24,761 nt of DNA, from positions 1 to 24,761 of the IMG/VR virus record IMGVR_UViG_3300032240_002236. The stretch is one strand, 5' to 3'. Both the position numbers and the translations under genes were made by a program. The notes under the pieces were generated by a model, which saw nothing but the letters and a program-made list of their open reading frames with translations, searched no databases and was not told the DNA's origin. Position 1 is the first letter of the stretch, and every line of letters begins with the position of its first letter. Of this stretch, positions 1 to 24,761 are shown in pieces. The DNA comes from a virus.

Positions 1-72
1 TATGGTGGTTTTAGTAGGAATTGTTCATACCTACACTACTGGTTTATAAAGGATAATGCTATAATTAACTAA
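1..72 (+). other. Possible 3' end of an upstream gene
   Basis: Two + strand frames are open from the left edge. One ends at the TAA at 70-72 (C-terminus ...KDNAIIN) and the other at the TAA at 47-49 (C-terminus ...HTYTTGL). Either could be the tail end of an upstream phage gene. The sequence alone does not decide which, and too little is present to assign a function. A TGCTATAAT promoter-like motif at 57-65 would favour the gene ending at 49. Confidence 0.3.
57..65 (+). promoter_or_regulatory. Extended -10 promoter motif TGCTATAAT
   Basis: This is a perfect TATAAT with the extended TGn element, in the gap before the first complete gene. No convincing -35 is seen 16-18 nt upstream, as expected for an extended -10 promoter. 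A second copy of the motif follows 55 nt later, so the fibre block may have tandem promoters. Confidence 0.45.
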
Positions 73-92
73 GTTAGCAGTACCAGATATTA

Positions 93-120
93 TTGATTTT
101 AGGTATTTTGCTGATATAAT
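93..120 (+). promoter_or_regulatory. Promoter of the fibre block (TTGATT, 16 nt, TATAAT)
   Basis: The -35-like TTGATT is at 93-98 and the -10 is TGATATAAT at 112-120, giving a 16-nt spacer between hexamers. Transcription would begin near 127. That leaves a short leader carrying the Shine-Dalgarno AGAGGTGA (128-135) before the ATG at 142. It is the best-formed promoter in the window and probably drives the genes from 142 onward. Confidence 0.6.
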
Positions 121-141
121 AAATCAAAGAGGTGACCAACA

Positions 142-474
142 ATGGCTGATTATTCAACACTGGGTACGCAAGTAACCACAGTAAAAAACAAAATAGATGC
201 TCTTCAAAGCACAACACTTGGTGCACAGGATGTAGTCTTTTTAGCAAAGGCTCTTGAGGCACTGGGAAATCTTCTAGGAATTAACGACATTGTTGGTGCA
301 ACAAATACCGCAATCACCAATGTTACAACCGCAGCATCTGGCCAGGTATCCTTAGTTAATACCGCAGGTGCAACACAAATTTCTGCCGTTAATACAGCAG
401 GCACAACTCAAATTGCGTCGGTAGCAGCAGCGATCAGTAATTATACTTTATATTCAAACATGGGAGTGATTTAA
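142..474 (+). CDS. Small coiled-coil/repeat virion protein, probable fibre-associated
   Basis: A 110-aa protein with no recognised family. The N-terminal third is helix-prone (TLGTQVTTVKNKIDALQ). Residues about 70-98 hold a repeat of about 11 residues (VNTAGATQISAVNTAGTTQI), a pattern seen in thin trimeric stalks of phage fibres. The start is set by the Shine-Dalgarno AGAGGTGA at 128-135, 6 nt before the ATG. It is the first gene after the tandem promoter motifs and lies 3 nt before the next gene, inside a run of fibre genes. A stalk or adaptor role in the tail tip is inferred from the repeats and the location only. Confidence 0.7.
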   Translation: MADYSTLGTQVTTVKNKIDALQSTTLGAQDVVFLAKALEALGNLLGINDIVGATNTAITNVTTAASGQVSLVNTAGATQISAVNTAGTTQIASVAAAISNYTLYSNMGVI

Positions 475-477
475 CAA

Positions 478-795
478 ATGGCGACAATTAGTTTACCAGC
501 ACGTTTTTATTCAGGAGTTCCAACAACAAGCCTTGCATCAGTGTACGTAGTACCAGCAGGAGAGCAAGACGTTATTACATCAGTAACAGTTTCTAACACA
601 ACAGATGTTGCTGCACAAGCAACTCTTGTATTGGGTGGAGTTACATTTTTTAACAATCTTGATCTTGCACCTCGTGCAATCGTTGTTTTAGACTTCAAGC
701 AAGTACTAAACGCAGGCGAATCAATCCAGATTAAAGCAGGAACTGCATCAGCAACAACCGCTTTTATTTCTGGCGTAAAAGTAACAAACATTTAA
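478..795 (+). CDS. Short beta-rich virion protein (paralogue of the gene at 5643)
   Basis: A 105-aa protein, nearly all predicted beta strand, with no charged surface helices or enzymatic motifs. The C-terminal part reads LNAGESIQIKAG and then FISGVKVT. The 109-aa product at 5643-5972 has the equivalent VGAGESIYAVAN and then VISGVTAA at the same relative place, so the two are probably diverged copies of one small beta-sandwich. Small proteins of this kind sit among tail-tip or capsid-decoration genes in many phages. The start is supported by GGAGTGAT about 7 nt upstream. The exact place in the virion is unknown. Confidence 0.7.
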   Translation: MATISLPARFYSGVPTTSLASVYVVPAGEQDVITSVTVSNTTDVAAQATLVLGGVTFFNNLDLAPRAIVVLDFKQVLNAGESIQIKAGTASATTAFISGVKVTNI

Positions 796-815
796 TTTTA
801 AAGGGGTAACAAAAC

Positions 816-2312
816 ATGGCTGTAGCAAATAGCACTACGCAAATTATAATCCCTGGACTAGATGCACTAGTTCAGACAAATTTAAACACGGTGTTGTCAA
901 GCAACTCTGTTATTGCTACAATTTTAGCAAATTTAAATGCAGCAGGTTCTGTTACAACCCTTAATACAAACGTTGCAACTCTTGCAGCAACTGTAAGTGC
1001 ATTGCCACAAAAAGAAGGAACACCTCAGTTTGCTATTTGGCAAAACAGAGATAATACTCCACGTTGGTCTATTTTTAACGGAGATCTGCAAAAATTAGCA
1101 GATGCTTCACAACATACAGATACAGAGTTATACTCACCTTGGACTGGAACCAATTATACAAATGGAAACATTGGTGGAAATGGTTGGACATCATATTGGT
1201 GGGGCGGAACTCCACTTTATCAAGCAGACTCACACATTGGTGGCGTAGCATCATGGGGTCAAAACTCATATAATGCAAATAACCCAGATGCTATGGATGA
1301 AAGAATGGCACGTTGGGGAGTAATTATTGGAAATGGTAAAAAGAGACAAAAGATTTCTCTTTATCACAATAACAATACACTTGCTGTTTCTACAAGAGGT
1401 GGATATGGATTTCTTGAGTATGTAGATCTAAACTCTACAACATATGCAACATGGGCTTCAGGCGGTAATACTTCTGGATATGGAATGGTTGGATATAATG
1501 AAAGAACAAACACTCTTGTTGTTATTGAAGCAAAAGACACTGCAAATAACTATCGAATGCACGTATGGGTAAACTCATCTGTTAATTTAAATAATTCAAA
1601 CTATAACATTGGAAGTTTGTATTTGTTCCTATCTGGAGCAAAAACTGGCGGATCTGGAAAAACATACAACTATTATGATTTCCAATGGCAAGCAAACTCT
1701 TCTCAAAACTACACAGAATCACGCTATCGCATGCGTGTAATTCCAGGAGATAACGGAGTTGTGGGTCTTGGAAGACTTGTTCATGGAAATATTACACACT
1801 ATGCAACATTCCAGTTATCAGCAAATGCTTTAACAACTTCTTATACTACACTTTCTGTTAATGGTGGCTATGGAATTGACTCTGGTAACAAGTATGGAAT
1901 GCGTCATCAAATTACATTTGATAATAACTGGGTAGCAGCATACTCACCTTATTACTATTATGGATGCGGAATGAATGTTTATTTTGTAGACACCCGTGAT
2001 CCTAGAAATTATTATATTGCACAAAATTCAGACACCAACAATGGATGTCAATTAATGCCAATCAAAGATAATAAGTTTATTTTTAATTATTCTGTCCAAG
2101 ATACAAATGGAGCAGATGGCTTAGGAATGAGACTTTACATTATTGATCTTGAAGGAATTAAAACAACTGGAAGAACAACTTCTGGAACTTTGGCAAATGG
2201 TGGTACAATTAGTTTAACTGCAAATGTGCAACAAGGAATGTTTGATACTTACTACACAAGCACAAACTACAATCACTTAATGCCAGTATCACACTGGAGA
2301 ACGGGAGCATAA
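816..2312 (+). CDS. Tail fibre / receptor-binding protein 1
   Basis: A 498-aa protein. An N-terminal segment (residues about 1-65) is Ala/Thr/Asn-rich and helix-prone (IPGLDALVQTNLNTVLSSN), probably an attachment or trimerisation region. It is followed by a Gly/Asn/Tyr/Trp-rich beta body typical of phage fibres. It is a full-length paralogue of the 510-aa protein at 3073. Shared landmarks include NYTnGNIGGN, RQKiSLY, KDTANNYR, QNYTESRYR and the C-terminal YTSTNY. The Shine-Dalgarno is AAGGGGTAAC, about 6 nt before the ATG. The next gene starts 1 nt after the stop. Binding of a host surface glycan or protein is inferred from type and position; no catalytic site was seen. Confidence 0.75.
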   Translation: MAVANSTTQIIIPGLDALVQTNLNTVLSSNSVIATILANLNAAGSVTTLNTNVATLAATVSALPQKEGTPQFAIWQNRDNTPRWSIFNGDLQKLADASQHTDTELYSPWTGTNYTNGNIGGNGWTSYWWGGTPLYQADSHIGGVASWGQNSYNANNPDAMDERMARWGVIIGNGKKRQKISLYHNNNTLAVSTRGGYGFLEYVDLNSTTYATWASGGNTSGYGMVGYNERTNTLVVIEAKDTANNYRMHVWVNSSVNLNNSNYNIGSLYLFLSGAKTGGSGKTYNYYDFQWQANSSQNYTESRYRMRVIPGDNGVVGLGRLVHGNITHYATFQLSANALTTSYTTLSVNGGYGIDSGNKYGMRHQITFDNNWVAAYSPYYYYGCGMNVYFVDTRDPRNYYIAQNSDTNNGCQLMPIKDNKFIFNYSVQDTNGADGLGMRLYIIDLEGIKTTGRTTSGTLANGGTISLTANVQQGMFDTYYTSTNYNHLMPVSHWRTGA

Positions 2313-2313
2313 A

Positions 2314-2625
2314 ATGACAAATAGATATAAAATTACATTCTCAAAAGGAACAGAACTAGGATGGTTGAGTCCTGATGGAGAGTTAGATTTACCTATTGAC
2401 TCAGAATTAGCACACCGTTTTCGTTTGGTTGATGAAGTAGTTACAGATCTTTATGATGGAGTAACAGATGAAGAGGTAAGAGATATTGATCATGCTGCAG
2501 TAGTTAAAGCAGCAAAAGAGAATATTGATCATGAAGGAAACCCTGCACCACTTCCAGAGCCTCTACCAAGAGATTATATTGCACCGCAAGATGCGGTAGC
2601 ACCAACAGGGGGGAACAATCTCTAA
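2314..2625 (+). CDS. Small acidic fibre-accessory protein
   Basis: A 103-aa acidic protein with a Pro-rich C-terminus (PAPLPEPLPRDYIAPQD) that ends in GGNNL. No family is recognised. It starts 1 nt after fibre 1 (Shine-Dalgarno GGGAG) and its stop overlaps the next ATG (TAATG at 2623-2627). A small gene also follows fibre 2 (4613-4921), so each fibre carries a small partner. Dedicated fibre-assembly chaperones are commonly placed directly after fibre genes in phages, so this is a candidate. No similarity to known chaperones was seen, and it could equally be a minor structural protein. Confidence 0.6.
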   Translation: MTNRYKITFSKGTELGWLSPDGELDLPIDSELAHRFRLVDEVVTDLYDGVTDEEVRDIDHAAVVKAAKENIDHEGNPAPLPEPLPRDYIAPQDAVAPTGGNNL

Positions 2626-3062
2626 TGCCAATTACAGCAACGCCTTCGGCAATTGTCCCAGCATTATGGACATACACATATCTCCAAGCACCAATTAATG
2701 GTCAAGGATATCCATATTTTAACATCCCATCAGTTTTCACAAACCTGGGAACAAAATCTTCAGGAACAGCAACCCTTGATCTTTCAACATCAAATACCTT
2801 TGCTGTAACTGCTACAGGAAACATTGCAATTGCTTTTTCTAACATTGCTCAAACTGCTAACTCAGCACAGTTCTGGCAATTAGAAATTAAGGGTGGCGGA
2901 GGATATACACTTACATACCCAGCAGCAGTAATTTGGGATGGCGGTGGAGCATCAAATACTCCTCCAGTACTATCACTAAATACAACAGTACTTAATTTTT
3001 ACACAAAAAATGGTGGAACAACAGTTTACGGATCATACGCTTTTTCTGATCTAAATATCTAG
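2625..3062 (+). CDS. Tail-fibre-type beta-domain protein
   Basis: A 145-aa protein. The middle reads TLDLSTSNTFAVTATGNIAI and the C-terminal part has TYPAAVIWDGGGA and then NGGTTVYGSYAF. This matches the order of a domain seen at the ends of many phage tail-fibre proteins, with a pattern like W-P-x-G-x-P-x-L followed by DGGTTWYG. Here it is a stand-alone gene between the two fibre paralogues. The start overlaps the previous stop (TAATG) and is preceded by GGGGGGAAC. A part in the tail tip or fibre complex is inferred. No enzymatic residues were seen. Confidence 0.65.
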   Translation: MPITATPSAIVPALWTYTYLQAPINGQGYPYFNIPSVFTNLGTKSSGTATLDLSTSNTFAVTATGNIAIAFSNIAQTANSAQFWQLEIKGGGGYTLTYPAAVIWDGGGASNTPPVLSLNTTVLNFYTKNGGTTVYGSYAFSDLNI

Positions 3063-3072
3063 GAGATTATAA

Positions 3073-4605
3073 ATGCCAATTAGCACAAGCAGCAACGCAG
3101 TAGTATTACCTGGTGTTGATACAACACTTCAAACAAATATGAACGTAGCAATTAACACAAATACAACTGTGTTATCATTACTATCTGGTTCTGCAACAGC
3201 AACTGGTGTTAACTCAACAATTACAGCAATTACTGGAGTTTCAACAAACATTGGTAATTTACCAAATTATGAACCACTTCCAACATTTGGTGTTTGGTCA
3301 AATTATCAGAACAACCCAGGATATCAAATTTACGATAATGATATGCAGCCAATTATGGGTGGATATCAATCTACCAATACAGAAATTGGTCAGCGTTGGA
3401 CAGGTCCTAACTATACAACTGGTAACATTGGTGGTAACTCACAGACAACTAACTGGGTAGGAGCAACTTGCTTTACTCAACAAGAAGGAAATCAATTATT
3501 AAACCTTCCAGGACAATATTCAATGGGTGGAGACGGAATTTACGGACGCAGCCCAGATTATGTTTCTGGTGCATGGGGAAGATTTGGTCTTGTTCAAGGA
3601 AACACTGGAATTAGACAAAAAATGTCCCTTTATTTTTCAGATGGAAATATTGGTATTTATCCAAAGGGTGGAACTTCACCTATTGAACAAATTAACATTA
3701 ACTCAACAACATATTCCACTTGGTTTGGTGGAAATGCTTATGCACAAATTGCATACAACCAAAGAACAAAGACACTTATGGCTCTTGAGTCAAAAGATAC
3801 AGCAAACAACTACAGACTTCATATTTGGAAGAACATTAATAGAGATTTAAACGATTCTCAATTTTCTGTAGGAACACTTCACCTTTATTTGTCTGAAGCA
3901 AAGACATCTGGAGCAACTCCAGCAGCAATTGCTTCAAATGTTTATTATGCATACAATGATTTTGCATGGCAGGCTAACAACTCTCAAAACTATACAGAAT
4001 CAAGATATCGTTCACGTATTATTGCTGCTGATAATGGTGTTTGTGCGATTGTTCGTCACGTAAATGGTAATGGTGTTTACATGGCACAATTTACTCCAAA
4101 CCTTTCAACATTAACTGGAACTCTAAACACATCATTTAACTCAGCGGGAGCAACAAATGGTTCTGCTGGGTGGGATTCAGATCCTAGATACGGTATTAGA
4201 TCAAATATTTCATGGGATAATCAATGGGCATGTATTTATGCACCATATTATGCTTATGGCTCAGGTATGACTGGTTATTTTGTTAACACAGCAGATCCTT
4301 CAAAGTATTTTACATATAACTTTACATCTACAACACACGGAGGTCAATTGGTACCGTTCCGTCAAGGAAAGTTTGTGTTTAATGATAATCAGCAAAACTC
4401 TGATGGTAACGTAGGTGCAAGACTTTGGGTTATTGACGTAGAAGGATATGCATTAAACGGAAGATATTACAATCAGGCTGCAATTACAAATGGTTCAGCA
4501 ATTGGACTTACAGATACACAGGTGTTTACATATCAGTTTGATACAAGATATACATCTACAAATTATCCAACACTATTTTCACCAGATATCTGGACAAACG
4601 GGTAG
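3073..4605 (+). CDS. Tail fibre / receptor-binding protein 2 (paralogue of the gene at 816)
   Basis: A 510-aa protein, collinear over its whole length with fibre 1: helical Thr/Asn-rich N-terminus (LPGVDTTLQTNMNVAINTN), then NYTtGNIGGN, RQKMSLYF, SKDTANNYRLHIW, QNYTESRYR, the PYYAYGSGM region, WVIDVEGY and FDTRYTSTNY at the end. The conserved landmarks are separated by strongly diverged loops, as expected for receptor-binding duplicates under different selection. The Shine-Dalgarno is AGGAGAT, about 6 nt before the ATG. A small accessory gene follows 7 nt after the stop. The two fibres may act together or recognise different hosts; the sequence does not settle this. Confidence 0.75.
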   Translation: MPISTSSNAVVLPGVDTTLQTNMNVAINTNTTVLSLLSGSATATGVNSTITAITGVSTNIGNLPNYEPLPTFGVWSNYQNNPGYQIYDNDMQPIMGGYQSTNTEIGQRWTGPNYTTGNIGGNSQTTNWVGATCFTQQEGNQLLNLPGQYSMGGDGIYGRSPDYVSGAWGRFGLVQGNTGIRQKMSLYFSDGNIGIYPKGGTSPIEQININSTTYSTWFGGNAYAQIAYNQRTKTLMALESKDTANNYRLHIWKNINRDLNDSQFSVGTLHLYLSEAKTSGATPAAIASNVYYAYNDFAWQANNSQNYTESRYRSRIIAADNGVCAIVRHVNGNGVYMAQFTPNLSTLTGTLNTSFNSAGATNGSAGWDSDPRYGIRSNISWDNQWACIYAPYYAYGSGMTGYFVNTADPSKYFTYNFTSTTHGGQLVPFRQGKFVFNDNQQNSDGNVGARLWVIDVEGYALNGRYYNQAAITNGSAIGLTDTQVFTYQFDTRYTSTNYPTLFSPDIWTNG

Positions 4606-4612
4606 GTAATCA

Positions 4613-4921
4613 ATGTACTATGCTACTATTAAGGATGCAAAAGTAGATAAGTTTGGAAGACTGGATGATATATTTCCAGGAGTTTCCTTTCCCGTCACTG
4701 GCCCAAATGACGATTATTTAAAAGAACATGGTATTGAAGAAGTTTTTCAAATGATTGAGCATGATGAAAAGAAACAATTTGTTGTTTATTGTGATCCATA
4801 TATTAAAGATAACAAAGTTTACTGCGTTGAAGCGGTAGATATGACAAAAGAAGAGTTAGCAGCATACAAGTCTGCAATCAAAGAAGAAAAGGCTTTATCT
4901 GGGGGTAACGATGCTAAGTAA
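4613..4921 (+). CDS. Small charged fibre-accessory protein
   Basis: A 102-aa protein that is charged and soluble-looking, with a helical C-terminus (DMTKEELAAYKSAIKEEKA) ending GGNDAK. No family is assigned. It occupies the same place behind fibre 2 as the 103-aa gene behind fibre 1, but the two sequences do not align convincingly. The helical Lys/Glu-rich end resembles small fibre-assembly helpers in general character only. Its last 11 nt overlap the start of the next gene, so the two are probably translationally coupled. Confidence 0.6.
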   Translation: MYYATIKDAKVDKFGRLDDIFPGVSFPVTGPNDDYLKEHGIEEVFQMIEHDEKKQFVVYCDPYIKDNKVYCVEAVDMTKEELAAYKSAIKEEKALSGGNDAK

Positions 4922-5630
4922 TCAAAGATCTATCTTTAAGCGTTTTAGATATACTCAAATTGGTTTACAAACATGGATTTCAGCAGATGCTATTGCTACA
5001 ATTACCGCAAATGCATCAAACTTAGTTTCTCAATGGAAAGATAGAACTATAAATGTTCGTCACTTTGTTCAAACTGTAGATGCAAATAAACCAACATTTG
5101 TATCATCAGCAATTAACTCTTTGCCAGCAATTAGATTTAATGGCACAACATCATTCTTAAACTTTTCAGACACAACCCTTTCATGGTTAAATAATTCATC
5201 ATTTACAATTTTTTATGTTGCTTCAAAAACAGCAGGTGCTTCAAATCAATACGTAATTGGCGGAACAGCAACAGGAACAAGAAACAATTTATCTGCTGGA
5301 TACGTATCTACTAATACATACCGCTTTGGTATGGAAGGCGATAATTTAAGCACAGTCGTTCCAGTAGTAACATCAGGAAGACCAGAACTTTATGCAATGA
5401 CATACAGTATTGCAGATAACTCTCGTGTTATTAGAAGAAATGGAACTGTAGTAGGTTTAGGTGCATCAGGTGGTTCATTAAACTCTATGACAGCACAAGC
5501 ACTTGGAAGATATCTTTCAACATTTGGTCAATTTGATCTTGGCGAACTTTTAATTTATAACCGTGTTTTATCTGCATATGAAATTACACAAGTAGAGCGT
5601 GATCTACTTTCAAAATGGTCAATTACTTAA
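4911..5630 (+). CDS. LamG/concanavalin-like lectin-domain tail protein
   Basis: A 239-aa protein that is essentially one laminin-G/concanavalin A-like jelly-roll domain. Diagnostic pieces in order are: LQTWISAD near residue 20; VSQWKDRT; a Pro-Thr-F segment followed by PAIRFNGTTSFLNF; the strand SFTIFYVASK; VIRRNGTVVG; and the C-terminal LGELLIYNRVLSAYEI followed by a helix ending LLSKWSIT. These domains commonly bind glycans, and stand-alone copies occur among phage tail-tip genes. The ATG at 4911 overlaps the previous gene by 11 nt, with GGGGGTAAC just upstream. A carbohydrate-binding adhesion role is inferred from the fold; the ligand is unknown. Confidence 0.75.
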   Translation: MLSNQRSIFKRFRYTQIGLQTWISADAIATITANASNLVSQWKDRTINVRHFVQTVDANKPTFVSSAINSLPAIRFNGTTSFLNFSDTTLSWLNNSSFTIFYVASKTAGASNQYVIGGTATGTRNNLSAGYVSTNTYRFGMEGDNLSTVVPVVTSGRPELYAMTYSIADNSRVIRRNGTVVGLGASGGSLNSMTAQALGRYLSTFGQFDLGELLIYNRVLSAYEITQVERDLLSKWSIT

Positions 5631-5642
5631 GGGGGCTAACAA

Positions 5643-5972
5643 ATGGCGTATTCACCATCAAGATTTGCTGGTCCTGTAGCAATTCCATCAGTACCAACTA
5701 ATTTAGTTACTTTTACACAGCCTGCAATTGTTAAGCAAATAATGATAACAAATGTAACAGGCGGTACTCTTAATTTTTCTTTTTATCTAATACCTTCTGG
5801 CGGTCAAGTTGGAGATAACTCAAATAAGTTATACGGAGATTACCCTATTCAAGGTAATGCAGTATTGCCATTTAATCTTTCTCTAGTTGTTGGAGCGGGA
5901 GAATCAATTTATGCCGTCGCTAATGTCCCTAATGCTCTTAATGTAGTCATTAGTGGAGTTACGGCAGCATGA
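5643..5972 (+). CDS. Short beta-rich virion protein (paralogue of the gene at 478)
   Basis: A 109-aa all-beta protein: KQIMITNVTGGTLNFSFYLI, then VVGAGESIYAVAN, then VISGVTAA at the end. The order of strands and the AGESI...SGV signature match the 105-aa protein at 478-795. The Shine-Dalgarno is AAGGGGGCTAAC, about 5 nt before the ATG. The gene ends TGA-TAA immediately before the ATG of the large PASTA protein. It is probably a minor virion component such as a decoration or tail-tip subunit; the position of attachment is unknown. Confidence 0.7.
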   Translation: MAYSPSRFAGPVAIPSVPTNLVTFTQPAIVKQIMITNVTGGTLNFSFYLIPSGGQVGDNSNKLYGDYPIQGNAVLPFNLSLVVGAGESIYAVANVPNALNVVISGVTAA

Positions 5973-5975
5973 TAA

Positions 5976-8222
5976 ATGACATATCCAAATTCTGATCCAT
6001 CAAACATTGCTAATTATTCAACTGGTCTTTCAAATTATAATCCGCTTCTTTTAGAACTACAACAAACAATAACTAACTATAATACTTATGTTAATTTAAA
6101 AGCAACTACATCTGATGTAAACCAAAAAGCAATTATTCAACAACTTATTGATATTTTGTTGCATCAAATAGCAACATTACAAAATACAATTGGATTAATT
6201 AATAATACTAAAGTTATAGATGTAGATGATAACGCTGTTGTTCAAAATATAGTTAAGCGTGTCAATAATATAGGAACAGAAGTTACAATAGATGAATCTC
6301 AACCAGCACCATTATCAATTGTTAGTTACATAAATAATGATCAAGTATTTTTTCCACCAACATCTTATCGTCCAAAAACAACTGCAGATACAACCTATTA
6401 TTTAAATCCTGTTGCAGTTGCAACAACAAATAATCTTGAAATTAAAGTTACCTGGCTTGATATTCCAGATACTTCTTACTATAAAGTTCAAGTAACAGAT
6501 TCAAATAAAAGAACAACAAACGTAGTTGGAACATCTCCAACATATGTAACAGTTACAGCATCTGGAGAAACTAAAGTTACTGTTTCTGCATACAATTATT
6601 TAAATGCAATAATTGCAGCACAATCAACAGTTGTACAAGCAGTTTCTGGTGCAGTTACAGTTCCAAATGTAGTTGGTTTTAGTTATAATGCAGCAACTGC
6701 TGCACTTGCACAAGTAGGTTTATTGGCAAGACTTGGAAATTCAAGTTCTTCAACATCTAGTGTATATTCTGCATACAATAGTGCAGGTGGTTATGTTGCT
6801 TCTCAATTTCCAGCAGCGGGACTTTATCAAAGTGCAACTTCAGTACTTTTAGATACTATTATTTATTCATCAGGAGTAACTCAAGTTACAGTACCAAATA
6901 TTGTTGGATTAACCCTTACTGCTGCATCAACAGCATTATCAAATGCAGGTTTAGTATTTGGAACAAGAACTGCAGTTGACACAAGTAATTCATCCAGTGA
7001 TCAACAAGTAATAACACAATCAGTTAGTTCTGGAAGTTCTGTAACTTCAGGAACAGTTGTAAATTGTACTTATTATAATTATGTAAGTGCTACGCCAACA
7101 CCCACTCCAACACCCACTCCAACACCTGGCGGTGGAGGACAATCTTATCCAAATATTGGTTCAGTAATTGCTTATGGTGCAGGTGCAAATCAAGCATGGA
7201 CAACAGATCAAGCATATATTACTTGGGGCGGTAGCGGTTGGGGTTCTTATACAGTTGTTGCATCTAATGGGGCATCTAACAATAGTTCATCTTCAGGCGG
7301 TGGACCACCAGTATTACTTTCAGGTTTTTCTGCAGGACAAACATATGGCGTAACTGTAACTTTATTTGCAGATGCAAACTACGGTCAACCTTCTGCTTCA
7401 TCTTCTACAAGTTTTACAACTGCTGCTGCATCAAGCGGTGGAGGAGGCGGTGGAGGCGGTGGAGGAACAACACCCACACCTACAACATGTACTGCATATG
7501 CTTTAAAAACTAGAGGTTCTTGTTCTTATAATCCAATATTTGCTTCTTGTGTAGAATACAACACTTATTATAATCCTGATTGCACAACTTATCAAGACTT
7601 TGCAGCATGTTCAGGATGTACAACTCCAACTACCCCAACTTATCCAACTTTACTTTCGGGATATCACTATTGTGCTTCAGGAGATGCTCCAAATCCATCA
7701 AGTCCTTGTCCATCAGATGGTAGTGGTACAGGAGTTAATTGTTTAAATGGTGGAGCATCTGGAGCAACATGTAGTCCTGGTGGTGGAACCCCAACTCCCA
7801 CAACATATTATTGGTGTTGTTGTAACCCATTTAGTGGAAATTATAATGATCAAACTACAACCACAAATTCTAATCCATGTCAGTATTCAAGCAGTTCAAC
7901 AAGTGGAACATGTTCAAGCAACATACCAACTTCATGTAGAGGTCTTACCCCAAGTCCTACGCCATCATATCCCGCTTTACTTTCAGGATATCATTCTTGT
8001 ACGCCCTCTGATGTTTCAAATCCTGTAAGTCCTTGTGGCACACCAGGTACTTGTATAAATAATGGTGCATCTGGAGGATCATGTGGAAGTACTCCTACGC
8101 CAAATCCAACCCCATCAACTGGCAATAGAACTTGCACACCAGCGGATTATGCAAATCCAAATAATCCATGTTATTGTTCAAATTGTTGTTACACGCCATC
8201 AGGAACTGGCGGTGCCTGTTGA
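5976..8222 (+). CDS. Mosaic virion protein: coiled coil, FN3-like, two PASTA domains, Pro/Gly linkers, Cys-rich tail
   Basis: A 748-aa protein. Residues about 20-105 are a Gln/Leu/Ile-rich coiled coil. Residues about 130-222 look like a fibronectin-III domain (IKVTWLDIPDTSYYKVQV). Two PASTA repeats follow, opening VPNVVGFSYNAATAALAQVG (about 228) and VPNIVGLTLTAASTALSNAG (about 305). A (TP)n linker spans about 375-385, a second FN3-like domain about 390-485, and ten glycines 488-497. The remaining 250 residues hold 26 cysteines in repeated modules. PASTA domains in bacterial kinases and PBPs bind peptidoglycan muropeptides or beta-lactams, so cell-wall contact is a reasonable inference. No secretion signal or catalytic domain is visible. 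There is no clear Shine-Dalgarno; the ATG lies 3 nt after the previous stop, suggesting coupling. Confidence 0.8.
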   Translation: MTYPNSDPSNIANYSTGLSNYNPLLLELQQTITNYNTYVNLKATTSDVNQKAIIQQLIDILLHQIATLQNTIGLINNTKVIDVDDNAVVQNIVKRVNNIGTEVTIDESQPAPLSIVSYINNDQVFFPPTSYRPKTTADTTYYLNPVAVATTNNLEIKVTWLDIPDTSYYKVQVTDSNKRTTNVVGTSPTYVTVTASGETKVTVSAYNYLNAIIAAQSTVVQAVSGAVTVPNVVGFSYNAATAALAQVGLLARLGNSSSSTSSVYSAYNSAGGYVASQFPAAGLYQSATSVLLDTIIYSSGVTQVTVPNIVGLTLTAASTALSNAGLVFGTRTAVDTSNSSSDQQVITQSVSSGSSVTSGTVVNCTYYNYVSATPTPTPTPTPTPGGGGQSYPNIGSVIAYGAGANQAWTTDQAYITWGGSGWGSYTVVASNGASNNSSSSGGGPPVLLSGFSAGQTYGVTVTLFADANYGQPSASSSTSFTTAAASSGGGGGGGGGGTTPTPTTCTAYALKTRGSCSYNPIFASCVEYNTYYNPDCTTYQDFAACSGCTTPTTPTYPTLLSGYHYCASGDAPNPSSPCPSDGSGTGVNCLNGGASGATCSPGGGTPTPTTYYWCCCNPFSGNYNDQTTTTNSNPCQYSSSSTSGTCSSNIPTSCRGLTPSPTPSYPALLSGYHSCTPSDVSNPVSPCGTPGTCINNGASGGSCGSTPTPNPTPSTGNRTCTPADYANPNNPCYCSNCCYTPSGTGGAC
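7095..7118 (+). repeat. Two exact 12-bp repeats encoding Pro-Thr linker
   Basis: CCAACACCCACT occurs twice in tandem, followed by a partial third copy. It encodes the (Thr-Pro)n hinge between the second PASTA repeat and the following beta domain. Such in-frame 12-bp repeats can change hinge length by slippage without breaking the frame. Confidence 0.75.
7437..7466 (+). repeat. Ten-glycine codon tract
   Basis: Ten consecutive GGN codons (a mix of GGT, GGA and GGC) encode a flexible hinge just before the Cys-rich region of the 748-aa protein. It is a purine-rich low-complexity tract. Confidence 0.85.
7641..8219 (+). repeat. Three degenerate Cys-rich modules in the C-terminus of the mosaic protein
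   Basis: Module A (7641-7772, residues 556-599) begins YPTLLSGYHYC and ends NGGASGATC. Module B (7968-8084, residues 665-703) begins YPALLSGYHSC and ends NNGASGGSC. A shorter module C (about 8133-8219, residues 720-748) begins with CTPADYANPNNPC. The shared core is C-x-x-x-D-x-x-NP-x-x-PC, later followed by C-x-NGASG-x-x-C. Conserved Cys spacing suggests disulfide or metal cross-links. Between A and B is a WCCC segment that does not fit the repeat. Confidence 0.75.
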
Positions 8223-8237
8223 CAAAAATTAAAAATA

Positions 8238-8247
8238 TGGATACAAT
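8238..8247 (+). promoter_or_regulatory. Probable -10 (TACAAT) for a leaderless start
   Basis: TACAAT at 8242-8247 lies 6 nt before the ATG at 8254, with a TG three bases upstream (TGGATACAAT). No Shine-Dalgarno lies between them. The spacing matches the better motifs at 9457 and 11332. It is weaker than those because the TG spacing is off by one. Confidence 0.4.
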
Positions 8248-8253
8248 TAAAAA

Positions 8254-8616
8254 ATGTTAAATATGCAAGATATATATTATCCAGAACAAAATATTAAACA
8301 AAATGTAAAACCAAATATAGATACTTGGTGTCCATGTGCATTTATAATTGATGAAACTGTTGTAGAAGCAGGAATATATTCAAAGTATTTTTTATATTTA
8401 GTTAATAATTCATTTGTTGAAGAAATTTCACAAAATGAAATTACTGAAGAATCAAAATTAAGGTTTTATTCTAACGAATTTGAAGATGAATTTGTAGTTG
8501 TAAGCAAAAAAATAGCAGCCATACTTTTAAGTAATTCAAAATTTGTTGAAATTAATATTCAAGATTCTTGGGTTGTAAATGGTACAAAATATGAAAATGA
8601 AAGGTTTATACAGTAA
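8254..8616 (+). CDS. Protein of unknown function
   Basis: A 120-aa acidic protein with no family I can name. A CPC motif lies near residue 26 in DTWCPCAFIIDE, followed by a mixed beta segment (YFLYLVNNSFVEEIS). The last third is alpha/beta (KKIAAILLSNSKFVEI). It has no signal peptide or membrane segment. The ATG has no Shine-Dalgarno and sits 6 nt after a TACAAT, so it is probably translated from a leaderless message. Its TAA overlaps the next ATG (TAATG), coupling it to the zinc-ribbon gene and, 1 nt beyond that, the oxygenase. That linkage suggests one function for the three genes, not a virion component, but this is inference. Confidence 0.6.
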   Translation: MLNMQDIYYPEQNIKQNVKPNIDTWCPCAFIIDETVVEAGIYSKYFLYLVNNSFVEEISQNEITEESKLRFYSNEFEDEFVVVSKKIAAILLSNSKFVEINIQDSWVVNGTKYENERFIQ

Positions 8617-8861
8617 TGTCTGAAGAAAAAAAGTCAAGATGGCAGGAATACCTAGAAACACAAAAAGGTGCAGTAAAACCTTGGGATCTAGTTAATCCAA
8701 ATTCAGAATGGGCAAGTGAAGAAGAAGCAAACAGAAGGTATGAAATTTGCAAAGGTTGCCCAGAATTAATGAAAATGACTAAAACTTGTAAAAAATGTGG
8801 TTGTTTTATGAAGGCTAAAACTAAACTTGAAAAAGCAACCTGCCCGTTGGAAAAGTGGTAA
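8616..8861 (+). CDS. Small Cys-rich zinc-ribbon-like protein
   Basis: An 81-aa protein. The N-terminal half is charged and helical. The C-terminal half has six cysteines: C45 and C48 (CKGC), C58, C61 and C63 (CKKCGC) and C76 in ATCPLEKW. Two CxxC pairs and the trailing CP suggest a zinc-ribbon-like fold. Small phage proteins with a C-x-x-CPEL, then CKKCGC-FM-x-x-K, then A-x-CP-x-x-KW pattern are familiar to me from cyanophages and other marine or freshwater phages, where the function is unknown. It starts on the overlapping TAATG and lies 1 nt before the 2OG oxygenase. Metal binding is likely; the biochemical role is unassigned. Confidence 0.7.
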   Translation: MSEEKKSRWQEYLETQKGAVKPWDLVNPNSEWASEEEANRRYEICKGCPELMKMTKTCKKCGCFMKAKTKLEKATCPLEKW

Positions 8862-8862
8862 T

Positions 8863-9459
8863 ATGAAAAAACATGAGTTAGCACCAGGCATATTTTTGTA
8901 TCTTGATGTTTTAGAAGATCCTGCATCAATGATTGAAGAAATTGAACAAGCAGCAGAAATGAGAATTTTAGACTGGGTACCAGCAACAGTAAAAACTGGT
9001 GAAGAAAATGGTGAAAATAAATCAGTTAGAGATACAAGTATTATAACTGTACCCTACGCTGGAAAAATAATTGATGGAGCAAATAATCCAACAAATGAAA
9101 TTTTAAATGAAATTCAAAATATATTTTTTGAAGGGTTTTCCAAAATAGAAGAAGATTATAAAAGTAACTACGGTATTTTTACAGAAACACATGAAGGCTA
9201 TGGAATATTAAAATATGGTAAAGGTCAACATTTTAAAAATCATATTGATGATCACCCATCTTTTCCAAGAACAGTATCTACAGTTTATTATATGAATGAT
9301 GGGTATAAGGGCGGGGAAATTGAATTTCCAAGATTTAACATAAGAGTTGCTCCTCAAGCAAACCAAATGATTGTTTTCCCATCTAACTACATGTACAACC
9401 ATTCAGTAAATCCAGTAACTGAAGGAACTAGGTACGCAGTAGTCAGTTGGCTTAAGTGA
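8863..9459 (+). CDS. 2-oxoglutarate/Fe(II)-dependent oxygenase (prolyl 4-hydroxylase-like)
   Basis: A 198-aa protein with the full double-stranded beta-helix signature. The iron-binding HxD is H127-I-D129 in HFKNHIDDHP. The distal histidine is H180 in MYNHSV. The 2-oxoglutarate-binding arginine is R190 in EGTRYAVVSW. Between them are VSTVYYMNDGYKGGEIEFP and a Pro-x-x-x-x-x-IVFPS turn, both typical of the P4H/PiuC-like branch. Family members couple O2 and 2-oxoglutarate to hydroxylation of a protein or small substrate. The ATG at 8863 is chosen because it lies 1 nt after the previous stop; an in-frame ATG at 8827 would lie inside the upstream gene. The substrate is unknown; the neighbouring Pro-rich virion protein is one candidate. 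Confidence 0.85.
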   Translation: MKKHELAPGIFLYLDVLEDPASMIEEIEQAAEMRILDWVPATVKTGEENGENKSVRDTSIITVPYAGKIIDGANNPTNEILNEIQNIFFEGFSKIEEDYKSNYGIFTETHEGYGILKYGKGQHFKNHIDDHPSFPRTVSTVYYMNDGYKGGEIEFPRFNIRVAPQANQMIVFPSNYMYNHSVNPVTEGTRYAVVSWLK

Positions 9460-9465
9460 TATAAT
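9457..9465 (+). promoter_or_regulatory. Extended -10 TGATATAAT, leaderless promoter
   Basis: The TGA of the motif is also the stop codon of the oxygenase gene (9457-9459). The motif ends 7 nt before the ATG at 9473, about where transcription would start. No Shine-Dalgarno is present, so the message is probably leaderless. Confidence 0.6.
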
Positions 9466-9472
9466 TAAACAT

Positions 9473-11287
9473 ATGCCATATAAAAATAGAGTACTATCTG
9501 ACCTTCCAGAGGGTTACTGGAGATTTAACAATCAATTAATGACTGATTATACAACTCATGGCAACAATGCTGTTTTGACTGGCACACCGTCATTAGATGT
9601 TTCGCTAGTATCATCTTCATATTCTGATTTTCCAAATATATCATCAATTAAATTAACATCTTCAGAAAACATTTTTATAAACAATACATACGATGTATTT
9701 ATTGAGGGGACAGAAAGAAAAACATTTGGGATAGAGTTTTGGATTCAAATGAAATCTACACCATCTTCACAAACGGATATTTTAACAATTAAAAGAAACT
9801 CTACGGTTATTGGTAAAATATATGCCAATGCAGACTGTATTTCTTTTCAAATAAACGGTGTAGAAAACTTAATCCCAGTCTCATATATGGCTTCAAAACA
9901 AGTAAACTCTTGGTCAACAAGAATGCATGTATTTGCTTGCTATAAAGATGGCTCATTAGATGTGTCTGTAAACTCTGTTTCTTCTGACCCAAAATCCGTG
10001 CCCTCATATTTTGATTTTGCTACAGCAAACAATTTATCAACTAATTTTTTAATAGGACACACATCTGGATCAGATTACCTTATCAGCGACCTAGCCTTTT
10101 ATTCTAAAAAACTATCAGTTAATGAAATTAGATCGCATATGTTTTGGGGAAGCAAAGACAGTGACCCATTACATTATGTAAAACAAGGCAGTGCATACCA
10201 TTTTGATGCAAAAAATATAGATTCTATGTTTATATCTAAAAAGAAATTTTCAATTTCATCAGAGTTTGATCTAGGCTTTTATAATGGATTAATTTCTGAC
10301 GGTTCAGGTTTAACTCTTCCTACCACCACTGCAGCAGCAACTGGCTACGGTTCTTGGATATATGATTTTCCAATTACGCAGTTTGAAAATTTTGCGGGAG
10401 TAGATATTTCTTGGCAAACAGGTTCACCAGAATCATCTGTATCAAACTTTAAATATGTTCGTGTACTAGCCTCATATGATGGAGGGTACACTTATATACC
10501 AGTTGAGAACAATAAGGGCTTACAGGGCTTCCTATACACCGCATCTACCCTTTCCTCATCTAACCTGCAAATTAAAGTTGAAATATACTCACCAGATACA
10601 TCTGCATTAATTCAACCAAGAATAGATAATCTATTTATTGGGCTTTACAAATCAATTGACATTCCTTCAGATGGTGGGGCATTTTCAATTACCCCAGGAG
10701 TTAATCAAACATACTCTATTAAAATAGATGATTACCCACTTATTAATTCATCTAAAAATGTAGGCATTGCTTTTTCTAAACAGACATCTATTGGAAATCC
10801 AGGATATGCATCAGTTCAAAATCCCAATTCAGTTACTTATCGCTCAGTAGAATTTTGGTTTAAATATGATGCAGCAGCAGCATCTAAAGTTATTGATGGT
10901 TTAACCATGAACAGTTCAGGCCTTATAACTCCTTCGGGATGCTCACTATATGTAAATGGAGTTTCTGTGGCTACAGCAACACTATTGCCTAATGTAAAAT
11001 ACCACATTTTAGTTGTATATAGTGCAAACAAAACATCATCGCTAAACATAAACGGTGATTCATCTGGAACCTATACCCCACTATCCGCTACATATGGATT
11101 CTTTACTTTGTATCCCGCAACGCTAACTTTAAGCCAAATTCAAGATCGTTATCTATCTTATCTTTCAGTATCATCTTCAACGGTAAATGATTCGGTAACT
11201 TCATTAGGATCATTATTGGAGTATACTGGTACTAGTTCACAAATAAATGGCGGTCAGCCAGTCGCTTATAACGAACGAGTTATATAA
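9473..11287 (+). CDS. Large LamG-domain tail protein
   Basis: A 604-aa beta-rich protein with two concanavalin/LamG-like segments. The first (residues about 10-225) has PEGYWRFNN, a FGIEFWIQMKS strand and SDLAFYSKKLSVNEIRSHM at the end, the typical closing strand-helix. The second (about 455-570) has VEFWFKYDAA, LYVNGVSVATATLLPN and ATLTLSQIQDRYLSYLS. Between them is a beta region with ASYDGGYTYIPVE. Such proteins usually bind sugars at the tail tip or on side fibres. The gene has its own leaderless-type promoter, so it is controlled apart from the fibre block. Its ATG lies 13 nt after the oxygenase stop. The ligand is unknown. Confidence 0.75.
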   Translation: MPYKNRVLSDLPEGYWRFNNQLMTDYTTHGNNAVLTGTPSLDVSLVSSSYSDFPNISSIKLTSSENIFINNTYDVFIEGTERKTFGIEFWIQMKSTPSSQTDILTIKRNSTVIGKIYANADCISFQINGVENLIPVSYMASKQVNSWSTRMHVFACYKDGSLDVSVNSVSSDPKSVPSYFDFATANNLSTNFLIGHTSGSDYLISDLAFYSKKLSVNEIRSHMFWGSKDSDPLHYVKQGSAYHFDAKNIDSMFISKKKFSISSEFDLGFYNGLISDGSGLTLPTTTAAATGYGSWIYDFPITQFENFAGVDISWQTGSPESSVSNFKYVRVLASYDGGYTYIPVENNKGLQGFLYTASTLSSSNLQIKVEIYSPDTSALIQPRIDNLFIGLYKSIDIPSDGGAFSITPGVNQTYSIKIDDYPLINSSKNVGIAFSKQTSIGNPGYASVQNPNSVTYRSVEFWFKYDAAAASKVIDGLTMNSSGLITPSGCSLYVNGVSVATATLLPNVKYHILVVYSANKTSSLNINGDSSGTYTPLSATYGFFTLYPATLTLSQIQDRYLSYLSVSSSTVNDSVTSLGSLLEYTGTSSQINGGQPVAYNERVI

Positions 11288-11331
11288 AATGGCATGCGTA
11301 GTTACTTTTTTTACGCTTTAACCTAACGAAA

Positions 11332-11340
11332 TGGTAGAAT
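11332..11340 (+). promoter_or_regulatory. Extended -10 variant TGGTAGAAT, leaderless promoter of the head module
   Basis: TAGAAT differs from TATAAT at one base and carries the TGn extension. It ends exactly 7 nt before the ATG at 11348, the same gap as at 9457-9473, and no Shine-Dalgarno intervenes. It probably drives the small protein and portal genes. Confidence 0.5.
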
Positions 11341-11347
11341 ATAAAAT

Positions 11348-11686
11348 ATGGGAAAAATGAAAATAACTCCAGTTGAAGAAGTTAATTGGGGAATGTATAT
11401 GTGGCAAATGCCAGACGAGTCGTTAGTTATGGATGAAGAAGGTGGGTATTTAAGTATCCAGTCCGTAAAAGGAGATATCCGTCAGATCAAAAAGTTAAAA
11501 GACGCTGCGAAGCACTTTGGACTAAATGAAGGAAAGCCAATATTTTTCTCTGGTCATCGTCCAGTAACAGATGATGAACTTGCAGAACAACGCTCAAGAT
11601 TAGATTTAGGTCTGGTTCCAGACCCACAAGATTTACCAGCAATGATGGAATATGCTAAAGAAATGCGGGAGTTGAAACTAGGATAA
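11348..11686 (+). CDS. Small protein of unknown function, coupled to the portal gene
   Basis: A 112-aa soluble alpha/beta protein with a Trp/Met-rich start (VEEVNWGMYMWQMPDESLVM). It continues with YLSIQSVKGDIRQIKKLKDA and ends with a Glu/Arg-rich helix (MMEYAKEMRELKLG). There are no catalytic or membrane motifs, and I cannot name the family. The start has no Shine-Dalgarno and is 7 nt after a -10-like element. The stop overlaps the portal ATG (TAATG at 11684-11688), so equal synthesis with the portal is likely. Its position before the portal is where terminase genes often end, but it does not resemble a terminase subunit. A packaging or portal-associated role is speculative. Confidence 0.65.
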   Translation: MGKMKITPVEEVNWGMYMWQMPDESLVMDEEGGYLSIQSVKGDIRQIKKLKDAAKHFGLNEGKPIFFSGHRPVTDDELAEQRSRLDLGLVPDPQDLPAMMEYAKEMRELKLG

Positions 11687-13272
11687 TGGATCACAACGTA
11701 ACAATCATCAATGATGATAATGAAGATAATGAAGTTCAAGTAAGATCAAACGCTGATTTTGGCATTGGTGCTAATGTACAAGAAACATTTGACGACCCAT
11801 TTGCTAAAAGTTGGGACGAGATTAGAAAATCAGAAGGTCTAAATGCAAACTTTAGACGTAATGCAACAAGACTTGAAAAATCATTTACTGGCAAAGATGA
11901 TGCAAAATCTAAGAAATTAGATCCGCTAGACCTTACAGGATATTCATTATTTCAGATTGTTCAGCCCCCATTTAATATGCTTTACCTTTCACAACTATAT
12001 GATGTATCTCCATATCATCACTCAGCAGTAAATGCTAAGGTAGCAAACGTAGTTGGCCTTGGATATAAATTTGAAGAAACATTTAAAGTAACACAAAAAG
12101 TTCAAGACGTAATTGATGAGCCAAAAAAACTTGATAAGTTGCGTACAAAGATTGAAGCAGCAAAAGTAGAATTTCGTGAATTTCTTGAATCTTTAAACTC
12201 AGATGATTCATTTATTGAAAATATGAAAAAGGTTTACACAGATCTTGAAGCAACAGGAAACGCTTATTTAGAAGTAGGTCGCACAGCCACAGGCAAAATA
12301 GGCTACCTAGGACATATTCCAGCAACAACTATGCGTATTCGTCGTCACCGTGATGGCTTTGTACAAGTTGTTTATAACCGTTATACTTTCTTTAGAAACT
12401 TTGGAGATATAGAAACTCCAGATCAAATTGGCACAGATCCACAGCCAAACGAAGTAATTCACTTTAAAAAGTTTACTCCATCAAACACCTATTATGGTGT
12501 TCCAGATATTTTATCTGCAAAGAACGCAGTTGCTGGAGATGAGTTTGCACAAAGATTTAACCTTGACTACTTTGAAAACAAAGCGGTTCCTCGTTACATT
12601 ATTACTGTAAAGGGTGCTAAGTTAACTGCTGATTCTGAGCGTAAGTTACTTGAGTTCTTTCAAACTGGTCTTCGTGGTCGTAACCATAGAACACTTTACA
12701 TTCCACTTCCATCAGACGGAGAGGCTTCTCGTGTTGAATTTAATATGGAGCCAATTGAAGCGGGAGTACAAGACTCCTCATTTAAAAACTATGCGGTAGA
12801 AAATAGAGATCGTATCCTTATTGCTCATAGAGTTCCTATTTCAAAAATTGGTATGCCTGCAGACGTATCTTTGGCAAACGCTAAAGATGCGGATAAAACA
12901 TTTAAAGAGCAAGTATGTCGTCCCATGCAAGAAGAACTTGAGTATAAACTTAACAAGATTATGGCTGAATTTACAGATGCTTTTCATCTAAGATTTAACG
13001 AACTATCACTTACAGATGAAGAAACTCAATCAAGAATTGATGCTGCTTACCTTGTAAACAAGGTGGTTCTTCCAAATGAAGTCCGTTCTCGTATGGGTCG
13101 TGCACCGATTGAAGGCGGAGACGTAGCCTTAGAATTAAAACCACAGGATGCTGCAGAAAAAATTACTGATGGTAAAGGCACTAGAAGTCGGGATCAAGAA
13201 AGAACAGTCAATACATCCGATAAAAGCAATACGGCTAGAAACCCTCAAGGTGAAGGTCGAAAGCAAAAATAA
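11686..13272 (+). CDS. Portal protein (HK97/PBSX-like)
   Basis: A 528-aa protein, the usual size for a dodecameric portal, the ring through which DNA enters and leaves the head. The block near residues 85-125 (FQIVQPPFNMLYLSQLYD, then HHSAVNAKVANVVGLGY) matches the crown/clip entry of PBSX-type portals. Near 300 the pattern NKAVPRYIITVKGAKL, then FFQTGLRG and the TLYIPLP strand, is also typical. The helix RILIAHRVPISKIGM follows. The last 50 residues are charged and disordered-looking. It is coupled to the preceding gene through TAATG and precedes the protease, scaffold and capsid genes in the classical order. Confidence in family is high, in subfamily moderate. Confidence 0.88.
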   Translation: MDHNVTIINDDNEDNEVQVRSNADFGIGANVQETFDDPFAKSWDEIRKSEGLNANFRRNATRLEKSFTGKDDAKSKKLDPLDLTGYSLFQIVQPPFNMLYLSQLYDVSPYHHSAVNAKVANVVGLGYKFEETFKVTQKVQDVIDEPKKLDKLRTKIEAAKVEFREFLESLNSDDSFIENMKKVYTDLEATGNAYLEVGRTATGKIGYLGHIPATTMRIRRHRDGFVQVVYNRYTFFRNFGDIETPDQIGTDPQPNEVIHFKKFTPSNTYYGVPDILSAKNAVAGDEFAQRFNLDYFENKAVPRYIITVKGAKLTADSERKLLEFFQTGLRGRNHRTLYIPLPSDGEASRVEFNMEPIEAGVQDSSFKNYAVENRDRILIAHRVPISKIGMPADVSLANAKDADKTFKEQVCRPMQEELEYKLNKIMAEFTDAFHLRFNELSLTDEETQSRIDAAYLVNKVVLPNEVRSRMGRAPIEGGDVALELKPQDAAEKITDGKGTRSRDQERTVNTSDKSNTARNPQGEGRKQK

Positions 13273-13305
13273 TAACACCTGAAATTATGAGTTAATTATA
13301 AATGT

Positions 13306-13314
13306 TGGTATTAT
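13306..13314 (+). promoter_or_regulatory. Extended -10 variant TGGTATTAT before the protease gene
   Basis: TATTAT with TGG in front lies in the 52-nt gap after the portal gene and ends 10 nt before the ATG at 13325. There is no Shine-Dalgarno between them, so the message would have almost no leader. Confidence 0.5.
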
Positions 13315-13324
13315 TTACTTACGT

Positions 13325-14737
13325 ATGGATATTATAAAAGCAAACTGGTCAAACAGCGAACATACCGTTAAACTGGCATTTCCAATTGCCAAAGTTAACA
13401 AAGAGAAGAGAACTGTCTCTGGATTCGCATCATTAGACAACGTGGATCATCACGGAGATATTGTCACGGCTGAAGCAAGCAAAAAGGCTTTTGAAAACTT
13501 TAGAGGAAATATCCGTGAAATGCATGGCCCTTCCGCAGTTGGCAAAATGCTTTCATTTAAAGAAGATACATTCTTTGATCCAAAATCAAGCAAAAAATAT
13601 AATGGCGTTTATGTAGAAGCATACATTTCAAAAGGTGCTCCAGACGCTTGGGAAAAATGTTTAGATGGAACATACACAGGATTTTCAATTGGTGGAAACA
13701 TCATTGATGCAAAAATGGAAAAATCTGCAGATGGAAACGAAGATCGCAGAATTATTAATAATTATGAATTACATGAGTTATCTTTAGTGGACTCTCCAGC
13801 AAACCCACTAGCAAATATTTTTTCAATTCAAAAGGCTGACAGTGGAGAAACTGTTTACAAAGGCATTGTAACAGATATTTTTACTGAAAATGTTTTTTGG
13901 TGTAAGTCAGATGAAGTTGCTTCAACAACTTCTGATGATACAAAAGCATGCGTAGTATGCGGAGATTCAATGGCTAACATTGGATGGGTTGAGCAAACAG
14001 AAATAGAAAAGTTCGAATCAATTCAAAAAGTAATTGATTCTTATTTTAAGAAAGATGATGCTCCCACATCAGCACACGAAGCAACAGAGACTTCTTCTCC
14101 AGGTATGAATGTAATTGATAGTACAACAGCAATCAATATGTATCCAGATCAAGGAAAGAAGAAGCAAGAGGTTTTGTCTTCTAACAAGACAAAAATTACA
14201 AAGAGTGATGAGTCACTCGTCGAAGGAGGTAATGAAATGAATGAAGAAACAAATACAGAGGTAGTTGAATCTACTGAAGTCGAAGCCCCAGCGGAAGAAA
14301 CAACAGCAATCGTTGAAGAGGCAGTAGAATCTACTGGTGAAGCAATTGAAAAGTCTGCAGAAATTTCAGAAGTTGAGGACACACTTGATTTTGCAAAGAT
14401 GGTCAGCGACCTTAAGACCTTCTTTGGTGAGACAATCACTAAGAATTATAGTGAAAGTAATGCTTCTGTCGAAGCAATTTCTAAGTTGGTTGAGGAAACC
14501 ACATCAGGAATTAACAAGGCAATCGCTGACTTGGCCGACAAGTATGAAGCACTAACAAAGACAGTTACTGAGGTAACTGAAAAGGTTGCAAACGTTGATA
14601 CAAAGTTGTCAACAGTAGACTCTGCAACCGCAGTAAAGAAGTCCAGTGATCTTAACGGATCAATGGAGGGCACTAATCCTGTCCAAAAAAGTATATGGCA
14701 AGGACACTTCCTCGGTGTACAAGGCTTAACTAAATAA
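13325..14737 (+). CDS. Prohead protease with C-terminal scaffold domain
   Basis: A 470-aa protein. Residues about 15-175 are an HK97-type (S78/XkdF-like) prohead protease: VSGFASLDNVDHHGDIV, then REMHGPSAVGKM with candidate catalytic H67, a TGFSIGGNI strand, and HELSLVDSPANP with candidate nucleophile S153. Residues 193-212 contain three cysteines (C193, C209, C212 in ACVVCGD), a possible metal knuckle. Residues from about 300 are very acidic and then coiled-coil (VSDLKTFF, KYEALTKTVTEVTEK), as in scaffolds, with a C-terminal KSIWQGHFLGV peptide. The protease processes capsid and scaffold proteins during prohead maturation. A perfect internal ribosome site probably also makes the scaffold part alone. 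Confidence 0.85.
   Translation: MDIIKANWSNSEHTVKLAFPIAKVNKEKRTVSGFASLDNVDHHGDIVTAEASKKAFENFRGNIREMHGPSAVGKMLSFKEDTFFDPKSSKKYNGVYVEAYISKGAPDAWEKCLDGTYTGFSIGGNIIDAKMEKSADGNEDRRIINNYELHELSLVDSPANPLANIFSIQKADSGETVYKGIVTDIFTENVFWCKSDEVASTTSDDTKACVVCGDSMANIGWVEQTEIEKFESIQKVIDSYFKKDDAPTSAHEATETSSPGMNVIDSTTAINMYPDQGKKKQEVLSSNKTKITKSDESLVEGGNEMNEETNTEVVESTEVEAPAEETTAIVEEAVESTGEAIEKSAEISEVEDTLDFAKMVSDLKTFFGETITKNYSESNASVEAISKLVEETTSGINKAIADLADKYEALTKTVTEVTEKVANVDTKLSTVDSATAVKKSSDLNGSMEGTNPVQKSIWQGHFLGVQGLTK
14224..14230 (+). promoter_or_regulatory. Internal Shine-Dalgarno AGGAGGT inside the protease gene
   Basis: AAGGAGGT is one of the strongest anti-Shine-Dalgarno matches in the window and lies inside a coding region. 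It is placed 6 nt before an in-frame ATG at 14237. The protease gene itself starts without a Shine-Dalgarno, which makes the internal signal stand out. Confidence 0.75.
14237..14737 (+). CDS. Nested scaffolding protein (internal in-frame start)
   Basis: A 166-aa product identical to the C-terminal third of the protease polypeptide. It begins MNEETNTEVVESTE, has about 50 acidic residues-rich positions at the front, then a coiled coil (about residues 55-130 of this product) and the C-terminal KSIWQGHFLGV. The start is chosen on the AGGAGGT at 14224-14230 with a 6-nt spacer. Acidic, coiled-coil, removable proteins of this size are typical HK97-fold scaffolds. In phage lambda the scaffold Nu3 is likewise translated from within the protease gene C in the same frame. 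Excess free scaffold over protease is expected. This is inferred from sequence and not proven. Confidence 0.65.
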   Translation: MNEETNTEVVESTEVEAPAEETTAIVEEAVESTGEAIEKSAEISEVEDTLDFAKMVSDLKTFFGETITKNYSESNASVEAISKLVEETTSGINKAIADLADKYEALTKTVTEVTEKVANVDTKLSTVDSATAVKKSSDLNGSMEGTNPVQKSIWQGHFLGVQGLTK

Positions 14738-14751
14738 TCTATAAAAAAAAT

Positions 14752-14761
14752 AAGGTGGTGA
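14752..14761 (+). promoter_or_regulatory. Strong ribosome binding leader of the capsid gene (AAGGTGGTGA)
   Basis: This 10-mer has one mismatch to the extended anti-Shine-Dalgarno consensus AAGGAGGTGA and is followed 7 nt later by the ATG. An A-rich flank precedes it. The same 10-mer and flank are found before the tail-tube gene at 19084-19093 and nowhere else that I can see. Confidence 0.7.
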
Positions 14762-14768
14762 AATAAAA

Positions 14769-15890
14769 ATGAGTAATGAACTTTTACAAAAAGTAATTGA
14801 TACAACTAATCTCGGTGCTAATGGTGCTGTAAACGCTTCTGGCGATTCAGCAAACCTTTCAGGTGTAGGTCTCCTATATCCAGATCAGGCTAACCGTTTC
14901 CTTGATTACATGTGGGATGCAACAATCCTAGCAAAGTCTGCACGTACTATCCGTATGCGTTCTAACACAACCGAGATTGATCGTGTTGCAGTTGGACAAC
15001 GTATTATGACAGTTGCAGCAGAAGATAATCCTCGTGATTATGCTCAAGGATTCACAAATGCAGCAGCAACATTCAACAAGGTATCTTTAACAACACGCAA
15101 ATTGCGTTTGGATTGGGAACTTTCTTCAGAGTCTCTAGAAGACAATATCGAAGGTACTGATCTCGAAGATCACATTGCACGTCTTATGGCTACCCAGGCT
15201 GGTAACGATATCGAGGATGTTCTCATCAACGGTACTGGAACTGGTTCAGGTTTGCTTTCAGCGTTCAAGGGATTCCGTCAACTTGCATTGGATAATGCAC
15301 ACGTAGTTGACGCACAAGGAGTAGGACTTGACAAGGCAGTATTTAACCTTGCAATCAAGACACTCCCACGTAAGTATAAGCAACGTCGTAATCAACTTCG
15401 CTTCTTCACAGGATCGAATTTGGTACAAGACTACCTATACAACCTAACTGCTATGACTAGCACAGGCTTCAACCCATTCGATATCGCTTCAGGTATCGTT
15501 CGTGGTGATGTAACTGCTAATGATGGTGGTCCAGGTACTGTAACACCATTCGCATTTGGTATTCCAGTGATTAACGTTCCATTGATGGACGAGACACTTG
15601 CAGGAACATATACAAGCCCTTCAGGCTTGCACGGTGACCTACACTTGACTTTCCCTCAGAACTTTATCGTTGGTATCAAGCGTGATGTAACTGTATATCG
15701 TTTGTTCCAACCAAAGAAGGATACAATCGAATATACACTCTTCATCCGTGTTGGTGCAGTAATGGAAAACTATGATGCTCACGTTATCGTGAAGAACATC
15801 AAGGTTTCAGGTTCTGTTGCTTCAGGTGCATTTGGTTCCGTAACACACGGTGCAAATGTTTCTTCTGGTGCAAACGGAAATACATACTAA
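14769..15890 (+). CDS. Major capsid protein (HK97 fold)
   Basis: A 373-aa protein in the position expected after protease and scaffold. The N-terminal 40 residues are Gly/Ala/Ser-rich (LGANGAVNASGD). The HK97-fold core has DWELSSESLEDNIEG near residue 115, DHIARLMATQAGNDIEDVLI, the A-domain region FAFGIPVINVPLM, FIVGIKRDVTVYR and TLFIRVGAVMENYDAHVIV near the end. The C-terminal 20 residues are a flexible Gly/Ser tail. Codons ending in C (TTC, ATC, AAC) are commoner than in the neighbouring genes, consistent with selection for high expression. A shared strong leader and a dedicated terminator point to very high output. Whether the N-terminus is trimmed by the protease is not visible. Confidence 0.9.
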   Translation: MSNELLQKVIDTTNLGANGAVNASGDSANLSGVGLLYPDQANRFLDYMWDATILAKSARTIRMRSNTTEIDRVAVGQRIMTVAAEDNPRDYAQGFTNAAATFNKVSLTTRKLRLDWELSSESLEDNIEGTDLEDHIARLMATQAGNDIEDVLINGTGTGSGLLSAFKGFRQLALDNAHVVDAQGVGLDKAVFNLAIKTLPRKYKQRRNQLRFFTGSNLVQDYLYNLTAMTSTGFNPFDIASGIVRGDVTANDGGPGTVTPFAFGIPVINVPLMDETLAGTYTSPSGLHGDLHLTFPQNFIVGIKRDVTVYRLFQPKKDTIEYTLFIRVGAVMENYDAHVIVKNIKVSGSVASGAFGSVTHGANVSSGANGNTY

Positions 15891-15901
15891 TATTTATTAG
15901 T
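15886..15901 (+). other. AT-rich hairpin over the capsid stop codon
   Basis: ACTAAT and its complement ATTAGT form a 6-bp stem around an ATTT loop; the capsid TAA stop lies within the stem. The equivalent place after the tail-tube gene also has a hairpin (19863-19880). It may protect the message from 3' exonucleases. Confidence 0.4.
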
Positions 15902-15910
15902 TGCAAGTTT

Positions 15911-15936
15911 AAGGGGGATATGCAAATATCCCCCTT
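15911..15936 (+). terminator. Perfect 11-bp hairpin with GCAA loop after the capsid gene
   Basis: AAGGGGGATAT pairs perfectly with its downstream complement around a GCAA tetraloop, which belongs to the stable GNRA class. The downstream T run is short (ATTTTC), so it may be a partial terminator or an RNA stabiliser. The next promoter motif is 11 nt downstream, consistent with a transcription boundary between the capsid and connector genes. Confidence 0.75.
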
Positions 15937-15946
15937 AACCATTTTC

Positions 15947-15955
15947 TGATATAAT
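15947..15955 (+). promoter_or_regulatory. Extended -10 TGATATAAT of the connector operon
   Basis: A perfect extended -10 lies just after the capsid terminator. No good -35 is seen because that place is occupied by the hairpin. Transcription would start near 15962, giving a leader of about 16 nt with AAAGGA as Shine-Dalgarno before the ATG at 15978. Confidence 0.6.
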
Positions 15956-15977
15956 TTAACTGACCGAAAGGATTAAA

Positions 15978-16376
15978 ATGTCATTTACAGACTTAAAGAT
16001 CACAGAACTTCGCAAGATTGCAGACTCATTTGGAGTTGAAACTGAAGGATCTAAGACAAAGACAGAAGTTATTGCCTTACTTGAAGAAGAAGGTATTTCA
16101 TACGCAATGTATGATAAGTTTAATACAAGTGAAAAAGCGGAAATTGAAATTTCCGAAGTAGAAAAGAAAAAGAGAGAAAAGAAAATTATGAAGACATCAG
16201 AAGCAGTACTTGTTAAGATGGACAGAGATAACCATTCGTATAGCACAAGTGGTTACACATTTACTCAAGAACATCCTTTTGTTGCAATGTCAGAATCAGA
16301 GGCTCAATCAATTTTTGATGCCCTAGATGGATTTAGATTAGCAACACCAAGAGAAGTTCAAGAGTACTACGCCTAG
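15978..16376 (+). CDS. Head protein with N-terminal SAP/HeH-like domain
   Basis: A 132-aa protein. Residues 3-40 (FTDLKITELRKIADSFGVE, then KTKTEVIALLEEEGIS) match the short two-helix SAP/HeH/Rho-N type of fold, which often binds nucleic acid. A Lys/Glu-rich linker leads to residues 75-132, which include FTQEHPFVAMSESEAQSIFD and a PREVQEYY end. Small proteins with such an N-terminal domain often follow the capsid gene in siphoviruses of Gram-positive hosts. It may help the connector or contact packaged DNA. The Shine-Dalgarno is AAAGGA, about 6 nt before the ATG. It is followed after 11 nt by the adaptor gene. The function is inferred from synteny. Confidence 0.65.
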   Translation: MSFTDLKITELRKIADSFGVETEGSKTKTEVIALLEEEGISYAMYDKFNTSEKAEIEISEVEKKKREKKIMKTSEAVLVKMDRDNHSYSTSGYTFTQEHPFVAMSESEAQSIFDALDGFRLATPREVQEYYA

Positions 16377-16387
16377 GAGGATTTAAA

Positions 16388-17335
16388 ATGCAGGATATCA
16401 CTAAAGGGACTCAAGCAAAAATACACTTGAATGTCTACACGGACAATATTCTTGTTCAAGCAGATAGCCTGCCTACCGTCAGCATTTATGATGCAGACAA
16501 TAGTACGGTTGCCCTTGTAGGATACTCTAACAACGTTGTTGATGAAGAGCCTACAGGGGTTTACTCGTATTTATTAACTCCAAATCTAACTAATATTGAA
16601 AGAATGCTAAAGGTTGTTTGGCATTACTATATTAATGGTCAAAGGTTTGATCAAGAAGCATTATATAGAATAAGCACCGTATATGCTTCAATAAGCGATA
16701 TTCAGGACTTTTTAAATTTTGGTGCAAGTCCAGCAGATTTAAATTATCAAAGCCCAGAAAAAATTGCAAGTGCAGAAAAAATTGCAAGAAGTATAATTGA
16801 AGGTTATACTGGTCAAAAATTCTCTACATATTATGGTTCTCAAGAAGTATACGGAAAAGGCTCAGATGCATGTCAACTTGTAGAAAAAATGCTAAGCATT
16901 GACAAGGTTTGGGAAAACGATGTATTGATGATTGATAATACTGCAGTTCCCCCATACAACACTTTTGGTTTCCCTTTAGAAATTAGTCCAACTGGTAGAG
17001 CAATTAGAATTGTAAATGCTGGATGGGATGTTAGATATGATAACAACGTTGATCCAGCAGTACTATACTACGGACGTTTTAGAGACAACGCCAGATATAA
17101 ATTTCAAGGAAAAGTTGGCTACACATATGTACCAGAAGATATTAAATTAGCAGCAATTCTTCTTGTAAACGATATTCTTGCAAATGATTTTAATTGGCGT
17201 AACAAGTACCTTAAGAAAGTAGACCTTTCAGAAATTTCATTTGAAATGGCGGGAGGAGCATTTAACGGTACAGGTAATGTGACAGTAGATAATATCCTTG
17301 ATCAATACCGAAACGTTAATATTGTAATCATTTAA
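16388..17335 (+). CDS. Head-tail adaptor with N-terminal Ig-like extension
   Basis: A 315-aa protein. Residues 1-95 are beta-rich (GTQAKIHLNVYTDN, then PTGVYSYLLTPNLT and WHYYINGQRFDQEALYRI) and look like an Ig-type fold. From about residue 98 the helical connector part begins: SISDIQDFLNFG, then SAEKIARSIIEGYTGQKF. It continues with the MLSIDKVWENDVLM strand region and a late helix IKLAAILLVNDILANDF. The second part fits the gp6/gp15-type adaptor that docks under the portal; the usual family length is about 100-200 residues, so the first part is an added domain. A clear AGGAGGAT lies before the ATG. Its stop overlaps the next start (TAATG). The adaptor call rests on pattern and gene order. 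Confidence 0.72.
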   Translation: MQDITKGTQAKIHLNVYTDNILVQADSLPTVSIYDADNSTVALVGYSNNVVDEEPTGVYSYLLTPNLTNIERMLKVVWHYYINGQRFDQEALYRISTVYASISDIQDFLNFGASPADLNYQSPEKIASAEKIARSIIEGYTGQKFSTYYGSQEVYGKGSDACQLVEKMLSIDKVWENDVLMIDNTAVPPYNTFGFPLEISPTGRAIRIVNAGWDVRYDNNVDPAVLYYGRFRDNARYKFQGKVGYTYVPEDIKLAAILLVNDILANDFNWRNKYLKKVDLSEISFEMAGGAFNGTGNVTVDNILDQYRNVNIVII

Positions 17336-17787
17336 TGTTTAATTCATTTATAAGTTCAATTATGAACATGACTGCTGAAGTTTATGTTCAGCAAAACAAA
17401 CAAGACGAAGCCTCTGGAACTATTCTTAGAGAATGGGTTTATAATAAAACCATTACTTGTAAGATTGAACCAATCAAGGCTGGAGCAGCACAAAACAGAT
17501 CAGATAATAAATCATTTGAAAAATCTCAAGGAAGTGCTGCTTATTCAGAAAGACTTCAACTTAAAGTTAAATGTATGGAACTTTTAAGTAAGCGTTGGAG
17601 AATTGAAACTATCAGAGCAAATGATGGAGAACAAGTATTTACAGAAATTGATAAATATGGAAACCCAGATTCTATTTTTGAAGTAACAGCGTCACATGCA
17701 GTCTTAGACCCATTTGGCAAAGTATCTTATTATGAGGCTACACTGCAAAGGGTCCCAGTACAAGACAATGATAAAATTAACTATTAA
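17335..17787 (+). CDS. Head-closure-like (head-tail stopper) protein
   Basis: A 150-aa protein, mainly beta. It has MTAEVYVQQNKQDEASGTIL near the front, TCKIEPIKAG, SERLQLKVKCMELLSKRWRI in the middle and a FEVTASHAVLDPFGKVSYYE segment at the end. Size, beta content and location between the adaptor and the neck protein fit the head-closure family (SPP1 gp16/HK97 gp7-like), which plugs the portal channel. No strictly diagnostic motif is seen, so the call is mostly positional. It starts on a TAATG overlap and its last 20 nt overlap the next gene, indicating coupled translation. Confidence 0.6.
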   Translation: MFNSFISSIMNMTAEVYVQQNKQDEASGTILREWVYNKTITCKIEPIKAGAAQNRSDNKSFEKSQGSAAYSERLQLKVKCMELLSKRWRIETIRANDGEQVFTEIDKYGNPDSIFEVTASHAVLDPFGKVSYYEATLQRVPVQDNDKINY

Positions 17788-18496
17788 TCCAGCAGAAATA
17801 ACAAATTTATACAAACAAGTAAACCTTAAAGTTGATGGCATTAAAGAGTTGTCTCGTCCTGCGGTAGTTAATGAAATTGCAAAAGCATCATTTGTAATTA
17901 CTGGAAGAGCATTTATGCATGCTATGGATAGACATGCAGCACTTAATCCTAAAAAAATGCATCACGTTTATGAGTGGGGCAAAGTAGGAAATCCTGCAGC
18001 AAGATTATTTGTTTTAGAAAGACAAAGAGTATTAGGTGGCATGATGGTAGTTAATGCAAGATTTATTCCTTCAAGATTGCCAGTTCCAATTAACAAAGCA
18101 TTACAATTTTCTGAAAATGGAAATAAGGTTGTTTCTAAAAGATCAATATTTAGAAACAAAGCAGATGTAATGGAAAGTGGAAAACCAGTAACATTTGAAG
18201 CAAAAAGAGTTTTAGCATTTATGGGAGATGAAGGAATTAAATTTATTAATCCTGGAAAAGTAATTAATATTATGAATCCAGGTGGGATAGAAACCAAAAA
18301 TGCATTTGGTAAGTTCTTTTACGAATGGTACAGCACACATGCTCAATTGGTAATAGATGAGTCTGGACTGTATAATAGAATAGCAAAAGAAGCAGCAATT
18401 GCACTTAACCAACCAGGAGGATCTTCCGTACAGGTTAGAGCGGTAGCAGCAAGAATATCAAGTTCAATTTCAAAGGGGCAGGTGGTTCTTAAGTGA
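17768..18496 (+). CDS. Neck / tail-completion protein (HK97 gp10-like)
   Basis: A 242-aa protein. The start at ATG 17768 is preferred; an in-frame ATG at 17714 would extend 54 nt further into the previous gene. The N-terminal part has an alpha-helical opening (INPAEITNLYKQVNLKVDGI). A conserved-looking core follows: RFIPSRLPVPINKAL, SIFRNKADVMESGKPVTFEA and RVLAFMGDEGIKFINPGK. It ends in helices (YNRIAKEAAIALNQ). In siphoviruses the gene between head closure and tail terminator usually encodes this HK97-gp10-like neck protein. It is larger than the usual 120-180 aa, so it may carry an extra domain. The stop overlaps the next GTG start (GTGA). Confidence 0.6.
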   Translation: MIKLTINPAEITNLYKQVNLKVDGIKELSRPAVVNEIAKASFVITGRAFMHAMDRHAALNPKKMHHVYEWGKVGNPAARLFVLERQRVLGGMMVVNARFIPSRLPVPINKALQFSENGNKVVSKRSIFRNKADVMESGKPVTFEAKRVLAFMGDEGIKFINPGKVINIMNPGGIETKNAFGKFFYEWYSTHAQLVIDESGLYNRIAKEAAIALNQPGGSSVQVRAVAARISSSISKGQVVLK

Positions 18497-19005
18497 CAGA
18501 TTATTCATATGTAGCGTCTTATGACGTAAGAAAAATATTGTGGAAAGAGTTAAAAGATCACAACTTATTTAAAGAAGAAGATTACTACGCAGACGGTTTT
18601 AGCAGCCCCCTAATCCCAATTATTCCAGCACAACAAGTTCCAGAGTTTAACAACCTACTTGCTGGTAAAACATATATTATTTACGATATTATGCAGAATG
18701 CAACAGCAGAAACCTTCTGGATGTCAGAAGAAACAATTACTTTTACAGTCGTGTCAAGAAGTGCTATCGAAATACAAACTCTCATAAATTTCCTAACAGA
18801 CCTTTTTAGGAGATATGATTTAACGGCAAGGGATGTTAATTTAACCCTTGTTGCAAGCAGCCCATATAGGTATTATTGGTTTAAAGTTGATTCAGCAGAT
18901 CCCGTCCAAGCCTTTGTAAATGAAGGCGGGTTTATGGATGCCCCAATCTCCATAACCTATTCATATAGCCGTGAAGTAGACTCCTCTACTGGAAGATACA
19001 TCTAA
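18493..19005 (+). CDS. Tail terminator protein
   Basis: A 170-aa alpha/beta protein starting at GTG 18493 through a GTGA overlap. The order of elements is a helix (YDVRKILWKELKDHNLF), a strand (KTYIIYDIMQNATAETFW), a strand (ETITFTVVSRSAIEIQTLI) leading into a helix (FLTDLFRRYDLT), and a closing strand (APISITYSYSREV). This matches the fold of terminators such as lambda gpU, where a hexamer caps the tail tube and joins it to the head. The gene immediately precedes the tail-tube promoter and gene, the usual place. No single invariant motif exists, so the call combines fold pattern and synteny. Confidence 0.68.
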   Translation: MTDYSYVASYDVRKILWKELKDHNLFKEEDYYADGFSSPLIPIIPAQQVPEFNNLLAGKTYIIYDIMQNATAETFWMSEETITFTVVSRSAIEIQTLINFLTDLFRRYDLTARDVNLTLVASSPYRYYWFKVDSADPVQAFVNEGGFMDAPISITYSYSREVDSSTGRYI

Positions 19006-19027
19006 AGTTTGTGTTATTAATTAAAGA

Positions 19028-19036
19028 TGCTATCAT
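19028..19036 (+). promoter_or_regulatory. Extended -10 variant TGCTATCAT upstream of the tail-tube gene
   Basis: TATCAT with TGC in front lies in the 97-nt gap before the tail-tube gene. A weak -35-like TTGTGT is at 19009-19014, 16 nt upstream. The leader would be about 60 nt and carries the AAGGTGGTGA element. Confidence 0.4.
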
Positions 19037-19083
19037 TTATCTTGAGGAAGTAAAATTGTCATCTTTTTTAATTTAAATAAAAT

Positions 19084-19093
19084 AAGGTGGTGA
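19084..19093 (+). promoter_or_regulatory. Strong ribosome binding leader of the tail-tube gene (AAGGTGGTGA)
   Basis: This 10-mer is identical to the one before the capsid gene (14752-14761), with the same AAAT flank upstream and an A-rich spacer of 9 nt before the ATG at 19103. Confidence 0.7.
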
Positions 19094-19102
19094 AACAAAA
19101 AA

Positions 19103-19867
19103 ATGGCTACAAGTACTAGAAACGTTATCGTTGGAGCAGCAAACCTTTTTATCTCAAATAAGAATGGTGCAAGCCGTCCAACAACAAAAGCAACCGATCT
19201 TTCAGCAATTCTCGCAGCAGGTTCATCTGCACGTTCTGCTCTTAATGGAGCAAACAGCGGTTATCGTGAAGTAGGTTTTACATCAACAGGTCTTGAAATT
19301 TCATACGAACCAAATTATGGTGAAGTAATGGTTGACCAACTTCTTGATGCTGCTCGTCTTTTCAAGCAGACACTCAAGGTTGTTCTTAAGACAGAACTCG
19401 TAGAGGCAACTCTAGAAAACCTAACTACATCATGGGGTCAATCAGATTACTACATTGATGCGTCAGGAAATCCAGTTTACACACTTGTAAACACAATCGC
19501 AACAGGATCAACAAAGGCATCAGCAACATTAAACATGGCTGCTGGAGCAGTTGGAGACACACCAGTTGAGCGTGCACTTATCGCAGTTGGTAATGCACCT
19601 CGCCAAATCAGTTCAATCTATGACCCTTCACTAGCAAGTGGAGCAGGTTCAAATGTTGCTACTGTTCAAAATTCAGATCTCAAGCAGAAAGAGCGTGTGT
19701 ATGTTGCTCGTCGTGTTGTAAGCATTGACACAACAATGCACGGACTAAAGCGTGATTCAGCAACTCTATTCCCAGTGAATTTCCGTTGCTTGCCTGATGA
19801 CTCTCAAACAGAGTATGCAGGAACTGAATACGGTGTTGTTATTGACCGTGTATGGGGAACTATCTAA
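19103..19867 (+). CDS. Major tail tube protein
   Basis: A 254-aa protein. The N-terminal part (ATSTRNVIVGAANLFISN) is typical of tube proteins of Gram-positive siphoviruses. REVGFTSTGLEISYEPNYGE and VMVDQLLDAARLFKQTLKVV follow, as expected for the tube beta-barrel with an alpha segment. The end reads DTTMHGLKRDSATLFPVNFR and YGVVIDRVWGTI. These subunits stack in rings to form the tail tube. The strong leader, C-ending codon preference and dedicated terminator point to high abundance. It lies between the terminator gene and the frameshifted chaperones, the standard place. No separate C-terminal Ig domain is visible. Confidence 0.87.
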   Translation: MATSTRNVIVGAANLFISNKNGASRPTTKATDLSAILAAGSSARSALNGANSGYREVGFTSTGLEISYEPNYGEVMVDQLLDAARLFKQTLKVVLKTELVEATLENLTTSWGQSDYYIDASGNPVYTLVNTIATGSTKASATLNMAAGAVGDTPVERALIAVGNAPRQISSIYDPSLASGAGSNVATVQNSDLKQKERVYVARRVVSIDTTMHGLKRDSATLFPVNFRCLPDDSQTEYAGTEYGVVIDRVWGTI

Positions 19868-19880
19868 TCTTCTGATTAGA
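19863..19880 (+). other. Hairpin over the tail-tube stop codon
   Basis: TCTAATC and GATTAGA form a 7-bp stem with a TTCT loop; the TAA stop at 19865-19867 is inside the stem. It mirrors the hairpin at the capsid stop codon (15886-15901). Confidence 0.5.
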
Positions 19881-19910
19881 ATACAACTTAATAAAAAACT
19901 GAATATTGTT

Positions 19911-19946
19911 AAGCCCTCCAAGAAATTGGAGGGTCTTAACTTTTTT
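19911..19946 (+). terminator. Intrinsic terminator after the tail-tube gene
   Basis: CCCTCCAA pairs with TTGGAGGG around a GAAA tetraloop (GNRA class). AAG and CTT extend the stem past a one-base bulge. A run of six T (19941-19946) follows after AAC. This is a convincing intrinsic terminator. Confidence 0.85.
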
Positions 19947-19965
19947 ATGTATAAGCGTAATTTAT

Positions 19966-19974
19966 TGGTATAAT
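19966..19974 (+). promoter_or_regulatory. Extended -10 TGGTATAAT of the chaperone/tape-measure operon
   Basis: A perfect TATAAT with TGG extension lies 20 nt after the terminator T run. Transcription would begin near 19981, with a leader of about 18 nt that carries AGGAGG (19988-19993) before the TTG start at 19999. No clear -35 is present. Confidence 0.6.
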
Positions 19975-19998
19975 TTAAGAGACAAACAGGAGGACATC

Positions 19999-20334
19999 TT
20001 GGCAACAACAGTATATGAAATTGTAGAAATCGAATTATCAAATGGGGAAACTATTACAATTAGACCCCTACCTATTAAGCAACTTAGAAAGTTTATGGAG
20101 TTAATTAACTCAATGCAGAACGTTGACGTTGAATCAGATTCAGACGCAATGGAAATTTTTATCAAGGCTGCAATGGTTTGCCTTGAAACATTTAAGCCAG
20201 AATTGGCAAAAGATAAGGACAAGTTTGAAGAACTTATTGAAGTTCCAACAATGATGAAGATTCTTGAAATCGCTGGCGGATTAAAATTGTCAGACCCAAA
20301 CCTTCTGGGAGCGGCACTAGTTGGGACGAACTAG
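19999..20334 (+). CDS. Tail assembly chaperone, 0-frame product (G-like)
   Basis: A 111-aa protein from a TTG start at 19999, fixed by AGGAGG at 19988-19993 with a 5-nt spacer. Upstream in-frame codons lie within the terminator and promoter, so they are not coding. The sequence is VYEIVEIELSNGETITIRPL, then KQLRKFMELINSM and an acidic helical end (FKPELAKDKDKFEELIE). Proteins of this kind bind the tape measure protein and are not kept in the mature tail. A slippery heptamer in the last 40 nt sends a fraction of ribosomes into the next frame, giving the longer fusion. It precedes the tape measure gene, as in nearly all long-tailed siphoviruses. Confidence 0.85.
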   Translation: MATTVYEIVEIELSNGETITIRPLPIKQLRKFMELINSMQNVDVESDSDAMEIFIKAAMVCLETFKPELAKDKDKFEELIEVPTMMKILEIAGGLKLSDPNLLGAALVGTN

Positions 20335-20624
20335 ACCTACGCTCCTTGGAGTCCGAAATATTTTTGACTGGTCATTGGAAAAACTTTGACGAGTTAGAAA
20401 CAAATCTTTCTTTACCAGAACTACTTGCTTTACTTGAATCATCAAGAAAACAAATAGAAGATGAAAGAAGATTTCTTGCAGCAATACAGGGTGTTGATTT
20501 AGACGAAGATAAATCATCATCTGAAGAGGAGCATCGAGACATCGTTGGCCTACATGGTTTCCAAGCCTTTAATGAAGGATTTGGAATTAACGCTGGTATT
20601 GGTGTGTTGGAATTGGGGGAGTGA
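20268..20624 (+). CDS. Tail assembly chaperone, -1 frame extension (GT-like fusion)
   Basis: The -1 frame is open from 20268 to the TGA at 20622-20624. After slippage at 20295-20301 the fused protein would be about 208 aa: 101 residues of the first frame followed by 107 from this frame, beginning at position 20301. The extension starts PSGSGTSWDELDLRSLESEI and continues FLTGHWKNFDELETNLSLPE, a pattern I recognise from the second chaperone frame of actinophages. It then has a charged helix (SSRKQIEDERRFLAAIQG) and a Gly-rich end. A TTG at 20346 could serve as an independent start but has no Shine-Dalgarno, so frameshifting is the better explanation. Confidence 0.85.
   Translation, partial: NRWRIKIVRPKPSGSGTSWDELDLRSLESEIFLTGHWKNFDELETNLSLPELLALLESSRKQIEDERRFLAAIQGVDLDEDKSSSEEEHRDIVGLHGFQAFNEGFGINAGIGVLELGE
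20295..20345 (+). promoter_or_regulatory. Programmed -1 ribosomal frameshift signal
   Basis: The heptamer CCCAAAC (20295-20301) is read C CCA AAC in the first frame, a perfect X XXY YYZ site. After a 6-nt spacer, GGAGCG (20308-20313) pairs with CGCTCC (20340-20345). This encloses a second stem, CTAGTT (20317-20322) with AACTAG (20329-20334). The inner stem contains the first-frame stop codon TAG (20332-20334). Spacing and direction both fit a -1 shift. Confidence 0.85.
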
Positions 20625-20628
20625 TTAA

Positions 20629-23600
20629 TTGGCAAGAGTTGAATTAAACGTCGTTGCACTTGGTAATTTTTCAAGTGTTAACGCACAAGTTGCAGCCCTT
20701 AAAACACAAGTTGATCTCTTAAATAAGAGTTTAATGGGTGTTGGAATGGGTGCTACTCTTGCCAAAGACTTAAACGCTTCAGGTGCTGCATTTAAAGCAG
20801 CAATGCTTTCATCAGGACAATTTACTGCAACAACAGTAAAAATGACATCAGAGGTTGCCAAATTTGGTACGGCTCTTGAAACTGGTAAATTAAAGTTATC
20901 TGATTATTACAATATAATGATGAAGAAGTCTGGAGAGGCTACAGCATCACTTAAACTACTTGCAGCAGAACAAGTTAAACTTCAAAATTCAATTATTATG
21001 TCAGATCCTACAAAACGTGGGATACTTTCTGTATTTACTCCAACACAAATTAATGCTGTAGCAAATGCTACAAAACTTGCTACTATGGAACAAAATTTGT
21101 ATAATTTAGCAATTGCAAAAGGTTCAACAGCATTAATTACATGGGGTAAGAATACGCAGTGGGCGGGTCGCCAGTTATCTGTTGGTCTTACAATGCCTAT
21201 GGTTATGTTTGGTGCAGTTGCTGCTAAAGCATTTAAAGATACAAATACAGAACTTACAAGACTTCAAAGACTTTATGGTGTAGGTCTTGTAGCACCATCA
21301 CAGCAACAAATTGATAAAATTTCAACTTCAGTGGTTAACCTAGGTAAACAAATTGCTTCTACAATGGGTATTGCTCAAAAAGATGTTGCTGCTACAGCAG
21401 CAGATTTTGCTGCTATTGGTAGAACTGGCGATGATCTTTTAACTGCAACAACAGAAGCAATGCGTCTTTCTAAACTTGGAGGCGTTGATGCACATACAGC
21501 ATTTTTAACAATTACATCTTTGCAAAATACATTTAAAGTATCATCAGGAGATCTTAATGAAGCAGTAAACTTTTTTTCTGCTATTCAAAAACAAACAGCA
21601 TTAAATATTCAAGACGTATCAGACGCATTACCTAGAATTGGTCCAATTGTTAGACAATTAGGTGGTAACTATAGAGATACTGCACTTATGATGTTATCAA
21701 TGAAAGAAGCGGGAGTTCCAGCAGCACAGGCTGCTAACGCAATTAAATCTGCTATGGCATCTATGATTTCTCCAACAAGAGCAGCAAAAGATGCATTTGC
21801 TGGATTTAACATTAACCTAGCCTCACTTTCTACAAAAAGTCAAGGTAATCCAGTTGTAATGATTCAGGCTTTACAACAAGCATTATCACAAGTTGAACCG
21901 CTTGCTCGTGCACAACTTATTGAAAAGTTATTTGGTAAATTCCAGTTTGCTCGTGTAACTGCACTTTTGGACAACTTGGGTAAGGCTGGGTCACAAACAC
22001 AATTAGGTTTTAAAATTGCTGGTGCATCTATTAAAGAACTTTCAGATTTAACAGCACAAGAAATGAAACTTGCAACTGAGTCAACAACAGGTAAGTTTAG
22101 TAGAGCAGTTGAAAGTTTTAAAGCAACTATTTATCCAATTGGTCAAAAATTTCTTGAAATTATGACTATAATTTTAAAATTTGGTAATGCAGTAGGAAAA
22201 GCATTTAGTGGATTGCCAGGTCCAGTAAAATCAATTCTTGGCATATTTGCTGGCGGTGCAGCCTTGGCGGGACCAATCATTATGTTAACTGGTCTCCTTG
22301 CAAACTTTGCTGGATACATTATGAAAGGTATGCTTAATCTTAAATTACTTGCCACTGGCGGTACATCATTTAAGCAATTGCTTACACCAGAGTTAGTTGC
22401 TGCATCAACTGCAGCACAAGTATTTGATTCAAAAATTTTACAAGATGTAGAAGCAGTAGATTTATTATCCGCAGCAATTCAAAGACTTACAGTCAGCATG
22501 GAATCAATGGCAATGGCTATGAGCATGAGTGCTGGAGGTATTGGAGGAATGGCAAGAGTTGCACAGGTTGCAACAATGGCTAAAGCAGAGCAAATGGTTA
22601 TACCTGGCTTTGCAGATTCAGTAGTTGCTTTAGATCCAAATGCAGGTGGCGGTTATGTAACTGGACCAGGACCAAAGGGTGTAGATAGCATTCACGCAAT
22701 GATTGCTCCAGGAGAATCAGTTGTGTCTGCAGCAATGACTGAAAAACATGCTCCAATTATTAATGCTGTAATTAATGATACAGTTCCAGGATATGCAGGT
22801 TCAGTATACGGAGGCCCTCAATTAGGAGGAAATGTTCGTGGAAGTATTAGTTCTTGGGTTACACAAGAAGTAGGAAGAAGAGAAGCAGAACGTCTTGCAG
22901 CAGAAGCAGCAGTTTCATCAAGATTTAAAAATCTTCCAAATGACGCAGGAATGCAAGCAAGATTAACAGATGTAAGAAAATTTGCAGAAACATCTGCAGT
23001 ACCTAGACAATTACGTGCACAAGGATCATCTATGATGTGGGGATCTAAAGCAGCAGAAGAAGCAGCATTAAGATCTTACATGATGTCTGCTGGAATAACT
23101 GGAAATGCTGCAACAAATATGGCGGGAGTTCAAGTTGCACATATGGGTAATCCTTATGTAAATTCAACCACACCAGTTTTTGGAAATTCCTTTATGACAA
23201 AGGGAACTCAAATGAACAAACTTATGCCAGAGTTTGGTGCTGTAAATAGTTATGGAAATGAATTAACTAAAGGTGCAACCAAGGCTGGCGGAGTTGTAAA
23301 TAAATTTATTGCAGATACAGAAGCCCTTGCTGCAGCAGAAAAGAAACTAGGTTTAGCCGAGGGAGAATTACTTCCAATTATTGAAGAGATGAAACCAAAT
23401 ATTACTGCAGAAAATGAAATGCATGCAAAAATATTAAAAACTCTTGCAGATTATGATATTAATATGAAGATAAGTTCTGAAAAAGTTTTACAATCCGCTG
23501 GTGGAACATCTGCAGTTTTAGGTGCAAGATTAAGTTCTCCAAACGGAATGTATTCTTCACCAATGCCAATGTATTCAGGTAATGCTGCAACAATTGAAGG

Positions 23601-24761
23601 TGCAGCATCTAGATCTATTGCTCGTGAAGGTGTTATGCGAGACATGAATATGATGTATAAAAACCCAGCACTTCAAACACTTGAAAATAAGGTAAAACTT
23701 GAAGCAGCATCATTAAATGCTGGAATGTTAATTAATCCAGAATCACAATTGGCTTTAACTGCACAAGAAAGAAAACTTGCAGAGCAAATGGGATTAGCAG
23801 CATCTGAAGGATTAAAACTTGCAACCCCACAAGTTGTTGCTTCAGCAGAAAGAATGATGACAGAAACTTTAATTGGTGCAAAGGCTTCAGCAGGAATTGC
23901 AAGCCCAGCCGAAGTTTGGGCAGCACAAGTTGGTGCTCCACTTGCACAAGGAGTTGCTGAAGGTGTACAATTAGAATTACCATTAATTAAAACATCAGTT
24001 GGGTCCGCAATTCACGAATCATTATTAGAAGCGGTTGCTATTGCTAAAGCAGAAGCACCTGCAGCAGGTAAAGCAATTGACACAGCAATTGCAGAAAATA
24101 TTGTTGCTAATGCACCTATAGTTTCAGAAGCGGGTGCAGTTGTTGGAAGATCAGCAGTCCCTATCGGACCATTAGGTGCAAACGGCGGATTTACATCTTC
24201 AGAAATAAATAAAGTTGGCATGATGTCAAGATTTAGAAACCCAAGCATGGGAATGCGTATGGGTACTGGAATGGGTATGATGGGTGGAGCAATGGCTTTA
24301 TCTATGGCTGCACCTAATAATGAAGCAGCAAAAGCAGCATCATCTGCACTTATGATGGGTTCAATGATTGCAATGTTTAATCCTTTGGCGGGAGCAGCAG
24401 TTGCTGCAACTATGCTTGTTGTAAAAGGCATCGGTGCAATTATTGCAGCAGAAAAAGAACATAAGGCTATTACTCAATCTGCATATCAAGTTACATCAGA
24501 AGCACTTGCTAAATATAAAGATCAAATTGATAAAACTACAATTTCAGTAACTGGGCTTGCAGCAGCAGAAGATGCACGCAAAAATGGAAAGCAACCAAGT
24601 ACAGCAGATAAGAATGCTGCAACAGAAACTGGATTTACAGTAAAAGAAATTGAAGATAAAAAAGCACAACTTGAAAAGGCTGCAAAAGATGATCCAAAGT
24701 CCACTGCAGCAAGACAATATAATTTGCTTAAAGGAATGAATGATAGTTCTGGAAAATCACA
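20629..24761 (+). CDS. Tape measure protein (3' end outside the window)
   Basis: The TTG at 20629 lies 4 nt after the chaperone stop and is preceded by GGGGGAG. The frame is open to the right edge, so at least 1377 aa are present and the C-terminus is missing. The N-terminal 170 residues are helical and coiled-coil. Hydrophobic segments lie near residues 183-200 (GLTMPMVMFGAVAAKAF), 532-565 (SILGIFAGGAALAGPIIM) and about 1205-1270 (GMRMGTGMGMMGGAMALSM, then FNPLAGAAVAATML). Near residues 672-700 is GGGYVTGPGPKGVDS, then APGESVVSA, a peptide common in tape measure and minor tail proteins of actinophages. It sets tail length, acts as the core for tube assembly and may enter the host membrane during DNA delivery. 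Confidence 0.88.
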   Translation, partial: MARVELNVVALGNFSSVNAQVAALKTQVDLLNKSLMGVGMGATLAKDLNASGAAFKAAMLSSGQFTATTVKMTSEVAKFGTALETGKLKLSDYYNIMMKKSGEATASLKLLAAEQVKLQNSIIMSDPTKRGILSVFTPTQINAVANATKLATMEQNLYNLAIAKGSTALITWGKNTQWAGRQLSVGLTMPMVMFGAVAAKAFKDTNTELTRLQRLYGVGLVAPSQQQIDKISTSVVNLGKQIASTMGIAQKDVAATAADFAAIGRTGDDLLTATTEAMRLSKLGGVDAHTAFLTITSLQNTFKVSSGDLNEAVNFFSAIQKQTALNIQDVSDALPRIGPIVRQLGGNYRDTALMMLSMKEAGVPAAQAANAIKSAMASMISPTRAAKDAFAGFNINLASLSTKSQGNPVVMIQALQQALSQVEPLARAQLIEKLFGKFQFARVTALLDNLGKAGSQTQLGFKIAGASIKELSDLTAQEMKLATESTTGKFSRAVESFKATIYPIGQKFLEIMTIILKFGNAVGKAFSGLPGPVKSILGIFAGGAALAGPIIMLTGLLANFAGYIMKGMLNLKLLATGGTSFKQLLTPELVAASTAAQVFDSKILQDVEAVDLLSAAIQRLTVSMESMAMAMSMSAGGIGGMARVAQVATMAKAEQMVIPGFADSVVALDPNAGGGYVTGPGPKGVDSIHAMIAPGESVVSAAMTEKHAPIINAVINDTVPGYAGSVYGGPQLGGNVRGSISSWVTQEVGRREAERLAAEAAVSSRFKNLPNDAGMQARLTDVRKFAETSAVPRQLRAQGSSMMWGSKAAEEAALRSYMMSAGITGNAATNMAGVQVAHMGNPYVNSTTPVFGNSFMTKGTQMNKLMPEFGAVNSYGNELTKGATKAGGVVNKFIADTEALAAAEKKLGLAEGELLPIIEEMKPNITAENEMHAKILKTLADYDINMKISSEKVLQSAGGTSAVLGARLSSPNGMYSSPMPMYSGNAATIEGAASRSIAREGVMRDMNMMYKNPALQTLENKVKLEAASLNAGMLINPESQLALTAQERKLAEQMGLAASEGLKLATPQVVASAERMMTETLIGAKASAGIASPAEVWAAQVGAPLAQGVAEGVQLELPLIKTSVGSAIHESLLEAVAIAKAEAPAAGKAIDTAIAENIVANAPIVSEAGAVVGRSAVPIGPLGANGGFTSSEINKVGMMSRFRNPSMGMRMGTGMGMMGGAMALSMAAPNNEAAKAASSALMMGSMIAMFNPLAGAAVAATMLVVKGIGAIIAAEKEHKAITQSAYQVTSEALAKYKDQIDKTTISVTGLAAAEDARKNGKQPSTADKNAATETGFTVKEIEDKKAQLEKAAKDDPKSTAARQYNLLKGMNDSSGKS

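Follow-up and report, generated by a model that had tools for sequence, protein, structure and literature searches.

The 24,761-nucleotide window analysed here, a 24.8-kb virus record that represents a fragment, carries an intact, ATG-initiated gene on the + strand (5976-8222; slot X) whose 748-residue product joins an FN3-like domain and two PASTA domains to a cysteine-rich C-terminal end. PASTA domains usually reside in bacterial cell-wall sensors. We favor, with modest confidence, the reading that the slot X protein is a virion-surface fiber (adhesin) of a siphovirus-like actinophage, in which the PASTA pair serves as the stem and the Cys-rich end as a variable tip. The gene and the parts of its product are as follows.

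5976-8222, + strand: slot X, a putative PASTA-bearing virion fiber/adhesin gene, 748 aa (intact ORF; gene order and orthologues in other viral contigs).
5976-6380, + strand: N-terminal part, residues 1-135, weakly conserved (19-25% identity to two full-length orthologues).
6411-6641, + strand: FN3-like β domain, approximately residues 146-222 (AlphaFold2 strands; Foldseek FN3 matches).
6654-6866, + strand: PASTA 1, residues 227-297 (Pfam; AlphaFold2 model; invariant residues in seven relatives).
6885-7082, + strand: PASTA 2, residues 304-369 (Pfam E 2.1e-12; most conserved segment, 45-59%).
7086-7139, + strand: Pro-Thr/Gly linker, residues 371-388 (sequence).
7149-7421, + strand: possible second FN3-like stretch, residues 392-482 (sequence only).
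7437-7466, + strand: ten-glycine run, residues 488-497 (sequence).
7488-8219, + strand: Cys-rich C-terminal tip, 26 Cys in 244 residues (sequence; C-x11-C motif three times).

Pfam, NCBIfam, a profile search of the PDB and structure prediction agree that both repeats are PASTA domains, as the first-pass annotation had proposed from their VPN(V/I)VG openings, which we find at residues 229-234 (VPNVVG) and 306-311 (VPNIVG). Pfam PF03793 matches the 748-residue protein over two stretches with 49.8 bits (E 3.4e-13; cut-off 23.2). In a six-frame search, PASTA 2 (window 6885-7064) scores 42 bits at 2.1e-12, and PASTA 1 (6654-6821; 1.8e-6) exceeds the cut-off only together with its neighbor, at 23.7 bits versus 23.2. 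Residues 221-365 align to the PASTA part, and only that part, of the NCBIfam PknB_PASTA_kin model (1.3e-13), a match that falls far under the cut-off of this whole-kinase model, as expected of a fragment, while a four-orthologue profile retrieves M. tuberculosis PknB from the PDB at 3.4e-9. A domain search and a structure prediction were among the checks that the first-pass annotation had put forward; both repeats pass the Pfam cut-off in the former, and the latter recovers the PASTA fold. Our AlphaFold2 model of residues 130-377, computed from seven sequences, has a mean pLDDT of 84.5 and a pTM of 0.46, so that the single domains are reliable and their mutual placement is not. The best 12 Foldseek matches of this model in the PDB are all PASTA-bearing chains (E 3.9e-6 to 9.5e-4), belonging to PknB, PrkC/Stk1, PBP1 or PBP2x, and the domain preceding the pair superposes on FN3 folds with ~2.2-3 Å rmsd.

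The phage repeats therefore resemble the PF03793 domains of M. tuberculosis PknB and S. aureus PrkC/Stk1, their best PDB matches, in above-cut-off sequence, in fold and in tandem layout. They differ from them in the absence of a kinase, a transpeptidase or a membrane anchor, in the location of the gene within a phage structural operon, in a Tyr-rich segment inserted into PASTA 1 (Y..Y...GGYV), which includes a short helix, and in being nearly uncharged, with 2-5 K/R/D/E per ~140 residues in the PASTA pairs of four orthologues versus 17% in a PknB PASTA stretch.

Outside the PASTA pair, the Pro-Thr and poly-Gly hinges described earlier are present, and the count of 26 cysteines at the C-terminal end is exact: all lie within residues 505-748, and the 27th, C364 of PASTA 2, is the single cysteine in the preceding 504 residues. 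Within the tip, a C-x11-C spacing with a D..NP..PC core occurs three times (566-578, 675-687 and 720-732), and a viral-contig scan with this tip returned no relative. More than one FN3-like domain had been anticipated; the one ahead of the PASTA pair is supported by Foldseek, whereas the second (~392-482) has no Pfam match and is confirmed by none of the tools used.

The genes that place slot X within a phage structural region, and that bear on the affiliation of the phage, are listed below.

4911-5630, + strand: 239-aa virion structural protein encoded next door and conserved as a partner ahead of slot X (PHROG 10356 'virion structural protein', 2.6e-12; alignment).
5643-5972, + strand: conserved 109-aa partner with an MxYxPxRFAGP start; a similar start also heads a collagen-like fiber protein in other relatives.
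8878-9459, + strand: 2OG-Fe(II) oxygenase (Pfam PF13640, 6.2e-18).
9473-11287, + strand: LamG-type protein encoded before the portal gene and corresponding to gp20 of Streptomyces phage Sham (Pfam 5.6e-9; tblastn 21% to the Sham region; Sham map).
11686-13272, + strand: portal protein (PHROG 12; ~55% to Streptomyces phage portals).
14769-15890, + strand: major capsid protein (56% to Streptomyces phage Sham).
20629-24761, + strand: tape measure protein, continuing past the window end (PHROG 10030, 3.5e-98; Streptomyces phages best among the matches listed).

The slot X block is followed by portal, protease, capsid and tape measure genes, and homologues of these four lie in the same order in the Stanwilliamsviridae, a family of Streptomyces phages (Sham, Blueeyedbeauty and others) with 55-56% portal and capsid identity. 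Sham also carries a LamG-type protein ahead of its portal; unlike the window, it has neither PASTA nor such a fiber block before the portal. A whiB gene is present in 9 of the 11 relatives longer than 89 kb and in Sham, compared with one match, in Corynebacterium, among 14 control genomes, and would not be expected in a 24.8-kb fragment such as the window. This gene has been described as a mark of freshwater actinophages (PMC10202952, PMC6802176). The host is therefore probably actinobacterial, given whiB in the larger relatives and the fact that capsid, portal and tape measure are nearest to those of Streptomyces phages, and a PknB-type PASTA as nearest solved relative fits such a host. We read the low G+C, the contig numbers of relatives and the literature as pointing to a probable freshwater habitat. 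A cyanobacterial host, raised by a 78% capsid match in a metagenome-assembled genome (MAG) titled uncultured cyanobacterium, was rejected as a probable mis-binning, since the only whiB match of that MAG is on contig 31, which seems to be the phage contig. The contig with the matching capsid (CAINGU010000031.1) is a ~110 kb phage contig.

Comparison with other viral contigs shows that the content of slot X is exchanged within a conserved gene order. The series 4613-4921, 4911-5630, 5643-5972, slot X, a small ORF and the DUF6171-like gene (8616-8861) is kept, in whole or in part, in L003, L009, L027 and others. Slot X encodes PASTA with a Cys tip in the window, L003 and L027; PASTA with a Hint tip in L009, L100 and L151; a PASTA-FN3-FN3-PASTA-PASTA protein without a special tip in L153 and its relatives; FN3 with a Cys tip and no PASTA match in L019, whose 5' end is open; a Cys-ended protein without PASTA in L022; and, in L104-L130, a collagen-like fiber with PHROG tail-fiber matches whose start resembles the 5643-5972 protein. 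Among orthologues, identity to the window protein is as low as 19-25% in the N-terminal part and 33-37% in the FN3-like domain (L003 and L009), and rises to 41-42% in PASTA 1 and 45-59% in PASTA 2, making the PASTA pair the best-conserved part; identity figures for the tips represent forced alignments of unrelated, low-complexity ends. Judged from these sequences, PASTA behaves as one stem module among several that virion adhesins interchange. A diversity-generating retroelement as the source of the tip variation was considered and set aside, as no reverse transcriptase was found in the 15 relatives searched, some of them fragments.

These relatives came to light in viral contigs when the PASTA region and the partner genes were searched as alignments; the whole window protein as a single query found none. 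Among 50,697 phage records, tblastn with the whole window protein or with its PASTA pair gave no significant match, and neither did an L174 PASTA query. With a PknB PASTA as query, the phage records yielded nothing beyond weak matches, at E 0.08 or worse, to unannotated entries of 2.7-18.8 kb that are possibly host DNA, and the 19 matches of an L153 query fall, among those listed, on the FN3 stretch or mainly outside the PASTA domains.

PASTA proteins in these phages are not confined to slot X. At E ≤ 0.001, PASTA was detected in 54 viral records, the window included and some with two PASTA proteins, a number that is not a prevalence, as the records were fetched partly by PASTA- or tip-derived queries and include near-identical contigs; among 50 records fetched by capsid alone, many of them too short to span slot X, PASTA was found in three. 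A second, shorter PASTA family, with a Cys-rich or Hint-like C-terminal tip, is encoded further upstream (L174, L176, L179, L184, L196 and L197), and relatives of one of its members were found at 56 loci. In genome G082, the gene of this family adjoins L203:5259-6746, a gene whose product resembles, at its N-terminus, the N-terminal domain of the major tropism determinant (Pfam 3.7e-8). Genome G076 encodes a 955-residue PASTA protein with a Cys tip (L205:4063-6930; L211) past its tape measure and minor tail genes; the tip of this protein, GGYAGIYNSCGVFVGCND, is similar to the tip of the second PASTA protein encoded in G076, GGYAALYNNCGQFLGCDD. This resemblance suggests that the Cys-rich mini-tip may be a portable tip module. 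In both G076 proteins (L174:1252-1974 and L205:4063-6930) the mini-tip has the form Y-N-x-C-G-x-F-x-G-C, and L003:2833-4533 ends in a comparable YDNCNKFIGC.

The C-terminal Hint tips of L009:1413-3620, L100:9067-11778 and L151:7842-9683 are intein-like. The best Foldseek match of an L009 tip model is a bacterial intein-like domain (E 1e-8, TM 0.80 on target), and the L009 sequence contains GGGC, TWEH and HN, corresponding to the Cys1, TxxH and C-terminal HN of Hint domains; Pfam scores of the relatives' Hint tips are under cut-off. Since Cys1 and HN are present and no splicing nucleophile follows the Asn, cleavage rather than splicing would be expected. One Hint-like tip family is carried on PASTA stems in ~21 of the 49 contigs tested and on FN3 or collagen-like stems in others. 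A widespread Hint-like tip of L176, L184 and L216-L271, borne by PASTA, FN3 or collagen-like stems, has Ser in place of Cys1 and HD or YD in place of HN (..SVGVSTLV...CEPYDMFFT..LTHDS).

In the stem-and-tip fiber that we favor, the N-terminal part, together with the upstream 4911-5630 and 5643-5972 proteins, would provide attachment to the particle, and the FN3-like domain and PASTA pair would form an extended stem to which the Pro-Thr and Gly linkers add length. The Cys-rich tip, probably disulphide-stabilized outside the cell, would contact the host surface. PASTA would have been acquired as a stem module and is swapped with stems of the FN3 and collagen-like kinds; its descent from wall-sensing proteins of the host may confer a weak affinity for the actinobacterial wall, as a secondary property. 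A stem is the simplest reading because PASTA is swapped with FN3 and collagen-like stems both in slot X and under one tip family.

A possible, although doubtful, alternative is that the PASTA pair itself binds stem peptides or nascent uncross-linked wall and thereby holds the virion at host growth zones. In its favor are the conservation of PASTA 2, which a mere spacer would not demand, and the repeated use of PASTA in several virion gene slots of actinophages, which could equally mean selected wall binding. The nearest solved relatives are the PASTA domains of PknB, a kinase of an actinobacterium; PknB PASTA binds muropeptides and places the kinase at the septum and the poles (PMC3145798), and the PASTA domains of S. 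aureus PBP1 attach to the cell wall despite lacking the predicted Arg/Glu (PMC9426605). For PonA2 PASTA, in contrast, interaction with muropeptides was not significant (PMC6151718). PASTA-peptidoglycan affinity, taken as established in the first-pass annotation, thus holds for PknB and PBP1 and is not general. The occupation of slot X, or of the position beneath the same tip, by FN3 and collagen-like stems also argues against docking, and the near-absence of charge in the phage pairs may speak weakly against a recognition of the DAP type, as known from kinases. Because the Arg/Glu predictor already fails for PBP1 (PMC9426605), we dropped residue-based inference of wall binding.

The location of the gene raises a different question. 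The block had been described as a tail-fiber block, a placement that the gene order does not demonstrate, as it lies upstream of the portal gene and not past the tape measure; slot X is thus not downstream of the tape measure among the tail genes, where a tail-fiber or receptor-binding gene would be sought. Its position upstream of the portal makes a head fiber as possible as a tail fiber. The corresponding alternative, which we consider unlikely, is that the portal-side block encodes capsid-borne decoration fibers that loosely stick particles to cells or surfaces, with the tail receptor-binding proteins encoded after the tape measure; it is compatible with either role of the PASTA pair. The presence of slot X upstream of the portal, protease and capsid genes, the further large tail-type genes after the tape measure in genome G005, and the filing of PHROG 10356, the match of the 4911-5630 protein, under head and packaging are consistent with it. 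Against it, the G076 PASTA protein with a Cys tip is encoded after the tape measure, and the slot proteins of relatives match tail-fiber or minor-tail PHROGs, partly via collagen or FN3 repeats.

A more elaborate, and improbable, scheme is two-step adsorption, in which PASTA stems would dock on newly made, uncross-linked wall at the growth zones of actinobacteria, whereupon the tip would capture the surface by thiol chemistry, through disulphides for the Cys-rich tip and a (thio)ester for the Hint tip of relatives. Least probable of all is a secreted or lysis-stage protein outside the virion that mimics host PASTA receptors and disturbs PknB signaling or wall synthesis, for although PASTA is a host receptor module, we saw by eye no signal peptide or membrane segment in the 748-residue sequence, PASTA alone reaches its Pfam cut-off there with no kinase or transpeptidase domain, and the gene sits within a co-directional structural block with LamG-like and fiber-like genes.

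The favored stem-and-tip fiber resembles modular phage tail fibers built on FN3, Ig-like or collagen-like stems in its stem and variable tip, its repeat linkers and its inter-phage exchange; it differs from them in that the stem unit is PASTA and the C-terminal tip is Cys-rich or Hint. PASTA in phages is already known to databases, as a viral structure library names a 'PASTA_pknB domain containing protein' of the same fold in uncultured Caudovirales phages (UniProt A0A6J5NDH4, A0A6J5KNS9, A0A6J5NCK4 and A0A6J5NY54), proteins known by their database names only. We found no published description of phage PASTA proteins or their tip types in the open-licence literature, and an architecture in which Cys and Hint tips alternate seems not to have been described. 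Phages probably of freshwater actinobacteria would assemble virion adhesins from the host's own wall-sensing module, in combination with FN3, collagen-like, Cys-rich and Hint units. Should the PASTA pair bind the wall, adsorption would be coupled to the places where the wall grows, and these modules would serve as ready probes of newly made actinobacterial peptidoglycan; otherwise they would be a clear case of a stem-only PASTA, bearing on the long-standing question of PASTA function.

Several further observations concern the genes around slot X. The small DUF6171 protein at 8616-8861 (Pfam 3e-6) has several cysteines, and a DUF6171 gene also lies two genes past slot X in L003, L019, L022 and L027. 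The 2OG-Fe(II) oxygenase (8878-9459), encoded after the Pro-rich fiber gene, is a possible modifier of that fiber, and the gene that follows the Pro-rich fiber in L009 (L009:3630-4649) encodes a PF11397 GlcNAc-transferase. The PF11397 family modifies hydroxyproline in Dictyostelium Skp1. One idea is that Pro-rich fiber linkers may be hydroxylated and glycosylated by the adjoining oxygenase or GlcNAc-transferase. Two similar-looking ~500-residue proteins (816-2312 and 3073-4605) have no family match in Pfam or PHROG and have counterparts in the fiber block of L003 and G005. Immediately before the tape measure gene, a pair of ORFs that occupy different frames (19906-20624) match in position the tail assembly chaperone pair of Sham, which is annotated there as a two-piece (frameshifted) gene.
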